A DNA stretch of 64,000 nt, taken from positions 2,170,001 through 2,234,000 of the forward strand of contig NC_017098.1 of NCBI RefSeq assembly GCF_000242595.2, given 5' to 3'. The position numbers were made by a program, and so were the translations under genes. Source of the DNA: Spirochaeta africana DSM 8902. GTDB taxonomy: Bacteria > Spirochaetota > Spirochaetia > DSM-27196 > DSM-8902. The notes beneath the pieces were generated by a model. The model was given only the letters and a program-made list of their open reading frames with translations, made no database searches and was not told the origin of the DNA. Below, one piece after another: positions 1 to 64,000 of this stretch (positions within the stretch are counted from its first letter, which is position 1; each line of letters begins with the position of its first letter).

Positions 1-815
1 AGGATCCGGATAGCGGCGGTACGCATATGCTGATACTCACGATCGCTCAGGGTCTGTATCGGCGCCACCGTGATACTGTCACCGGTATGCACCCCCATCG
101 GGTCGACGTTCTCGATGGAACAGACCACAACAGCATTATCCGCCTGATCCCGCATGACCTCCAGCTCGAACTCCTTCCAGCCAAGCAGCGACTCGTCGAG
201 CAGAACCTGGTGAACCGGACTCTCGGCCAGGGCCCACTCGATGAACTCATCGAACTGATCCTCTGAATAGGCGATGCTGCCGCCTCGTCCACCCAGGGTA
301 TAGCTGGGGCGAATAATAATCGGCACCCCGACCTTGTCCAGGAAGGCTCGCGCCTCTTCCAGCGAGGTTACCAGGGTAGAGTTGGGATTCTCCAGTCCGA
401 TACTGGTCATCAGTTCCTTGAACTTGCCGCGATCCTCGGCAATCTGGATAGCATCGATGCCGGCCCCCAGCAGCTCTACCCCGTATTTCTCGAAAATTCC
501 GGCTTCTGCCAGATCGAGGGTCAGATTGAGTGCCGTCTGTCCACCCATGGTTGGCAGTACTGCATCGGGGCGCTCCTTGCGGATAATGTCCTCGACGTAG
601 GGAACCTCCAGGGGATCCATGTAGATCGCATCGGCGGTACCCGGGGTGGTCATAATCGTGGCAGGGTTCGGGTTCACCAGAATCACCCGGTACCCCTCTT
701 CCTTCAGTGCCCGCACCGCCTGGTTGCCGGAGTAGTCAAACTCACAGGCCTGGCCGATTACGATCGGACCGGAGCCGAAAATCAGTATGCTGGAAATATC
801 CCGTCGAGCTGGCAT
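1..815 (-). CDS. carB: Carbamoyl-phosphate synthase large subunit, N-terminal part (runs off window)
   Basis: Catalyses ATP-dependent carbamoyl phosphate synthesis for pyrimidines and arginine, using ammonia tunnelled from CarA. About 271 codons of the N-terminus are present; the 3' part lies beyond base 1. Translation from ATG at 813-815 begins [20 protein letters not shown], followed by [10 protein letters not shown] and [18 protein letters not shown], which are hallmark CarB N-terminal ATP-grasp sequences. [11 protein letters not shown] further on is the glycine-rich ATP-binding loop. A GGAGAGG Shine-Dalgarno lies just upstream of the ATG. The gene follows carA by 27 nt on the same strand, so carAB is an operon. 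Identity is certain; completeness is unknown. Confidence 0.97.
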
Positions 816-842
816 GAGCCTCTCCTTTTCGTGTATGCAGGG

Positions 843-2012
843 TTATGCGTGAACCGTTGTTGGGGCGAGTTCTATAAATCGATCAAATATCCACTTGGCA
901 TCATCCGGACCGGGTGAGCTCTCGGGATGAAACTGGGCCGTACGCAGGTTGCGCGAATCATCCTTTATTCCCTCGACAGTGCCGTCGTTGGCATTGCGAA
1001 ACCACACCGAAACCCCTTCTGGCAGGCTGTCTTCAAGTACGGTGAATCCGTGGTTTTGCGAGGTCACAAATACCTTCCCGGTTTCTTCGTCCCGTACCGG
1101 GTGATTCACCCCGTGATGACCGAACTTCATCTTGGCGGTTTTTGCGCCAGCCGCCAGCGAGATCAGCTGATGGCCAAGGCAGATGCCAAACACACCGGTC
1201 TTGCCGATCAGCCCCTGTACCGCTGATATCTGCTGCTCCAGAACGGCCGGATCACCGGGGCCGTTGGATATCAGCACTGCCTGCGGTTCATAGGCAAGTA
1301 TCTCCTCGGCACTGCTCAGGCTTGGCATCAGTACGACCTTGCAGCCGCGAGCGGTGAGTTCCCGCACAATATTGGCCTTGCTGCCGCAGTCCAGCAGTAC
1401 GAATCGCGGGCTTCCGGTCGGATTAAAGATTGCCGGCACGCTGCAGCCGACATCGGCAAGCAGATTGCGTCCCTCCATATCCGGGAAGCCCCGCAGGTAC
1501 GCCAGTACTGTCTCTCTGTCTTTGTCGGAGAGTTCATCGCCAGCTGCGTCCACCAGCATCCCGCGCATGCTGCCATGATCGCGCAGCATCAAGGTCAGGC
1601 CGCGGGTATCAACCTCGGTAATCCCGGGGATGCTGTGGTTTTTCAGGAACTCATCCAGCCCGATGCGACCAGCCGGAACCGGCCCACGATACAGGGAGCG
1701 TACAATCAGTGCCGCCGCCTTGATGCCGCGAATATCATCGCGATTCTCCGGGCCGCTTTCTCCCCATTCGTCCATATCGCCGTAGTTACCTGCGTGCGGA
1801 TAGGTAAGCACCACCAGTTGCCCGGTATACGACGGGTCGGTCAACACCTCGTGGTATCCGCTCATAGCGGTGTTAAACACCACCTCGCCAGCCCCGCTGT
1901 ATCCAGCCGGTGCCAGCCCTTTCAGATCGGCAACCGATGCTGCGGCACCGCCAAACCCCTTCCCGTAAAATACCTGTCCGTTTTCCAGGACCAGGAATCT
2001 GCTGTGCTCCAT
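843..2012 (-). CDS. carA: Carbamoyl-phosphate synthase small (glutaminase) subunit
   Basis: Glutamine amidotransferase subunit that hydrolyses glutamine and supplies ammonia to CarB. It is 389 aa. The N-terminal CarA domain (LENGQVFYGKGFG, VVFNTAMSGYHEVLTDPSYTGQ) is followed by a class I GATase domain with the nucleophile motif GVFGICLGHQL and a catalytic His/Glu at FHPESSPGP. The reading frame is open further upstream to 2114, but the ATG at 2012 is preceded by a strong AGGGGGAAGG Shine-Dalgarno, and the extension would run into the tRNA terminator. An 18-bp palindrome lies 25 nt upstream of the start. It is transcribed with carB, separate from the upstream tRNA because of the terminator at 2061-2088. 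Confidence 0.97.
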   Translation of the reverse strand: MEHSRFLVLENGQVFYGKGFGGAAASVADLKGLAPAGYSGAGEVVFNTAMSGYHEVLTDPSYTGQLVVLTYPHAGNYGDMDEWGESGPENRDDIRGIKAAALIVRSLYRGPVPAGRIGLDEFLKNHSIPGITEVDTRGLTLMLRDHGSMRGMLVDAAGDELSDKDRETVLAYLRGFPDMEGRNLLADVGCSVPAIFNPTGSPRFVLLDCGSKANIVRELTARGCKVVLMPSLSSAEEILAYEPQAVLISNGPGDPAVLEQQISAVQGLIGKTGVFGICLGHQLISLAAGAKTAKMKFGHHGVNHPVRDEETGKVFVTSQNHGFTVLEDSLPEGVSVWFRNANDGTVEGIKDDSRNLRTAQFHPESSPGPDDAKWIFDRFIELAPTTVHA

Positions 2013-2036
2013 ACCTTCCCCCTTTTGCTGTACGGC

Positions 2037-2054
2037 GACAACAATGTTGTTGTC
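2037..2054. promoter_or_regulatory. Perfect inverted repeat upstream of carA, possible operator
   Basis: GACAACAA and TTGTTGTC form 8-bp arms around a 2-bp centre. The repeat lies between the tRNA-Gln terminator and the carA Shine-Dalgarno. On the carA strand a CTGACA hexamer overlaps its distal edge and a weak TACAGC follows 18 nt later, so the repeat would sit in a promoter spacer. An operator role is inference. Confidence 0.4.
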
Positions 2055-2060
2055 AGGGCA

Positions 2061-2088
2061 CAAAAAAACCGGCGTACCCGCCGGTTTT
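2061..2088 (-). terminator. Intrinsic terminator after tRNA-Gln
   Basis: On the minus strand AAAACCGGCG - GGTA - CGCCGGTTTT forms a 10-bp stem with a 4-nt loop, followed by further T residues. It lies 47 nt beyond the tRNA-Gln 3' end and separates the tRNA transcript from carAB. Confidence 0.85.
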
Positions 2089-2134
2089 AGATCGCTGGCA
2101 TAGGGCGAACTCACCTATGCGCGGGCTTCAGTTG

Positions 2135-2205
2135 CTTCCCGGGGAGGATTCGAACCCCCACATACAGAACCAGAATCTGCAGTGCTACCGTTACACCACC
2201 GGGAA
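2135..2205 (-). tRNA. tRNA-Gln (anticodon CTG)
   Basis: Folds as a cloverleaf: acceptor TTCCCGG/CCGGGAA, D-arm GTGT..GCAC, anticodon stem GCAGA/TCTGT with loop TTCTGGT (anticodon CTG, reading CAG), and T-arm GGGGG-TTCGAAT-CCTCC. The discriminator base is G. The 3' CCA is not encoded and must be added post-transcriptionally. It has its own promoter and terminator. Confidence 0.95.
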
Positions 2206-2229
2206 ATATGAGCTCTCGCTTCGAGGCGT

Positions 2230-2259
2230 ACTGTAGCCTGAACCCCGATAAAATGTCAA
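2230..2259 (-). promoter_or_regulatory. Sigma70-type promoter of tRNA-Gln
   Basis: TTGACA (2259-2254), an 18-bp spacer and TACAGT (2235-2230) on the minus strand, ending 24 nt before the mature tRNA 5' end. Confidence 0.75.
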
Positions 2260-2332
2260 CACGTCATACAGGATTTCCCGCTACAGTCTGGCGGGGCACA
2301 CCGGAGCCGGACAGCACCAGCCCGCGCCAGCA

Positions 2333-2875
2333 TCAGTCCCCGGTTTCGCTGTGATAGTCCACCAGGGTTTTAACCGGCATGTCCTGCAGTACCGTGTGAA
2401 ACCCCAGGAACGGCAATCCGATCACCCCGAACACCCCGGCCAGCTGGGCACCGCCCTTGCGAAACAACCGGGCACTGGCAGCCAGGGTGCCGCCGGTCGC
2501 AATCAGATCGTCCACGATCACCACCCGCGCATTTTCCGGCACATCGTCGGCATGCACCTCGACGGTGTCGGTCCCGTACTCCAACGCAAAATCCTCACTG
2601 TATACCTTGCCCGGCAGCTTGCCCTTCTTGCGCACCATGATAAGCGGCAGCGCCAGATCCTTGGCAACAGGGGCAGCAAACAGGAACCCTCGTGCATCGA
2701 TCGCCGCTATGGCATCCGGCTTCAGGGTATTGATCCAGGTCTTCGCCTCGTTGATGCAGTATGCGAAGGCTGCCGGATCCTTCAGAACACTGGTTATGTC
2801 GTAAAAAAGAATACCCGGTTTGGGAAAATCGGGGATCTTGCGGATTGCCTGGTCAAGATCTACATCAAGCTTCAT
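2333..2875 (-). CDS. apt: Adenine phosphoribosyltransferase
   Basis: Salvages adenine to AMP using PRPP. It is 180 aa, the usual family length. The start MKLDVDLDQAIRKIPDFPKP is typical, and the PRPP-binding loop VVIVDDLIATGGTLAAS is intact. The frame stays open upstream to 3100, but that part overlaps the divergent ATPase gene. ATG at 2875 has a good AAGGAAGG Shine-Dalgarno. It is divergent from the MinD/ParA-like gene (50 bp between starts) and is followed by tRNA-Gln on the same strand. Confidence 0.96.
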   Translation of the reverse strand: MKLDVDLDQAIRKIPDFPKPGILFYDITSVLKDPAAFAYCINEAKTWINTLKPDAIAAIDARGFLFAAPVAKDLALPLIMVRKKGKLPGKVYSEDFALEYGTDTVEVHADDVPENARVVIVDDLIATGGTLAASARLFRKGGAQLAGVFGVIGLPFLGFHTVLQDMPVKTLVDYHSETGD

Positions 2876-2887
2876 ACTACACCTTCC

Positions 2888-2916
2888 TTGCATATCACCG
2901 TCTGATACCATATGAT
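2888..2916 (+). promoter_or_regulatory. Putative promoter of the ParA-like gene (leaderless arrangement)
   Basis: TTGCAT (2888-2893), a 17-bp spacer, TATGAT (2911-2916), then only 8 nt to the ATG at 2925. No Shine-Dalgarno precedes that ATG. The -35 is weak, but the spacing and -10 are good. Confidence 0.5.
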
Positions 2917-2924
2917 TTCTGGTA

Positions 2925-3908
2925 ATGACAGCTATCGTTCCAGTCGCCAGCGGGAAAGGCGGCGTAGGAAAGACCATCGCCACCGCCAACCTGGGAATCT
3001 CCCTGGCACAGGCGGGCAAGACGGTCATCCTGGCCGACCTCGACCTCGGCGCTGCCAATCTACACACAATTCTTGGGATTCGCAATCGCCAGCCCGGCAT
3101 TGGTCACATAATCAGTAAAAAATCCTCCCGGATAGAGGATCTGGTGATGGAGACCGCGGTTCCGCGGCTGCATTTCCTGCCTGGCGACGGTCTGCTGCCG
3201 GCAACCGCCAATCTGCCGTTCTTTACCAAAAAAAAGATTATGCGGGACCTGCAGAATCTGGTAGCCGATTATGTACTGCTGGACCTGGGAGCCGGCTCAA
3301 ACTACAACACGGTTGATTTTTTTCTGACCGGCAGTTTCGGGCTTATCGTGTGTACCCCCGAGACGACCTCGATACTGAATGCCTACTCGTTTATCAAAAC
3401 CGCTGTATTTCGCCTGCTGTATCGCAGCTTTCCGGCCAACAGCCCGGAACGCGGTATCATCCAGGACTTTATGATGGAGCGGCTTGAAGGCAGCAGCGAC
3501 TCCTTTCTCAGCCTGACCGAACGACTGGACAGCGAAACCGCCAGAGATATCGTGCGCACCCGGCTGCAGGAGTTCTGCCCGCGGGTGGTAATCAATAACG
3601 GTCGATCAGCTGACGAGCTTCCCCTTGGCGGTCGCCTGCGCCAGATCGCCCGCAAGAACCTTGATATCGAGGTGGAATACATCGGCTTTTTGCCACATGA
3701 CCCGGCAGTCGAGCGCAGCCCGTTTGAACGGACACCCACCGCATTAGCCTATCCCGACTGCATGTTTATGCGCGCCCTGCGCGGCACAACCTCAACCCTG
3801 CTGAAAATCCAGCCGGAGCAGCCGCAGTTTCCCATGTACGATGATGATGCCGATCTCTACGCTGCTGCACGGCGGTATCAGGAAGCGGTTACGGATAATC
3901 CCGTTTAA
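2925..3908 (+). CDS. MinD/ParA-family P-loop ATPase
   Basis: A 327-aa deviant-Walker ATPase with PVASGKGGVGKTIATANLGI at the extreme N-terminus (signature Lys plus P-loop) and ADLDLGAANLHTILGI as the switch I/Walker A' region. DYVLLDLGAGSNYNTVDFF is the Walker B/switch II region. Such proteins position cell structures (division site, flagella, plasmids or chemoreceptors). It is longer than canonical MinD (about 260) or FlhG (about 290), with a less conserved C-terminal third. No partner MinE, FlhF or ParB gene is adjacent, so the cargo is unknown. The gene lacks a Shine-Dalgarno and may be leaderless. Its 3' end overlaps the convergent tsaD by 20 bp. Confidence 0.85.
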   Translation: MTAIVPVASGKGGVGKTIATANLGISLAQAGKTVILADLDLGAANLHTILGIRNRQPGIGHIISKKSSRIEDLVMETAVPRLHFLPGDGLLPATANLPFFTKKKIMRDLQNLVADYVLLDLGAGSNYNTVDFFLTGSFGLIVCTPETTSILNAYSFIKTAVFRLLYRSFPANSPERGIIQDFMMERLEGSSDSFLSLTERLDSETARDIVRTRLQEFCPRVVINNGRSADELPLGGRLRQIARKNLDIEVEYIGFLPHDPAVERSPFERTPTALAYPDCMFMRALRGTTSTLLKIQPEQPQFPMYDDDADLYAAARRYQEAVTDNPV

Positions 3909-4902
3909 ATCCCGGAACACGGGCTGATACTGTCGCACTCAAGGGATCCCCGCCATGCTGCTGCAGCACATGGTACCCCAGGCCGGCTATCATGGCTCCG
4001 TTGTCGGTGCATAACGGCAGCGAGGGAAACCAGGCATCGATCTCGCGGTGCTCTCGCAGCGCCCGCCGGAAATAGGTATTGGCCGCCACCCCGCCGGCAG
4101 CAACAACACGCGGGACTTCATACACCGCACAGGCGTCGAGCATGCGCTTCAGCAGCATGTCTACCGCACGCTTCTCAAACGAGGCAGCTATGTTCGGCAT
4201 GCTCGCTTCACAGCCAGGCTGAAGAAACTGCTGCCGCTGGTTGATGACCGCTGTTTTCAGGCCGCTGTAGGATATATCAAAACGGTGGTCACCTTTCTGG
4301 AGGCTGGTACCGGGAAATGCAAAGGCGGCCGGATTCCCCTGACGGGCCAGCTCATCGATCAGCACACCCCCGGGGTACCCCAGACCAAGATGCTTGGCGA
4401 CCTTGTCAAAGGCCTCACCGATCGCATCGTCAATGGTCGCGCCGATCACCTTCATCTCCAGAGGTCCCTCCACCAGGGTAATCATGGTGTGCCCACCGGA
4501 TACCAGCAGACCGATGTGCGGATACGCAACCGTATCCTCCAGCTGAACCGCGTAGAGATGGGCCAGAATATGGTTTACCCCCGCAAACGGAATCCCCAGT
4601 CGCAGTGACAGCCCCTTGGCAAATGTATGTCCTACCAGTAATGAACCGGCCAGTCCGGGCCTGTCGGTCACGGCAATCCCGTCCAGATCCTGCTCGCTGA
4701 TGCCGGCATCCTGCAGAGCCTGACGGTATACCGGCAGGATCCATTCAGTGTGCTTGCGGCTGGCAATCTCGGGAACCACACCGCTGTACGGCACATGAAA
4801 CTCTATTTGGGTGGCGACCTGATTGGACAGGATCTCGGCGCCGTTACGAACTACCGATACCGCACATTCATCACAGGATGACTCGATTCCCAGTATCAGC
4901 AT
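3889..4902 (-). CDS. tsaD: tRNA threonylcarbamoyladenosine synthase, TsaD subunit
   Basis: TsaD transfers threonylcarbamoyl from TC-AMP to A37 of ANN-decoding tRNAs, with TsaB/TsaE partners that are not in this window. The product is 337 aa, family length. MLILGIESSCDECAVSVV is the ASKHA phosphate-binding start, NHILAHLYAV holds the metal-binding histidines, and GLLVSGGHTMI and RVVAAGGVAANTYFR are conserved. The ATG at 4902 lies 2 nt after the stop of the upstream gene, so translation is coupled. An upstream in-frame extension to 5022 overlaps that gene and is rejected. Confidence 0.96.
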   Translation of the reverse strand: MLILGIESSCDECAVSVVRNGAEILSNQVATQIEFHVPYSGVVPEIASRKHTEWILPVYRQALQDAGISEQDLDGIAVTDRPGLAGSLLVGHTFAKGLSLRLGIPFAGVNHILAHLYAVQLEDTVAYPHIGLLVSGGHTMITLVEGPLEMKVIGATIDDAIGEAFDKVAKHLGLGYPGGVLIDELARQGNPAAFAFPGTSLQKGDHRFDISYSGLKTAVINQRQQFLQPGCEASMPNIAASFEKRAVDMLLKRMLDACAVYEVPRVVAAGGVAANTYFRRALREHREIDAWFPSLPLCTDNGAMIAGLGYHVLQQHGGDPLSATVSARVPGFKRDYP

Positions 4903-4904
4903 GA

Positions 4905-6071
4905 TCAGCGATTCTCTTCCGCCAGGTGCGCAATCAGCTCGGACAGAGTACCAAAATGAAACCCCTCCTCCATCAGTTCGGGATACAGCTCCGAGATAAT
5001 CTCGCCCAGCTCGTCGCTCCATACATGACCGATCATCACGGCATATCCTCGCCGGCGGGCAACCCCTTTGCTCTCCTCGATAGCCTGCATAATGGCTGTG
5101 CGGGTATCCTCGTTGTCCAGAAAAATATCTCGTTCCACTACCGGGACTCCTCTGGCACGGGCTGCGTTGGCCGCAACACTCTGTGCCGTAGTTCGACTGT
5201 CAAGAAACAGCATGCTGCTGTCCTGTGCCTGCATGGCATCCAGAAATGCGCCGATTGCCTGCTTGTCGGCGGTAACCCGGGAACCCATGTGGTTGTTGGC
5301 GCCAACGGCGTGCGGCACCGAACGAAACGCAGCAGCGGTTCTGTCTGCAATCCCCTTGTGATCATCGGCGGTATAGATTGCGCCTGGACCGGGATCAACA
5401 TCCGGGTTCATGGCCTCCATTGGCATATGCAGGATAACCTCCTTGCCGGCCGCAGCCGAGGCCGCGGCAGAGGCCTTGCTGTAGGCCAGATGCGGCATAA
5501 CCGCAATGGTCATTGGTGCCGGGGTATCCAGAAATCGCTCCAGCTGCTTCATACTGTAGCCGGCATCATCTATTACAAATACCAGCCACGGCTTGTCCTC
5601 GGGCAACAGCGGCAATGCCGGAGCGTCCTCCGCCGGGGCATCCGGATACTCGGTATGCTCCGGATCTGGCGCTGCAGGCGCCCGTCGCGGTGATACCGGT
5701 GCAGTCGGCGACTCGGGCGCGGCTGGGGATGGTGCCGGATCTATCGGTCTCGTCGGCTGCTGCCGTGGGTCGGGCACCTCCGGAGAACCGGTATCTACCA
5801 CAGCGGAATCAACCGGATAATACACCACCGACAGCACAGCTGCCGTAAAGCCGGTCCCGATAATAGCCAGGGCTATCAGGAACTGGCGACGCCAGAACCG
5901 GCGTCGCTCCTGCTGCCGGCGTTTAGCCGCAGCTGTCTTGCCCTTCCGCTTGCCGGAGGCCGCCGGTTTTTTTCCGGCAGCGCGTGAGGACGAGCGGGTT
6001 GAGCCGGTTTTTTTCCGGGATTTGCCCGGCTTTGAAGCCAGCCGGCGCGACTGCAGGTGCCTGAATGCCAT
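4905..6071 (-). CDS. Divergent polysaccharide deacetylase (YibQ/DUF610 family), membrane-anchored
   Basis: A 388-aa protein. Residues 1-50 are Lys/Arg-rich and cytoplasmic, and one membrane segment (FLIALAIIGTGFTAAVLSVV) is at about 57-77. A Pro/Ala-rich linker follows to about 155, then the catalytic-like domain begins KPWLVFVIDDAGYSMKQLER. HMPMEAMNP, NNHMGSRVTADKQAI, FLDSRTTAQSVA and GYAVMIGHV match the divergent deacetylase family. The exact substrate of the family is not settled. It is first in an operon with tsaD. Its promoter ends 6 nt from the ATG with no Shine-Dalgarno, suggesting a leaderless message. Confidence 0.88.
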   Translation of the reverse strand: MAFRHLQSRRLASKPGKSRKKTGSTRSSSRAAGKKPAASGKRKGKTAAAKRRQQERRRFWRRQFLIALAIIGTGFTAAVLSVVYYPVDSAVVDTGSPEVPDPRQQPTRPIDPAPSPAAPESPTAPVSPRRAPAAPDPEHTEYPDAPAEDAPALPLLPEDKPWLVFVIDDAGYSMKQLERFLDTPAPMTIAVMPHLAYSKASAAASAAAGKEVILHMPMEAMNPDVDPGPGAIYTADDHKGIADRTAAAFRSVPHAVGANNHMGSRVTADKQAIGAFLDAMQAQDSSMLFLDSRTTAQSVAANAARARGVPVVERDIFLDNEDTRTAIMQAIEESKGVARRRGYAVMIGHVWSDELGEIISELYPELMEEGFHFGTLSELIAHLAEENR

Positions 6072-6077
6072 CGGCTA

Positions 6078-6106
6078 AAGATATGACGTGTCCCCGGTTC
6101 GGTCAA
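6078..6106 (-). promoter_or_regulatory. Promoter of the yibQ-like/tsaD operon (leaderless arrangement)
   Basis: TTGACC (6106-6101), a 17-bp spacer and TATCTT (6083-6078) on the minus strand, then exactly 6 nt to the ATG at 6071. The predicted +1 coincides with the start codon. Confidence 0.75.
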
Positions 6107-6194
6107 GAGCGGAACACCTGCCACGATACACCCACACCATCATGCTGCAGTGGATACATCATGAGACAGCTCACACCAGCTCTGGATCCGCAAC

Positions 6195-7034
6195 TCAGGC
6201 ATGGGCATAGCTGTACAGCGGCTCGGCGGTTTTCTGCAGTTTACGCAACGCCCGCATCTCTATCTGGCGTACCGTCTCGGGGCTGATACCCATGCGCTGA
6301 CCGATACATTTCAGGGTAGATCGTTCACCGCCCAGAAGGGCAAATCGGTACAGCAGAATCCTGCGCTCACGTTCACGCAGACCATCCAGCAGCTGCAGGG
6401 TTTCCTGGTGAACCGCCTCTCGCATCACCTCGCGGTCCGGGCAGTAGGAATAATCCTCGACGATGTCCATAAGGGTACCGGAATCTTCGTTGATGGCAGC
6501 CTGCAGCGATATGGTGCTGCCGGAAAACTGCATGATCTCCAGCACATCCTCGTGCGACATACCAACCTCAGCTGCGATCTCGTCTGTGGTGGGGAGTCGC
6601 ATCAGTGTCTGCTGCAAAGACAGTGCTGTCCGCTTGATACGCCGCAATGCATCCTCCTTGCGGTGGGGCAGGCGTATCATACGTCGCTTGTTTGCAATGG
6701 CCCTGGTTATAGATTGCCGTATCCACCAGGATGCATAGGTGCTGAAACGGGCATTTTTTCTATGATCGAATTTTTCGGCGGCCTTCATCAGTCCGATGTT
6801 GCCTTCCTGAATCAGGTCCATCAGATTCTGTGAATCGCTGGCGTATGCCTTGGCTATCTTTACCACCAGCCGCAGGTTGCATTGAATCAAGCGCTGCATG
6901 GCATCTTCGTCACCCGCCATGATCTGTCGGGAGAGCTGCTGCTCCTGCTCTGCAGTCAGTAACGCGTACTGTTTTATCTGCGCGAAGTACGTCTGTAATG
7001 CATCAGTATCCAGTTCATTCCGTTTAGCCTTCAT
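6195..7034 (-). CDS. RNA polymerase sigma factor, sigma70 group 2 (RpoS/RpoD-like)
   Basis: A 279-aa sigma factor lacking region 1.1. Region 1.2 is TDALQTYFAQIKQYALLT. Region 2 (NLRLVVKIAKAY, LIQEGNIGLMKAAEKFD, RFSTYASWWIRQSITRAI) carries the -10-recognition helix. Region 3 covers about 140-205, and region 4.2 ends with IGQRMGISPETVRQIEMRAL. Size and architecture match RpoS-like alternative factors, not the larger primary RpoD. The ATG at 7034 has a GGGAG Shine-Dalgarno; the frame is open a further 17 codons upstream without support. An imperfect palindrome TGCACATATGTTGCA (7046-7060) sits just upstream. It lies downstream of flgJ on the same strand. Confidence 0.92.
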   Translation of the reverse strand: MKAKRNELDTDALQTYFAQIKQYALLTAEQEQQLSRQIMAGDEDAMQRLIQCNLRLVVKIAKAYASDSQNLMDLIQEGNIGLMKAAEKFDHRKNARFSTYASWWIRQSITRAIANKRRMIRLPHRKEDALRRIKRTALSLQQTLMRLPTTDEIAAEVGMSHEDVLEIMQFSGSTISLQAAINEDSGTLMDIVEDYSYCPDREVMREAVHQETLQLLDGLRERERRILLYRFALLGGERSTLKCIGQRMGISPETVRQIEMRALRKLQKTAEPLYSYAHA

Positions 7035-7221
7035 ACAACACTCCCTGCACATATGTTGCAATCGGTGTGCCAAGTGGTGCTTCATCAGGAATGAATTTCT
7101 AACTTATTACCATACAATATTTTAGTGCATTATCCGCAATCAACGTTCTCGGTTTCCGCACGTGCTGTTCACTATTGTATACAGTTTACACTCACGATAT
7201 CAGCCGGATACTATGAATTTG

Positions 7222-7569
7222 CTACGGCAACTCCTGATCTGACATTGCCTCGTAGGCAGAACTGCGCTGCTGCAGCTGATCGTACATCATATCCGACAGA
7301 CCGAAAGAACCGTTGTGCGACATTTCCCGGGCATACTCCATGTTCAGCATATCACGAAAAATCTTTTCAGACTCCCCGCCATAGAACAAACCCTCCTCGG
7401 TGTTCAGGGTGTTGTACATGGCATCAAGCATCTGCTTTACAAACAGTGCCTCGAACTCACGGGTTACCTCACGCAGCGCCGCATCATCACCCCGGGCCTG
7501 ATCAGCCCGGGGGGTTTTCGGCTGCGATAAAAACCTGCTGAAATCTACCGTTGCAGTCTGGGTGGTCAT
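7222..7569 (-). CDS. flgJ: Flagellar rod-binding protein, FlgJ N-terminal domain only
   Basis: A 115-aa protein with the rod-binding signature EFEALFVKQMLDAMYNTL and IFRDMLNMEYAREMSHNGSF. It lacks the C-terminal muramidase domain of gammaproteobacterial FlgJ, so it probably scaffolds rod assembly in the periplasm while another enzyme cuts the wall. It follows flgG by 20 bp in a flgF-flgG-flgJ operon. Confidence 0.9.
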   Translation of the reverse strand: MTTQTATVDFSRFLSQPKTPRADQARGDDAALREVTREFEALFVKQMLDAMYNTLNTEEGLFYGGESEKIFRDMLNMEYAREMSHNGSFGLSDMMYDQLQQRSSAYEAMSDQELP

Positions 7570-7589
7570 ATGCTAACTCCTCGACCCCG

Positions 7590-8384
7590 TTATCGCTTCA
7601 GGGTTGCCGCAATCCCGAGCATCGAGTCCGATGTCTGGATCGCCTTGGAATTGAACTCGTAGGCACGCTGAGCAGTGATCATATCGACCATCTCCCGTAC
7701 AATCTCTACATTCGAGTTCTCCAGAAACCGGTGCTGCAGCTGCCCCATACCATCCAGACCGGGCAGACCGGCAATCGGATCCCCACTGGCCGCACTCACG
7801 GTGAACAGATTCTCACCCACTGCCTGCAGACCTGCCGGGTTCACAAACCGGACCAGCTCCATCTGCCCTGCCTGAATCGGATCATCCTGTCCCGGCAGGT
7901 TTACAAATACCCGACCATCCTGCGTCACATTCAACGACTCACGGATAAACCCCTCCGGCAGTATAACCTCGGGAATCACCTTGTAGCCCTGGCTGGTGAC
8001 CAGCTGACCATTGGAGTCAATCTTGAACGACCCGTCCCGGGTATAGGCAAAGCTTCCGTCATACTGCTGCACCCGGAAGAAACCCTCACCGGCTATCGCC
8101 AGATCGCTTTCATTACCAGTGTTCTGTAAGGAACCCTGTCCAAACAGCTTCTGGGTTGCGGCCACCTTGGTGCCGTGCCCAACCTGCACCCCGACCGGCA
8201 CCAGTGTCTCCTCGGTTGCCGGGGTACCGGCGGTGCGTACCGTCTGATACAGCAAATCCTCGAAGTCAGCCCGATTTCGCTTGAAACCGGTGGTGTTCAC
8301 GTTGGAAAGGTTGTTCGCAATAGTATCGATATTAAACTGCTGTCCGGTCATCCCTGCAGCAGCTGTGTGCAATGATCTCATCAT
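7590..8384 (-). CDS. flgG: Flagellar distal rod protein FlgG
   Basis: A 264-aa axial protein building the distal rod of the periplasmic flagellum. The N-terminal motif LHTAAAGMTGQQFNIDTIAN leads into NLSNVNTTGFKR. The C-terminal helix ENSNVEIVREMVDMITAQRA with YEFNSKAIQTSDSML is diagnostic. Length equals the family norm. It sits between flgF and flgJ. Confidence 0.97.
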   Translation of the reverse strand: MMRSLHTAAAGMTGQQFNIDTIANNLSNVNTTGFKRNRADFEDLLYQTVRTAGTPATEETLVPVGVQVGHGTKVAATQKLFGQGSLQNTGNESDLAIAGEGFFRVQQYDGSFAYTRDGSFKIDSNGQLVTSQGYKVIPEVILPEGFIRESLNVTQDGRVFVNLPGQDDPIQAGQMELVRFVNPAGLQAVGENLFTVSAASGDPIAGLPGLDGMGQLQHRFLENSNVEIVREMVDMITAQRAYEFNSKAIQTSDSMLGIAATLKR

Positions 8385-8409
8385 ACGTCTATCCCCCTGT
8401 TCGGCTGCC

Positions 8410-9255
8410 CTACATCAGGCGCAGCACCTCGTTCAGTAATCGTCCGGTCGCCTGATCCTGCGACTCGATTACCTTCTGGTTGGCCTCGTAGGCGCGATTC
8501 ACCTCGATCATCGCTACCATCTCGGTAACCGGATTAACATTGCTGGTCTCCAGGAACCCCTGCTCCACCACCGGACGCTGGGCTATCGGCAGCGACTCCC
8601 CGGATTCCTCGGTAGTGCGCAGCAGGTTAGCGCCCTGTTTGCGCAGATAACGCGGCTGTCGCACCTGTTCGATTCGAAGCTCATCTACCAGCCCGGTCTC
8701 TTCCCACTCATTCTCGCGCATCGACACCAGTCGATCAAAGTCCTCGGCGTACGCCTCGTTCTGGAATACCCGTCCCTGGCGATCAACCACAAAATTGTTT
8801 TCCTTGATGTGTATCGGACCGTTTTCTCCCAGTACCGGAAAACCCTGTCGGGTTACCAGGATTCCCTCGGGTCCCAGATGAAAGGAACCATCACGGGTCA
8901 GCCGCTCCCCATATGGCGTATCCACCACGAAGAAACCGTCTCCCCCCAGTGCGAGATCAAAGGGATTCTCGGTCTGCTCGAACGATCCCTGCTCGAACAC
9001 GGTATAGACCTCGTTAGTCTCCACCCCGGTTCCCAGCTTTCCCACCACCGGTGCCCGATCGACAGAACCGAGTGGCAGCTGCACCTCGGTGTTGTCATGA
9101 AATCGGCGCATCAGCAGCTGTGGAAAGGCCTTCTGCACCGCGGTATCCCGCTTGTAACCGGTGGTGTTCACGTTCGCCAGATTGTTGGAAACCGCATCCA
9201 TGCGATTCATCTGAGCGGTCATGCCGCTCGCCCCAGTGTAATACCCACGTACCAT
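8410..9255 (-). CDS. flgF: Flagellar proximal rod protein FlgF
   Basis: A 281-aa rod protein beginning MVRGYYTGASGMTAQMNRMD then NNLANVNTTGYKRD, with the C-terminal axial helix ETSNVNPVTEMVAMIEVNRA. A GTG 9 codons upstream is possible, but MVRG is the usual FlgF start. It is first of flgF-flgG-flgJ. An upstream TATACA (about 9309-9304, minus strand) overlaps a TATACT on the opposite strand serving the divergent acidic ORF. Confidence 0.95.
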   Translation of the reverse strand: MVRGYYTGASGMTAQMNRMDAVSNNLANVNTTGYKRDTAVQKAFPQLLMRRFHDNTEVQLPLGSVDRAPVVGKLGTGVETNEVYTVFEQGSFEQTENPFDLALGGDGFFVVDTPYGERLTRDGSFHLGPEGILVTRQGFPVLGENGPIHIKENNFVVDRQGRVFQNEAYAEDFDRLVSMRENEWEETGLVDELRIEQVRQPRYLRKQGANLLRTTEESGESLPIAQRPVVEQGFLETSNVNPVTEMVAMIEVNRAYEANQKVIESQDQATGRLLNEVLRLM

Positions 9256-9346
9256 ACCCACTGTATCGGCGACAGCACCCACCTGCTTTACCAGTAACTC
9301 GCGATGTATACTTGTGGTTTTGGCAGACTTTGACTACCCTGATGAT

Positions 9347-9850
9347 ATGTCGGATGGAAACACCCAGCCACCAGATACAACACCGCCTGCCGACAACACC
9401 ACCGAAGTCAGCCTGGATGAGTTTCTCGACGATCCGGAGCTGATCCGCCGCAGTCAGACATCGCCGGACGGCCCGCCCGGGAGTGGCAGCACGCCGCCAA
9501 CAGCCACCACAGTGCCGGCAGCCGGTGCACCCGACTCCCAGTCTGCAGAAGACGAAGAAGAATACCTGCACCTCGATATCGATTTCGACGACGACCCTTA
9601 CGAACTGCCGCCGGACATCGATATGACCGCCCCCCTTGGCCGCGCCACTCATCCCGATGATCCGCCCCCGCTTGCCCCCCGCAGTGAAGAAAACAGTGAT
9701 GATCTAGGTTTTGCGGTGGAGGAATTTGTAAGCAGCCAAACCTCACCTGAGGAATCAACCTCAGCCAATTCGAAAAGCTCTACTCCGCCCGAGGACGCTC
9801 CTGCGACCGATGACCCTGCCGCGCCCGAAGCTCCTGCCCGGAACCGGTAA
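9347..9850 (+). CDS. Acidic low-complexity hypothetical protein
   Basis: About 167 aa, very rich in Asp, Glu, Pro, Ser and Thr, with no membrane segment or recognised domain. Short ordered-looking patches such as TEVSLDEFLDDPELI, EEYLHLDIDFDDDPYELP and DDLGFAVEEFVSSQ suggest linear motifs in a disordered chain. It is divergent from flgF. The ATG at 9347 has no clear Shine-Dalgarno; a GTG at 9314 is also in frame but sits 1 nt after a TATACT. It overlaps the convergent permease by 71 bp. A real gene is likely but not proven; no function is assigned. Confidence 0.5.
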   Translation: MSDGNTQPPDTTPPADNTTEVSLDEFLDDPELIRRSQTSPDGPPGSGSTPPTATTVPAAGAPDSQSAEDEEEYLHLDIDFDDDPYELPPDIDMTAPLGRATHPDDPPPLAPRSEENSDDLGFAVEEFVSSQTSPEESTSANSKSSTPPEDAPATDDPAAPEAPARNR

Positions 9851-10760
9851 CAATCAGATACAGTCCGCCCAGTATAAGCACCCCGCCTGCGACAACCACC
9901 GCGCCGGGCAGCTCGCCCAGCAGCAGGGCCGCCAGCACGGCTGCCCCCACCGGCTCCCCCAGATACACCAGCGACACCCCGGCAGCCGGCATATGCCGCA
10001 GCGCCCAGTTCAGGAGGGTATGCCCAAGCAGGGTTGGTACCAGCGCCAGGCCTGCAAACAGCGCGTATTCCTGCCAGGCGAAACCCCGCAAAGGGATGTC
10101 GGCGACACGGGCCAGCAGTGCCAACGCCACGGCACCGCAGAGGTAGGTCCCCCCGGCATACACCAGATTCCCCATCTGCTGCCGCAGCCGCCTGCCGCAC
10201 AGCAGATACCCGCTCATCATAACCGCCCCGCCCAGCGCCAGCAGCATCCCCCCTGTGGTAGCTCCAACCGTACCCCGCACTCCCCCGAACACCGTAAGAG
10301 CCGTCCCCGGCAGCACCAGCAGCAGCGCCGGCACAAATCGTCGCGGAAGCCGGTCCCCGATAACCCCGCCAACCAGTCCCACCAGCAGTGGATGCAGAGA
10401 AACCAGCAGCACCGATATTGCCACACTGCTGACACGCAATGACGCAATCCACAGCCCGAAATGCCCGGCCAGAAACAGACCGCTCAAGGCAACCCCGGCA
10501 GCTGCTGCTGCCGTACCTCGGCGGTTGCCTGCCTTCGCTGGTAAGCGGTGATGATTCTGCAGTCTGTAGCTGCGCCATCGATCGCCTCCTGCCAGCAGCA
10601 GCAGAACCACCGCTGCACCCGCCAACCGATAAAACGCGATGGTAAGCGCCGGGGCATTCGACCAGCGAATCAGGATCGCCGCCGACGACAACGCCAGCAC
10701 CGCCGTCCCGCATACCACCGCCATTCGTATCGACACCCGTCTGGTAGAAGCTGACATCAT
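9780..10760 (-). CDS. EamA/DMT-family transporter
   Basis: About 326 aa with ten hydrophobic segments in two five-helix halves: the first half from ALSSAAILIRWSNAPALTIAFYR, the second from GGMLLALGGAVMMSGYLLCG. LVYLGEPVGAAVLAALLLGE near the C-terminus is the typical EamA motif. It probably exports a small metabolite; the substrate cannot be told. The frame is open upstream to 10880, but a promoter (TTGACC-17-TAGGCT) ends 7 nt before the ATG at 10760, which fixes the start there or at the adjacent ATG 10757. Confidence 0.88.
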   Translation of the reverse strand: MMSASTRRVSIRMAVVCGTAVLALSSAAILIRWSNAPALTIAFYRLAGAAVVLLLLAGGDRWRSYRLQNHHRLPAKAGNRRGTAAAAAGVALSGLFLAGHFGLWIASLRVSSVAISVLLVSLHPLLVGLVGGVIGDRLPRRFVPALLLVLPGTALTVFGGVRGTVGATTGGMLLALGGAVMMSGYLLCGRRLRQQMGNLVYAGGTYLCGAVALALLARVADIPLRGFAWQEYALFAGLALVPTLLGHTLLNWALRHMPAAGVSLVYLGEPVGAAVLAALLLGELPGAVVVAGGVLILGGLYLIVTGSGQELRARQGHRSQERPRAE

Positions 10761-10767
10761 TCTCGCC

Positions 10768-10796
10768 AGCCTAGATTGTTTGTGATCTCCGGTCAA
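10768..10796 (-). promoter_or_regulatory. Promoter of the EamA transporter (near-leaderless)
   Basis: TTGACC (10796-10791), a 17-bp spacer and TAGGCT (10773-10768), 7 nt before the ATG at 10760. The -10 is weak. A GGCGAG Shine-Dalgarno-like stretch lies in the same 7 nt, so leaderless translation is less certain here. Confidence 0.45.
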
Positions 10797-10917
10797 TTGC
10801 GGGCAACCCCTGGGCTCACCACAGCCAGCCCCTGTCTGCAGCATATTACCCGTGCGTAGATTTGACATTCCGTCCCGCACGCATCAGGCTGTTACTATAT
10901 CCCTGTCTGGAGGAATC

Positions 10918-11121
10918 ATGAGTACCAATAAAATTATCGGCGTCGTGTTACTGGCGGTCGGTGTTGTCCTGCTGTATTTCGGCTATCAGGCATCCCAGTC
11001 CGTGAGCGAACGTGTAGTTGAAGGCCTGACCGGACGTTTCAGCGACCAGACCATGTATTACTTTATCGGCGGTGCCGCTGCTGCCGTTGCCGGGCTGTTT
11101 CTGGCAGTATTCAAGAAATAG
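10918..11121 (+). CDS. Small membrane protein, DUF3185 family
   Basis: 67 aa with two membrane segments: IGVVLLAVGVVLLYFGYQAS and YFIGGAAAAVAGLFLAVF. QASQSVSERVVEGLTGRFSD between them matches the DUF3185 pattern. Function is unknown. A strong GGAGG Shine-Dalgarno precedes the ATG at 10918; an extended -10 TGTTACTAT lies about 25 nt upstream. Confidence 0.8.
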   Translation: MSTNKIIGVVLLAVGVVLLYFGYQASQSVSERVVEGLTGRFSDQTMYYFIGGAAAAVAGLFLAVFKK

Positions 11122-11185
11122 CTGATCTACAGGGTCTGTCAACGCTGAGCGCAGATGGGGAGTTGCCCCGCAGGGCTTCATGTAT

Positions 11186-11257
11186 AGCCAGAAGTGGGAT
11201 TCGAACCCACGGCCTGCTCATTACGAGTGAGCTGCTCTACCCCTGAGCTATCCTGGC
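11186..11257 (-). tRNA. tRNA-Thr (anticodon CGT)
   Basis: Cloverleaf with acceptor GCCAGGA/TTCTGGC, D-arm GCTC..GAGC, anticodon stem GCTCA/TGAGC with loop CTCGTAA (anticodon CGT, reading ACG), and T-arm GTGGG-TTCGAAT-CCCAC. CCA is not encoded. A TATACT hexamer lies a few nt upstream. It lies downstream of the Crp-like gene on the same strand. Confidence 0.95.
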
Positions 11258-11305
11258 GTGATGTGTAGTATACCCGAAACCGGAAAAAATGCAATCGCTG
11301 GAGGT

Positions 11306-11953
11306 TCAGCTGTCCTTGCGTTTGGTGGAAACCAGCCGGGTAAAATCGTTGATGTTCTTGACCACGATACGGTCCTTGAACAGCTCGACCCGACGCTGCG
11401 ACGAGAACTGCTGCAGCACCTGACGGCAGGTCTCTACCTTGATGCCGGCCCAGTGAGCCACGTCGTCTACGGTTACCTGGAACACGCGTTCCTGCACGTA
11501 CTCGTCCTGGTCGTTGTTGATGGCAGCGTTCGATTCGTTCAGCATCAGGAAGACGTCGGCCACCTTGGCCTGGATATCATCCAGGGTAAGAATCATGAAC
11601 CGGCGACGCTGGTCGTAGATGCGCTTGGTGAAGAGTTTCAGCAGCTTCAGTGCGATGGCGGGATTGCCCTCCATAAGCATACTGAAGTTGGCCCGGTTGA
11701 ACTCCAGGGCCTTTACGGAATCAAGGGCGATGGCATTAGCCGAGCGAGGTGCCTCTTCCAGAATGGCCATCTCGCCAAAGATCTCGCCAGGCTGCAGGAT
11801 ATCGATGGTCTTCTCTATCTCGCCGATGACCCGGGAGATCTGTACCCGACCTTTCTGGATCAGATAGAACTTGTCGCCAGGTTCGTACTCGCAGAACACC
11901 ACCTGTCCGGGGCTGAAATGTACGGCAAAGCGTTCAAAGACATCAAGATTCAT
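11306..11953 (-). CDS. Crp/Fnr-family cyclic-nucleotide-binding transcription regulator
   Basis: 215 aa. The N-terminal cNMP-binding beta-roll (YEPGDKFYLIQKGRVQISRV, LQPGEIFGEMAILEEAPRSA) keeps the GE...RSA phosphate-binding cassette, so ligand binding is plausible. A long dimerisation helix follows, then a Crp-type helix-turn-helix (VTVDDVAHWAGIKVETCRQV). Ligand and regulon are unknown. Its ATG overlaps the stop of the upstream cNMP/TPR gene by 4 nt (ATGA), so the two are made together. Confidence 0.88.
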   Translation of the reverse strand: MNLDVFERFAVHFSPGQVVFCEYEPGDKFYLIQKGRVQISRVIGEIEKTIDILQPGEIFGEMAILEEAPRSANAIALDSVKALEFNRANFSMLMEGNPAIALKLLKLFTKRIYDQRRRFMILTLDDIQAKVADVFLMLNESNAAINNDQDEYVQERVFQVTVDDVAHWAGIKVETCRQVLQQFSSQRRVELFKDRIVVKNINDFTRLVSTKRKDS

Positions 11954-12924
11954 AGCTTTCCTTCCATCTTTCGCAGCGCATGCGAGACCTTGTTTTTGAG
12001 GTCACTGTCGACTCTTCCGAGTGAAAGAATCCGCTCGTAAAAGGCCCGGGCCTTGTCGGGATTGCCCAGTTCAGCGTAGCTGCGGGCAATATAGTACATG
12101 GCTTTATCAACATCGGGTATTGAGGGCTGCTGCTGCACAGTGCTGGATAAGTGCTGAACGGCTTCCTTGTAGCGCTGCAGATAGAAGTAGCAGCGGCCGA
12201 TTTCGATCAGAGAACCGCTGCGGTATTCTGGTTCGGCCGAGCCGGCAGCCAGCTCGGTGAAGATCCGCAGGGCATCCACATACTGTTCGCGCCCGAACAG
12301 ACTGAGCGCCTCGTAATAGCGCTTGGCGTCGCCCTGTATCTCGGGGGCATCACGCAGGGACGGCGGGGCGCTGCTTCCGGCATCCTCGCGCCCGGCATAG
12401 TTACCGCAGGCATCAATCCCCTCGAGCGCCTGATCAAGATAGCGACCTTTAGGATAGAGCTCGGTGTACCGGCGATAGGCGTACAGTGCCTGGCCGTAAC
12501 GCCGTTTGGCCCGAAAATAGTCACCGGTTCGGATCAGCCCCTGTTCTGGGTCGAGCTGGACATCAAGTGCCAGCAGGGTACGCACCTTGGTATGAATGCG
12601 GCGCAGCTGGTTGGAAAATACCTTGAGCATCTTCATTACCACCCGGGTATTGCGGGAGGCAAAGCTTTCAAACTCCTGCACGGTAAATACCAGTACCACG
12701 CAGTCGGTTTGTGCAATCACATTCTCCTCGCGCGGGTAGCGTCCCAGAGCGGACTTGACCCCGAAAAATTCGCCGACCTGAATCAGCTCGCGCAGCTCCT
12801 TGCCGGTTTCGATGTCATGAAACGTCATCGAAACCCGCCCTTCCTTCAGAACGAATATCTTGTCGCTGACATCACCCCGAAAATATATGATCGAATCTCG
12901 CGTATATCTTACTGGTCGCGGCAC
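11950..12924 (-). CDS. cNMP-binding domain plus TPR protein without DNA-binding domain
   Basis: 324 aa. Residues 1-115 form a cyclic-nucleotide-binding fold (IYFRGDVSDKIFVLKEGRVS, ELIQVGEFFGVKSALGRYPRE). The phosphate cassette is altered: GEFFGVKSALGRYPREE instead of GE-A-RSA. The rest is helical with TPR-like repeats (YFRAKRRYGQALYAYRRYTE, ALRIFTELAAGS, AMYYIARSYAELGNPDKARA). No helix-turn-helix is visible. The GTG start at 12924 has a GAGAGGG Shine-Dalgarno, and a TTGATT-17-TAGAGT promoter lies upstream. It probably senses a signal and works through protein contacts with its Crp-like partner; that is inference. Confidence 0.8.
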   Translation of the reverse strand: MPRPVRYTRDSIIYFRGDVSDKIFVLKEGRVSMTFHDIETGKELRELIQVGEFFGVKSALGRYPREENVIAQTDCVVLVFTVQEFESFASRNTRVVMKMLKVFSNQLRRIHTKVRTLLALDVQLDPEQGLIRTGDYFRAKRRYGQALYAYRRYTELYPKGRYLDQALEGIDACGNYAGREDAGSSAPPSLRDAPEIQGDAKRYYEALSLFGREQYVDALRIFTELAAGSAEPEYRSGSLIEIGRCYFYLQRYKEAVQHLSSTVQQQPSIPDVDKAMYYIARSYAELGNPDKARAFYERILSLGRVDSDLKNKVSHALRKMEGKL

Positions 12925-12994
12925 GTTACCCTCTCCATTACTGCTCCATACTGAACTCTAAACACCCTGACGGAAATAATCAAGGAAGAAATGC

Positions 12995-13882
12995 TTGACG
13001 ATGCCGGATGGCCCTGTCAATGTTAGCGATATGCAGCGGTGTCTGGCTCTGACAGTTCTCATCCTTCTTATCGGCATACCGGCGAGCCCGCTGAATGAGC
13101 TGCCGGTACTGCAGTCCCTGCAGGAAACCGATCCGCTTTTCCGCCAGATCCGCAGTGATATAGAGCAATCATACCGCGTTGGTACACCGAGTCCGCCGCT
13201 GCTGCTGTTTCGCTACTACCCGGCCGAGCATGAGAATATTTTCTCTATCGCGTCGCGCTTGCTGCTGCCATACAGTACCCTGGCAACCCTGAACGGCATC
13301 ACCTCGGCCACGGCCAGCCTCTCCGGGACCAGCCTGCTGATCCCAAACCAGCCAGGAATCTTTTCTGCTGACCCGCAGCGCGACGCGCGAGAGGATCCGA
13401 CCGAACTTGCTGCGCTTGATCGCCCGTGGTTCTATCCCGGACAAGATTTTACCCCTGCAGAGCGCCGGCGTTTTTTTGAGCAGCGCTTCAGCTTTCCGGT
13501 GGCATCGCCGCGCGTCACCTCCGGCTACGGGATGCGTAGCAGCCCGATCACCGGCAGACCACTCATGCACAATGGGGTTGATTTTGGCGGCAGGCCGAAC
13601 AGCGAGGTACTGGCAGCTGCCGACGGAGAAATAATCGAGGTTGCCTGGACCCCGGTACTTGGCTTTTACGTGAAAATACAGCATGATGAAAATCTGTCCA
13701 GTGTATACGGACATTTGTCTCAGATTGAGGTAAGTTATGGACAGCAGGTACGCCGATCAGAACGGATCGGCAGGATGGGGACGACCGGTCTTACCACCGG
13801 GCCGCATGTACATTTCGAAATCCATCACCACGGTGTGCCCGTGGACCCGTTCAGGTATCTGCCCGGAATTAATTCGCCATGA
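12995..13882 (+). CDS. Secreted M23 metallopeptidase with LysM-like N-terminal region
   Basis: 295 aa. A hydrophobic leader (LALTVLILLIGIPASP) is followed by a LysM-like stretch (ENIFSIASRLLLPYSTLATL then NG...LLIPNQPGIF). The LytM/M23 domain has complete zinc and catalytic motifs: HNGVDFGG, YGHLSQIEV and GPHVHFEIHHHG. It should cut peptidoglycan crosslinks in the periplasm. A TTG at 12995 lies 6 nt after AAGGAAG; the in-frame ATG at 13001 is an alternative start. The stop overlaps the next gene by 4 nt (ATGA). Confidence 0.9.
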   Translation: MTMPDGPVNVSDMQRCLALTVLILLIGIPASPLNELPVLQSLQETDPLFRQIRSDIEQSYRVGTPSPPLLLFRYYPAEHENIFSIASRLLLPYSTLATLNGITSATASLSGTSLLIPNQPGIFSADPQRDAREDPTELAALDRPWFYPGQDFTPAERRRFFEQRFSFPVASPRVTSGYGMRSSPITGRPLMHNGVDFGGRPNSEVLAAADGEIIEVAWTPVLGFYVKIQHDENLSSVYGHLSQIEVSYGQQVRRSERIGRMGTTGLTTGPHVHFEIHHHGVPVDPFRYLPGINSP

Positions 13883-14952
13883 AAACGCATAATAATACGG
13901 GGTTGCCAGGCAAGTTTCTTATCTCACTCCTGCTGTTGATCTGCAGTGCGATGCCGCTGCTCGGATTGAACACATTTGATGGTGAGGTTGCCGGGGTATA
14001 CCACCTGCCGGATGATGTCTTTCCGGCTCGTGAACTGCAGATGCGGGTTGGCAAACTGCTACTGATAGACGGGCTGCCGCATTCATCACCCCTGGCCGAG
14101 GGTATCGAGATTACTATTGAACCTCCCGCAGTCAATCATGGCGGCGGTAGTGCCTTCGCACTGTATATCTTTCAGGAGGTCGAAAGTCGACGCGGATTCC
14201 CCGCACCGGACGAGATCGAAACCGGCCAGATCGGGAGCTTTCAGGGGCAACGGATTATCTTTGAACTGCTGCCGTCGCGTTCGTCGTTTTCGATTCGCAT
14301 CCCGGCTCGCAGCGGCCATGGTATTCGGGGAGGGATTGATTCCCGGGTAACCCCGGTTGTCCGCCCGGAGGACGGGCCGCTCGCCCTGGCTATCCTCCCG
14401 GTGATGAAGGGACTGCCGTCCGAGATCCTGAACGCTCCCTTCACCCTGACAACCCGCTCCCTGCTGACCAATGTCGGCGGACTGGAGATTTCGGCGGTAT
14501 CGCACGATGGCCGGGAGCTTGACAATCAGGATATCGAGGAACTGGGGCTTACCATTGAACTCGATCGCTACGGGACGATTCAGCTGAATCAGGAAACCTA
14601 CATCCGTCCCGGTATCTATCAGATCCTTTTGAACAGCAATGGTGTGTTGTTTGATTCCACCCAGGTCGGGGTCGAACAGGGCCGGATTACCCGCCCGGTT
14701 ATCACCCTTCCCCGCCCGGAAAGTCGGGTCGATTTTCTGGTTCCCGGATTTATCAGTGTAACACTGGATGGCGAGATCCTGAATGAGCGTTCCATCACCC
14801 TGTCGCCAGGTGAGTACGAGGTCCTGTTCGAGTTTGAATCCTACAGCAAACGCCACACCCTTTCGGTGCAGGCAGGACGCGAGTACGCTGTCGGGGTTGG
14901 TCTGGATATCAATATCGACAGCCGCGAGGCAGATGCCTTGTCGGATCAGTAA
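13879..14952 (+). CDS. Secreted hypothetical protein, beta-rich
   Basis: 357 aa with a signal sequence (FLISLLLLICSAMPLLG) and a beta-rich body without recognised catalytic motif. The C-terminal part (FISVTLDGEILNERSITLSP, GEYEVLFEFESYSKRHTL) resembles a PEGA-type surface/carbohydrate-associated fold, weakly. It is translationally coupled to the M23 peptidase gene, so a role in the same envelope process is likely. Function is unknown. The -35 of the downstream sRNA promoter lies inside its last codons. Confidence 0.75.
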   Translation: MKTHNNTGLPGKFLISLLLLICSAMPLLGLNTFDGEVAGVYHLPDDVFPARELQMRVGKLLLIDGLPHSSPLAEGIEITIEPPAVNHGGGSAFALYIFQEVESRRGFPAPDEIETGQIGSFQGQRIIFELLPSRSSFSIRIPARSGHGIRGGIDSRVTPVVRPEDGPLALAILPVMKGLPSEILNAPFTLTTRSLLTNVGGLEISAVSHDGRELDNQDIEELGLTIELDRYGTIQLNQETYIRPGIYQILLNSNGVLFDSTQVGVEQGRITRPVITLPRPESRVDFLVPGFISVTLDGEILNERSITLSPGEYEVLFEFESYSKRHTLSVQAGREYAVGVGLDINIDSREADALSDQ

Positions 14953-14966
14953 TTTTTTACTACTAT
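14938..14966 (+). promoter_or_regulatory. Promoter of candidate sRNA
   Basis: TTGTCG (14938-14943), a 17-bp spacer and TACTAT (14961-14966). It overlaps the end of the secreted-protein gene and points to a transcript with no good ORF that ends at 15089. Confidence 0.55.
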
Positions 14967-14972
14967 GTAATA

Positions 14973-15089
14973 AAGGGTTGTCGGGAATGTCCGATAATCT
15001 TTGTGTCGGCTGTGCAGTTCCCCTCCCAGTTTGCTGTACAGTCGTCACCCAATGGGTAGGGCCGGTTCGCAAGAGCCGGTCTTTTTTTT
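14973..15089 (+). ncRNA. Candidate structured small RNA, about 117 nt
   Basis: It lies between its own promoter and an intrinsic terminator, in the 251-bp gap before the PBP gene. Four stem-loops can be drawn by eye. First, TTGTCGG/CCGATAA (14978-14984 with 14991-14997). Second, a 10-bp stem 15008-15017/15034-15043 (CTGTGCAG with CTGTACAG plus two more pairs) exposing the 16-nt loop TTCCCCTCCCAGTTTG. Third, ACCC-AAT-GGGT (15047-15057). Fourth, the terminator hairpin. The exposed UUCCCCUCCC is complementary to purine-rich Shine-Dalgarno sequences, as in UCCC-motif regulatory RNAs. It has no 4.5S, 6S, tmRNA or RNase P motif. An ORF from 14987 would read through the terminator, so coding is unlikely. 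Confidence 0.55.
15061..15089 (+). terminator. Intrinsic terminator of the candidate sRNA
   Basis: CCGGTTC-GCAA-GAGCCGG forms a 7-bp stem with a GCAA tetraloop, followed by CT and a run of eight T (15082-15089). It also insulates the PBP promoter from upstream read-through. Confidence 0.85.
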
Positions 15090-15168
15090 CCTCAATCTCC
15101 CTGGCATTCCTTCTCACCCACCGCGACAGCGGCGGCGTCCACTACACCACCCGTACCCCGGACATTCC

Positions 15169-15197
15169 TTGACAAAGCACTACGGGAAAAGTAATCT
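15169..15197 (+). promoter_or_regulatory. Strong promoter of the class A PBP (leaderless arrangement)
   Basis: Consensus TTGACA (15169-15174), a 17-bp spacer, TAATCT (15192-15197), then 6 nt to the ATG at 15204. No Shine-Dalgarno lies between them. Confidence 0.8.
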
Positions 15198-15203
15198 GCT
15201 TCT

Positions 15204-17879
15204 ATGAAATTCACGAGACCGAAGATGGCGATTATCGGCCTGTTGACCGCTTTCGCCGGAACGGTAGCACTTGCTGTCGGAATCAGTCTGGGGCTGGCAA
15301 TGGCCACCATGAATAACATTTCCGACTTTGATTCGATTACAGATCATACAACCGCTTTGCCGACACAGGTATACGATATCCAGGGACGCCTGATTACCCA
15401 GTTTTTCTCTGATGAGAAACGCGAGATTGTGCCGCTGGACGAGATGCCCAAGCACCTGATCTATGCGCTGGTCACCCGTGAGGATCAGGACTTTTTTCAG
15501 CACAACGGATTCAGCGTCCGCGGCACCTTTCGCGCTGCGGTCAACGTGGCACTCGGCCGCTATTTCTCTGGTGGTTCAACCATAACCCAGCAGCTGGCAG
15601 GCCACCTGTTTGCAGATCGGACCGATATCAGCCTGCTGCGCAAGGTTCGCGAGCTGTGGTGGGCATTTCAGATCGAACGACACTGGACGAAAAACGAAAT
15701 TCTTGAGGAATACCTTAACCGGATGTACTTCGGCGCCAACACCTACGGTGTCGAAGCTGCCAGTCAGTTCTACTTCGGCAAGAGTGTCCGCGAGATATCG
15801 GTGGCCGAATCAGCTATCCTGGTCATCCAGCTGGCCAACCCGTCGCTGTACAACCCCTTCCGACGCCCGAACGCGGCCCGTCAGATGCAGCGTACTATAC
15901 TGAACCAGATGGTCAATCTGGAGTATGTGTCGGCAGAGGAGGCCGATGAGGCCTTCACCCTGTACTGGAACAACTTTGATTTCACACGCTCCACAACCGC
16001 AACCGCCTTTTTTGATCGTGAAGACCAGGCGCCTTACTTCAGCGAGCATGTACGCAATCAGCTGCAGAACGAGATCCTCCTGGGCAGTGCCGATATCTAC
16101 CGCGATGGCTACAGCGTCTACACCACCCTGGATCTGGATGCACAGGAATCAGCCCAGGCCCATCTGACCCGGGGGGTCAATGCTGCCAACCGGATCTTCT
16201 CGCAAAATATGCAGCGCCGACGGGAGTATGCCGACGAGAATTTTGTGCCGATCATCGACATGCTCAGCCTGGCATTCAACATTCCTGATATCCGGGTTGC
16301 CGATGCCCGGCAGCGCCAGCAGGCAATGGATTACTTTCTGAACGAGATGACCCCCCTCATCGATATGCTCGGCCTGCAGTTCGGAGAGAACGAGCAGCAC
16401 CCGGTACGACTGTCAGCACGTGCGGCACACACCCGGATTGACCAGCAGGCCAGCCGCAGCACCGTTGAGGGTGCATTGATCGCAATCGAACACGAAACCG
16501 GACACATCAAGGCAATGGTGGGCGGTAGTCAGTTTGAGGGCCGTAACCAGCTGAACCGGGCGACCCAGGGACGCCTGCAGCCGGGGTCGGCATTTAAGCC
16601 GCTGTATTATGCAGCCGCCATAGAAGACGAGATCATGACGGCGGCCACCCGTCTCTACGACTCCCCGGTGGTGTTCTGGAACGAGGACGGCACCCCGTAT
16701 ACCCCGATGAACTATCGCGGTTCATGGGAAGGGCCGGTACTGTTCCGACGCTCGCTATACCGATCCATGAACGTACCCTCCATCAAGATTCTGAACGAGG
16801 TCGGCTTTACCAGCGCCCTGAACACCTCGGCACGACTGCTGGGAGTCCCGGAAACAAGCATGGCTGCACGCGGATTTGTCCGACGCTATCCGGTCGGGCT
16901 GGGTATCGTCTCGGTATCCCCGCAGGAGATGGCCCAGGCTTTCGGGGCGTTTGCCAATCGTGGACGTAAAGTCGACGCGATTGCGGTCCGCTATATCGAG
17001 GATCGCCACGGACGGGTGATCGCCGAGCCTGAGAGCCAGCTGCGGCAGGAACAGCAGCGTCGCAGTCGCCAGGAAGCACAGCTGATCAGTCCGCAAACCG
17101 CCTATATCATGACCGACATCCTGCGTTCTACGGTTGACCAGTTTGACGGCACCCTGCGCTATGCACGCAACCTCGCAGGTGGGTTCGGGGATATGCAGAT
17201 GGCGGGGAAAACCGGCACTACCCAGAACTGGGCCGATGCCTGGACAGTGGGCTACTCGCCCTACATCTCCACCGCTGTATGGGTAGGGTTTGACCGCCCC
17301 GGAAACTCGCTGGGAATCAACCAGACCGGGGCCGTAACCGCCGGCCCGATCTGGTCACGCTTTATGCACGACTACCATCGTGATCTCGAGCCTCGTGAGT
17401 TCGAACGGCCGACCCAGGGTATTACCGAGGTCGAGGTCAGTGCCCGCTCGGGACTGCTGGTGCCGGAAAATTTTCAGGGTCGGACCCTCACCGAGGTCTT
17501 TATCTCCGGCACCGAGCCACGGGAATTCGATACCCTGGATCAGCAGGAGCGCGAGCAGAATGAGCGCCTGCTGAACCGGCTGTCTTCGTCTATCGAGACC
17601 GGGGGACTGGGTGCCGGATCACCCCTGCGCGGTTTTCAGGGTATCGATCGCCCGATCAGCTTTGATGCCCGGGAGCTGGGGATTAACATCAGCCTGGATG
17701 ACGACGAGGAATTTGATGAGCCCGCAGATGTCGATGAGGTCAATCTGCTCGACGACCTTGACGACCGATTTGCACCATCGAGTCCCGCGCCGATAGAGCC
17801 AGAGACTGAATTTCCGTCTATGGATGATCCATTCCATCTGCCCGAGGATGACGAGTTTTCCAATCCGTTGCTCGATTGA
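15204..17879 (+). CDS. Class A penicillin-binding protein (PBP1A type), bifunctional glycosyltransferase/transpeptidase
   Basis: 891 aa; polymerises and crosslinks peptidoglycan. One N-terminal membrane helix (IIGLLTAFAGTVALAVGISL) is at about 9-30. The GT51 domain carries EDQDFFQHNGFS, GGSTITQQLAGHLF and the KNEILEEYLNRMYFG region. The transpeptidase has PGSAFKPLYYAA (SxxK), RSMNVPSIK (SxN) and AGKTGTTQNW (KTG). The region between the domains (about 310-430) is longer than in short PBPs. The C-terminal 150 residues are acidic and low-complexity (DDDEEFDEPADVDEV). The mRNA appears leaderless. A ParB-like gene follows 12 nt later. Confidence 0.95.
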   Translation: MKFTRPKMAIIGLLTAFAGTVALAVGISLGLAMATMNNISDFDSITDHTTALPTQVYDIQGRLITQFFSDEKREIVPLDEMPKHLIYALVTREDQDFFQHNGFSVRGTFRAAVNVALGRYFSGGSTITQQLAGHLFADRTDISLLRKVRELWWAFQIERHWTKNEILEEYLNRMYFGANTYGVEAASQFYFGKSVREISVAESAILVIQLANPSLYNPFRRPNAARQMQRTILNQMVNLEYVSAEEADEAFTLYWNNFDFTRSTTATAFFDREDQAPYFSEHVRNQLQNEILLGSADIYRDGYSVYTTLDLDAQESAQAHLTRGVNAANRIFSQNMQRRREYADENFVPIIDMLSLAFNIPDIRVADARQRQQAMDYFLNEMTPLIDMLGLQFGENEQHPVRLSARAAHTRIDQQASRSTVEGALIAIEHETGHIKAMVGGSQFEGRNQLNRATQGRLQPGSAFKPLYYAAAIEDEIMTAATRLYDSPVVFWNEDGTPYTPMNYRGSWEGPVLFRRSLYRSMNVPSIKILNEVGFTSALNTSARLLGVPETSMAARGFVRRYPVGLGIVSVSPQEMAQAFGAFANRGRKVDAIAVRYIEDRHGRVIAEPESQLRQEQQRRSRQEAQLISPQTAYIMTDILRSTVDQFDGTLRYARNLAGGFGDMQMAGKTGTTQNWADAWTVGYSPYISTAVWVGFDRPGNSLGINQTGAVTAGPIWSRFMHDYHRDLEPREFERPTQGITEVEVSARSGLLVPENFQGRTLTEVFISGTEPREFDTLDQQEREQNERLLNRLSSSIETGGLGAGSPLRGFQGIDRPISFDARELGINISLDDDEEFDEPADVDEVNLLDDLDDRFAPSSPAPIEPETEFPSMDDPFHLPEDDEFSNPLLD

Positions 17880-17891
17880 TGAGGTATAACT

Positions 17892-18293
17892 ATGGAACGC
17901 AATGTACAGGACATTCGTATCGGCAAGCGCATTCGGCACGACATCGGGGATATATCCAGCCTGAAGGAAAGCATGAAGCGCTATGGGATGCTGAACCCGG
18001 TGGTCATAACCGAGTCAGGTACCCTGATTGCGGGATACCGTCGCCTGCAGGCGGCCAGGGAGCTCGGCTGGAGCACCGTCAGGGTCAAAATCATGCCCAA
18101 TACCGATGAGGCTGATCTGATCGAGATCGAGATCGATGAAAATCTGCATCGCAAGCCTTTTACCGAGGATGAGCGCACCGATGCCTTTCTGCAGCTTGAA
18201 CGGCTGCGCAACCCCGGATTGCTGACCCGGATACTGCGGGGACTAAGATCGCTGTGGCGTAGATTCCTTGGACTGTTCACCCGCTCCCGCTAG
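17892..18293 (+). CDS. ParB/Srx-fold nuclease-like domain protein
   Basis: 133 aa. Residues 1-90 are a ParB N-terminal-type domain: IRIGKRIRHDIGDISSLKES then MKRYGMLNPVVITESG, LIAGYRRLQAARELGW and EIEIDENLHRKPFT. The GxRR-type motif (GYRRLQAA) is the nucleotide-binding/CTPase-like element of this fold. The helix-turn-helix and dimerisation domains of a partition ParB are absent; a basic tail (LRGLRSLWRRFLGLFTRSR) ends the protein and may contact membrane or nucleic acid. A GAGGT Shine-Dalgarno is present. It is co-transcribed with the PBP. Role unknown. Confidence 0.75.
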   Translation: MERNVQDIRIGKRIRHDIGDISSLKESMKRYGMLNPVVITESGTLIAGYRRLQAARELGWSTVRVKIMPNTDEADLIEIEIDENLHRKPFTEDERTDAFLQLERLRNPGLLTRILRGLRSLWRRFLGLFTRSR

Positions 18294-18315
18294 TTTATTG
18301 AGTGAGGGAATCTGC

Positions 18316-18342
18316 GGGTGTGGAAACAACACTCGCACACCC
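18316..18342. repeat. Inverted repeat in the pyrBI/ParB-like intergenic region
   Basis: GGGTGTG and CACACCC (7-bp arms, 13-nt loop) lie between two convergent genes. There is no T-run on either side, so it is not a classical intrinsic terminator. It might stabilise 3' ends. Confidence 0.4.
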
Positions 18343-18431
18343 CAGGACAATTGAAGCAGCAATTACGCGGAGATATGGATGCACAGGGTTCAGGGTGTCG
18401 TTCTGCTATTCCTCTTAACGGACAACGGTAT

Positions 18432-20012
18432 TCAATCGCGCCATATCTCGCGATAGGTGTGCGGTTTCTCGCAGTAGCGACACACAAAGGCATCACTGCC
18501 GTATCGCACAAACTCCTGCTCGACGAATTCTCCATTCTCCGGAAAGGCAATACAGTCAGGATTCTTGCATGCAATTGAATCCAGCCCGTACACCCGTGGC
18601 GGCATCGAGAGCCTTACCTTGCGAATAACCCTGCCCTCCTCCACCATATTCACCGTAGCGTTGGGTGCAATAGCGGCCAGGATCTTCATTCTGGATTCGT
18701 CCATGGTAGATTCACCAGGGATCGATATGATCCCTTTGTGGTTGCGCCCGCTGTGGCCTTTGTAAACACCATGGGAGCTGACACAGTTCAGATCGAGTAT
18801 TCGCCTGATCTTTTCAATATGATCCCAGATTGTACGCGGATCATCCCCGAGACCGATATGGTCAATCACCAGTCCGTGCTCAACCGGTTTGATACCCACC
18901 TTGAAATTCGGTTTCGGTTTGCTCTTTACCGGCGCATCGATCAGAAATTCCTCGTCGTAGCTCTCCTCCGGTGGGGAATAACCGGAGAAATCATTGCCAA
19001 TTACTCCGGTCAGCAATCCGATCAGTGCGATGCGGGTAAAATACCCGTTCATGGATTGAACATCCCAGCCATTCAGGGGTGTTGCATCCAGAAAATGCGG
19101 TATAGTAGGCTGGCTTCCATGTCGCGGCAGGGGATGAAACAGTTTGGCGCCTGACGGAAATCGGGGTGTGTGCTCCGGACGTACCGTAACAGCGTAGCGT
19201 AACTGATCCGCACGATCCCGCACCTTGTCACCCATTCGCTCCAGCTGCAGACGGGTAAAATACCACAGCGGAGCCGGATTGTCGGTGTGCAGGTAATCGT
19301 CGATCGAATCAAATTCACGTACGATAAAGCCGGCCCGCTCCATTTTCTGCCGGTAGTACGGCGGCAACTGCAGATCACCGGGTGCTACCAGATCAACCTT
19401 AACCCTCCGGAATATTCGCAAGCCGTCGGCCTTGGAGTGAACGGTCCGCCCGTGAAAAAGATCCCCCACCAGGGCTACATGTATCTCTTCATCGTTCCAG
19501 TCAAGCTGCTCAAGAAAACTGAACTCATCCAGGAATTCCTGGGTGGGATGTTCGTGACGGCCATCACCGGCATTGATGAACGAGGGCTGGGGCAGTCCGG
19601 CGTTGTGTCCGTACTGGGTCAGAACACGATGAAGCCAGGTACAGGTTCCTTCGAGGCGGCTGCGTACGATAAACAGGGAGCGCGAGCTGTAGCCGTACAG
19701 CATACGAATCGTATCGGTTATGGTTTCTTTTTTTGCAAACGAGGATGACTTCGCATCGAAATCATTCACCTTGACCCCATGAAATTTGGCAGCGTTGCGG
19801 AAAGACTCCTTTGTGCGGGTACTATCCTCAAGAAATACCAGATAGGCACCCAGATCTGCATCGAGACGCCGGAATTCATCGACATTCTCGCCGCTGAGCA
19901 TCGCCTGCTTCAGGCGGCGAGCCTGCTGATACAGATAGCGCTGTTCGTCGACACTTAGGTCGCGCACCACCGAGATATTGCGGCCGGCAAACCGACCAGG
20001 ATTTGATGTCAT
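18432..20012 (-). CDS. pyrB: Aspartate carbamoyltransferase, fused catalytic (PyrB) and regulatory (PyrI) chains
   Basis: 526 aa; condenses carbamoyl phosphate and aspartate in pyrimidine synthesis. Residues 1 to about 330 are PyrB: LEDSTRTKESFRNAAKFHG (carbamoyl phosphate loop), NAGDGRHEHPTQEFLDEF and HPLPRHG. After a short linker, residues from about 370 are PyrI: KVGIKPVEHGLVIDHIGLGD, then a zinc site (CKNPDC and CRYCEKPH). Separate chains in enterics are fused here, as known for Thermotoga and treponemes. The ATG at 20012 overlaps the stop of the P83 gene (TGATG). It is last of a four-gene operon with rlmD. Confidence 0.95.
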   Translation of the reverse strand: MTSNPGRFAGRNISVVRDLSVDEQRYLYQQARRLKQAMLSGENVDEFRRLDADLGAYLVFLEDSTRTKESFRNAAKFHGVKVNDFDAKSSSFAKKETITDTIRMLYGYSSRSLFIVRSRLEGTCTWLHRVLTQYGHNAGLPQPSFINAGDGRHEHPTQEFLDEFSFLEQLDWNDEEIHVALVGDLFHGRTVHSKADGLRIFRRVKVDLVAPGDLQLPPYYRQKMERAGFIVREFDSIDDYLHTDNPAPLWYFTRLQLERMGDKVRDRADQLRYAVTVRPEHTPRFPSGAKLFHPLPRHGSQPTIPHFLDATPLNGWDVQSMNGYFTRIALIGLLTGVIGNDFSGYSPPEESYDEEFLIDAPVKSKPKPNFKVGIKPVEHGLVIDHIGLGDDPRTIWDHIEKIRRILDLNCVSSHGVYKGHSGRNHKGIISIPGESTMDESRMKILAAIAPNATVNMVEEGRVIRKVRLSMPPRVYGLDSIACKNPDCIAFPENGEFVEQEFVRYGSDAFVCRYCEKPHTYREIWRD

Positions 20013-21538
20013 CACTCCTGCTGCTCCAATGTGTTCGGGTTCAGTACCAGCATGCGGTTATCAGCGGACTGCACATACAGCCGCCCGGCAACCTGTACGA
20101 TAGCTGTCTGCGGACGCACGGTGATCTGACTGCGCTCCAGCAGTTCCAGATCGCTGTTGAACAGACCGAGGTAGCTGCTGCCACCCTCCTGCACCACCGC
20201 GTACAGGCGATTGCTGCCGGCTGCCGCTATATCGCTGGCCGGATGAAGCTGGTCCTCGGACTCTCGAATGACACTCAGACTCATGGGGTCAAATACGGCA
20301 AGTACGGCCGCGTTGCCGTCCGCTACCGGGGCAGCGATACCGGTTTCGATTGTTGCAAATCGCCGCCCGAGAATATCGCTCACGGTTGATCGAACCAGAA
20401 TCCGTCCGCTGGCAGGTTCGACACGAACAAGCTGACTGCGGATAGCCGGGTTTGACTGGGTTACCAGCAGCAGGGTCACCAGATCGGTGCGCTCCGCCGC
20501 CGGCACGGCCTCGGTCGGTTCCTCGTCCTCCAGCACCAGCTCCTGATCCTCGGCGGTTTCCTCCCGCAGTCGTTCGACCTCTTCGCGCAGTTGTTCAACA
20601 TCATCCTCACGCTCGGTTAGACGCTCTTCACGTTCTTCCAGTTCACGCTCACGTTCCACTATTTCGTCCGGATCATCCGGCTCTTCAGGCTCGACATCCG
20701 GGTCGGTATCAGGATCGTCAACAGCAATTTCGCGTTCCTCTTCAATTCTCTCCCGTTCCTCGGCAAGTTCTTCGCGCTCACGCTCTATCTGCTCCCGCTC
20801 CAGGGCTATCTCCGCTTCCTCCTCGGCGATCAGACGCTCAAAAAAGTCGATCATGTCGCGACGGTCTTCCAGCCCCATATCCCTGCGGGTACGCAGATCG
20901 TCCAGCACCGCCCGGTCGATCAGTTCTCCGGGGCTGATTATACCCAGACGATCCATGGCGTCGGGATCGCGAATTGGAATCACTATTTCGCTGCCGCCTG
21001 GCCATTCACGCCAGCTCAACGGCAAACCAGCACCTGCAGGGCTGAGGTTGGCCATCACCACTGTCTTGTAACGGGCGTCAAAGAACTCCATATCGCGACG
21101 ATGCACCGCATTGTATATGGTAATAAAACGTGACAGCAGGGTCGCGTCGGTGGTTTGATACCCGTAGGTAGTCTCGAGGTATCCTGCGATAATCCGACGG
21201 ATATTATCAACATGATCGACCCGGGCATCGGGCAGCAGGTAGATGATATCGGCATCCAGCTTGCCGGTTTCCTCCGGGTCAACAGCTCGCACAATCCGGT
21301 ACCGCCCCGCAAACACGCGGTCTGTCTGCCCGAGTTCCCTGGCCTGCCCCAGAAATCTCCCGATACTGCGGATCTCCTCGGCGGTGTCAATTCGTTCGGG
21401 TATTCCGGGAAAGTTTTCAAACTCGATATCCGGCAGCTCCTCGGACAGAATCTCGTCCTCAGCTACCTCAAAGGATACCAGCAGCACTGCGCACCCAAGC
21501 AACAGCCCTGCCAGTACCAGCTTGCGAATCAGCAGCAT
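20012..21538 (-). CDS. P83/100-family spirochaete antigen
   Basis: 508 aa exported protein. The N-terminal hydrophobic leader has LLGC that could act as a relaxed lipobox. The conserved start FENFPGIPERIDTAEEIRSI with GRFLGQARELG, and the domain around IIYLLPDARVDHVDNIRRII then GYLETTYGY, match the Borrelia/Treponema P83/100 family. A highly charged coiled coil (about 230-345, Glu/Arg-rich) follows, then a C-terminal beta-propeller-like part. The molecular role is unknown; Borrelia homologues are immunodominant antigens. An AAGGAG Shine-Dalgarno is present. It lies between a propeller protein and pyrBI in one operon. This gene is the best taxonomic marker in the window. Confidence 0.88.
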   Translation of the reverse strand: MLLIRKLVLAGLLLGCAVLLVSFEVAEDEILSEELPDIEFENFPGIPERIDTAEEIRSIGRFLGQARELGQTDRVFAGRYRIVRAVDPEETGKLDADIIYLLPDARVDHVDNIRRIIAGYLETTYGYQTTDATLLSRFITIYNAVHRRDMEFFDARYKTVVMANLSPAGAGLPLSWREWPGGSEIVIPIRDPDAMDRLGIISPGELIDRAVLDDLRTRRDMGLEDRRDMIDFFERLIAEEEAEIALEREQIEREREELAEERERIEEEREIAVDDPDTDPDVEPEEPDDPDEIVERERELEEREERLTEREDDVEQLREEVERLREETAEDQELVLEDEEPTEAVPAAERTDLVTLLLVTQSNPAIRSQLVRVEPASGRILVRSTVSDILGRRFATIETGIAAPVADGNAAVLAVFDPMSLSVIRESEDQLHPASDIAAAGSNRLYAVVQEGGSSYLGLFNSDLELLERSQITVRPQTAIVQVAGRLYVQSADNRMLVLNPNTLEQQE

Positions 21539-21554
21539 ACGCGCTCCTTACCCT

Positions 21555-23243
21555 CTACCTTAACCTGTTTTGCAGCAAAACGCCAGTGTGCAGACGGCGT
21601 TTCAGTGCAGCGGCCGATCGTCGTACCTCGGGCGGATAGGCAGTATGAGAGATCAGATCCAGGCTGCTGGCGGCACGTTCCCGGTCGCGGGGCGCCAGAT
21701 ACGGCCAGAGCAGCGGCATGGCCTCCAGTACCGCGGCAGCAACCCCGGGGTCTGCACCTCCAGCTGTCTCTGATGCCAGGATATCTGCGATTGCCGACAG
21801 CGCCGCCCCATCGGTACCCAGCAGTCCCTGGGCCCGGATATGCGCGGCACGCACCAGGGGATCGCGTTCCCGGCGGGACAGCAGGCGCAGCTCATGGGCT
21901 TCGCGAAGCCCGCCCGATCGGGACAGCTGTGTCACCGCCTCGATCCGGAATTGGACCGGCACCCCACTCTCCGGAGCGGCCAGCTGCAGCAGGATGCGAC
22001 TATGATCCTGTGCCCGGCCTGCCATCCGGTCGGCTGGTCCGACAGCCTGCAGGGCCTGGAACACCGCCGGGTAGCGTCGATCATCCAGATACCCCTGCAG
22101 CACGCGGGCACTGGGGTGACGAGGGATCTGACGACTTCCTGCTGTCGGCACCGGCGCCGGGCGCGGTGCACGAAAGGCATGGAGGGTCCACCGCTGTTCA
22201 TGCGTCAGCAGCAGGCCGTTATCCAGACTGCTTGCCCGTAGCACCGCCGGTGCTTCGGGGACCTGGCCATGCCATAGTACCCCGACACCGATATCCAGCT
22301 GCAACAGACGACCACCAGCCCCGATCCCGATAACGGTGCCGTCTGCCATAGGCAGGACATGCTGCAAGGATGTCTGGTGTTGCTCGACACGATCGCGTTC
22401 GGCATCCCATAGGGTCAGACCACGGTCGGTGTGCACAAGCACTGCCGAACGCAGATCGCCCTGGGGCAGCCGCTGCAGAGACAGCAATCGACCCGACAAC
22501 TCGCGCGACTGCAGCACCGTCCCGTCAGGATCAAGCAGTACCAGTCCGATACGATCAGGGTCGATCTGCAGTCCTGCCGCCATGACTGTGGCACTCAACC
22601 CTGCCAGCCCGACCACCGGCGCCGAGAACTCGCGCAGCGATATCTGCGTTCCATCCCATGCCGTCCATACCACCGTCCCGCTTTCGGTGCCATAGACCAC
22701 TCCCCCTTGCCAGGCCGCCGGTTGTGTCGCCAGGGGACTGGCTGTGCGATCGCGCCATACTATCCTTCCGCGGGGGCTGACACCAGCCAGAATATCATCG
22801 GCGAACATCAGGCTGAAGCCATTATCTGTCGCTACCGGCGCAAAAACACGCTCCGGCCTGTCCGGGACAGCGAACACCGCCGTAGCGGAGCGATGCCACA
22901 GCACCCCATGGGTAAGCGAAATGGCTGCCGTACCTCCGTCGTACAACTGGGTTTGCAGCCGGTCGTCGCCCAGCACCTTCAAATCAGGACCGGGTCGCAG
23001 CAGCAGTGGAACACGCCCGACCCGATTACCGCGGTAATCGAGCAGATGAAGCTGTCCGTCGTCGGCATGCAGGGCGATCAGGCGGCGTTCAGGCAGGACA
23101 ACCGCCGGGCCGGGGACATGCCCTCTGGGTGTATACCGCCAGCGATAGCGCTCCTGGGCTGATGTCTGCATTGGAAACAGACTGGAGGCGGCAATCAAGA
23201 CAGCCAGCAGCAGTCCCGGCAGTGGGGTTCTACCGAAACTCAC
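21555..23243 (-). CDS. Secreted PQQ/WD-like beta-propeller protein
   Basis: 562 aa. A signal peptide (LLLAVLIAASSLFPMQTSAQ) is followed by about seven blades with repeating patterns such as LIALHADDGQLHLLDYRGNR and VIGIGAGGRLLQLDIGVGVL. The C-terminal 170 residues are helical and may form HEAT-like repeats. No catalytic motif is seen; it could be an envelope assembly scaffold. The GTG start has GGAGGTGTTCG upstream and overlaps rlmD by 14 bp. The P83 gene follows 16 nt later. Confidence 0.75.
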   Translation of the reverse strand: MSFGRTPLPGLLLAVLIAASSLFPMQTSAQERYRWRYTPRGHVPGPAVVLPERRLIALHADDGQLHLLDYRGNRVGRVPLLLRPGPDLKVLGDDRLQTQLYDGGTAAISLTHGVLWHRSATAVFAVPDRPERVFAPVATDNGFSLMFADDILAGVSPRGRIVWRDRTASPLATQPAAWQGGVVYGTESGTVVWTAWDGTQISLREFSAPVVGLAGLSATVMAAGLQIDPDRIGLVLLDPDGTVLQSRELSGRLLSLQRLPQGDLRSAVLVHTDRGLTLWDAERDRVEQHQTSLQHVLPMADGTVIGIGAGGRLLQLDIGVGVLWHGQVPEAPAVLRASSLDNGLLLTHEQRWTLHAFRAPRPAPVPTAGSRQIPRHPSARVLQGYLDDRRYPAVFQALQAVGPADRMAGRAQDHSRILLQLAAPESGVPVQFRIEAVTQLSRSGGLREAHELRLLSRRERDPLVRAAHIRAQGLLGTDGAALSAIADILASETAGGADPGVAAAVLEAMPLLWPYLAPRDRERAASSLDLISHTAYPPEVRRSAAALKRRLHTGVLLQNRLR

Positions 23244-24396
23244 CGAACACCTCCAGGTGACTGCTGTGCGGATAGAAATCTACCGTCAGCAGGCGGGTCA
23301 GGCGCCGGCCTGAACGGACCAGGTGGCCGGCATCGCGGGCGAAGGTATCCGGGTTACAGGACAGATACCGGATTACCCGGGTGTCCATACGACAGACGCC
23401 ACGGCACACCGCCGGGCTCAGACCAGCGCGTGGAGGGTCCAGCAGCACCGCACCATAGGTTTGTGCAGCCTCCGGGGTCTGCAGCCATTGCTCGACCTTC
23501 ATCCGCCGGAATACAACAGACCCGCGCTGTCTGTCAGAATCAGGTGATGCAACCACCCCGGCACCAGTCGGGATATGGGAATCGACTGAAATACAGTCAT
23601 GTCCGTGCCGGGCCACACCGGCTGCGAACACCCCCATGCCACCGTACAGATCGGCCACTATTCCATCCGGCAGGTCTTCGGTAACAGCCGGCAGCACGGC
23701 CTCCAGCATCACCCGGTTGCTCTGAAAAAACGAGTCCACCGGGAAGCGAAAGACAAGCCCGGACAGATGCGCCTCCGCCTGGTGCGGCGACTTATACAGG
23801 CCATGGTCATCGGCATATACCGTAAACTCTTCACCCGGCTGTACCCCGTCGGGAATCCGGCCGTGCAGCAGGTCGGTCTGTATCCTTGGGTGTGCGATCC
23901 GGCATTCCTGCAGCAAGACCACCCTCCGGCTGCTTTTTCCACGCAGCCCCCAGCCGCCATCCCGATGCGCAATGAACCGCATCCGGTTGCGGTAGCCGTG
24001 TTCCGGGCCGTGCAACAGCTGCAGCGCAGGCAGTTCGTTGTCTGCAAGCTTGCCGAGCCTGCGCAGAGAGTCCCGCAGCGCCTCGGCCTTGTGCCGTAGC
24101 TGAGCGCCAGCCTCGAGATACTGCAGACTGCAGCCGCCGCAATCAGAAAAATGCTGACAGAACGGGGCAATGCGGTGCGGCGAGGCCGAGACAACCTGCA
24201 GCAGCTGCCCCTCGGCAAAACCGGATTTGATGCGCGTAACACGCAGCCGCACCGCTTCGCCGGGAATCACCCCGTCGACAAACACCACCCTGCCCTGGAA
24301 GCGACCCATGCCGCGACCGTCGCTGAGCAGCTTGTCGATAACGATCTCGATCTCAGAATCGATATTTAAAGTACCAATGGCGATGACAACCTCCAC
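23230..24396 (-). CDS. rlmD: 23S rRNA (uracil-C5)-methyltransferase, RlmD/TrmA family
   Basis: About 388 aa. An N-terminal TRAM domain (EIEIVIDKLLSDGRGMGRFQ, VVFVDGVIPGEAVRLRVT) is followed by iron-sulfur cysteines (FCQHFSDCGGCSLQYL). A SAM methyltransferase domain comes next, with VADLYGGMGVFAAGVA, the acceptor motif LLDPPRAGLSP and catalytic Cys at YLSCNPDTFARD. RlmD versus a sister m5U enzyme cannot be decided by eye. A TTG at 24435 is in frame, but it is the -35 box of this gene's own promoter (TTGAAT-17-TAGTAT), so the GTG at 24396 is preferred. That leaves a 5' leader of only a few nt. Divergent from rex. Confidence 0.88.
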   Translation of the reverse strand: MEVVIAIGTLNIDSEIEIVIDKLLSDGRGMGRFQGRVVFVDGVIPGEAVRLRVTRIKSGFAEGQLLQVVSASPHRIAPFCQHFSDCGGCSLQYLEAGAQLRHKAEALRDSLRRLGKLADNELPALQLLHGPEHGYRNRMRFIAHRDGGWGLRGKSSRRVVLLQECRIAHPRIQTDLLHGRIPDGVQPGEEFTVYADDHGLYKSPHQAEAHLSGLVFRFPVDSFFQSNRVMLEAVLPAVTEDLPDGIVADLYGGMGVFAAGVARHGHDCISVDSHIPTGAGVVASPDSDRQRGSVVFRRMKVEQWLQTPEAAQTYGAVLLDPPRAGLSPAVCRGVCRMDTRVIRYLSCNPDTFARDAGHLVRSGRRLTRLLTVDFYPHSSHLEVFGEFR

Positions 24397-24411
24397 AAGA
24401 TAGGCTATACT
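24383..24411 (+). promoter_or_regulatory. Promoter of rex
   Basis: ATGACA (24383-24388), a 17-bp spacer and TATACT (24406-24411); each hexamer matches five of six consensus bases. The -10 overlaps the -10 of rlmD on the other strand by 5 bp. Confidence 0.75.
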
Positions 24412-24435
24412 ATCAGGTAATCTGCCCGGATTCAA
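24407..24435 (-). promoter_or_regulatory. Promoter of the rlmD operon
   Basis: TTGAAT (24435-24430), a 17-bp spacer and TAGTAT (24412-24407), 10 nt before the GTG at 24396. A Rex-like half-site TTGTCAAATT covers the adjacent stretch at 24433-24442. Confidence 0.6.
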
Positions 24436-24453
24436 TTTGACAAGGAGGAATGG

Positions 24454-25146
24454 ATGAGCACAGCGCGACCCGCTAGCTTGCCGACAATCAAACGGCTGCC
24501 GTCCTATCTACAGATAATCGAAAATGCACGCGATGACGGGCGTGAGTTCATTTCCGGCACCGTAATTGCCGATGAGCTGGAGCTTGAACCGATCCAGGTT
24601 CGTAAGGATCTGGCGGTAACCGGTATCGTGGGTAAGCCGCGCGTAGGATTTTCGGTTTCGGAACTGATCGAGGCCATATCGGCTTTTTTGCATTGGAATA
24701 AAGTAAACCGTTCTATTCTTCTTGGTGCGGGACATCTGGGTACCGCACTCATGGGATATTCCGAGTTTCGCCGTCACGGCCTGTCGATAATTGCCGCCTT
24801 CGATCCCAGTCCGGAGCGTCACGATCTGGTAATCAACGAAACCCGGATTCTACCCATGGATGATCTTGATGATTTTATCCGACGCGAGCAGCCGGAGATC
24901 GCGATCCTGACTGTTCCCTCATCCGTTGCCCAGCAAACCGCTGATCAGGTTATCGCGGCCGGTGTGCGCTCGCTGTGGAACTTTACCAATGTCAAACTCA
25001 AGGTTCCCGCCGGTGTTGTTGTCCAGAAAGAGGATCTCTCCTCTGGCTATGCAGTACTCTCGGTCAAGATGGGACTGGCGGCGCATTCAGCGGAATGCAG
25101 CGACGATCCAGCCCCCCTGCCCGGTGGACGAACCAGCACCATATAG
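24454..25146 (+). CDS. rex: Redox-sensing transcriptional repressor Rex
   Basis: 230 aa; represses fermentation and NADH-reoxidation genes when NAD+ is high and releases DNA when NADH rises. A winged-helix domain (LPTIKRLPSYLQIIE, ISGTVIADELELEPIQVRKD) is followed by a Rossmann domain with ILLGAGHLGTALMGY and the C-terminal domain-swapped helix. An AAGGAGG Shine-Dalgarno precedes the ATG. It is divergent from rlmD with overlapping promoters, and a Rex-like half-site near its Shine-Dalgarno suggests autoregulation (inference). Confidence 0.95.
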   Translation: MSTARPASLPTIKRLPSYLQIIENARDDGREFISGTVIADELELEPIQVRKDLAVTGIVGKPRVGFSVSELIEAISAFLHWNKVNRSILLGAGHLGTALMGYSEFRRHGLSIIAAFDPSPERHDLVINETRILPMDDLDDFIRREQPEIAILTVPSSVAQQTADQVIAAGVRSLWNFTNVKLKVPAGVVVQKEDLSSGYAVLSVKMGLAAHSAECSDDPAPLPGGRTSTI

Positions 25147-25154
25147 GAAGGTTC

Positions 25155-26120
25155 ATGTCTGACCAAACCGTTCTGCAGCAGGAAATGCTGATCAATCGCC
25201 TGAAAAAACGCCGTCGCCACCTCTGGAAATGGGCCAAACGTAACGATATCACCTGTTTTCGGCTGTATGATCGGGACATTCCGGAGATCCCGTTCGTCAT
25301 CGATGAATATGAGGGACATCTGAACATGGCGGAGTACAACCGCCCGCATGATCGCAGCCCGGAGGAGCATGCGGTCTGGATCGAAGCAATGCGGGATGCA
25401 GCCGCCCGGGGTGTTGGCGTCCCGCTGGAGCGGGTGTTCCTGAAGGCTCGTGAGCGGCAGCGTGGCAGCGCACAGTACGAGAAGCTCGATCAGCAGCAGG
25501 TCGAGGTTATCGGCACGGAGCATGGGCTGAAGTTCATCCTGAACATGTCAGATTATGTCGACACCGGGTTGTTTCTGGACCACCGCACCACCCGACGCTA
25601 TGTTATGGACATGGCCTTTGGTGCCCGTATGCTGAATCTGTTCGCGTACACCGGCTCATTCTCGGTGTACGCAGCCGCCGGCGGGGCCGAACATACCCTT
25701 TCTGTTGATCTGTCCAACACCTATTGTGACTGGGCACGCCGGAATCTCGATCTGAACGGTCCCTTTCCGGGACGACACGAGATTCTGTGTATGGATGTAT
25801 TCTCTTTTCTGAAGGAAGCGGTTACCCAGCAGCAGCGGTATGATGTTATCGTGCTGGACCCGCCGACATTCTCCAACAGTAAAAAAATGGATGGCGTACT
25901 GGATGTACAGCGTGACCATCCGCAGCTGATTGACTGGTGCTATCGCCTGCTGGCTCCGCAGGGAACCCTGCTGTTCTCCACCAACTTCCGCAAGTTCAAG
26001 CTGGATACCGCCGGAATGCCTCGTGGTGCCGCTATTCGCGAGCTCACCCCGCGGACGATTCCCGAGGATTTCCGCAACCAGAAGATACACCGCTGCTGGG
26101 AGATCATCCGCGAACGCTAA
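25155..26120 (+). CDS. Class I SAM-dependent rRNA methyltransferase, RlmK (RlmKL C-terminal half)-like
   Basis: 321 aa; likely methylates 23S rRNA. NRLKKRRRHLWKWAKRNDIT and CFRLYDRDIPEIPFVIDEYE match the start of the RlmK half of E. coli RlmKL. Methyltransferase motifs follow: DTGLFLDHRTTRRYV, LNLFAYTGSFSVYAAAGGA and VLDPPTFSNSKKMDG. The RlmL half and its THUMP domain are absent. The ATG at 25155 has AGGAAGG upstream and follows rex by 8 nt, so both are in one operon. The frame is open to 24975 but would overlap rex. Confidence 0.88.
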   Translation: MSDQTVLQQEMLINRLKKRRRHLWKWAKRNDITCFRLYDRDIPEIPFVIDEYEGHLNMAEYNRPHDRSPEEHAVWIEAMRDAAARGVGVPLERVFLKARERQRGSAQYEKLDQQQVEVIGTEHGLKFILNMSDYVDTGLFLDHRTTRRYVMDMAFGARMLNLFAYTGSFSVYAAAGGAEHTLSVDLSNTYCDWARRNLDLNGPFPGRHEILCMDVFSFLKEAVTQQQRYDVIVLDPPTFSNSKKMDGVLDVQRDHPQLIDWCYRLLAPQGTLLFSTNFRKFKLDTAGMPRGAAIRELTPRTIPEDFRNQKIHRCWEIIRER

Positions 26121-26177
26121 CGCCTGATCCAGCGTCGGCAGGGAGAACGGGGCGCCGACGAAACGGCGGCTCCACCT

Positions 26178-26247
26178 TGCTGGAACGGCGGCGCTGCCCC
26201 GCTGATGCGGCGGCGCTGGCCTGCTGGAACGGCGGCGCTGCCCCGCT
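26178..26247. repeat. Two direct copies of a 26-bp GC-rich repeat
   Basis: The 26-mer starting TGCTGGAACGGCGGCGCTGC occurs at 26178-26203 and again, identical, at 26222-26247, with a 44-bp period. A third partial unit (GGCGGCGCTG) lies between them. The second copy runs into the tyrS stop codon. The repeat fills the 125-bp gap between convergent genes. Confidence 0.85.
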
Positions 26248-27499
26248 ACCGAACGACAATCCGGTGTACGCGTTTCTTGCCGGCGCGCAGCAGCAGCTCG
26301 CCATCCTGCACCGCGTCGGTGCCGATCTGCGCCTCGACATCGGTGATCTTGCGGTCGTTAATGCGGGCCCCGCCCTGCTGGATCAGCCGCCGGGCCTCTC
26401 CCTTGGACTTGCACAGCCCGACCGATACATACAGCTCGACCGCCGCAATCCCCCCTTCCAGCTCGGACGTCGCCAGCTCGCTTGAGGGAACATGCTCACG
26501 ACTGCCCTGCCCGCCAAATGCAGCACGGGCACCCGCCAGCGCCTCGTCGGCGGTGGCGCTACCATGCACCAGAGCAGTAAGCTCATAGGCCAGTCGCTCC
26601 TTGGCGGCATTCAGGGCCTGCCCCTCGCAATTCGTCAGCTCGTTGATCTCCGCAACCGGCAGGAATGTATACAGCAGCAGGAACTTGCGTACATCTGCGT
26701 CCGGGACATTGCGCCAGTACTGGAAAAAGTCGTACGGGGCAAACAGATCGGGGTTCAGGAACACCGCCCCCTTCTCGGACTTGCCCATCTTTTTCCCGTC
26801 GGCGCGTGTCACCAGCGGCATGGTAAGACCAAACAGCTCCGGTCCGCCCAGTCGGCGAACCAGATCGATGCCGGCAACAATGTTGCCCCACTGGTCGTCG
26901 CCGCCAATCTGCAGGCGCACCCCATGATCCCGGCTCAGGACATGGAAATCATAGCTTTGCAGCAGTTGATAGTTGAACTCGATAAAGGTCAACCCGGTTT
27001 CCAGGCGCTGCTTGTAGGCTTCGAAGGTCAGCATCCGGTTCACCGAGAAATGCTTGCCGATATCCCGCAGAAACTCGATATAATTGAGGCCGGCCAGCCA
27101 GTCGGCATTGTCGACCATGGTTACCGCATCACCTCGTCCCACCGCCTGATCCAGGAAGGCCTTTATCTGCTGGCCGATGCTGTGTGCATTCGCCTGAATC
27201 TGTTCCACCGTGAGCATCTTGCGCATCTCGGTCTTGCCGGAGGGGTCCCCGATGCGGGCCGTACCCCCGCCGACCAGGGCCACCGGACGGTGCCCGGCGT
27301 TGGCCAGATGCGCCATAGCATACAGCGGGATCATGTGGCCCGCATGCAGGCTGTGGCCGGTCGGATCAAACCCGCAGTAGAATGTCACCGGTCCGGCATC
27401 CAGCAGCTTCTCGACTGCCTCGCGGTCAGTACACTGCTGGATAAATCCCCGCTCTTCCAGTACCCGCAGGGCATCACTGCCTTTTGCTGCCTCAGACAC
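26246..27499 (-). CDS. tyrS: Tyrosyl-tRNA synthetase
   Basis: 417 aa, class Ic. The catalytic domain carries FYCGFDPTGHSLHAGHM (HIGH-type motif) and DGKKMGKSEKGAVFL (KMSKS-type). The C-terminal S4 RNA-binding domain (GEARRLIQQGGARINDRKI) is complete. The GTG start at 27499 has AAGGAG upstream and overlaps glyS by 8 bp. Third gene of gltX-glyS-tyrS. Its last codons coincide with the second copy of a 26-bp repeat. Confidence 0.97.
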   Translation of the reverse strand: MSEAAKGSDALRVLEERGFIQQCTDREAVEKLLDAGPVTFYCGFDPTGHSLHAGHMIPLYAMAHLANAGHRPVALVGGGTARIGDPSGKTEMRKMLTVEQIQANAHSIGQQIKAFLDQAVGRGDAVTMVDNADWLAGLNYIEFLRDIGKHFSVNRMLTFEAYKQRLETGLTFIEFNYQLLQSYDFHVLSRDHGVRLQIGGDDQWGNIVAGIDLVRRLGGPELFGLTMPLVTRADGKKMGKSEKGAVFLNPDLFAPYDFFQYWRNVPDADVRKFLLLYTFLPVAEINELTNCEGQALNAAKERLAYELTALVHGSATADEALAGARAAFGGQGSREHVPSSELATSELEGGIAAVELYVSVGLCKSKGEARRLIQQGGARINDRKITDVEAQIGTDAVQDGELLLRAGKKRVHRIVVR

Positions 27500-28838
27500 G
27501 CCGGTACTCCTTCACAGCCTGTTTGATGGTCCCCACCAGCTCGGTGATCGGCACCCGTACCTGCTCCATGCTGTCACGATAGCGCAGGGTTACCGAGTTG
27601 TCTTCCTTGGTGTCGTAATCTACCGTAATACAGAACGGGGTGCCAACCTCGTCCTGTCGACGGTAGCGCCGACCGATTGCCCCGCTCTGATCGTAAAAGG
27701 TAGAGAAATCCTCGCGAAGTTCACGTTCAAGATCGCGAGCAAGCTCAGCCAGTCCATCCTTTTTTACCAGCGGGAATACCGCCACCGTGATCGGGGCGAT
27801 ACGCGGATGCAGGTGCAGCACGGTACGGCTGTCGCCGCCCTCGAGCTCCTGCTCCTCGTAGGCGTCACACAGAGCCATCAGCACCCCGCGGGTCAGCCCG
27901 GCCGAGGTTTCGATAATATACGGGAGATAGCGCTCACTGGTCTGGTCATCCAGATAGGTCAAGTCCTTGCCGGAAAATTCGCTGTGGCGACTCAGGTCAA
28001 AATCGGTACGATTATGGATACCCTCGAGCTCCTTCCAGCCAAAGGGGAACTCGTACTCGATATCGAAGGCGTCCTTTGCGTAGTGGGCAAGCTCATCAGG
28101 CCCGTGCTGGTGGAACCGCAGCTTGTCGCGTCGGATGCCCAGCTTGTCGTAGTAGTTGATCCGCTGTTCCTTCCAGAACTCGAACCACTTCTCGTCCTCT
28201 TTGGGATGCACAAAATACTGCATCTCCAGCTGTTCAAACTCGCAGGTACGAAAAATGAAGTTCTTGGTCACAATCTCGTTACGAAAGGCCTTGCCGACCT
28301 GAGCAATCCCGAACGGCACCTTTACCCGTGAGGTCTGGGCCACATTCTTGAAGTTCACATAGATCCCCTGGGCGGTTTCGGGGCGCAGATATACCTTGGA
28401 TCCGGCATCGGCAACCGGTCCCATGTGGGTAGCAAACATCAGGTTGAACTGGCGGGGTTCCGACAGCGGATTGCCCTTGGGGCTTTTCATTTCCTGCTGA
28501 CATTCCTCCGGCAGCAGATCAAAGCGGAAGCGCTCGTTGGTCACGGTATCCTCGACCATCAAGTCGGAGAAGTTTTCCACATGACCACTGGCTTCCCAGA
28601 CCCGCGGATGCATCATGATAGCGGCATCAATCCCGACAATGTTGTCATGCAGCTGGGTCATTTCCCGCCACCAGAACTGTTCGAGATTGTTCTTGAGCTG
28701 CACCCCCAGCGGACCGTAGTCCCAGGCCGACGACAGCCCGCCATAAATCTCCGAGGAGGGAAAGATAAATCCCCGGCGCTTGGCCAGCGATACGATATTG
28801 TCCATTTCCTTGTTCTTGACCTGGGGTTTCTTGCTCAT
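27492..28838 (-). CDS. glyQS: Glycyl-tRNA synthetase, alpha2 dimeric type
   Basis: 448 aa, class II. GFIFPSSEIYGGLSSAWDYG and PLGVQLKNNLEQFWWREM are the start of the dimeric GlyRS, followed by motif 2 (AQVGKAFRNEIV with FRTCEFEQLEMQYF) and motif 3 (TSAGLTRGVLMAL). An anticodon-binding domain (IAPITVAVFPLVKKDGLAEL) ends the protein. This is the eukaryotic-like alpha2 form, not the alpha2beta2 GlyQ/GlyS pair. A GGAAGG Shine-Dalgarno is present; 20 nt after gltX. Confidence 0.97.
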   Translation of the reverse strand: MSKKPQVKNKEMDNIVSLAKRRGFIFPSSEIYGGLSSAWDYGPLGVQLKNNLEQFWWREMTQLHDNIVGIDAAIMMHPRVWEASGHVENFSDLMVEDTVTNERFRFDLLPEECQQEMKSPKGNPLSEPRQFNLMFATHMGPVADAGSKVYLRPETAQGIYVNFKNVAQTSRVKVPFGIAQVGKAFRNEIVTKNFIFRTCEFEQLEMQYFVHPKEDEKWFEFWKEQRINYYDKLGIRRDKLRFHQHGPDELAHYAKDAFDIEYEFPFGWKELEGIHNRTDFDLSRHSEFSGKDLTYLDDQTSERYLPYIIETSAGLTRGVLMALCDAYEEQELEGGDSRTVLHLHPRIAPITVAVFPLVKKDGLAELARDLERELREDFSTFYDQSGAIGRRYRRQDEVGTPFCITVDYDTKEDNSVTLRYRDSMEQVRVPITELVGTIKQAVKEYRRV

Positions 28839-28858
28839 GGTGGTTCCTTCCTAATGTG

Positions 28859-30325
28859 TTATTGCAGAATTTCTATAGCACTGCGAATGCGTTCAATGGC
28901 ACGATCGGGGCCTAAAAGGGCGATACTGCCGTACAACGGCGGCGACATCCGTGAGCCGGTTACCGCGATACGTACCGGCATCAGCAACGCCCCGATCTTG
29001 ATGCTGTGCTGCTCAGCCAGGGATTTGAAGCGGTTATCAAACCCCTCTTCATCCAGCTGACCGAATCCCTCCAGCACCTCAAGGGCGAGCTGCAGGGCGG
29101 TAACGGTTGTTTCAGCATCGCTTTTTTTCGGGACAAGCTCATCAGGGGTCAGCCCCTGCGGATCACGAAACAGAAACGACAGCGCTTCCGGCGCGTCGGT
29201 CAGGAACTTCAGGCGCTCCTTGACCAGCGGCATGGCACCGTCCAGAACAGCCTGCTCGGCAGCATCGGGTGCAGCAGCGATCAACCCGGCCTCGGCCAGG
29301 ATCGGGATCAGCAGCTGCTTCAGCTCGGCATCGCTTTTGGCTCTAATGTACTGCCCGTTAAACCATTCAAGCTTCTTGTAGTCAAATACCGCCGCGGATT
29401 TGGCAATCCGGTCGGCCGAAAACAGCTGTTCCAGCTGCTCACGGGTAAAGAACTCGGTACGGTCGTCGTACGACCAGCCGAGCAGGGTTACATAGTTGAT
29501 GATCGCCTCGGGAAGATAGCCGCCCTGGATAAACTCGCGCAGGCTGGTGGAGCCATGACGCTTTGACAGCTTCTGCCCGTCCTTGCCCATCACCATCGGC
29601 AGATGGACATACTGCGGCGGCTCCCAGCCAAAGGCCTGGTACAGCAGCACATGCAGCGGGGCCGAGGGTATCCATTCCTGGGCCCGCAGGATATGGGTAA
29701 TACCCATAAGATGATCATCCACCACATTGGCCAGGTGATAGGTCGGGTAGCCATCGGACTTGAGCAGCACCGGATCGGGACTGACATCCTCGTTTTTCCG
29801 GGAGATATCTCCCAGCACCAGATCACTGATCGCGGTCTCACCGCTCAGCGGCACCTTGAAGCGGATAACCCCGGGGATTCCCTGCGCACGATAGTGCTCG
29901 CGCTCGGCATCATCCATGTCCCGAAAGAAGCGATCATAGCCCTGATGCTTGGATTTGCTTTCGGCCTGTTGGCGACGCATCTCTTCCAGCCGCTCCGGGG
30001 TGTCATAGGCCCAGTAGGCCTGCCCGGCCGCGACCAGCTGTTCGGCATACTGCCGGTACAGTTCGACGCGCTCGGACTGCAGGTACGGTCCGTACTCGCC
30101 GCCACGGTCCGGCCCCTCGTCCCAGGTAATCCCGAGCCAGCGAAAGGAGTCGTAGATGTCCTGCAGTGCCTCGGGGTGAAACCGCTCACGGTCGGTGTCC
30201 TCGATACGCAATACAAAGCTGCCGCCGTTCGCGCGCGCAAAAAAATAGTTGAACAGCGCGGTGCGAATGCCGCCGATATGCTGCATCCCGGTAGGTGAAG
30301 GTGCGTAACGTACTCGTACACTCAT
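28859..30325 (-). CDS. gltX: Glutamyl-tRNA synthetase
   Basis: 488 aa, class I. It starts MSVRVRYAPSPTGMQHIGGI (HIGH motif) and has KLSKRHGSTSL as KMSKS, plus the helical anticodon domain ending near IRSAIEILQ. The Glu or non-discriminating type cannot be told by eye; a Gln tRNA is encoded in the window, but no glnS was seen. There is no Shine-Dalgarno: the -10 lies 6 nt from the ATG, so the three-synthetase operon seems to begin with a leaderless message. Confidence 0.97.
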   Translation of the reverse strand: MSVRVRYAPSPTGMQHIGGIRTALFNYFFARANGGSFVLRIEDTDRERFHPEALQDIYDSFRWLGITWDEGPDRGGEYGPYLQSERVELYRQYAEQLVAAGQAYWAYDTPERLEEMRRQQAESKSKHQGYDRFFRDMDDAEREHYRAQGIPGVIRFKVPLSGETAISDLVLGDISRKNEDVSPDPVLLKSDGYPTYHLANVVDDHLMGITHILRAQEWIPSAPLHVLLYQAFGWEPPQYVHLPMVMGKDGQKLSKRHGSTSLREFIQGGYLPEAIINYVTLLGWSYDDRTEFFTREQLEQLFSADRIAKSAAVFDYKKLEWFNGQYIRAKSDAELKQLLIPILAEAGLIAAAPDAAEQAVLDGAMPLVKERLKFLTDAPEALSFLFRDPQGLTPDELVPKKSDAETTVTALQLALEVLEGFGQLDEEGFDNRFKSLAEQHSIKIGALLMPVRIAVTGSRMSPPLYGSIALLGPDRAIERIRSAIEILQ

Positions 30326-30331
30326 GGCGGC

Positions 30332-30361
30332 AGTATACCTGATCCCCGCCTACAATGTAAA
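30332..30361 (-). promoter_or_regulatory. Promoter of gltX-glyS-tyrS (leaderless arrangement)
   Basis: TTTACA (30361-30356), an 18-bp spacer, TATACT (30337-30332), then GCCGCC and the ATG. No T-box or attenuator can fit before the start codon. Confidence 0.75.
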
Positions 30362-30417
30362 TCACAGCCATATGGTGCACATCATTGCCGCACAGTGGAA
30401 TACCGACGCACGAAGGC

Positions 30418-31641
30418 TTAGAGATCCCCCTGGTACTTTCCGATAAAATCCCGCAGTCTGCCGATAGCATCGATCAGGGTATCCTTGTCCGGCAGGAACA
30501 CCACCCGCACATGGTCGGTACCCGGCCAGTTGAATCCGCTGCCCTGCACCAGTAAAAGACGCTTCTCGATAAGCAGCCGCAGGATAAACTCCTGATCGTT
30601 GGCAATCGGCAGCTTTTCCGGATCCAGGCGGGGAAAGAGATACAAGGCACCCCGCGGCTTGACACAGGTTACCCCCGGGATGTCGGTGAGCAAACGGTAG
30701 GCCAGATCGCGCTGTTCACGCAGGCGGCCACCCGGCAGCACCAGGTCGTTTATACTCTGATATCCCCCCAGCGATGCCTGTATGGCATACTGGGCCGGCA
30801 CGTTACTGCAGAGTCGCATATTTGCCAGGATATCCAGACCATCGATGTAATCCCGTGCTCGCAGCTTGGGACCGCTCAGAAGCATCCAGCCGGAACGGAA
30901 CCCGGCTGCGCGGTAGGCCTTGGACAGGCCGTTAAAGGTCACACAGAAAACCTCTTCACCCAGGGTAGCCAGCGAAACATGCTCGGCATCATCGTACAGA
31001 ATCTTGTCATAGATCTCGTCCGCGAACAGCATCAGCTTGTGTCTGGCCGCCAGGTTATACAGCTGCTGCAGCACATCCCGACTGTAGACCGAACCGGTCG
31101 GATTGTTCGGGTTAATAACCACCAGTGCCCGGGTTTTGTCGGTGATCTTTTTTTCGATATCGGCTACATCAGGCTGCCAGTCACTTTGCTCATCGCACAT
31201 ATAATGCACCGGTGTACCACCAGACAGCGAAACCGATGCCGTCCAGAGCGGATAATCCGGTGCGGGGATCAGAACCTCATCCCCGTTGTTCAGCAGCGCA
31301 TTCATCGACATCGATATGAGCTCGCTTACCCCGTTGCCGATGTAGATGTCATCGATCTGTACATCCAGCAGCCCGCGCTTCTGATAATGCTGCATAACCG
31401 CTTTGCGGGCAGAAAACAGCCCCTTGCTGTCGCTATAACCCTGGGCATTGCGCATATTCAGAATGACATCATGAAAAAGCTCGTCGGGAGCATCGAATCC
31501 GAACGGCGCGGGATTACCGATATTGAGCTTCAGAACCCGGAAGCCCTCTTCCTCCAGTCGGCGGGCCTCCTCCATGACCGGACCACGGATGTCGTAACAG
31601 ACATCTGCCAGCTTTTGCGATTTATAAATATTGTCAATCAC
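30418..31641 (-). CDS. Class I/II PLP aminotransferase, AlaA (alanine)-like
   Basis: About 407 aa. YDIRGPVMEEARRLEEEGFR and VLKLNIGNPAPFGFDAPDEL are typical of the AlaA alanine-synthesising aminotransferases; PNNPTGSVYS and the PLP lysine region FNGLSKAYRAAGFRSGW are intact. It most likely makes alanine from pyruvate and glutamate. GTG at 31641 has GAGGAG 8 nt upstream and overlaps the preceding gene by 8 bp; a longer frame to 31707 lies inside that gene. Confidence 0.88.
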   Translation of the reverse strand: MIDNIYKSQKLADVCYDIRGPVMEEARRLEEEGFRVLKLNIGNPAPFGFDAPDELFHDVILNMRNAQGYSDSKGLFSARKAVMQHYQKRGLLDVQIDDIYIGNGVSELISMSMNALLNNGDEVLIPAPDYPLWTASVSLSGGTPVHYMCDEQSDWQPDVADIEKKITDKTRALVVINPNNPTGSVYSRDVLQQLYNLAARHKLMLFADEIYDKILYDDAEHVSLATLGEEVFCVTFNGLSKAYRAAGFRSGWMLLSGPKLRARDYIDGLDILANMRLCSNVPAQYAIQASLGGYQSINDLVLPGGRLREQRDLAYRLLTDIPGVTCVKPRGALYLFPRLDPEKLPIANDQEFILRLLIEKRLLLVQGSGFNWPGTDHVRVVFLPDKDTLIDAIGRLRDFIGKYQGDL

Positions 31642-32458
31642 TGCGGTGCTCCTCGGCGCCCGGTCCCTGGTACAGCCACTCCACGGCATCGCGAATGAAC
31701 TGGTCAAGAATCAGCACCAGTATATTATCGGACTTTCGGTCAATCACGGCAAGCATCCGCTGGCGGGAAAATCTGCGACGCAGGCAGGCCTCCCGCTCCC
31801 GAAGATCCGGCGGCACCTGGTCACCAGGGCACATCCCGAGCATGTACAGGCTGGCAAGCTGCAGCAGCGAATTCCTGGTGTGATTCAGGACCGCGGTCAG
31901 CTCCGGGGCGGCATCAGCAAGTCGCTTCTGCAGAAAAAGTGCAAACCCGTAGCACCAGCGAACCCAGGTATGCTGCGAGCCGGACACCCTGTCACACTGG
32001 TCGCGGTAGTAGGCTGCCATCTCCTCGTGCTGACTGCGCAGCAGATACGGAATTCCCAGCAGCAGCGCGAACCGGCGGTGCATACGCGGACTTTCCGCTC
32101 GCAGCTGCTCTTCAAGCGTCAGGATAGCCTCTGGTCGGGACAGCACGATCGCGGTGTGGATATACAACCGCACATACTGATACCGGAAATGCCGTCGATC
32201 AAAGATCTCTGTGTGCAGGTACTGCTGCAGACCGGACCAGTCCTCCTGTTCGAGAAGTCGATACAGGCTCCAGTAGCGCAGAAAGTACCAGTTCACCCCC
32301 AGAAAAAAGGCAGCAAACACCGCTGCCAGATACCAGTTGGCTGCCCAGAACATCCGGGTATATTCCCAATCAAGCAGCAGAACCGGCAAAATCAGGATAA
32401 AACCCAGCGAAAGCAGTATAATTGCATTAAAGAGAAAGAAAATTGCCTTAAATTTCAT
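31634..32458 (-). CDS. Membrane-anchored helical-repeat protein
   Basis: 274 aa with two adjacent membrane segments (FFLFNAIILLSLGFILILPV and YLAAVFAAFFLGVNWYFL), then a helical soluble region of TPR-like hairpins (QYVRLYIHTAIVLSRPEAIL, YGFALFLQKRLADAAPELTA). No catalytic motif and no family I recognise. The ATG at 32458 has GGAG upstream and a good promoter; in-frame sequence further upstream to 32725 overlaps the divergent HD-GYP gene. Translationally coupled to the aminotransferase. Confidence 0.75.
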   Translation of the reverse strand: MKFKAIFFLFNAIILLSLGFILILPVLLLDWEYTRMFWAANWYLAAVFAAFFLGVNWYFLRYWSLYRLLEQEDWSGLQQYLHTEIFDRRHFRYQYVRLYIHTAIVLSRPEAILTLEEQLRAESPRMHRRFALLLGIPYLLRSQHEEMAAYYRDQCDRVSGSQHTWVRWCYGFALFLQKRLADAAPELTAVLNHTRNSLLQLASLYMLGMCPGDQVPPDLREREACLRRRFSRQRMLAVIDRKSDNILVLILDQFIRDAVEWLYQGPGAEEHRSD

Positions 32459-32489
32459 GCCGGTTTCTCCTATAATATAAGTAAGGCGA

Positions 32490-32518
32490 AGTTTAATTGA
32501 ATTAAAATGAGGGGTCAA
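32490..32518 (-). promoter_or_regulatory. Promoter of the membrane protein/aminotransferase operon with embedded palindrome
   Basis: TTGACC (32518-32513), a 17-bp spacer and TAAACT (32495-32490). A perfect odd palindrome TTTAATT-G-AATTAAA (32492-32506) covers the -10 and part of the spacer, a plausible operator in this divergent region. Confidence 0.65.
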
Positions 32519-32530
32519 CGGTGAACCAAC

Positions 32531-33706
32531 ATGACTAAAATCCTGGTAAACACGCTCCGTGCGGGGAAATATTACAATCAGCCGGTATACCTGGATGATA
32601 AATACATCCTGTTCTCGCCGGAAACCCCGCTCAATGATGAGGTCCTTAACCGTCTCAAGCGCTGGAGCATTGACTACATCTATTCCGACGGGGAGCCGCT
32701 GGACGACCGCCATTCCGGAAGCCATGAGGAGGCCGACGACAATGGTGAGCAGATGATCACCGGGCTGGAGTCGGAGATCTCGGACAGCTCTGGCAGCGGC
32801 GACAGTCAGCGCTTTTTTGTCGAGAGCCTGAATTTCCTGGAGCGGGTTTTCTCTATCTATGTGAAACAGGGCAGTGTTTCGTTCTCCGAGGTTACCGATC
32901 AGGTCAAGAAGATTATCGAGCAGGTCAATGCCCGCCGACAGTACATGCTGCGGATCACCGAGTTCAACGCCGACTCACACAACTACATTGTGGTTCACTC
33001 GGTCAAGGCAACTATACTGGCAGTGGCCATAGGAACCACCATGCGCATGCCAAATCACAAGCTGATCGAGCTGGGTACCGCGACCCTGATGCACGAGATA
33101 GGCATGATCAAACTGCCGTCCCAGATCTACATGAGCAACAAGATGCTGAACCAGACCGAGAAGAAGGCAATCACCGCCCACACCGTGCTGGGTTATAAAA
33201 CACTCAAACAGAATTCGTTTCCGATGAGTGTCTGCCTCGGGGTACTGGAGTGCCGCGAGAACGTCGATGGCACCGGATATCCCCGCGGTCTTACCGGCGA
33301 CCGGATCAGCAGTTATGGCAAGATCATCAACATTGCCAGTACCTACGCCGCCCTTACCTCGAAACGGCCATTCCGCGGGGCCTTCAACGGCCACTCGAGC
33401 ATTATGGACATGCTCAAGCGCAAGGGCACCATGTACGACGAGAACGCGCTGCGGGTTCTGATTCTGATTCTGTCGGTGTATCCCCTGGGAACCTACGTCC
33501 TGCTGCAAAACGGCTGTCGTGGCATGGTGGTGGAGACCAACGAAGGGAACTACCGTGCGCCAAAGGTTCGCATTTTGGTAGGACCGAATGACAGTAAACA
33601 GCAGGATCACATGGTGGTGAACACCGAGGCCAGTAACTACGGAATTGTCCGTCCACTCTCTAATGAGGAGATCTCCAAGGTCAAGAAGATCGCCGCAACA
33701 AAGTAG
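32531..33706 (+). CDS. HD-GYP-family protein with degenerate active site
   Basis: 391 aa. A short N-terminal domain (residues 1-60) precedes a disordered acidic linker and an HD-GYP domain (about 145-330). GTGYPRGLTG keeps the GYP loop, and H156 and H217 remain. The signature HD is His188-Glu189 (MHEIG). The HHE motif is replaced by Glu240-Cys241, and the later metal-binding Asp (ADVFDALTS) is Ser270. Canonical HD-GYP proteins hydrolyse c-di-GMP; with these losses catalysis is doubtful, and a binding or scaffolding role is likelier. The Shine-Dalgarno is weak. It overlaps the convergent aat by 26 bp. Confidence 0.85.
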   Translation: MTKILVNTLRAGKYYNQPVYLDDKYILFSPETPLNDEVLNRLKRWSIDYIYSDGEPLDDRHSGSHEEADDNGEQMITGLESEISDSSGSGDSQRFFVESLNFLERVFSIYVKQGSVSFSEVTDQVKKIIEQVNARRQYMLRITEFNADSHNYIVVHSVKATILAVAIGTTMRMPNHKLIELGTATLMHEIGMIKLPSQIYMSNKMLNQTEKKAITAHTVLGYKTLKQNSFPMSVCLGVLECRENVDGTGYPRGLTGDRISSYGKIINIASTYAALTSKRPFRGAFNGHSSIMDMLKRKGTMYDENALRVLILILSVYPLGTYVLLQNGCRGMVVETNEGNYRAPKVRILVGPNDSKQQDHMVVNTEASNYGIVRPLSNEEISKVKKIAATK

Positions 33707-34451
33707 CCGCAGCCAGGTGAGGCAGCAGGCTGCACTGTCGCAGCTGCAGCGGGTGCGTACGCAACTGTCGCAGCTGCTGCATGTAGCGGCGGCGGGGAAT
33801 CTCCACCGCCCCGAAACGGGCCAGGTAATCGGTTCTGACCTGGCAGTCGATCATCCTGACCCCGGCTCGCCAGAGATACTCGGCAAAGGTCGCAAACCCT
33901 ACCCTGGAAGCCCCGGATCGCCGGGAGAACATCGAATCTCCCACGAATATCGAACCAATGAGCACCCCGTACAACCCGCCAACAAGCTCCTGCCCTTCCC
34001 ATACCTCGGCACTGTGCATGTAGCCATGATCAGCAAACGCCGAATATGCCTCCACCATAGCCGGGGTGAGCCAGCTGCCAGGCTGCCCGGGACGGGAGAT
34101 CGACATACACGCCTGCACTACACTGCGCGGAGCATGATCAACGGTTACCATCCAGTCGGTTTTGCGCATCTCGCGCCGCAGCGAGCGGGATACATGCCAG
34201 GTATCAGGAAAGATAACAAAGCGTGGATCGGGAGCACACCAGCCCAGCGGATCTCCCTCCCAGGGAAAAAAGCCCTGCCGATAGGCTGCGGCTAATGCGG
34301 TCGGCGACAGGTCACCGCCGCTATACCAGATCTCGGTCCCCTCGGCTGCAGCCGGGACAGGCATAGCGTAATACAACTCCGGCGGAACCGGATCGGTCGG
34401 CAGGGATGGGTATCCCGCCAGCGGGGTATAGTCGTGTGCAGCATCAGGCAT
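33681..34451 (-). CDS. aat: Leucyl/phenylalanyl-tRNA-protein transferase
   Basis: 256 aa. Adds Leu or Phe to N-terminal Lys/Arg of proteins to create N-degrons. EIWYSGGDLSPTALAAAYRQ with GFFPWEGDPLGWCAPDPRFV is the family core, and GELVGG-like GQELVGGLYGVLIGSIFVGD with SMFSRRSGASR follows. The C-terminal tail is longer and Leu/Arg-rich compared with E. coli Aat (234 aa). It begins 3 nt after clpA, the third gene of the clpS-clpA-aat unit. Confidence 0.95.
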   Translation of the reverse strand: MPDAAHDYTPLAGYPSLPTDPVPPELYYAMPVPAAAEGTEIWYSGGDLSPTALAAAYRQGFFPWEGDPLGWCAPDPRFVIFPDTWHVSRSLRREMRKTDWMVTVDHAPRSVVQACMSISRPGQPGSWLTPAMVEAYSAFADHGYMHSAEVWEGQELVGGLYGVLIGSIFVGDSMFSRRSGASRVGFATFAEYLWRAGVRMIDCQVRTDYLARFGAVEIPRRRYMQQLRQLRTHPLQLRQCSLLPHLAAATLLRRSS

Positions 34452-34454
34452 ACA

Positions 34455-36719
34455 TCAGTCACTGTCCGTAAAACAAAACTTGAGCTCACCCTGTACATAC
34501 TCGATTTCCACCGAGCCGCCATCGTGCAATCGGCCAAACAGAACCTCATCCACCAGTGGGGTCTTGATGTGTTCCTCTATGTAACGTCCGACAAATCTTG
34601 CACCGAAATCCGGCGAGTACGCCTGGGCCGCGATATACTCGACCGCTGCATCCGAGGCGATAATGGTTATCTGCTTTTCAGCGGTCTGATCGGCGAAATC
34701 GCGGATCTCCTTGCGTACGATGTCCTCAACCACGGTCTGCGGCAGGCGTTCAAACACTACCACCTTGTCCAGGCGGTTACGAAACTCGGGCGAAAAGATC
34801 TTTTCAACCGCATCATCTATAGCAGAGGCGGTAACCACGGTATCACCAAACCCGATCATCGCGCGACCGATATCACGGGCGCCGGCGTTGGATGTCATTA
34901 TGAGGATAACATTGCGAAAGTCCGCCTTGCGGCCACTGTTGTCGGTCAAGGTAGCGTAATCCATTATCTGCAGCAGGATGTTATAGATATCGCTGTGGGC
35001 TTTTTCGATTTCATCCAGCAATACCACGGCGTGCGGTGTTTTTCGCACTGCATCGGTCAGAAGCCCACCCTCTTCGTAGCCGACATAGCCCGGTGGACTG
35101 CCGATCAGGCGGGAGACGGTATGCTTTTCCTGGTACTCACTCATATCGAACCGGTGCAAGGCAACCCCAAGCTCATCGGCCAGGGCTCGCGAGAGCTCGG
35201 TCTTACCGACCCCGGTAGCCCCGACGAAAAGCAGCGAGGCAACCGGCTTCCCCTGGGCCCGAAAACCTGCCCGGGCACGCTTCACTGCCTGTACCACAGT
35301 ATCCACGGCCTGTTCCTGCCCGAAGATCCGGGTTTTCAACTGCTGATCCAGATCCTGCAGGCGTTCCTTCTCGTGCGTACTGACGCGTCGCTCGGGTATT
35401 TTGGCAATACGCGCTACTACCTGCTCGATCAGTTCCTCGCCGATTTCGACCGGCCCATCGGCGTGCTGATGCAACTGCTTGATCCTGGTATAGGCGCCGC
35501 ACTCATCGATTACGTCGATTGCCTTGTCGGGCAGGCAGCGCTCGGTGATATACAGTGCGGAGAGATGTACCGCAGCCTGCAGGGCTGATCGGGTAAACCT
35601 CACCTCGTGGAATTCCTCGTACTTGCCGGCAATACCGGACAGGATTTCCACGGCCTCGGCCTCGCTTGGTTCGGCAACCTCGATCTTCTGGAATCGCCTG
35701 GTCAAGGCACGATCCTTCTCGAAATGCCGACGATACTCCTCGTAGGTTGTTGAGCCGATCACCCGCAGGCTCCCCTTGGCAAGCGCCGGTTTGAGCATGT
35801 TGGAGGCATCCATTGATCCGCCGGATACCGCACCGGCCCCCACAATGGTATGGATCTCATCGATGAACAGAATAACCTTTTCCTTTTTCTGCAGGGCGGA
35901 AATAACGGCTTTCAGGCGCTCCTCAAAGTCGCCGCGAAATCGTGTGCCGGCCAGCAAGGCTCCCATATCGAGGGACAGCACGGTGTAGTCACGCAGCACC
36001 GGTGGTACCCGCTCCTCGATAATAGCCTGCGCCAAACCCTCGGTAATGGCGGTCTTGCCAACCCCTGGATCCCCCAGATGCACGGGGTTGTTCTTCATGC
36101 GACGACACAGGACCTGAACAGTACGCTCCAGGATATCAACCCTGCCGATGAGTGGCTCAAGCTTTCCCTCTCGAGCCTGTCGGGTCAGATCATCAGTAAA
36201 TCGTTCCAGAGGGTCACGCTTGCGCCGGCGCGGGCTGTCGTCCTCATCCGGATCCTCCGCAAATCCGTCCGGCTCCCCGGGTTCTTCTTCCTCGATGGCA
36301 TCCATGCCGTGAGCTACAACCTCGAGGATGTCGATCCGTCGAATCCCGGCTTGCTGAATGAAGTAGGCAGCAAACGACTCCTGTTCATCGAATATAGCCA
36401 CCAGGATCTCGCCGACATCAACCTCCTCCTTGCCGGCTGCCTGACAGTGGAAAACAGCTCGTTCGATAATATTCTGAAATCCAAGGGTCTGTCCGGGTTC
36501 CTGCTCATCCACCTGCGGGACTGTCTCCGCCAGGTGAGCATCAAGGGCTTCACGGATTTCCTGGGGATCGGCTCCTGCCTTCTCCAGAATATAGCAGGTA
36601 ATCTCGAAATGGGTGGCCGCATACAGGACGTGCTCCGGCGTAAGATACTCATGGCGACGATTCTTGGCTTCCTGGTAGGCGTGATTCAGGATTTCCTGAA
36701 CCTCGGCGTGTATATGCAT
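34455..36719 (-). CDS. clpA: ATP-dependent Clp protease ATPase subunit ClpA
   Basis: 754 aa Hsp100 unfoldase that feeds N-degron and other substrates to ClpP (not in this window). Order: Clp N-domain (1-145), acidic linker, AAA1 with [10 protein letters not shown] near 217, no ClpB-type coiled-coil middle domain, and AAA2 with [19 protein letters not shown] near 500. A MIGFG loop provides the ClpP-docking IGF tripeptide. It lies 9 nt after clpS and 3 nt before aat. Confidence 0.97.
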
Positions 36720-36728
36720 GGCTTCCTC

Positions 36729-37043
36729 TCAGGCTTTTTCCACGGTGGTTTTAAGCGGGTACTCGCGCTTGCGCGCCAGGTCGGTGGTCTGTTTTACCTT
36801 GGTAGCCGCAATATCGTAGGTATAGACCCCGACCTGTCCCCGGCCCTTGGTGTGTACCTGCAGCATGATTTTGGTGGCCTGCTCCATTGTTTGATGAAAG
36901 ATATGCACCAGCACCTCAACTACAAACTCCATCGGGGTATAGTCGTCGTTATGCAGAACCACACGATACATATCGGGCTTTTTCACCCGTGTATCCTGGC
37001 GCTCCTGGATACCGGTGTTGGCATCGGATTCGTAGCTGCTCAT
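36729..37043 (-). CDS. clpS: ClpS N-degron adaptor
   Basis: 104 aa; captures proteins with N-terminal Leu, Phe, Tyr or Trp and hands them to ClpA. YRVVLHNDDYTPMEFVVEVL is the ligand-pocket motif; TMEQATKIMLQVHTKGRGQV and the C-terminal AATKV helix are conserved. It has a disordered N-terminal arm of about 25 residues, needed in known ClpS for substrate delivery. A GGAG Shine-Dalgarno is present. Confidence 0.97.
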   Translation of the reverse strand: MSSYESDANTGIQERQDTRVKKPDMYRVVLHNDDYTPMEFVVEVLVHIFHQTMEQATKIMLQVHTKGRGQVGVYTYDIAATKVKQTTDLARKREYPLKTTVEKA

Positions 37044-37070
37044 ATGTGCTCTCCGGGTAGTAATATACTG

Positions 37071-39092
37071 CTAAAACTCGAGCGGGGCGAAGAATCCGAG
37101 CTCATCGCGTCCGGAGCGCTGCAGCAGCAGACTCTCCACCGATAACGGCAGAAACCGTCGCCCGAAATCGCTGTTGGCGTCGGAGCGGTACCGCAGGGTA
37201 TACCATCCATCCGGGGCGGTGCGGGCATGCTCCATCAGGGGCAGCAGCCCCCGCGGCTCGCTTTCGTCAACCACTGTCCCGCCAGTCTCCTCTACAAGAA
37301 ACATCAGCCTGGAGTCTATCTGTCCGTCACCAACACGGAGTACAGAGAATCGGATGTGATTCTGCTGCAGATAGCGTGCCAATTCAATCTCGCCATAGGT
37401 CTCGAACTCCGGCAGCATCTGCCCACCGGCAGTCACCAGTACGATCTGACTGCGGCCGCGCTTCTGTAACAGGCCATCAGCAGCAAACCTGATCCCCTGA
37501 TCGATTGCTCCCCCGTCGGCCTGCGCCAGCACCTGACTGGCTCTGGCTGCTGCCGTCGCACCACCATCTCCGGAATCGGCCTCCAGCACCGGATTCCAGC
37601 CTGCCGATACGATCCGCCAAGTGTCGGCCGATATCCCCAGATCATACAGATTTTCTATATGCTGCTGGACCGGTGCAGCGAGTGACTGCATCGGTGGCTC
37701 CATATCCAGCAACAGTGCCGTGTGAACCGCGGCAGCATCCCATCCCTGATAGATGGTTTCCAGCTGCTGTGAGGTGCCGCCCGGATCAGCGATCACAAAG
37801 TTCCGTCGATCAAGCCCTACAATCGGGCGCCCGGCGCGATCCTCGACCGTAAGCTCAATCGTAACCTCGGGAAATCGGTCGGCGTTCACCCGCTGTATCG
37901 TAACATGCATACCCGCATACAGCTGGGAAACCTGGGTAAACACCACCATGTTCTCCCGATCATGATCAACAGCAACGATATTTCCGTTTGCATCCACCGC
38001 CGCTGCGGTCAGTTTGCGTGTTGCCGAATCATCTATCACCACACTATCAAGGTTATCCGGCTGCAGCAGCAGAATAGCGTTCGAATCCACCACCAGCAGG
38101 GTTTCATGATCATAGGCATCCAGCATCTGAGGCTCGGATATCCGGTCGTGGGATACCGTTTGCAGGTGGTTTCCGCTTTCATCGAAGACCTGCAGCACAC
38201 CCCGTTCGGCATCGGCTACCCAGAGCTCATCGTTCCACCAGAGAACCCCGGTCGGACGTCGCAAGCCATCAAAACCGGGTTCGGGTGCCCCGATCGAAAA
38301 GAGATACTCACCCTCGAGGGTGAACTTGCGCACCAGCCGGTTACCCCAGTCGGTTACATACAGATGTTCACGCGAATCTATTGTCATAAACTGCGGCCCC
38401 AGCAGCTGCCCGTCGCCCCGGCCACGCTCGCCAAAACTGGCTATCCGATTACCCCGTTCATTCAGCAGCGAAATCCGGTCTCCCATGAATTCGCTTACCA
38501 GTATACGGCCATCCGGCAGCGGCAGTACATCATACGGGCCGTCAAGCCCGGTAACCCCGCCCAGAAGCTCTCGCCGGCGATTCCCGTTGGGATCAAGTAC
38601 CGTGATGGTGTGACTGCCAAAGGCAGTAACTATACTGGTGCCGTCAGGAAGCGGGCGGATTGATGTCGGCCGACGAAAAATCGAGTACTCGGCAGAATGC
38701 CCGCTGATCTCTGCGGCGAGGACATATCTCTCCCGACCTGCCAGCTCCGGTGCCAGTCCGGTACGTTCCTGAAGAATCTCCATCCGCTGCAGCAGAGCGA
38801 TTGGCGCCTGCCCGGCCGCCACGACCTCATCCCACTCCCCCGCTGCAGCGTCCCAGAACCCGGCCTGTGCATAGGCCCGCCCAAGCCACTGGCGGATCAG
38901 CGGAGCCTCCGGCGCGGCTGCAGCGGCACGCTGGAAAGCCAGCACCGCCTCGTTAAAGTGACCAGCATGGAATGCCAGCACCCCGTGGCGAAACTCCTCC
39001 TGCGCCGCAAGATCGCTGAAGGTTGCAGCCTGCTGGGCAAATATCGGCAGGACAGCAGTCAAAAACAGGAATATCAGGCAGAATCTCCGCAT
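37071..39092 (-). CDS. Secreted TPR-NHL propeller-VWA multidomain protein
   Basis: 673 aa. Signal peptide (MRRFCLIFLFLTAVLPIFAQ), then TPR-like repeats (FRHGVLAFHAGHFNEAVLAF, to about residue 110). An NHL six-bladed propeller follows (about 130-390; HLYVTDWGNRLVRKFTLEGE, LWVADAERGVLQVFDESGNH). The C-terminal half is VWA-like (ALLLDMEPPMQ, RSQIVLVTAGGQM), with a partial MIDAS: DxEPP replaces DxSxS. Probably a periplasmic scaffold. The start at 39092 has AGGTGTAGGT upstream and comes 2 nt after the preceding TPR gene. Confidence 0.8.
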   Translation of the reverse strand: MRRFCLIFLFLTAVLPIFAQQAATFSDLAAQEEFRHGVLAFHAGHFNEAVLAFQRAAAAAPEAPLIRQWLGRAYAQAGFWDAAAGEWDEVVAAGQAPIALLQRMEILQERTGLAPELAGRERYVLAAEISGHSAEYSIFRRPTSIRPLPDGTSIVTAFGSHTITVLDPNGNRRRELLGGVTGLDGPYDVLPLPDGRILVSEFMGDRISLLNERGNRIASFGERGRGDGQLLGPQFMTIDSREHLYVTDWGNRLVRKFTLEGEYLFSIGAPEPGFDGLRRPTGVLWWNDELWVADAERGVLQVFDESGNHLQTVSHDRISEPQMLDAYDHETLLVVDSNAILLLQPDNLDSVVIDDSATRKLTAAAVDANGNIVAVDHDRENMVVFTQVSQLYAGMHVTIQRVNADRFPEVTIELTVEDRAGRPIVGLDRRNFVIADPGGTSQQLETIYQGWDAAAVHTALLLDMEPPMQSLAAPVQQHIENLYDLGISADTWRIVSAGWNPVLEADSGDGGATAAARASQVLAQADGGAIDQGIRFAADGLLQKRGRSQIVLVTAGGQMLPEFETYGEIELARYLQQNHIRFSVLRVGDGQIDSRLMFLVEETGGTVVDESEPRGLLPLMEHARTAPDGWYTLRYRSDANSDFGRRFLPLSVESLLLQRSGRDELGFFAPLEF

Positions 39093-39094
39093 AC

Positions 39095-39760
39095 CTACAC
39101 CTTTTCCGCAGCCCGAGACACCACCGCCCAGTGTCGCTCGACCTCGCTGTTGCCTTTCATCTGTTGGCGGGCCATCGAGAGATAACGGATAGCCTCGCGA
39201 ATATTGCCACACTTGAACTGCGCCCAGCCAAGGGAGTCCTGGTAGGCCGGGTTGCGCGGATTGTGGTCATAGGCCCGCCGGCAGTACTGCAGAGCAACCC
39301 CGACCCGGATCTCCTTGTCGGCCAGGATAAACCCGAGGGAATTCAGGGCATTGGGATTTTCCGGATCAAGCTCAAGAGCCTTCTCCAGCAGAGAGATGCT
39401 TTGGGCGGTCTTTTCCTGCTTGTACAGGGTAAATGCAAGGGCTGCATATACCTTGGGAGACTCGTAGCCTTCCTCCAGCAGCTGATTGAACTCGAATTCG
39501 GCCAGGCGATAGCGCTCGGTAACGGCGTAGATATACCCGATTATCAGTCTGCCCTGAAAAATCCGGGCAAAATCGAGATCTGAGGCGGCGACCTGCTCCA
39601 GGTACAGCAGTGCCTCATCGAACTGCTCCAGTTTGGCATAGCTCAAACCGAGATAATATGCCTGCTCCGGATACTGTTCTGGCGGCACATCTATCTGTAA
39701 CAGGGCCTCAAGAGCCTGCTCGTATTTCCCGCCCTTGAACAGACGGATCCCCTCCCTCAT
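39095..39760 (-). CDS. TPR-repeat protein
   Basis: 221 aa composed of about six TPR units (YEQALEALLQIDVPPEQYPE, FDEALLYLEQVAASD, AQSISLLEKALELDPENPNA, VALQYCRRAYDHNPRNPAYQ). No signal peptide or membrane segment, so cytoplasmic. Its ATG overlaps the surE stop by 4 nt. Partner unknown; operon with surE and the TPR-NHL-VWA gene. Confidence 0.85.
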   Translation of the reverse strand: MREGIRLFKGGKYEQALEALLQIDVPPEQYPEQAYYLGLSYAKLEQFDEALLYLEQVAASDLDFARIFQGRLIIGYIYAVTERYRLAEFEFNQLLEEGYESPKVYAALAFTLYKQEKTAQSISLLEKALELDPENPNALNSLGFILADKEIRVGVALQYCRRAYDHNPRNPAYQDSLGWAQFKCGNIREAIRYLSMARQQMKGNSEVERHWAVVSRAAEKV

Positions 39761-40521
39761 TGGTTACCCTCTTGTCCGGATTGTAACGTTACTTGGTGGA
39801 AGTGGTCAATTGCATCGTGATTTATCGGATTTACCGAGATGGGACTGATCGAGACCTGTCCCTGTTCAACCGCAAACCAGTCGGAGCCATCTGCCAGACT
39901 GCATTCCCGTGGAACCCCGGACATAAAGTAGTAACGAACCCCCGCCGGTGCGTCGAAATGATGCAGATCATCAACGTAGAGCCGGCGTGCCGGGGTGGTA
40001 ATGGCGTATCCGGCAGGATAGGACGGGAGATTTGGAAAATTGATATTGATGAACAGGCTTTCTTCCCACAGATCGGTCAGGGCCACGATATTAGCAGCCA
40101 GAAACCGGGCGGCCGGAGCCAGTTCGAACGGGGGGGTGTGGGTGTACATCGAAAGCGCCAGACCGGGGTAACCCATGTAGCTTGCCTGGCGCGCAGCTGC
40201 CGCGGTACCGCTAAAGGTAACATCGGTACCGAGATTCGGGCCCAGATTGATACCAGACAGCACTACGTCGGGAGGGGATCCCTCCATCAGGCCGGTAATG
40301 CCGACAATCACACAGTCGGCAGGGCTGCCGCCAACGGCAAACTGCTGTGGCCCCAGACGCTCCACACGGATCGGATCTCTCAGGCTCAGGGAGTGTGACA
40401 TCCCACTCCGCTCGCCATCAGGAGCGATTACCCACACATCGTGATGATCCTGCAGGGCTGCCGTCAGGGCTTTCAGCCCCGGACTCTGGATTCCGTCGTC
40501 ATTGGTAAGCAGTATGCGCAT
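39757..40521 (-). CDS. surE: 5'/3'-nucleotidase SurE
   Basis: 254 aa metal-dependent nucleoside monophosphate phosphatase. MRILLTNDDGIQSPGLKAL holds the catalytic Asp pair, and VVLSGINLGPNLGTDVTFSG then TAAAARQA is the second signature. AAGGAG lies upstream of the ATG. It is followed by an overlapping TPR gene. Confidence 0.96.
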   Translation of the reverse strand: MRILLTNDDGIQSPGLKALTAALQDHHDVWVIAPDGERSGMSHSLSLRDPIRVERLGPQQFAVGGSPADCVIVGITGLMEGSPPDVVLSGINLGPNLGTDVTFSGTAAAARQASYMGYPGLALSMYTHTPPFELAPAARFLAANIVALTDLWEESLFININFPNLPSYPAGYAITTPARRLYVDDLHHFDAPAGVRYYFMSGVPRECSLADGSDWFAVEQGQVSISPISVNPINHDAIDHFHQVTLQSGQEGNQ

Positions 40522-40553
40522 GGTACGTGATTCTCCTTGGTGGTGTTGCCGTC

Positions 40554-41774
40554 TTACGATGGAACAGATTCAAGCCCGCCGCCGAAATGCAGGATCTTCC
40601 AGTGCGGCCTGAACCCGAAAATCCGTTCGTATTCCTGTAGTTTCTCTTCGTACTCGGGTACGGCCGCATGCTCCAGCAGTACAACCATGGAAGCTGCGGC
40701 GCCAAAACCTATCCTGCGTCCGCCCAGAATACCGGCAGACTGATCACGGCGTCGCACCAGCCAGTCTATCTCGGGATTGGATATCTCGTAGAGATCCCGC
40801 AGGCTTTCATGGGAGCGATACAGGCATTTGCCAAAACGTATCGGGTCGGCCTGCTCCAGTGCCTGCACCGCCTCGGCAATACGTGCCTCATCGTCACGCA
40901 GATGTTTGCAGCCGCGACGCACCTCTTCCGGCATCGAGCCAATGGCTGCGGTGTCGGCCTGATCCCCGCTTCTCAGCAGTCCCTCGCCGCCGGGAATATC
41001 GCCGATAAAACCGGAACATCCACGCGCCTCTTCAAGGCGCTGATCAACCATCGCTATCTCTTCCTCGGTAGTCGGCACCTGCGGGTCGACCCACATCAGG
41101 GTAACCGAGGGGCCAAAAAACGTCAGCATTCGATGGGTCCATATATCGGAGTTCCAGAGCATTACCTGCCCGGGCTGGGCCAGCACTGCTGCTGCGGCGG
41201 CTGCCGACCCGACTGGTCGCTGTTGAAACACCGACTCGGCCTCGACCGCCAGCCTGATCATATCCTGACGACTCAGGCCAAGTTCGAGCAGTTGATTCAG
41301 GGCTGCTGCCGTGGCAACGCAGATTGCACTGGAACTTGCCATCCCGACGTGGATCGGGACATTCCCGCCAATGGTGACCTCCAGCCCCGGCAGTTTGCAG
41401 CCCATCTCCAGCAGGCCGGCAATAACCCCCTTGCTGTTATTGGCCCAACGATCCTCGCGTCGCCATTTCAAGGTATTGATGGAGGTCTTTTTTCGTTCAC
41501 CGAAATTCATCGAGTAGAATCTCAGGCTGCTGTCGTGTCGTCGCGAAATCGCTACCGTCATGCGCTGCGAAACTGCACCAACCATCACGGTGCCGCCAAC
41601 CGACTCGGCATGCTCGCCAAATAATGCGATGCTGCCAGGAGCTGAGTAAACAACCTGCGGCGGCGAGGAGTATTCCGAATTGTGAGCAGCGGCAACCTGA
41701 TGCATCCTATCAGGTAATATACGCGTTTTGCGGCGCTTTTTCAAAGTATTGCCCTGTTTGATTCCTGTACTCAT
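40554..41774 (-). CDS. Divergent galactokinase-like GHMP kinase
   Basis: 406 aa. The GHMP fold is clear: YSAPGSIALFGEHAESVGGT (motif 1), VPIHVGMASSSAICVATAAA (ATP loop) and GGRRIGFGAAASMVVLLEHA (motif 3). It deviates from true galactokinase: the catalytic Arg of the PGRVNLIGEH motif is Ser-Ile, and the CGIMDQ catalytic Asp region reads RPVGSAAAAAAVLA. The sugar or alcohol substrate is therefore uncertain. GGGGAG precedes the ATG at 41774. It heads the surE run and is divergent from lnt. Confidence 0.75.
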   Translation of the reverse strand: MSTGIKQGNTLKKRRKTRILPDRMHQVAAAHNSEYSSPPQVVYSAPGSIALFGEHAESVGGTVMVGAVSQRMTVAISRRHDSSLRFYSMNFGERKKTSINTLKWRREDRWANNSKGVIAGLLEMGCKLPGLEVTIGGNVPIHVGMASSSAICVATAAALNQLLELGLSRQDMIRLAVEAESVFQQRPVGSAAAAAAVLAQPGQVMLWNSDIWTHRMLTFFGPSVTLMWVDPQVPTTEEEIAMVDQRLEEARGCSGFIGDIPGGEGLLRSGDQADTAAIGSMPEEVRRGCKHLRDDEARIAEAVQALEQADPIRFGKCLYRSHESLRDLYEISNPEIDWLVRRRDQSAGILGGRRIGFGAAASMVVLLEHAAVPEYEEKLQEYERIFGFRPHWKILHFGGGLESVPS

Positions 41775-41785
41775 CTGTACTCCCC

Positions 41786-41813
41786 TGGACGATCGAACGG
41801 CTTCTGCTATACT
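41786..41813 (+). promoter_or_regulatory. Promoter of the first lnt gene (leaderless arrangement)
   Basis: TGGACG (41786-41791), a 16-bp spacer and TATACT (41808-41813), then GACGAC and the ATG at 41820. No Shine-Dalgarno. Confidence 0.65.
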
Positions 41814-41819
41814 GACGAC

Positions 41820-43466
41820 ATGAACAGCTCCGGATATACAACCGTGTCAGGCCGGCAACGGTTACACCATGCTGCTGCGGCAGCCTTCAGTGCCCTGCTG
41901 CTTCCCCTCTCGCTGCCCAGCCCCCTGTTCGAGCTGGGCTCCCCCCTTCTGGGGATAGTTGCCCTGATTCCGCTGTACCTGGCGCTTGCCGGAACCGACA
42001 GTGTCCGCAGCGCCGCCCGCCTCGGGGTACTGTTTGGCGCGCTGTCTACTACGACAGGAAGCTTCTGGCTGGCTTTTTTCCAGGATTTCTCCGTCTGGAC
42101 GCTGGGGGGCGCAGTTGCAGGTTATGCGGTCTACAACGCCCTGCTGTTTCCGTTTTTACACCGCAGCCTGCAGGCCAGGCTCCCCTGGCGACCGCTGTGG
42201 TTCGCTGCCATCTGGACCGGGTACGAACTGCTGAAATCCATCGGTTTCCTCGGCTATCCCTGGGGGCTGATCGCCTACAGCTGGAATGAGGTTATCCCGT
42301 TTATCCAGATCGCCGACCTGTTCGGCGTCTATGGTGTATCGTTCCTGCTGGTACTGACAAATGCGGTGCTGGCGGAGTTCTGTCGTGAATCAAAACTGTC
42401 GCTGCTGCAGGGCACCACCGCCCTGCTGGCGGTTCTGACCGTGGCAACCTGGCTGTACGGCTTTCATGCGCTGCAGCGGGACATCCCGCGGCTGGACGAG
42501 CTGGACACGGTACTGGTGCAAAATGACGGCGATGCATGGCAGCCCGGTGCATTCTGGCAGGAGCTGGAAAAGACCCAGGATCTTACCTCGCTTGCCGTAC
42601 AACACGGACCGGTACCGGATATGGTAATCTGGAGCGAGACCATCCTGCGATACCCTATCCAGGAACACCGACGGCTGTATCGGCATAATCCGCATCGCCA
42701 GCCCTTTCTGGAATTTCTTGGCGAGCTGCCCGTGCCTTTGCTTACCGGCGGGGCATATCTGATAGATGAGCAGCAGCATGACCTGATAAATGCTGCCCTG
42801 CTGCTGGACCAGGACGGGATCGTGCAGCAGGTATACGGCAAGCAACAGCTGGTCCCCTTTGCCGAAACCATACCCTTCTTCGAGTTCGCACCGGTGCGCC
42901 GCTTCTTTGCAGAGGTAATCGGCCTGCGATCAATGTGGCTCAGCGGAATGGAATATCGCCTGTTCGAGGTGGAGACGCGCAGCGGCAACCGATTGCAGTA
43001 CGGAACCCCGATCTGCTTCGAGGATGCATTCGCCCACATTACCCGTGACATGGCACGCCTTGGGGCTGACTTCTTTGTTAACCTTACCAACAACTCATGG
43101 TCGCGCACCGAAAGCGCCCAGACGCAGCATTTTGCTGCGGCTCGCTTTCGCAGCATAGAAACCAGGCGAACCCTGGTGCGCGCCACCAACTCAGGCCTGA
43201 CATCGGTGGTTGATCCCTGGGGCCGGCTATCCGCATCCCTGCCGATGTTCACCCCCACAGTGCTGCGTACCGATGTCCCGATCTATCGCCCCCGAACGGA
43301 ATCGGTGTATCTGCTTACCGGCGATCTGTTTGCCTGGATCTGTCTGCTGGGAAGCCTGGCCGGGCTGGCTGCAGCCTGGTTGGCATCCGCCGGTCAGGCT
43401 ACAGCTACTGTCAGGCTGTCATCCGACGGTCAGCTGTCAGCCACCGGCCAGACGATCCCGGAATAA
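41820..43466 (+). CDS. lnt: Apolipoprotein N-acyltransferase, copy 1
   Basis: 548 aa inner-membrane enzyme that N-acylates the lipoprotein Cys. N-terminal membrane helices (about 1-225) are followed by a periplasmic nitrilase domain with the complete triad: Glu273 in VIWSETILRY, Lys341 in YGKQQLVPFAE, Cys399 in GTPICFEDAF. NLTNNSWSRTESAQTQHF and a final membrane helix complete it. The mRNA looks leaderless. A second, diverged lnt lies 4 kb away. Confidence 0.95.
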   Translation: MNSSGYTTVSGRQRLHHAAAAAFSALLLPLSLPSPLFELGSPLLGIVALIPLYLALAGTDSVRSAARLGVLFGALSTTTGSFWLAFFQDFSVWTLGGAVAGYAVYNALLFPFLHRSLQARLPWRPLWFAAIWTGYELLKSIGFLGYPWGLIAYSWNEVIPFIQIADLFGVYGVSFLLVLTNAVLAEFCRESKLSLLQGTTALLAVLTVATWLYGFHALQRDIPRLDELDTVLVQNDGDAWQPGAFWQELEKTQDLTSLAVQHGPVPDMVIWSETILRYPIQEHRRLYRHNPHRQPFLEFLGELPVPLLTGGAYLIDEQQHDLINAALLLDQDGIVQQVYGKQQLVPFAETIPFFEFAPVRRFFAEVIGLRSMWLSGMEYRLFEVETRSGNRLQYGTPICFEDAFAHITRDMARLGADFFVNLTNNSWSRTESAQTQHFAAARFRSIETRRTLVRATNSGLTSVVDPWGRLSASLPMFTPTVLRTDVPIYRPRTESVYLLTGDLFAWICLLGSLAGLAAAWLASAGQATATVRLSSDGQLSATGQTIPE

Positions 43467-43506
43467 AAAAAACGCCTGGAACTCCCGCAACAGGGAGCGC
43501 CAGGCG
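43465..43506 (-). terminator. Intrinsic terminator of rho-rpmE
   Basis: On the minus strand CGCCTGG (43506-43500) and CCAGGCG (43479-43473), extended by a CTCCC/GGGAG inner stem, form a long hairpin followed by eight T residues. It overlaps the stop codon of the convergent lnt gene. Confidence 0.85.
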
Positions 43507-43547
43507 CCTGCATCCCCAGGTTCGGCTGAACCTGCGGCGTGCCGTAA

Positions 43548-43799
43548 TCAGCCCTTGGGCTTGATGTTGTACTTGCGGTTAAAGCGCTCGACACGACCGG
43601 CGGTATCTACCAGCTGCTGCTTGCCGGTGTAAAACGGGTGGCTCGCACTGCTGATATCAAGCAGTGACATCGGATATTCCGTGCCCTCGTGGGTAACGGT
43701 TTCTTTGGTTTCTACCGTTGAGCGGGTGATAAACAGGGTTCCAGTCGCACTGTCCTTGAAAGCCACCTCACGAAAGTTCGGATGAATATCTTTCTTCAT
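43548..43799 (-). CDS. rpmE2: 50S ribosomal protein L31, type B (zinc-free)
   Basis: 83 aa. [20 protein letters not shown] and [20 protein letters not shown] identify L31. No CxxC pair is present and the length is that of type B, so it does not bind zinc. An AAGGAG Shine-Dalgarno is present; 19 nt after rho, a widely conserved neighbour. Confidence 0.96.
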
Positions 43800-43818
43800 A
43801 GTCTCTATCTCCTTGCAA

Positions 43819-45600
43819 TTAATCCATACTTCCCGACGTGTTCATGGAACGCAGGAACGCGTCATTATTCTTGGTTTTCTTCATTCTGTCAATCAGCAGC
43901 TCGAGCACCTCGACGTCATCCATCGGGTTGATAACCTTGCGCAGCACCCACATCTTGCTGAGTTCCTCGTCCGTCAGCAGCAGATCCTCACGCCGGGTAC
44001 CCGATCGTTTGATATTGATCGCCGGATACAAGCGACGATCCGCCAACCGTCGGTCAAGACTGACCTCCATATTACCGGTCCCCTTGAATTCCTCAAAGAT
44101 TACCTCGTCCATGCGGCTGCCGGTATCCACCAGTGCGGTGGCCACAATGGTAAGGCTGCCGCCACCCTCGATATTGCGAGCTGCCCCGAAAAAGCGCTTC
44201 GGTTTGTGCAGCGCGTTTGAATCAACACCACCGGAGAGGATTTTCCCCGAGGTAGGCACGGTCTGGTTGTATGCCCGGGCCAGGCGGGTAATCGAGTCAA
44301 GCAGAATCACTACATCGCGACCATGCTCAACCAGACGGCGCGCCTTCTCGAGTACCATTTCGGCAACCTGAACGTGGCGAGTAGCCTGTTCATCAAAGGT
44401 CGAGGCAATAACCTCGGCATCGACATTGCGCTGCATGTCGGTGACCTCTTCCGGACGCTCATCGATCAGCAGAACAATCATGTATACTTCAGGGTTGTTG
44501 ATGGTAATCGCGTTGGCGATCCGCTGCAGCAGGATGGTCTTACCGGTACGCGGCGGCGACACAATCAGGCCGCGCTGTCCCTTCCCGATCGGGCTGAACA
44601 GATTGATCATCCGGGTGGAGGCCTCTCCATCCGGGGTCTCCATATTCAACCGTTGATCGGGATACAGCGGGGTCAGGTTATCAAACGGGATTCTGGTCTG
44701 GGCAACACTCGGGGGATCAAAGTTTACGCTTTCAACCCGCAGCATGGCAAAGAAACGCTCGCTGTCCTTGGGGGGGCGTATCTGCCCGTATACCGTGTCA
44801 CCGGTCTTGAGGTTGAACAGTCTGATCTGGGATGGACTGACGTAGATATCGTCCTGTCCGGAAAGATAGGAATTCTGCGGAGAACGCAGGAATCCGTATC
44901 CGTCGGGGAGGATCTCCAGGGAGCCGTAGGCATAAATAGTCCCGTTGCGATCGGTATGTGCCTTGAGGATGGCAAACACCACCTCTTGTTTTTTCATGGC
45001 CATGAAGTTTTCCTGCGACAAGCCCAGCTTGACCGCAAAGTCACGTAGCTCCTTCATGCTCATGTTGATCAGATCGTTGATACTCAACGACCGATCCTTG
45101 CTGCCGTTCTCTTCTATGTACTTGCCGCCGTAGTTCTTCTGATAATTGCCGTTGCCGGACTTGTTGCTGCGATTTTTTTTATTGCCCCGATTGTTCTTTG
45201 CAGAGCCGCCGGAATCCCGGCTGCTGTCACCGCCGGAGACATTGCCCCGAGCGCTGCCGCGCGTGCCGGCATCGCGGCTGCTGTCGTCGTCGGCAGAAGT
45301 CCTGGCGGCGTCATCACTGCGAGACCCGCCATCGTTGTCCTTTTTCAGCTCCACCCGAATCTTCTTTTTCCGAACCTTCTTCGGGGCAGCATCATCGGTG
45401 TCGGTCTTCTGGGCCTCATCGGCTGATTCCTGCGGTTGCTCGGCTGCCCCCGCGGGTTCAGCCTGGCTCTTGTCTTCCGGCGATTCTGTCTCGCTTCCAG
45501 AGCTGTTCTGCTCTGCCGCCAGATCAAGTTCCGCCTGATATTCTTCTGACGAAGAGGAACGTGCATCGCCCTCGCTCCGTTGTCTTCGAATAACTGCCAT
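43819..45600 (-). CDS. rho: Transcription termination factor Rho with long disordered N-terminal extension
   Basis: 593 aa hexameric RNA helicase. Residues from about 175 match canonical Rho: [15 protein letters not shown] (Rho N domain), [20 protein letters not shown] (RNA-binding cold-shock fold), [20 protein letters not shown] (P-loop) and [20 protein letters not shown]. The first 170 residues are low complexity: an acidic Glu/Ser/Ala half, then a basic Arg/Gly/Asn/Ser half with RGN-type repeats. GGAGATG lies upstream of the ATG. Co-transcribed with rpmE2. Confidence 0.96.
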
Positions 45601-45688
45601 TCACATCTCCATTGTCTTCATCTTTTTGCTGTTCTCGATCGCTGGCCGTGCTGCCATCAGAATCGTAGTGGAAGTGCATTCGGAAAGT

Positions 45689-46207
45689 TCAGTCTGCAGA
45701 TTCATTACGATAGCCGCTCCCGGTGTCTTTGTCAATTGATACCACCAGCTGTTCTAAAATCCGGATAGCCTGTTCGGCTGCCTGATGCTGTATATCTTCG
45801 CGGGTGCCGGAAAAGGTATGCCGCCGGATCAGCTCCCTCCCGTCCCGCATTGCCGCGCCGATCCAGACCAGACCGACCGGTTTTTCTGCACTGCCCCCAC
45901 CCGGGCCGGCTATACCGCTGATCGCGGCAACAAGCTCAACCGGGGCCCGCTGCAATGCACCCTCCAGCAAGGCACGAACCGTTTCCCGGCTTACCGCTCC
46001 ATGTCGCTGCAGGGTCTCGCCCGATATACCCAGCATCTGCTGCTTGGCCTGATCATCGTACACAACCCAGCCGCCCCACAAGACACGCGAACAGCCAGGC
46101 ACCCTGGACAGATAATGTGCTGCCAGACCCGCGGTACAGGATTCCGCCAGTGCCAGCCTTATACAACGCTGTTCCAGCAGTTCCAGCAATCGGGCAGCAG
46201 CTTCCAC
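45689..46207 (-). CDS. pncC: Nicotinamide-nucleotide amidase (CinA C-terminal domain)
   Basis: 172 aa; deamidates NMN to NaMN in NAD recycling. LALAESCTAGLAAHYLSRVP, GGWVVYDDQAKQQMLGI, AISGIAGPGGGSAEKPVGLV and HTFSGTREDIQHQAAEQAI are the family hallmarks. The N-terminal MoCF-like domain of full CinA is absent. The GTG start overlaps the bactofilin stop by one base (TAGTG). Last of the rpsT-led operon. Confidence 0.93.
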   Translation of the reverse strand: MEAAARLLELLEQRCIRLALAESCTAGLAAHYLSRVPGCSRVLWGGWVVYDDQAKQQMLGISGETLQRHGAVSRETVRALLEGALQRAPVELVAAISGIAGPGGGSAEKPVGLVWIGAAMRDGRELIRRHTFSGTREDIQHQAAEQAIRILEQLVVSIDKDTGSGYRNESAD

Positions 46208-46623
46208 TATGACTTGCTGAATCCTCGTACGGATTCCTTCAGCTGGCCAACCGGCGCCGAAAAGACATCGACCGCATCACTGTTCTTGACCATCTGACAT
46301 TTACCTTCGAATGATACCCCGTCCTCTATACGGACAGCGGCAGTCTTTACATTACCGTATATCCGCGCGGATGGCAGCATCTCCACACGCTGACTGGCCT
46401 CGATATTGCCACGAACCATACCGCCAACTATAACGCTCTCGGCGCGCACATTCGCCTCTACCTCGGCACCATCCTCGATATACAGATATCCTTTGGATTC
46501 AATCTCGCCCTCAAACCGCCCGCTCAGTTGTACCGACTCCGCAAAACGGAGGGTACCCTTCATGCGTACGGTCTTGCCGATTCGGGTTACAGTTTTCGGT
46601 AGTGTTCGCTCGTCGTATGACAT
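46207..46623 (-). CDS. Bactofilin (copy 1)
   Basis: 138 aa. A right-handed beta-helix made of short repeats (VRMKGTLRFAESVQLSGRFE, GEIESKGYLYIEDGAEVEAN, VIVGGMVRGNIEASQRVEML) forms membrane-associated polymers that localise wall enzymes. The ATG at 46623 has AAGGAG upstream. A second bactofilin gene lies at 55459-55923 next to a LytM-like gene. Confidence 0.92.
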   Translation of the reverse strand: MSYDERTLPKTVTRIGKTVRMKGTLRFAESVQLSGRFEGEIESKGYLYIEDGAEVEANVRAESVIVGGMVRGNIEASQRVEMLPSARIYGNVKTAAVRIEDGVSFEGKCQMVKNSDAVDVFSAPVGQLKESVRGFSKS

Positions 46624-46665
46624 CTCGGCTCCTTGGCGGGCAGCGTTCTGCACATTGCGTGTATA

Positions 46666-46887
46666 TTATTTGGTTTGCATGACAAACACGCCATCCCAGT
46701 CTTCTGGCGGCGGATTGTCCAGGTAATGCTGGCATCTGTCGAGGTACACCCTGGAGGGACCATCGTCCGGATCCAGTTCAAGCGCCTGTGCGAACAGTTG
46801 CCTGGCCTCACCAAACTCCATAAGCTTATACATATTTCGTCCGGCCGTAAAGTATTCCAGTACCTTGCGCTTGGTATCGGAGACCAT
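46666..46887 (-). CDS. Short TPR-like protein
   Basis: 73 aa; AGRNMYKLMEFGEARQLFAQ then ALELDPDDGPSRVYLDRCQH is a TPR unit with a capping helix. No other domain. The ATG at 46887 overlaps the response-regulator stop (TGATG), so it may act with that protein. Function unknown. Confidence 0.75.
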   Translation of the reverse strand: MVSDTKRKVLEYFTAGRNMYKLMEFGEARQLFAQALELDPDDGPSRVYLDRCQHYLDNPPPEDWDGVFVMQTK

Positions 46888-47630
46888 CAATCCTCCCCGG
46901 CGAGCTCCCGCTCGGTTCGTGCCAGACTGGATACATGCTCCTGGTACTTCTGCTCCAGAACCTCGAGGGTAACCTCGTTGGCCTTCATGCGACTGTCTTC
47001 GCCGGCCAGTTCATCAATCTCTTCATGCAGTGCATCCAGCGCAGCCATGGTATTATGCACCTCCTGCGTCAGCCTGGTACAGAACCGGCCAACTGCTTCC
47101 GGATCATCAACATTCAACTGTTCGGCGGTTTCCCGCAATCCCTGCAGGGGTTCGCGCAAATGGTTGGTAAAATAGACCAGAGAATTGTTCAGTGATTCTA
47201 TCAGCACCAGTCGCCGCTCGCGCTGAATCAACTGTCGTGCGAGATCCCGCTGACGCAATACCGCCTTTATACGGGCGAAAACCTCGGAAAAGTTGAAGGG
47301 TTTGGTGATATAGTCCTCTATACCGAGCTCAAAACCCTCTATCTTGTCCTGCACATCCTGCATCGCCGAAAACATCATGATCGGGATATCCCGATAATCG
47401 GCCCACTCGGGATCGGTTTTCAGCAGCCGGGTGACCTCCCAGCCATTCATGCGCGGCATGATATTATCCAGAATGATAAGATCCGGGGTTTCCTCACGCA
47501 CCTGGGCAAGGGCATCCTCACCGTTCTCGGCGGTTGTCACACGAAACCCAAGCTTGCTCAGCATAACATCAAAGAAGTCAAGATTGATTTTTTCGTCATC
47601 AACAATCAGGATCCGCTCTTTATTCTTCAT
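46887..47630 (-). CDS. Response regulator with C-terminal helical (HisKA-like) extension
   Basis: 247 aa. The receiver domain (1-125) keeps the acidic pair D11/D12, phospho-acceptor Asp55 (IILDNIMPRMNG), a switch Ser (MMFSAMQD) and the TKPF Lys. The C-terminal 110 residues are coiled-coil helices; VYFTNHLREPLQGLRETAEQ resembles a dimerisation helix of a histidine kinase, but no ATPase domain follows. No DNA-binding domain. No cognate kinase is nearby. It comes 9 nt after lnt copy 2. Confidence 0.82.
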   Translation of the reverse strand: MKNKERILIVDDEKINLDFFDVMLSKLGFRVTTAENGEDALAQVREETPDLIILDNIMPRMNGWEVTRLLKTDPEWADYRDIPIMMFSAMQDVQDKIEGFELGIEDYITKPFNFSEVFARIKAVLRQRDLARQLIQRERRLVLIESLNNSLVYFTNHLREPLQGLRETAEQLNVDDPEAVGRFCTRLTQEVHNTMAALDALHEEIDELAGEDSRMKANEVTLEVLEQKYQEHVSSLARTERELAGED

Positions 47631-47639
47631 ACCAGTTCC

Positions 47640-49253
47640 TTATTTATTCTGCACGGCTTTCCGGCGATCTGTCAATTGACGAAAACCGCGATAGAAAGCT
47701 GTGCCAAGCATCACCGCTGCCGCAATACTGCACAGGTACGCAAACCAGTCTCCATAACCAGTATACAGGGTATCCGACTCGGTGTATACCGGAACATCCA
47801 CGATCAGATGCCCCTCGACAAATGCCGGCAGCATATCCACAATCTGCCCGTTCGGGTCAATCAGGGTTGTCATACCGCCGTTGGTTGACCGCACCATGCT
47901 GCGACGGGTTTCTGCGGCACGAAAAACCGCCATCCCCATATGCTGCATTGCCGATGCAACCGAATCAGCCCAGGAATCGTTAGTCAGATTGACCAGCACC
48001 TCTGCGCCTTCCCTGACGAAATGCCGGTTCAGATACCCGAAGGTATCCTCGAAGCAGATCGGGGTAGAAAAGCGGATTCCAGCCGCCTCGAACACCGTGA
48101 GATCCTCGCCCTGCTCCCAGAAGGTTGTATCGTTTTCCACCAGCAGCCGATAGAGCCAGGGAAATGCCCGTTGATAGGGAAAGTGTTCGGTAAACGGCAC
48201 CAGATGGGTCTTGCGATATGTCTGGACTATCTCTCGCCCCTGCATCAGCAGGACCGCATTGTAATCAAAGGCCTCAAGATCACCCTGGGCTGAACGACGC
48301 AGCTGGCGATCTCCGTTACCCAGCACATACGGCACCGGCTGATCTTCCAGAAAGTCCAGCAGTCGCTCCACCAGCTCCCAGCTTTCCAGCTGGGTGCGTG
48401 TGCGGCGGTGAAAATCGATACTCGGCACAAACGAAGTCTCGGACCAGACCACCAGCTCGATATCGGGATCGCTCTCCAGGGCCGCGCGGCTTTCGCGCAT
48501 CAGCACATCCAGGCTGCGCCGATACGCGCGTGTACCGCCCTGCCAGGGGTCGATATTCTGTTGAACCAATGCCATACGAACCGTCGGGGTGTCCTGCAGA
48601 TCAACCCGGAGTCCCGCTCCGGCTATTGCCACTGCCGCCATGAGGATCAGGTACCCGCCAGCAGCCCCGCGATACCGGCGGAATTCGGCATACAAACCGG
48701 CACGCGAGGGATTCCCGGTCCACCCGGTTATGATCCAGGCAACAAGAACCGATGGAAACAGCACCAGGGCGGACACACCCCACACCCCGGTTACGGAGCT
48801 GATACGCACCAGCCAGGGAAGCTGATACTGACTGTAGCCAATTATGCCGTAGCTGTACCCGAGAAATCCAAGCGTCCGGAAATACTCGTACGCCATCCAG
48901 AACACCAGCTGCACCAGAAAGCCCCAGCGAGGAAACCAGTGGCGAGCCAGCTGCAGGGCAGGAACCAGGGCCAGAAAGTAGCCGGCATAGATAACCGGTA
49001 CAATAAAGATAGCCAGGGGATGGAAGTTTGCCAGCCAGTAGTTCAGCAGGGCATACGACAGGAAGCCGAAAAACGCCCCCCAGATCGGCCCGGACCACCA
49101 GCTGATGCGATTTACTGCAATAAAAAAAGGAATCAGGGCAATATAGGCCAGCGGATACAGCCCGCCATGATGCAGATAGGAAGGAAATGCGAGTGCAAAC
49201 AGAGCAGCCGACAGACTGAACAGGCTCAAATGCAGGGAAAACCGCCGCAGCAT
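47640..49253 (-). CDS. lnt: Apolipoprotein N-acyltransferase, copy 2
   Basis: 537 aa. Membrane helices (1-220) are followed by a nitrilase domain with a full triad: Glu272 in VVWSETSFVPS, Lys348 in YRKTHLVPFTE, Cys400 in STPICFEDTF. NLTNDSWADSVASAMQHMGM and a final membrane helix near 505-525 follow. It is clearly diverged from the other copy in the periplasmic loops. It begins 2 nt after hup, within the rpsT-hup-lnt operon. Confidence 0.95.
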   Translation of the reverse strand: MLRRFSLHLSLFSLSAALFALAFPSYLHHGGLYPLAYIALIPFFIAVNRISWWSGPIWGAFFGFLSYALLNYWLANFHPLAIFIVPVIYAGYFLALVPALQLARHWFPRWGFLVQLVFWMAYEYFRTLGFLGYSYGIIGYSQYQLPWLVRISSVTGVWGVSALVLFPSVLVAWIITGWTGNPSRAGLYAEFRRYRGAAGGYLILMAAVAIAGAGLRVDLQDTPTVRMALVQQNIDPWQGGTRAYRRSLDVLMRESRAALESDPDIELVVWSETSFVPSIDFHRRTRTQLESWELVERLLDFLEDQPVPYVLGNGDRQLRRSAQGDLEAFDYNAVLLMQGREIVQTYRKTHLVPFTEHFPYQRAFPWLYRLLVENDTTFWEQGEDLTVFEAAGIRFSTPICFEDTFGYLNRHFVREGAEVLVNLTNDSWADSVASAMQHMGMAVFRAAETRRSMVRSTNGGMTTLIDPNGQIVDMLPAFVEGHLIVDVPVYTESDTLYTGYGDWFAYLCSIAAAVMLGTAFYRGFRQLTDRRKAVQNK

Positions 49254-49255
49254 AC

Positions 49256-49558
49256 TCAGCTTCGCAGATCCCAGGCAGCCTGTTTCAGTTCTTTCCCGGG
49301 GCGGAACACAACCACCCCGTGATTCTCGACTGATACCAGCTCACCCGTACGCGGGTTTCGGGCACGGTCACGACCCTTGCGGGTTCGTATCTCGAAGGTG
49401 CCGAACCCCCGGAACTCGACAACACGGTCTTCCAGCAGAGCCCCCTTCACCTCGTGAAAAAAGGCATCGACGATGCTCTGCACCTCTCGACGATGCATAC
49501 CTTCCTGTTCGGCAATGGTTTCGACGATTTCGGCTTTGGTGAGTTTTGAGGGGGCCAT
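49256..49558 (-). CDS. hup: HU/IHF-family DNA-binding protein
   Basis: 101 aa nucleoid protein. KLTKAEIVETIAEQEGMHRR and VEFRGFGTFEIRTRKGRDRA with RNPRTGE are the family signature, the latter being the DNA-intercalating arm. ATG at 49558 has CGGAGA upstream; five extra in-frame codons upstream lack support. It lies between rpsT and lnt copy 2. Confidence 0.95.
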   Translation of the reverse strand: MAPSKLTKAEIVETIAEQEGMHRREVQSIVDAFFHEVKGALLEDRVVEFRGFGTFEIRTRKGRDRARNPRTGELVSVENHGVVVFRPGKELKQAAWDLRS

Positions 49559-49577
49559 GACAATCTCCGGCAACGGA

Positions 49578-49847
49578 CTATGCCGACTGCAGACCCTTCA
49601 GCTTTTTCGCCATGCGTGATTTTTTGCGGGCAACACTGTTTGCATGGTAGACATTCTTGCCGGCAGCAGTGTCCATGAGTTTCTGCGCCTGAACGAAGCT
49701 CTCCTGCGCCTTGGCTGCATCGCCTTCGGCAACAGCAGCGTCGAATCGTTTGATGGCGGTGCGAACGGTACCGCGAATGCCGCGATTATGAACCCTGCGC
49801 TTGACTGATTGTCTGTGCCGTTTTGCGGCGGAAGCTATATTAGCCAA
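49578..49847 (-). CDS. rpsT: 30S ribosomal protein S20
   Basis: 89 aa with IASAAKRHRQSVKRRVHNRG at the N-terminus and ANSVARKKSRMAKKLKGLQ at the C-terminus. The start codon is TTG, spaced 7 nt from GGAGG; E. coli rpsT also uses UUG. A good promoter (TTGACA-17-TAGCTT) lies 35 nt upstream. First gene of a seven-gene run. Confidence 0.97.
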   Translation of the reverse strand: MANIASAAKRHRQSVKRRVHNRGIRGTVRTAIKRFDAAVAEGDAAKAQESFVQAQKLMDTAAGKNVYHANSVARKKSRMAKKLKGLQSA

Positions 49848-49881
49848 TGTAAATCCTCCGATAAAGTCTTGGTGTCTGCGA

Positions 49882-49910
49882 AAGCTACCCCATTACTCCT
49901 GTTCTGTCAA
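49882..49910 (-). promoter_or_regulatory. Promoter of the rpsT operon
   Basis: Consensus TTGACA (49910-49905), a 17-bp spacer and TAGCTT (49887-49882). It leaves a leader of about 28 nt carrying the GGAGG Shine-Dalgarno. Confidence 0.75.
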
Positions 49911-49913
49911 TGG

Positions 49914-49942
49914 TTTACCCGGGAAAGGAATTTCAGTACTCT
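49914..49942 (+). promoter_or_regulatory. Putative promoter of the ABC-exporter operon (leaderless arrangement)
   Basis: TTTACC (49914-49919), a 17-bp spacer and TACTCT (49937-49942), 6 nt before the ATG at 49949. Hexamer matches are moderate. Confidence 0.45.
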
Positions 49943-49948
49943 TTCCTC

Positions 49949-50170
49949 ATGGGTATACTCCTGTTCTACGCTGTTCTGCTGTTACTACTGATTGTCCGGG
50001 AAATGGAACTCTCTGTCAGATTTGCATTTTTCCGCCGCGCTACACTGCGACGCAGTGAACGCCTTATCGCTACCGGAGCGGGATTTCTGCTGCGCCTGGT
50101 GCGACCCACTGCCGGGATCCATCGAACGGATCGGGATCTCACCACAGCCCAGGAGCTCCGCGTAGAATGA
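49949..50170 (+). CDS. Small membrane protein upstream of ABC exporter
   Basis: 73 aa: one membrane helix (MGILLFYAVLLLLLIVREME) and a basic cytoplasmic tail. No family recognised. Its stop overlaps the exporter ATG by ATGA, which supports a real gene. The in-frame ATG at 49910 is possible, but the promoter position favours 49949. It could be an exporter accessory or only a coupling ORF. Confidence 0.6.
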   Translation: MGILLFYAVLLLLLIVREMELSVRFAFFRRATLRRSERLIATGAGFLLRLVRPTAGIHRTDRDLTTAQELRVE

Positions 50171-51930
50171 AGGCCTATCTCACACTGCTGCCGTACTTCC
50201 GGCAGTACCTTCGCTGGTACCTTGTTGGCAGCGTTGCCCTGCTGGTCGCCTCGGGCAGCCAACTGCTCATTCCGCTGTTTATCCGGGATGCCGTAGATAT
50301 CATCGCCTTTGGGGATTTCACCCTGCAGCAGCTCCTGAGGCCCTTGCTTTTCATGATGCTGGCCGCGACAGCAATCGTGATCGGGCGCCTGGGATGGCGC
50401 TTCTGCATCCACGGCGCCTCGCGCCGGATCGAGGGACAGCTGCGCAGCCGATTGTTCTCGCATCTGCTCAGGCTTTCCCCAGCCTACTACAACCGCACCT
50501 CGATCGGTGACCTGATGGCCAGGGCCACCAACGATATGAATGCGATACGGATGGCATCCGGGATGGCACTGGTAGCAGCGGTTGACGGTGTGTTTATGAC
50601 CATTGCCATCCTGGCGATACTGTTTGCCCAGGCACCCCAACTGGCAGCCTACACTATTATCCCCTTTCCCCTGATCACCCTGTTCATCCTGTCATTAGGC
50701 AAGATTGTCGGAAAGCTGTTCCGCGGGGTTCAGGACAGCTTCAGTCAGGTCAGCACCCAGGCGCAGGAGGTATTGTCCGGGATCTCGGTGGTGAAAAGCT
50801 ACGCCAAACAGGACAGATTCATTCAGCGCTTTGCAGATGCCAACTGGGACTACCAGCAGCGTAATATGCGGCTGGTTCGCATCTGGGGCCTGTTCATGCC
50901 GATTATCACCTTCCTGTCCGGAACTACAACCCTGCTGCTGCTGCGATTCGGGGGTGAGCAGGTTATCATCGGCAGTATCTCTCCAGGCACATTTGTGGCA
51001 ACCTTGAGCTATCTGCAGCTGCTGGTCTGGCCGATGATGGGCGCCGGGTGGCTGGTAAACCTGATCCAGCGCGGGGCGGCATCCCTGCAGCGCATCAACG
51101 AGGTGCTGGACACCGAGCCGGAAATTTGCCAACCCGACAATCCCCGGCCCCTGGATACCATAGAACAGATCGAGATACGCAACCTGAACTTTCACTACAG
51201 CCCACAGGAGCCGCCAGTACTCCAGGATATATCACTGACCATCCCCCACGGGAAAACCATTGGCCTGCTCGGCCGTACCGGCAGCGGAAAATCCAGTCTG
51301 ATACAGCTGCTGTGCCGCCTCTACAATCCACCACCCGGCACCGTGCTGATCAACGGCAGCGATATTCTGCAGCTTGACCTGCAGCAGCTCCGCGCCAGGA
51401 TCGGGGTGGTCTCCCAGAACTCGTTTCTGTTCTCGGCTACACTCCGCGACAACATCGCATTCGGGGTACCCGGGGCTCCCCATCCGCTGCTGGAGAGGGT
51501 TGCTGGCGTGGCCACCATCGACCGTGATATGCAGGATTTCCCACGCGGCTGGGAAACCCCGATCGGCGAGCGGGGCATCACCCTGTCCGGCGGACAAAAG
51601 CAGCGCACCACCATTGCCCGTGCCCTGGCAGTTCAGCCCGACGTCCTGATTTTCGATGATGCCCTGTCAGCGGTAGACACCGAAACCGAGGAGAACATCC
51701 TGGAGCGGCTGTTCGCTGAACGCCGCGGGCGGACCAATATCATCATCAGCCATCGGGTATCCACCCTGTCGCACACCGACTATATATACGTGCTGGATCA
51801 CGGGCGCATCCTGCAGCACGGCACCCACCGCAGCCTGAGCCGCAGCGCAGGCTTGTATCGCGATATTGTACTGATGCAACAGCTTGACCGTGCCCACGAA
51901 GACCACCCGCACCACGAGGATCAACAGTGA
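50167..51930 (+). CDS. ABC exporter half-transporter, degenerate-site subunit (BmrC/YheI-like)
   Basis: 587 aa: six-helix membrane domain (1-310), then a nucleotide-binding domain with LLGRTGSGKSSLIQLL, Q-loop VVSQNSFLF, signature ITLSGGQKQR, Walker B LIFDDALSAVD and H-loop ISHRVS. The catalytic Glu after Walker B is Asp, as in the degenerate site of heterodimeric exporters such as TM287/288. It pairs with the next gene, whose start overlaps its stop. Substrate unknown (drug or lipid). Confidence 0.9.
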   Translation: MKAYLTLLPYFRQYLRWYLVGSVALLVASGSQLLIPLFIRDAVDIIAFGDFTLQQLLRPLLFMMLAATAIVIGRLGWRFCIHGASRRIEGQLRSRLFSHLLRLSPAYYNRTSIGDLMARATNDMNAIRMASGMALVAAVDGVFMTIAILAILFAQAPQLAAYTIIPFPLITLFILSLGKIVGKLFRGVQDSFSQVSTQAQEVLSGISVVKSYAKQDRFIQRFADANWDYQQRNMRLVRIWGLFMPIITFLSGTTTLLLLRFGGEQVIIGSISPGTFVATLSYLQLLVWPMMGAGWLVNLIQRGAASLQRINEVLDTEPEICQPDNPRPLDTIEQIEIRNLNFHYSPQEPPVLQDISLTIPHGKTIGLLGRTGSGKSSLIQLLCRLYNPPPGTVLINGSDILQLDLQQLRARIGVVSQNSFLFSATLRDNIAFGVPGAPHPLLERVAGVATIDRDMQDFPRGWETPIGERGITLSGGQKQRTTIARALAVQPDVLIFDDALSAVDTETEENILERLFAERRGRTNIIISHRVSTLSHTDYIYVLDHGRILQHGTHRSLSRSAGLYRDIVLMQQLDRAHEDHPHHEDQQ

Positions 51931-54026
51931 TGGAACAGGAAAAGATACTGACCGGCTACAACCACACCGTGATGAAGCGCCTGCTGGCGTACGCCTGGCC
52001 TCACCGCCTGGTGCTGGGGATAGCATTGCTGGCTCTGGTTGCCGGCGCCGTCGGTCAGCTGGCGCTGCCAATTATTATTCAACGTGCGGTTGACCGCCAC
52101 ATGGTGCGCAGCTACCTCGAGATCCATTCAGCAGGAATTCCCCGCCTTGACGCCGATCCAGGTAAGGCTGCCCGAAGACTGCTGGACATGGCTACCCCGG
52201 TGGGCGACACCGCCTTTGTCTCGCGGGAAGACCTGCAGCAAATTCCCGGTGCGCAACGGCAGCAGCTGACCGAAACCGGGGTACTGGGCACCCGTGAATT
52301 CCAGGTATTCGACCGAACCCGGTTTGACCATAGCATCCTGCCCTCACCCCCCTACGCACTGGATGACGAATTCTTTGCCTACCCCGGCTCGGAACTGGAT
52401 GACCTGAGCCCGGAAATGGCGCGGCAGCTGCGGCGCAGTGACATCCAGGCGCTGCACGGCACCAGCCTGCTCTTTCTGGGAATATTGCTGCTGGTTCTCG
52501 CTGCCGGGTTTACCCAGGTGTACCTCATGACCTATGCAGGGCAGAGCATCATGCGCCAACTGCGACTGCACCTGTTCTCGCACACCATCCGGCAAAGCAT
52601 GAGCCACCTGAACACACAGCCAATCGGCCGGATGGTAAACCGTCTTACGAATGATGTAGAGACCATCAACGAGCTGTTCACCAGTGTCCTTATAACCATT
52701 GTGCGTGACATTGTAATGATGAGCGGGGTTGTTGCCGCCTTGCTGCTGGTTGATCTCCGCCTGGGAACCATTACGATCCTCACCCTGCTGCCGGTGTTTG
52801 TTATTACCGCCATATTTCGCCGATTATCACGCCGCGCCTTCCGACGGGTCCGCCACTGGGTGTCTCAGGTCAACACCTTTCTGTCGGAGCATCTGGGCGG
52901 CATGTCCATTGTACAGATGTTTGCACGTGAAGACCGCACCCGGGATGAGTTTGCATCGATAAACAACACCCTGGTATCCGCCAGCCTGGCCGAGATGCGG
53001 GTCTTTGCTATCTTCCGCCCCCTGATCGACCTGCTGTCATCGACCTCGACCGCCGTTATGATTTACTTCGGTGCCGGGCTGTTTCTGCAGAATGCCGTAT
53101 CACTGGGGGTGCTGATTGCATTTGTGAACCTGATACGCGAGTTTTACCGACCGGTAATGGAGCTGTCAGAGCAGTTCACCATCCTGCAATCGGCGATTGC
53201 CGGCGGGGAACGCGTATTCGAAATGATCGATACCCGCCAGGAAATACCGGACACCGGTACCACCGAGCTGCCACACCCAGCCGGAGAGATTGCCTTCGAG
53301 CAGGTCTGGTTCAGTTACCATCCGGGCGAACCGGTGATTCGCGACCTCAGCTTCCGGATCGAACCTGGCATGACCGCCGCCATTGTCGGGTATACCGGAG
53401 CCGGCAAGACAACAATTGCCAAACTGCTGACCAGGCTGTACGACATAGACACCGGCAGGATTACCCTGGACGGCTGCGACCTTCGTGATCTGCCGTTGCA
53501 GCAGCTGCGGCGGCTGGTGCAGCCCATCCAGCAGGATGTATTCCTGTTTCACGACACCATCGCCGAGAATATCTCGCTGGGCTCGTCCGCCAACGGGATC
53601 AGCATTGAGCAGGCGGCCCAGCTGGTGCAGGCCGACAGATTTATCGATGCCCTGCCGCACGGCTACCAGACCATCCTGCAGGAGGGGGGAGCGAATCTGT
53701 CCACCGGGCAGCGACAGCTGCTGTCGTTTGCACGGGCGATCTACCACAACCCGCGGGTTATCATACTTGACGAGGCTACGGCCAACATCGATACCGAGAC
53801 CGAACGCAGCATCCAGCAGGCCATGCAAACTGTCCTGCAGGGCCGTACCAGCCTGGTTATCGCGCACCGCCTGTCCACCATCCAGGCAGCCGATGTGATC
53901 ATTGTATTGAGTCACGGCGAGATTGCGGAAATAGGCACTCACCAGGAACTGCTGTCACAGCGCGGGATGTATCACTCGCTGTACCGGCTGCAGTACCAGG
54001 AGGAGCACCTGGATTATTCCGGCTGA
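51930..54026 (+). CDS. ABC exporter half-transporter with large extracytoplasmic insert (BmrD/YheH-like)
   Basis: About 698 aa. TM1 (LVLGIALLALVAGAVGQLAL) and TM2 are separated by an extra 120-residue soluble segment (roughly 50-170) expected outside the membrane. The ATPase domain has a consensus site: VGYTGAGKTTIAKLL, LSTGQRQLLSFARAI, IILDEATANID and IAHRLS. Length and insert match the BmrD/YheH partner of BmrC. ATG 51930 or GTG 51927 is the start. It overlaps the convergent ricT-like gene by 13 bp. Confidence 0.9.
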   Translation: MEQEKILTGYNHTVMKRLLAYAWPHRLVLGIALLALVAGAVGQLALPIIIQRAVDRHMVRSYLEIHSAGIPRLDADPGKAARRLLDMATPVGDTAFVSREDLQQIPGAQRQQLTETGVLGTREFQVFDRTRFDHSILPSPPYALDDEFFAYPGSELDDLSPEMARQLRRSDIQALHGTSLLFLGILLLVLAAGFTQVYLMTYAGQSIMRQLRLHLFSHTIRQSMSHLNTQPIGRMVNRLTNDVETINELFTSVLITIVRDIVMMSGVVAALLLVDLRLGTITILTLLPVFVITAIFRRLSRRAFRRVRHWVSQVNTFLSEHLGGMSIVQMFAREDRTRDEFASINNTLVSASLAEMRVFAIFRPLIDLLSSTSTAVMIYFGAGLFLQNAVSLGVLIAFVNLIREFYRPVMELSEQFTILQSAIAGGERVFEMIDTRQEIPDTGTTELPHPAGEIAFEQVWFSYHPGEPVIRDLSFRIEPGMTAAIVGYTGAGKTTIAKLLTRLYDIDTGRITLDGCDLRDLPLQQLRRLVQPIQQDVFLFHDTIAENISLGSSANGISIEQAAQLVQADRFIDALPHGYQTILQEGGANLSTGQRQLLSFARAIYHNPRVIILDEATANIDTETERSIQQAMQTVLQGRTSLVIAHRLSTIQAADVIIVLSHGEIAEIGTHQELLSQRGMYHSLYRLQYQEEHLDYSG

Positions 54027-54913
54027 AGGCGCATGACTGCCGGCTCTGCAGTCCGGCAGCAGTTCGGACAACTGCAATCCTCCACCCACCAGCGTCGGGA
54101 ATCCTGATCGTAGCGCAGGGCACACCCCGGCAGATACCGGCGACCGCCAACCTGCCCGATCACCGTAACCCTGTTTGCAAGAATGTTTACATCGCTCACG
54201 GTACAGCGTTCCCCGTCGCAGGTGAGCTTGACACCAGGCTGCGGGAATCGCTTGCTTTCCTCGGCATAGGCCTCGTACTCAAAGTTCAGACAACACAGCA
54301 AACGCCCACAGGCCCCGGATATCTTTGAGGATGATACCGGTATTCCCTGGGTTTTGGCCATTTTGATAGACACCGGCTTCATGCGATCATTCACCGAGTT
54401 GCAGCAGAACGGGCGACCGCATATCCCCAGACCGCCCAGAAACCGGGATTCGTCACGAACCCCCACCTGGCGCAGTTCTATACGCGTCTTGAAATGCGGG
54501 ATAAGGTCGGATATCAAACCGCGAAAATCGACCCGATTCTCGGCGGTAAAATAGAATAACAGCCGGGGGTCAAGCAGGACATAGTGAGCAGCGACCAGGT
54601 TCATCCCCAGCCGGTGCTGCTGTACCAGTTCCCGACAGATCTGCAGCGCTTCACGCTCCCTGGGCTTGTTTGCCTCGCGCCTGGCGAAGTCGGCCTCCTC
54701 TGCCGGACGATGATAGTCCCAGTCCGGCAGCTGGTCGAGCTCATGCCGATCTGTTGGGGTGCCGGTTATCCGCGCCAGATCCCGTCCGAAGGGGGTGCCG
54801 GCAATACAGTGATCGCCAGGACTGAATACCCGGTCGGTCGTGTTAACCCTGACCGCCCCGCTCTCCTGCGAATGCAGCAGCTTGACTGCATAAATAGTGC
54901 TCTCGGCACTCAT
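54014..54913 (-). CDS. ricT: PSP1 C-terminal-domain protein, RicT/YaaT-like
   Basis: 299 aa. LVQQHRLGMNLVAAHYVLLD and FTAENRVDFRGLISDL are the PSP1 core. The cysteine clusters GLGICGRPFCC, CGRLLCCLNFEYE and C-terminal CSCPNCC could bind an iron-sulfur cluster, as B. subtilis RicT in the RicAFT complex does. RicA and RicF partners are not in the window. ATG at 54913 has GAGAGGA upstream. It lies just downstream of a YaaR-like gene, an arrangement echoing Bacillus yaaR-holB-yaaT. Confidence 0.85.
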   Translation of the reverse strand: MSAESTIYAVKLLHSQESGAVRVNTTDRVFSPGDHCIAGTPFGRDLARITGTPTDRHELDQLPDWDYHRPAEEADFARREANKPREREALQICRELVQQHRLGMNLVAAHYVLLDPRLLFYFTAENRVDFRGLISDLIPHFKTRIELRQVGVRDESRFLGGLGICGRPFCCNSVNDRMKPVSIKMAKTQGIPVSSSKISGACGRLLCCLNFEYEAYAEESKRFPQPGVKLTCDGERCTVSDVNILANRVTVIGQVGGRRYLPGCALRYDQDSRRWWVEDCSCPNCCRTAEPAVMRLQPE

Positions 54914-54971
54914 AGTATCCTCTCCATCCCCGGTTCCACCGCCTCTCGGCACCCGCATTGCACCTACAACA

Positions 54972-55454
54972 TCAGTGCAGCATATCGATCAGCAGGCCCT
55001 GTATCTCCTCAACCTGAGCCATAAGCTGCAACTGTTCACGCTGGGTAGCCGCTACACCGTCCAGCAGCTGGGCGAGCTTGGCATCCACTACCCGCAACAG
55101 CGAAAAGCTTTTTCGCTTGAGAATATGGGACCCCGAGGAGTGCTCCTCCACAATAATGCCGTCGCGCACGACCTTTTCCACCAGGGCTCGCACCAGCTCA
55201 CGGTACACGGAGCTGTTCTCCTGGCCCGGGAACTGCTTCAGTCTTTCTCCAGCAGCCTGAATCTCCTGAAACAGCTCCTCGGCTTCCTGCTGCTGCAGCG
55301 GCCCGGCAGCTGCTGCAGTCTCGGCAGACTGCCCATCCTCCAGGAGCTTGCCAAATACACCCGCGGGGCGCTTGGACCGCTTTTTCTTGTCGCTGCGTGC
55401 AGGCTGCTGCGAAAGCGGGAAGAATGACCCAGGCTGGATATCGATACGTTCCAT
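54972..55454 (-). CDS. YaaR/DUF327-family protein
   Basis: 160 aa, helical. AEELFQEIQAAGERLKQFPG, YRELVRALVEKVVRDGIIVE and LRVVDAKLAQLLDGVAATQR match DUF327. Function is unknown in any organism I know of. It starts 4 nt after the bactofilin stop with only a weak Shine-Dalgarno, suggesting coupling. The N-terminal 50 residues are basic and disordered. Confidence 0.82.
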   Translation of the reverse strand: MERIDIQPGSFFPLSQQPARSDKKKRSKRPAGVFGKLLEDGQSAETAAAAGPLQQQEAEELFQEIQAAGERLKQFPGQENSSVYRELVRALVEKVVRDGIIVEEHSSGSHILKRKSFSLLRVVDAKLAQLLDGVAATQREQLQLMAQVEEIQGLLIDMLH

Positions 55455-55458
55455 CGCG

Positions 55459-55923
55459 CTATCTGACCTGGGACTTCAGATCTTCCAGCGTCTCCTCGGC
55501 GGGAGCCTCATCACCACCGCGCAGCCAGCCAAACAACCCCCGTTTTTTCCGATACTGCTCCGGGGTTATGCGCATCTCCATCGGCACTCCGCTGATCTGC
55601 ATCAATCCGTCAATCAGCACACCCTCCTCGGCCACCAGGCGAGGCGCATAGATATCGCCGATTACCACGGCACTCGATAAAAGGATAACCTTTTGCGAAG
55701 CCTCTATCACCCCGCGAACCGCGCCGCCGATTACTACGGTGGCGGCCTGCACCTCACACTCGGCCCGACCGTTCATGCCGATCAGAATCTTTCCGGTTGT
55801 CTTTATACTGCCGGCATAATCACCGTCGATTCGCAACAGTCCTCGCGTGTTGATATCACCACGGAAGAACGATCCCGTACCTACCAGCGAGTTAATTACC
55901 AGCTCGTCTGTTTCATGTCCCAT
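55459..55923 (-). CDS. Bactofilin (copy 2), paired with LytM-like protein
   Basis: 154 aa. Beta-helix repeats (LVGTGSFFRGDINTRGLLRI, DGDYAGSIKTTGKILIGMNG, VVIGGAVRGVIEASQKVILL) with a charged C-terminal tail. ATG at 55923 has AGGATG upstream and comes 8 nt after the LytM-like gene. Bactofilin next to an M23-type gene is a recurrent shape-determining arrangement (for example CcmA/Csd in Helicobacter). Confidence 0.92.
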   Translation of the reverse strand: MGHETDELVINSLVGTGSFFRGDINTRGLLRIDGDYAGSIKTTGKILIGMNGRAECEVQAATVVIGGAVRGVIEASQKVILLSSAVVIGDIYAPRLVAEEGVLIDGLMQISGVPMEMRITPEQYRKKRGLFGWLRGGDEAPAEETLEDLKSQVR

Positions 55924-55931
55924 TATACATC

Positions 55932-56975
55932 CTATGTACCAGATCGGCGGGGTCCTGTCCACCGACCGGCAGAATCTGCCGACAGAATAAAATCAGCCGG
56001 GTCAAGCATATCCGAACCCAGCATAATCTCGAATCCAAGCTGGGGTGCGGTTACATACCCGGTATCCCCTACCTCACCGATTGCCTGCCCCTGCGAGACC
56101 CGTTCACCCTCAGATACAAAAACCCCGTTCAGGTGAGCATACTGCGTTGAAATACCGTAGCGATGCTCGATACGAACATACCAGCCGCGTTCAGCAGGAT
56201 CAAACCGCACCGCCGCAACGGTTCCATTTGCTGCCGAAATCACGGGATTCCCGAAGCCGGGCACCGCGATCTTTACCCCGCGATTAATATGCCATACATC
56301 AAACACCGGATGAAACCCGGGGCCGAATCCGCTTACCACCGTCCCCTTGCCGTGCTGAATCGGCCAGAGATGCGGGATATCCTCGAGCAGATCCTGTTGA
56401 TCCTGGACTGCCGCATAGATTCGCTGCATCGGCTCCAGCGAGGACTCGAGGCTGCTGCGCATCTGCTGCAGATTATACAGCTCACGAAAGTCGCCATCCT
56501 GCACCTCCTGCAGCCCGAAAAGGTCGCCAAGATCGCCGTCGGCAGGACGTCCGGATCCGGTATCGGCGCTCTCCAGACCGAACCTGGTCAGTGCCTGACT
56601 CATTGCCGCATCGAATTCGCGCGTCTGCTGCTGCAGCCGTCCGATCTCGCCGATTACCCGCTCCAGTTCCGCCTCGGCTTGCTGGTCGGCCTGTCGCTGC
56701 TGCACCTGCAGGGTGTCACTGGCGGTATACTCAGCGGCCAGCACGATAAACGAGACAACCACCAGGGCTGCCACCACCATCACCAGCAACACGGCATAGA
56801 TATTTATCTTGATATGGAATGATTTTTTATGAGAGTGCGGCACCACCATCACCGTGAAGGTGCGCTGCGGCGAGGCGAACACCGACCGGATAAAGCCGAA
56901 TATGCCCCGTTTACCGGGTTTTTTCTCCCTGGAATCCTGATTCACTGAACTGCTCCCACGACGCTTGGATCGCAT
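55932..56975 (-). CDS. Membrane-anchored LytM-domain protein with degenerate zinc site
   Basis: 347 aa. Basic cytoplasmic N-terminus, membrane helix (INIYAVLLVMVVAALVVVSF) at about 76-98, periplasmic coiled coil, then a LytM fold (VVSGFGPGFHPVFDVWHINR onward). The zinc motif HxGxD reads NRGVK and the HLHFE motif reads PQLGFE; only YAHLN is kept. It is thus probably non-catalytic, like EnvC/NlpD activators. The promoter ends 4 nt before ATG 56975; an upstream GTG at 56993 lies inside the promoter and is rejected. First gene of the bactofilin-YaaR-RicT operon. Confidence 0.88.
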   Translation of the reverse strand: MRSKRRGSSSVNQDSREKKPGKRGIFGFIRSVFASPQRTFTVMVVPHSHKKSFHIKINIYAVLLVMVVAALVVVSFIVLAAEYTASDTLQVQQRQADQQAEAELERVIGEIGRLQQQTREFDAAMSQALTRFGLESADTGSGRPADGDLGDLFGLQEVQDGDFRELYNLQQMRSSLESSLEPMQRIYAAVQDQQDLLEDIPHLWPIQHGKGTVVSGFGPGFHPVFDVWHINRGVKIAVPGFGNPVISAANGTVAAVRFDPAERGWYVRIEHRYGISTQYAHLNGVFVSEGERVSQGQAIGEVGDTGYVTAPQLGFEIMLGSDMLDPADFILSADSAGRWTGPRRSGT

Positions 56976-56979
56976 CAAA

Positions 56980-57008
56980 AAATTAGCATGCACTCATGGT
57001 TCTGTCAA
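56980..57008 (-). promoter_or_regulatory. Promoter of the LytM-bactofilin operon (leaderless arrangement)
   Basis: Consensus TTGACA (57008-57003), a 17-bp spacer and TAATTT (56985-56980), 4 nt before the ATG at 56975. Confidence 0.65.
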
Positions 57009-57035
57009 ACAAGCCGGGGATTCCAGTCCCAAAGC

Positions 57036-57064
57036 TTGACGGAAGTCATTCCGGGTGCTATCCT
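57036..57064 (+). promoter_or_regulatory. Promoter of the TatD-family gene
   Basis: TTGACG (57036-57041), a 17-bp spacer and TATCCT (57059-57064); the predicted leader is about 60 nt. It is divergent from the LytM promoter, with -35 boxes 27 bp apart. Confidence 0.65.
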
Positions 57065-57131
57065 GTGCTTTGAGACTCACGGTTATCGCAACCGGCGGTC
57101 ATCGTATTAATCACACATAACGGAAAAAGCC

Positions 57132-57905
57132 ATGAGAATGTTTGATACTCACGCACACGTTGGGTTGATCCATGACGACCCAATCGAACAGCTTATTGTA
57201 GTACAGGAAGCACGGCAGGACAACATCGACGGTATCCTCAGCATTTGCAACAACCTTAGAGATTTTTTTGTTGTGTACGAAAATCTAAAGACAGCACCAA
57301 ATGTATATTTTGCCGTAGGCGTCTCCCCCTCAGAGGTAACCAACCCCGGTCGCGACTGGGAAGAACAGATCGAACAGGGGGCAGCCATGCCACGGGTTGT
57401 GGCAATCGGCGAAACCGGTCTGGATTACTTCCGCAAGTTTGGCGACAAAAACTCCCAGATCGAGCTCTTTATTCGCCAGCTGGAGATTGCCGATCGCCTG
57501 CGCCTCCCGGTCATTATCCATAACCGGGAGGCTGGCGGCGACACCCTGGAGATTCTGCGCGAAAAACTGCCGAGTAAGGGTGGCGTCCTTCACTGCTATT
57601 CCGAGGATTGGGCGTTTGCCCAGCAAGCTCTCGAGCTGAACCTGTACATCTCGTTCGCCGGCAACGTAACCTATCGCAATGCCCGCACGCTGCATGAAAC
57701 TGCCCTGAATATGCCGCTGGATCGCATGCTGGTGGAGTCCGAGAGCCCCTTTATGGTGCCGGCTCAGCATCGCGGCAAACGCAACAAACCCAGCTACATG
57801 GGCGAAACAGTTCGCTTCCTCGCCGAACTGCGGGAGATGCCGGAGGATGAAATGGCAGATATCCTGTTCCAGAATGCCTGCCGGCTGTTCAATATCGAGC
57901 CCTGA
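57132..57905 (+). CDS. TatD-family metal-dependent hydrolase
   Basis: 257 aa TIM-barrel hydrolase; relatives are 3'-5' DNases or D-aminoacyl-tRNA deacylases. MRMFDTHAHVGL (HxH), IGETGLDYFRKF (Glu ligand), PVIIHNREAGGD and VLHCYSED are intact. The last metal/catalytic motif ETDAP reads ESESP, an Asp-to-Glu swap. A weak GGAA Shine-Dalgarno precedes the ATG. It lies upstream of purF, which has its own promoter. Confidence 0.88.
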   Translation: MRMFDTHAHVGLIHDDPIEQLIVVQEARQDNIDGILSICNNLRDFFVVYENLKTAPNVYFAVGVSPSEVTNPGRDWEEQIEQGAAMPRVVAIGETGLDYFRKFGDKNSQIELFIRQLEIADRLRLPVIIHNREAGGDTLEILREKLPSKGGVLHCYSEDWAFAQQALELNLYISFAGNVTYRNARTLHETALNMPLDRMLVESESPFMVPAQHRGKRNKPSYMGETVRFLAELREMPEDEMADILFQNACRLFNIEP

Positions 57906-57927
57906 TACCCGCAGGCCCTGATCACAG

Positions 57928-57956
57928 TTGACCCTTTACCCGCTGAGTGATATACA
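57928..57956 (+). promoter_or_regulatory. Promoter of purFMND (leaderless arrangement)
   Basis: TTGACC (57928-57933), a 17-bp spacer and TATACA (57951-57956), then 6 nt to the GTG at 57963. There is no room for a purine riboswitch. Confidence 0.78.
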
Positions 57957-57962
57957 CATGGC

Positions 57963-59384
57963 GTGGATGGTACAAGCGAAAGCCCAAAGCATTATTGCGG
58001 TGTTGTAGGACTGTACGCCAAAACACCGGTCAATATACCCGAGAAGCTGTTTTTCCCGCTCTTCAGCCTGCAACACCGCGGGCAGGAGAGCGCTGGCGTT
58101 GCCTATCGCAAGGATGGAGAAACTGTCGTGTACAAGGACATCGGGATGGTCAGCCAGGTTCTGTCCCGATATCTGGACAAGGATCGACCGTCGAAACTCG
58201 GCATCGGCCATGTTCGCTACTCTACCCTTGGCGGCAACAAGATCGAGAACGTACAGCCGATCCATGTAGCCTGCAACAAGGGAGAAATTGCCCTTGCGCA
58301 TAACGGCAATCTGTCAAACTCTTCGTCTATAAAGAACAACCTCTTTCAGGGCGGATCGATTTTTCAGACTACCTCCGACAGCGAACTGTTCGTTCATCTG
58401 ATTTCCCGCTCGGTTCAGCCGAGCTTTCACCTGGCACTGATCGATGCACTCTCGCAGATGCAGGGTGCGTTCAGCATGGTCATGATGCATGATGACAGCC
58501 TGTACGCGGTACGCGATCCCTATGGGTTCCGGCCGTTGTATATCGGTACCCGCGACGATCTGACGGTTATTGCCAGCGAAACCTGTGCCCTGGATATCAT
58601 GAAGGTCAGCGATCGCCGGGAGGTCAAACCGGGTGAGCTGATCAGGATCGATGATACCGGCATAACCTCCGAGATCTACGCCCCGGTTCCGGAACCGCAG
58701 CGCTGCATCTTTGAGCTTATCTATTTTGCACGCCCGGACAGCCAGGTTTTTGGCCAGTCAGTTCACCTGCGTCGCAAGCAGATGGGGGCCGCGCTGGCTA
58801 TCGATGATCCGGTAGAGGCCGATCTGGTGGTGCCTGTACCCGACAGCGGCAACAGTGCCGCACTAGGCTACTCAGAGCAGGCAGGGGTTCCCCTTGATTA
58901 CGGGTTGACCCGCAACCACTATGCCGGCCGTTCCTTTATTATGCCGACCACCTCGGAACGGGAACTGGCGGTACGCATGAAGCTCCATCCGGTGCGTGAG
59001 GTAATTGAAGGCAAACGGATCATCCTGGTGGATGATTCCCTGGTGCGCGGCACCACAGCCAGAATTCTGGTACGGCTGCTTCGTGAGGCCGGTGCAGCCG
59101 AGATCCATCTGCGGCTGTGCTCCCCGGAAATACGCTGGCCCTGCTTTTTTGGCATAGACATTCCGACGCGCAACGAACTGATCTCGAATCATCGGACACC
59201 CGAAATGATAGCCGAGTTTATCGGCGCCGATACTGTGCAGTTTCTGAAACTGTCGCGTCTGCTGGAGTGCGTGGACGAGCCAAGCGGCTACTGTACCTCG
59301 TGCTTCAGCGGGAAATACCGTCTGGCGGTTACGATTCCCGAATCGGAACAGAACCTGCCTCGTGACAACGAGCCTGCTACCTGA
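57963..59384 (+). CDS. purF: Amidophosphoribosyltransferase
   Basis: 473 aa; first step of purine synthesis (PRPP plus Gln to phosphoribosylamine). The N-terminal nucleophile Cys12 (HYCGVVGLYA) follows an 11-residue propeptide to be cleaved. LQHRGQESAGVAYR and the PRPP loop ILVDDSLVRGTT are intact. Cys residues in RCIFELIYF, RLCSPEIRWPC and GYCTSC fit the 4Fe-4S form known in Bacillus PurF. The GTG at 57963 is the only in-frame start before Cys12; there is no Shine-Dalgarno. Confidence 0.96.
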   Translation: MDGTSESPKHYCGVVGLYAKTPVNIPEKLFFPLFSLQHRGQESAGVAYRKDGETVVYKDIGMVSQVLSRYLDKDRPSKLGIGHVRYSTLGGNKIENVQPIHVACNKGEIALAHNGNLSNSSSIKNNLFQGGSIFQTTSDSELFVHLISRSVQPSFHLALIDALSQMQGAFSMVMMHDDSLYAVRDPYGFRPLYIGTRDDLTVIASETCALDIMKVSDRREVKPGELIRIDDTGITSEIYAPVPEPQRCIFELIYFARPDSQVFGQSVHLRRKQMGAALAIDDPVEADLVVPVPDSGNSAALGYSEQAGVPLDYGLTRNHYAGRSFIMPTTSERELAVRMKLHPVREVIEGKRIILVDDSLVRGTTARILVRLLREAGAAEIHLRLCSPEIRWPCFFGIDIPTRNELISNHRTPEMIAEFIGADTVQFLKLSRLLECVDEPSGYCTSCFSGKYRLAVTIPESEQNLPRDNEPAT

Positions 59385-59410
59385 GCAGGTTCCCGTACCA
59401 AGGAGCACGT

Positions 59411-60358
59411 ATGGATTATGCATCTGCTGGAGTCGATATTCAAAAGGGTGATGCCTTTGCCGAATTCATTGCCGGCCAGAAGTCGCGGGCAGTTTCGAAG
59501 GGCATTGGCGGCTTTGCCGGCGGCATACCGATCGACCTCTCCCGCTATACCAGCCCGGTGATGCTGTCGACCACCGACGGGGTTGGCACCAAATTGCTGG
59601 TGGCCAAACAGCTGCAACAGTATGATACCGTCGGAATCGACCTGGTGGCAATGTGCGTCAATGATCTGGCCGCAGCCGGGGCAGATCCGATCAGCTTTCT
59701 GGACTACATTGCCTGCGGCGGGATTCGCGACGACATCCTCCAACCAGTTATCCAGGGGATTATTGCCGGCTGTGAACAGGCTGGCTGCACCCTGGTTGGC
59801 GGTGAAACCGCCGAGATGCCGGATATGTATGCCCCCGATGACATCGATCTGGCCGGATTTGCGGTGGGAATTGCGGATGCCGACCAGTTGCTCCCGCAGG
59901 AGGACATCCTTCCCGGCGACAGCATTTTCGGACTGGCGAGTAACGGCATCCACTCAAACGGGCTTTCCCTGGCACGCAAGGCAATCCCCGAGACCGATCT
60001 GGAGCTGCGCCGTGAACTGCTGGTACCGACCCGGATCTATGTTTCCGAACTGGCCCGCCTCAGGGCCAGCGGTCTGGTCAAGGCTGCTGCCCATATAACC
60101 GGCGGCGGCCTGGTAGCAAACACTGAACGGGTTCTGCCACAAGGCCTCTCGGTAGCCGCCGGTTTTGACTGGCCGGTACCACCCATCTTTGATCGCATCC
60201 AGCAGGCCGGCAGTATAGAGACCGCCGAAATGCGTCGGGTGTTCAACATGGGAGTCGGCATGACCATAGTGGTCCGCGAAACCAGCGCCTTCCGCGAGTA
60301 CGCCCAGGCGAACGGTATCGAGCTGATCGAGGTTGGAACCGTTACAGCCGGGGAGTGA
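59411..60358 (+). CDS. purM: Phosphoribosylformylglycinamidine cyclo-ligase (AIR synthetase)
   Basis: 315 aa; ATP-dependent ring closure to AIR. TTDGVGTKLLVAKQ, IDLVAMCVNDLAAAGADPIS, LVGGETAEMPDMY and AHITGGGLVANTERVLP are the family signatures. Slightly shorter than E. coli PurM (345 aa). AAGGAG precedes the ATG; 26 nt after purF. Confidence 0.96.
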   Translation: MDYASAGVDIQKGDAFAEFIAGQKSRAVSKGIGGFAGGIPIDLSRYTSPVMLSTTDGVGTKLLVAKQLQQYDTVGIDLVAMCVNDLAAAGADPISFLDYIACGGIRDDILQPVIQGIIAGCEQAGCTLVGGETAEMPDMYAPDDIDLAGFAVGIADADQLLPQEDILPGDSIFGLASNGIHSNGLSLARKAIPETDLELRRELLVPTRIYVSELARLRASGLVKAAAHITGGGLVANTERVLPQGLSVAAGFDWPVPPIFDRIQQAGSIETAEMRRVFNMGVGMTIVVRETSAFREYAQANGIELIEVGTVTAGE

Positions 60359-60364
60359 TTGCAC

Positions 60365-60949
60365 ATGGCACGCTGCGCAGTATTCGCCTCTGGGAACGGG
60401 TCCAATTTTCTGCATATCCAGGAATCCCTGCACCGGGATCCGGTGCACCAACTGGCCTGCCTGGTCTGCGACCGGCCTGATGCACCGGTGGTGCAGCGAG
60501 CCCTGCGAGGAGGCACCCCGGTGCTGCCGCTGGTATACCAGCGTGATGCAGCAGGCAAGCTGGACCGCCGGACAGCCGAACGCGGGGTCATCCCGCTGCT
60601 GCAGCGCCTCCAGGTTGATTGCCTGGTATTTGCCGGCTTTATGCGACTGATTACCCCTACCCTGCTGAATGCCTTTCCTGACCGCATCCTGAACATCCAT
60701 CCCAGTCTCCTGCCCCGTCATCCGGGAGCTCGAGGGCTGGCCGACAGCATCGCATCGGATGATCAACAGCTTGGTATTACCATCCACCTGGTTGATGAAG
60801 GTATGGATACCGGCCCGGTAATCTGCCAGCAGTCCTTTACCCGCGTATCCGGTGCCGCACCCGAGCAGGAAGAGCAGCAGATCCATGAACTTGAACACAC
60901 AACCTACCCGCGGGTGATCCGGGAATTTCTGGACACACTATCCGGCTGA
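60365..60949 (+). CDS. purN: Phosphoribosylglycinamide formyltransferase (GAR transformylase)
   Basis: 194 aa; transfers formyl from 10-formyl-THF to GAR. ARCAVFASGNGSNFLHIQES, NIHPSLLPRHPG and the catalytic-loop region LVDEGMDTGPVI are conserved. ATG at 60365 follows purM by 6 nt, with GGGGAG inside the end of purM. Confidence 0.95.
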   Translation: MARCAVFASGNGSNFLHIQESLHRDPVHQLACLVCDRPDAPVVQRALRGGTPVLPLVYQRDAAGKLDRRTAERGVIPLLQRLQVDCLVFAGFMRLITPTLLNAFPDRILNIHPSLLPRHPGARGLADSIASDDQQLGITIHLVDEGMDTGPVICQQSFTRVSGAAPEQEEQQIHELEHTTYPRVIREFLDTLSG

Positions 60950-60980
60950 GGTACAGCCCGCAGCACGCAAGGAGCGAATC

Positions 60981-62231
60981 ATGAAGGTACTGGTAATGGG
61001 AAACGGCGGCCGTGAGCACGCCCTGGTATGGAAGCTGGCCGCAGCCCGTTCGGTGGATCGGGTTTTAGCCTACCCGGGGAATGCCGGCACGGCCTCGCTG
61101 GCCGATAATATCCCCGCACCGGACCATGATCCGGACTGGCAACATCTGATCGGGGTATGTCGCGATCAGCAGGTTGACTGGGTATTTGTCGGCCCCGAAA
61201 TCCCGCTCAGTGCCGGTGTGGTGGACGCCTTGACAGTAGCCGGGATTCCGGCGATCGGCCCACACCAGCAGGCAGCCCGCCTGGAGGGCAGTAAATCATT
61301 CTCCAAGGACTTTATGCTGCGCAACAGCATCCCGACTGCAGCAGCAGCCGTCGTTGACAGTATGGCAGCCCTGGAAGACGAGCTGGCAAAACGCCCCGGC
61401 ATGGTGGTGCTGAAAAAAAGCGGCCTGGCTGCCGGCAAGGGCGTGCTCGAATCAGCCGACCGTCAAGAACTGCGTGAGTTTGCCGCCAGGGTATTTCCCG
61501 ACGATACCATTGTAGTAGAGGATTATCTGACCGGATTTGAGGTCTCTCTGTTCACCCTCAGTAACGGTGACAGCTTTACCATCCTGCCGCCATGCGCGGA
61601 TTACAAGAAGCTTGGTGACGGCAACACCGGACCAAATACCGGCGGGATGGGCGCTATCACCCCGGTCCCCTGGTTTACCCCGGACCATCTCGAGACGGCA
61701 ATCAGGGAAATCGTGGAGCCGACCCATGCAGCCCTTCAGCGTGAAGGGCTCGGGTACACCGGGGTACTCTACTTCGGGTTGATGATTACCGCCGACGGAC
61801 CGCGCCTGCTTGAGTACAACGTTCGCTTTGGCGACCCCGAGGCCCAGATCCTGCTGCCGCTGATCGGCGGTGATTTCGGAGAGATCTGCTGCAGCCTGAT
61901 CGCGGGCAGATCTCCGAGCATCGATGCCGCACATGCGGCCGCGGTTACCGTGGTCGCGGCAGCCCCGGGCTACCCTGGGACCTACCCCAAGGACATTCCA
62001 GTCGAACTGCCGTCCAGCCTGCCGGATAACGGCGCCCTTTTCCATGCGGCAACCACTACCGGCCACGACGGACGGATACTGACCAGCGGAGGGCGCTGCT
62101 TCACCGCCACCGGCTGGAGCAGTGATCTTGCGGCAGCCCGGAAAGCCGCCTACAGCGTTCTGGACAGCCTCTCGTTTGCGGGGATGCAGCATCGCCATGA
62201 CATCGGCGAACGGGTGCAGCAGAACACCTGA
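60981..62231 (+). CDS. purD: Phosphoribosylamine-glycine ligase (GAR synthetase)
   Basis: 416 aa ATP-grasp enzyme. MKVLVMGNGGREHALVWKLA, VGPEIPLSAGVVDAL, GNTGPNTGGMGAITPVPW and YNVRFGDPEAQILLPLI are diagnostic. An AAGGAG Shine-Dalgarno is present. Last of purF-M-N-D; the convergent SpoU gene ends 11 nt later. Confidence 0.97.
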   Translation: MKVLVMGNGGREHALVWKLAAARSVDRVLAYPGNAGTASLADNIPAPDHDPDWQHLIGVCRDQQVDWVFVGPEIPLSAGVVDALTVAGIPAIGPHQQAARLEGSKSFSKDFMLRNSIPTAAAAVVDSMAALEDELAKRPGMVVLKKSGLAAGKGVLESADRQELREFAARVFPDDTIVVEDYLTGFEVSLFTLSNGDSFTILPPCADYKKLGDGNTGPNTGGMGAITPVPWFTPDHLETAIREIVEPTHAALQREGLGYTGVLYFGLMITADGPRLLEYNVRFGDPEAQILLPLIGGDFGEICCSLIAGRSPSIDAAHAAAVTVVAAAPGYPGTYPKDIPVELPSSLPDNGALFHAATTTGHDGRILTSGGRCFTATGWSSDLAAARKAAYSVLDSLSFAGMQHRHDIGERVQQNT

Positions 62232-62242
62232 GGAGTTGATGA

Positions 62243-62986
62243 TCAGCGCCAGCCGTGCTGGCGCCTGATTTCATAGAGAAGTATGCCGGCTGCAACCGAG
62301 ACGTTCAGTGAATCGACGTTGCCGCGCATGGGAATAGATACAATCTTGTCACACAGCCGGGCGGTCTGCTGATGCAACCCGGCACCCTCGCGACCCATTA
62401 CCAGGCCGACACGCCCCTTCAGATCGGTATCGGCAGCTGAATCACCATCCATATCCGCACCATACACCCAAAAACCGGCTTGCTGGGCAGCCTCTATGGC
62501 CCGATTCAGGTTGGTAACCTGGTAGAGCGGGACGTAATGAGCTGCTCCGCTGCTGGTCTGTACAACGGTTGCGGTTACCCCGGCGCTGCGACGTGCCGGC
62601 AGCACAACCGCATCGACCTGAAACACATCGGCACTCCGCAGTACTGCGCCCAGATTGTGGGGATCGGTAATCCCATCCAGAAACACCACCACTGCCTCTG
62701 TGTCCTGATTCTGTTCCAGCCACTGCTCGAACGACAGCCGCTCGGCGGAGGCGCCACTCTGACCGGCCAATCCGGCGGCTGACTGGAATGCAAAGCCACG
62801 ATGATCATCGCCGGCCAGTGTCCGCAGCTGCTCGGAGGATACCCGGTGTACCGCCAGACCCCGGGCTGCAGCGGCCCGTACCACTTGTTGCATACGCTGG
62901 TTGTCGCGATCCGCCTGTACGTACAGCTCGCCGTTGTTACCTGACCGCAGGGCCTCGAGTACCGCCTGCAGGTTTTTCAGTACCAT
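62243..62986 (-). CDS. SpoU/TrmH-family RNA 2'-O-methyltransferase (RlmB-like)
   Basis: 247 aa. An N-terminal L30e-like substrate-binding domain (about 1-85) precedes the SPOUT knot: FLDGITDPHNLGAVLRSADV, GLVMGREGAGL and SIPMRGNVDSLNVSVAAGIL. Likely modifies 23S rRNA, as RlmB does at G2251; tRNA is an alternative. An AAGGA Shine-Dalgarno precedes the ATG at 62986. Confidence 0.9.
   Translation of the reverse strand: MVLKNLQAVLEALRSGNNGELYVQADRDNQRMQQVVRAAAARGLAVHRVSSEQLRTLAGDDHRGFAFQSAAGLAGQSGASAERLSFEQWLEQNQDTEAVVVFLDGITDPHNLGAVLRSADVFQVDAVVLPARRSAGVTATVVQTSSGAAHYVPLYQVTNLNRAIEAAQQAGFWVYGADMDGDSAADTDLKGRVGLVMGREGAGLHQQTARLCDKIVSIPMRGNVDSLNVSVAAGILLYEIRRQHGWR
62246..62264 (+). terminator. 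Possible terminator hairpin of purFMND within the end of the convergent gene
   Basis: GCGCCAGC-CGT-GCTGGCGC is a perfect 8-bp stem with a 3-nt loop. It lies 15 nt past the purD stop and is followed only by TGATTTCAT, so the U-tract is weak. The same bases encode the C-terminal residues of the SpoU methyltransferase. Confidence 0.4.
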
Positions 62987-62997
62987 GGTATCAGTCC

Positions 62998-63429
62998 TTA
63001 ATCATACGAACGTACATAATCCGGTTGCCCGTCCCCGGTAGTGTCGCGTCGAATCTCGGAAACCAGATGACCGTTAACCAACTGAACCCAGACATCGATC
63101 TGACCATCACCCACAGTATCAAGCTCACGCATCACCAGTTCCCCGTCGTTGTAGAAGTAGAAGTCATCCAGCTGCCCGTCGCCGCTGTAATCATAGACCT
63201 CCTGAATCCGTAACCCCTGCCGGTTGTGCAGCACCACATAGTCAGCAGTACCGTTGCCGTTGCGATCGTGATGGGTCCAGCGGTCGGACGGATAGTCTGC
63301 AGGATCGAATGAGCGAATATAATGCTCGGCTGCATCGCTGGATCGCTGGGCATATACCGAAGCAGGTACCGCAAGCAGCAGGGCTACACTCAGCAGCACC
63401 CACAGACCGCTTATACATGTAGATTTCAT
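62998..63429 (-). CDS. Secreted protein with four DxxGDGxxD calcium-type motifs
   Basis: 143 aa. Signal peptide (SGLWVLLSVALLLAVPASVYA), then four acidic motifs spaced about 20-30 residues apart: DRNGNGTADY, DYSGDGQLDDF, DTVGDGQIDVW and DTTGDGQPDYV. This resembles thrombospondin type 3 or dockerin calcium loops. The ATG at 63429 has GGGAGG upstream, perfectly complementary to CCUCCC in the candidate sRNA loop. It starts 74 nt after dnaJ. Function unknown. Confidence 0.75.
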   Translation of the reverse strand: MKSTCISGLWVLLSVALLLAVPASVYAQRSSDAAEHYIRSFDPADYPSDRWTHHDRNGNGTADYVVLHNRQGLRIQEVYDYSGDGQLDDFYFYNDGELVMRELDTVGDGQIDVWVQLVNGHLVSEIRRDTTGDGQPDYVRSYD

Positions 63430-63503
63430 AAAAACCTCCCGGTACATAATCGGCAGGATCTGTACCGGGTATTAACGGGAGTCGGCACTTCCGGTGAGAC
63501 TCG

Positions 63504-64000
63504 TCAGAGATCCTTCAGTGCCAGCGGGCTGGGGTTTTTATCCACCCCCTCCTCGTTGGCGATCTGTTGATACAACTCCCTGGCCTTGCCGGAAAGGCGG
63601 GTAGGAACCTGAACCCTGACCTGGATATACATATCACCCTTACGGGCATTGTTGTGCAGATGCGGTATCCCCTCACCGCGCAAACGCAGGATCTTGCCAT
63701 TCTGGGTTCCAGCGGGAATCTTCACCTTGATCTGCTTGCCGTCGAGGGTTTTTACCGAGATCTCGTCGCCAAGGGCTGCCTGTGCAGCAGAGATCGGGAT
63801 AGCACAATAGATATCGTTGCCGCGGCGCTCGAAGTACTCATGCGGCCGGACAACGATATATACGTACAGATCACCGGGAGGACCGCCATTCTTTCCTGCA
63901 TCACCCTGCTTCGGGATGTGAATACGCTTACCGTGTTCGATACCGGCAGGAATGGTAACCTTGATTTTCTGCTTTTTCTGTACAACCCCGCTACCGCTGC
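63504..64000 (-). CDS. dnaJ: Chaperone DnaJ, C-terminal part (runs off window)
   Basis: The last 165 or so codons of DnaJ, open at the window end. VVQKKQKIKVTIPAG, GKNGGPPGDLYVYIVVRPHE, then YFERRGNDIYCAIPI, ALGDEISVKTLDGKQIKVKI and PAGTQNGKILRLRGEGIP are the two C-terminal peptide-binding beta-domains. The J domain and zinc fingers lie beyond base 64000. A DnaJ rather than CbpA assignment fits the GDLYVYIVVRPHEYFERRGN region, but cannot be settled without the zinc-finger part. Confidence 0.93.
   Translation of the reverse strand, partial: SGSGVVQKKQKIKVTIPAGIEHGKRIHIPKQGDAGKNGGPPGDLYVYIVVRPHEYFERRGNDIYCAIPISAAQAALGDEISVKTLDGKQIKVKIPAGTQNGKILRLRGEGIPHLHNNARKGDMYIQVRVQVPTRLSGKARELYQQIANEEGVDKNPSPLALKDL

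Follow-up and report, generated by a model that had tools for sequence, protein, structure and literature searches.

The window analysed here is a stretch of 64,000 nucleotides from Spirochaeta africana DSM 8902, in which an initial annotation made from the letters alone had placed a new small RNA (sRNA) with an anti-Shine-Dalgarno C-rich loop. The gap proposed to house it, 251 bp between a secreted-protein gene and a class A PBP gene, is as described, and none of the open reading frames listed there looks like a gene. The features of the locus are as follows.

12995-13882, + strand: M23 peptidase with LysM-type architecture (Pfam PF01551), upstream neighbor
13879-14952, + strand: putative secreted protein of 357 amino acids, no Pfam family, upstream neighbor
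14953-15203: intergenic gap of 251 bp between the gene for the 357-aa secreted-type protein and the class A PBP gene
14971-14974, + strand: -35 element TAAA, sigma28-type by alignment of 109 distinct homologous promoters
14976-15001, + strand: inverted repeat (hairpin 1 of the initial annotation), from the fold; overlaps the promoter and probably lies outside the main transcript
14990-14997, + strand: -10 element TCCGATAA, sigma28-type; the same box form stands upstream of flagellin genes, including those of the window genome
15004-15088, + strand: predicted sRNA of ~85 nt; 5′ end placed from the sigma28 -10 spacing and the conserved TGTCGG, 3′ end from the terminator
15007-15018 with 15033-15044, + strand: predicted target-binding hairpin with a 12-bp stem, from fold and covariation
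15019-15032, + strand: C-rich loop UCCCCUCCCAGUUU, the predicted seed for pairing with the Shine-Dalgarno sites of fliF and ftsZ
15047-15057, + strand: small third hairpin ACCCAAUGGGU, from the fold; variable and absent from some relatives
15058-15088, + strand: strong intrinsic terminator, 11-bp stem at 15058-15083 and T-run to 15088
15204-17879, + strand: class A PBP (Pfam PF00912 and PF00905, Transgly and Transpeptidase), downstream neighbor in the orientation of the sRNA

Both structural elements on which the proposal was built, the C-rich loop hairpin and the intrinsic terminator with its T-run, are present, and the terminator is the sole one detected in the scan. The 87-nt core folds well beyond chance (z=-5.9), as does a longer 118-nt stretch (z=-7.4). 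A search of the window against Rfam 15 returned tRNAs only, with no family above its gathering cut-off, and the same held for nine relatives; the best sub-threshold matches (16.7 versus 50 bits and 16 versus 41 bits) involved the terminator portion only. This agrees with the earlier statement that the RNA has no likeness to 4.5S, 6S, tmRNA, or RNase P RNA.

The promoter probably requires revision. Transcription had been assigned to TTGTCG-17-TACTAT, driving an RNA of ~117 nt with four hairpins from position 14973. These letters exist (14938-14966), and the 118-nt form folds very stably; however, the site misses a generic sigma70 scan and is unconserved in relatives, and the first of the four hairpins coincides with a conserved sigma28-type box. 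A sigma70-driven sRNA of that form is thus very improbable. Alignment of 109 distinct upstream regions instead revealed TAAA-N15-NCCGATAA at constant spacing in all lineages, with T/A/A of the -35 element found in 86/91/106 of the 109 homologous promoters, 15 nt before GNCGATAAT. The CGATA of the -10 box was imposed by the search pattern, whereas the TAAA at -35 was free of it. In Treponema, the sRNA promoter takes the form TTAAGTTT-N11-GCCGATAA. Judged by consensus match, the conserved upstream box fits a sigma28 (FliA) promoter. The experimentally mapped sigma28 promoter of T. denticola flaB2 reads TTAA at -35 and CCGATAA at -10 (PMC9481697). Among flagellin upstream regions of the same genomes, 16/40 scored at p<=0.05 against shuffles in a promoter matrix and 8 scored at least 10, values that none of the coding-sequence controls reached. 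Flagellin promoters of the same sigma28 form are present in the window genome but are degenerate. Exact TAAA-N17-CGATAA was discarded as a regulon finder in this genome, where its matches besides the sRNA were mostly chance occurrences inside genes.

The conserved box at fixed spacing would put the RNA start at 15004-15005, so the transcript probably runs from 15004 (or 15005) to ~15088, a length of ~85 nt in place of the ~117 nt first claimed. As the sigma28 box occupies 14971-14997, the hairpin formerly counted as the first would be promoter DNA. In this inverted repeat (14976-15001), the -10 region forms the 3′ arm, and the 5′ arm is not conserved across families. In several of them (L004-L007, L015, L020-L025, and relatives), the promoter spacer consists of an inverted repeat, TCGTC-N4-GACGA, that overlaps the -10 element at the equivalent of window positions 14976-15001; it could be an operator or the stem of a longer read-through transcript. 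One genome outside the class (G078; loci L105/L148) has the exact loop, the stem, and the downstream PBP gene, with a sigma28 box unrecognizable at the usual spacing.

Conservation was examined at three depths. A BLAST-type search located the sRNA in 35/46 genomes of the order. An exact scan for GTTCCCCTCCCAGTTYRCT across ~85,000 bacterial and archaeal species genomes retrieved 116 GTDB contig stretches, all from Spirochaetota save one cyanobacterial metagenome-assembled genome, whose match (L111) lacks promoter box and hairpin context and was set aside as chance. A covariance model (R1) built from 51 sequences, which recovers the predicted sRNA of the window genome at G000 2185004-2185085, detected exactly one copy apiece in 93/393 Spirochaetota genomes. 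These include a T. pallidum-sized Treponema genome (G101; 1,139,633 bp) and further genomes of Treponema type, and a small number of families from outside the class are also represented. As found here, the conserved range of the sRNA is Spirochaetota only. In two draft genomes (L013/L014/L078/L083/L086/L122), the sRNA stands at the ends of two separate contigs per genome; these ends adjoin CCGG-rich repeats, with the assembly break inside or beside the sRNA.

The stems covary. In the alignment, 94.9% of cells were paired and two-sided changes occurred in 16/23 pairs, with 100 two-sided-change cells against 28.8 in shuffles (0/500 as high), although the tested structure was drawn from the same alignments, which somewhat favors this result. 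Controls in which the structure was slid along the alignment had 33-50% of cells paired. In this same alignment, the terminator stem showed two-sided changes in 7/8 pairs. The wider set including Treponema retained 93.4% pairing with two-sided changes in 16/20 pairs. By contrast, the loop core CCCTCCC was unchanged in 45/45 diverse sequences (alignment A3, Treponema included). The initial annotation had named compensatory stem changes around a constant loop, within a gap conserved among related spirochaetes, as the test of its proposal, and that is the pattern observed. Conserved gap, covarying stems, and fixed loop together support the central proposal, that of a new sRNA whose C-rich loop is anti-Shine-Dalgarno. 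The candidate is real, and its scope exceeds what was first claimed.

The genomic setting is conserved as well, which raises the question of whether the element acts in cis. Across 119 loci, the order is M23/LysM peptidase, secreted protein, sRNA, PBP, in a single orientation, and Treponema has the same order; the neighbors were found at 87/119, 88/119, and 98/119 loci, respectively, counts that include many contigs ending early. Such strong and invariably oriented synteny with the PBP gene (98/119 loci), along with an upstream stop codon that abuts the element in many genomes and in many relatives overlaps its -35 box, would suit the 3′ end of the secreted-protein mRNA or a PBP leader or attenuator with no trans function. 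A cis-acting leader would be a 5′ UTR lacking an independent promoter and terminator, whereas this RNA has its own sigma28 box, retained where the upstream gene differs (e.g., L036, L040, L138), and a strong terminator ahead of the PBP gene, followed in the window by a TTGACA-type promoter sequence. The RNA also occurs in three genomes (G082, G390, G401) in whose searched flanks the PBP gene was undetected, and the loop matches fliF and ftsZ rather than the PBP start. We regard a purely cis-acting element as improbable and favor a separate, trans-acting sRNA.

For such an sRNA to be read from a sigma28 promoter, FliA should be encoded in the same genome. FliA scored above cut-off in 307/393 Spirochaetota genomes and in 90/93 of those with the sRNA, the three exceptions being drafts; the window genome has its own FliA (9.3e-87). 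Conversely, just 3/86 genomes without FliA carry the sRNA (p=4e-8, uncorrected for relatedness). Neither FliA nor the sRNA was found in the Borrelia-type (f12) and f17 genomes.

The targets first suggested within the window proved weak. The two that could be located had duplex energies of -11 to -13 kcal/mol, near the window-wide median of -11.7, and the motif attributed to carA was not found beside a start codon. We replaced carA, the GHMP kinase, and the 63429 gene after searching the whole window genome for the loop complement GGGAGGGG, which yielded 101 sites, of which those near start codons were inspected. Of these sites, fliF (TTCTGGGAGGGGATATG), fliE, and ftsZ stand out from a few others. 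The predicted duplexes for fliF and ftsZ reach -27.0 and -24.3 kcal/mol, respectively, and would cover the Shine-Dalgarno sequence a few nucleotides 5′ of the start codon. Flagellin mRNAs were rejected as targets, having ordinary AAGGAGGAT sites. Flagellin 5′ UTRs of relatives and of the window genome (L183-L212; L186 and L210 in the window genome) contain hairpins with ACGGA/AAGGA loops beside the Shine-Dalgarno sequence, e.g., GAACACGGATGTTC, that resemble CsrA sites and suggest a possible second control layer for flagellin. For T. denticola, CsrA sites are mentioned close to the Shine-Dalgarno sequences of flaB1 and flaB2 (PMC9481697).

Across genomes that carry the sRNA, the match is concentrated on the same two genes. 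The ribosome-binding site (RBS) of fliF contains GGGAGGGG in 22/29 such genomes, most of the rest having near-variants, and the 29 fliF start regions have a median duplex energy of -22.4 kcal/mol. For ftsZ, located 8-11 kb upstream within the same cluster in the majority of these genomes, the count is 15/27. Within the fliF loci, flgB, flgC, fliG, and fliH gave 0 matches, and fliE matched in 5/27. Among the other genes of the stretch that includes ftsZ, ten gave 0 matches, and fliE matched in 5/30, mraY in 2/11, and ftsA in 1/26. Comparing fliF plus ftsZ with the remaining genes gave p=5e-30, with related genomes counted as independent. Because the complement of the loop looks like a strong Shine-Dalgarno sequence, part of this signal could come from highly translated genes favoring GGGAGG in general. 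Unbiased genome-wide scans of the window genome and of the T. pallidum-sized genome had fliF and ftsZ as their only recognized shared sites placed at an RBS (p about 0.004 for the overlap, under rough gene counts). Two local peculiarities of the motif emerged. G051 (2,472,645 bp) has so many GGGAGGGG sites (>1,100) that the motif is uninformative there; those listed within the first 120 kb are all on the + strand, an extreme purine-rich strand bias relative to other genomes. Twelve sites in G101 (462291-462958) spaced exactly 60 bp apart form a tandem repeat.

Presence of the fliF motif tracks presence of the sRNA: 28/37 genomes with the sRNA have it versus 1/21 without (p=2e-7, uncorrected for relatedness). 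Where the sRNA is lacking, fliF sites are ordinary, with AAGGAG in Borrelia-type genomes and other forms in f33, f42, and f53; the Borrelia-type ftsZ site is TGGAGGAAG. Seven R1-negative genomes nevertheless had the fliF motif or a near form (G115, G126, G187, G390, G401, G059, G082). A second model (R2) and inspection then found an sRNA with promoter box and loop in 6/7. In G115, G126, and G187, it occupies the usual synteny. In G390, G401, and G082, model scores were weak (E 0.1-0.3) but the ATTCCCCTCCCAA hairpin is clear; the sigma28 box is clear in G082 and has the form TCAA-N15-GCCGA in the other two. G059 has the fliF motif, and R1, R2, and inspection detected no sRNA there.

Computational support thus comes from conservation, covariation, promoter type, complementarity to fliF and ftsZ, and co-occurrence. 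On these grounds, we consider it likely that the locus encodes an sRNA that depends on sigma28, acts in trans, and prevents fliF and ftsZ from being translated; its transcription, its pairing in the cell, the repressive sign of the effect, and its physiological purpose are what we infer from sequence. RNA polymerase with sigma28 (FliA) would transcribe 15004 to ~15088, producing a stem that presents the invariant UCCCCUCCCA loop, followed by the intrinsic terminator. Activation of sigma28 would be the trigger; in enteric and Bacillus models, sigma28 typically becomes active after completion of the hook-basal body (restated in PMC11607428). The loop would pair over ~8-13 bp with GGGAGGGG at the RBS of both mRNAs and occlude ribosome binding on fliF, whose product forms the earliest flagellar structure, the MS ring, and on ftsZ, whose product forms the division ring. 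New flagellar bases would be stopped and division held back while filaments are built.

Complementarity is silent on the sign of the effect, and invariance of the loop extends beyond the common 8-bp core. A genuine sigma28 sRNA might accordingly activate fliF and ftsZ, stabilize their mRNAs, or serve mainly other mRNAs or a protein partner. We hold this to be unlikely, given that the predicted pairing sits on the Shine-Dalgarno sequence near the start codon, where known sRNAs usually repress. Returning to repression, its broadest form would be a phylum-wide RNA checkpoint in which sigma28, activated once a flagellar base is finished, drives an sRNA that shuts off fliF and ftsZ through one Shine-Dalgarno motif common to both, so fixing the number of flagella and coupling division to their assembly. 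For this fuller scheme, our confidence is evenly balanced.

To our knowledge, the sX13-type group of C-rich-loop sRNAs is not controlled by sigma28. The candidate resembles members such as Xanthomonas sX13, reported to pair a C-rich hairpin loop with G-rich mRNA sites (PMC3771888). With the class of sigma28-dependent base-pairing sRNAs it shares a sigma28-type promoter (by consensus), a genome-encoded FliA, and conserved mRNA complementarity. In E. coli, this class includes UhpU, MotR, FliX, and FlgO (PMC10578931), likewise transcribed under sigma28 control and acting post-transcriptionally on flagellar output. The E. coli set is UTR-derived, has been studied with Hfq, and has other targets, such as lrhA and the S10 operon (PMC10578931), whereas the spirochaete sRNA, from a different phylum, forms an independent unit served by a promoter box of its own, and its predicted targets are fliF and ftsZ, a distinction drawn by description and by the absence of an Rfam match. 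B. burgdorferi, whose relatives lack the sRNA, is reported to have no Hfq (PMC11607428). Campylobacter jejuni CJnc170 (FlmR) is also FliA-dependent and, according to its abstract, provides feedback in the flagellar hierarchy, its overexpression lowering flagellar length and motility (PMC11187230). Compared by description, it differs in phylum and has no ftsZ link in that abstract. A T. pallidum transcriptome paper reports 10 intergenic transcripts. No earlier description of the present sRNA was found in the literature searched, outside of which unpublished or subscription work may exist, and the sRNA appears to be previously undescribed.

Each spirochaete species keeps a typical number of periplasmic flagella close to the poles of the cell; how that number is matched to division is poorly understood. 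The sRNA would be a broadly conserved regulatory RNA of spirochaetes, including Treponema, and would explain why two core genes, fliF and ftsZ, have unusual Shine-Dalgarno sites. With one RNA and two predicted targets, a direct molecular test of the link between flagella and division becomes possible, as the sRNA may couple flagellum building to cell division.
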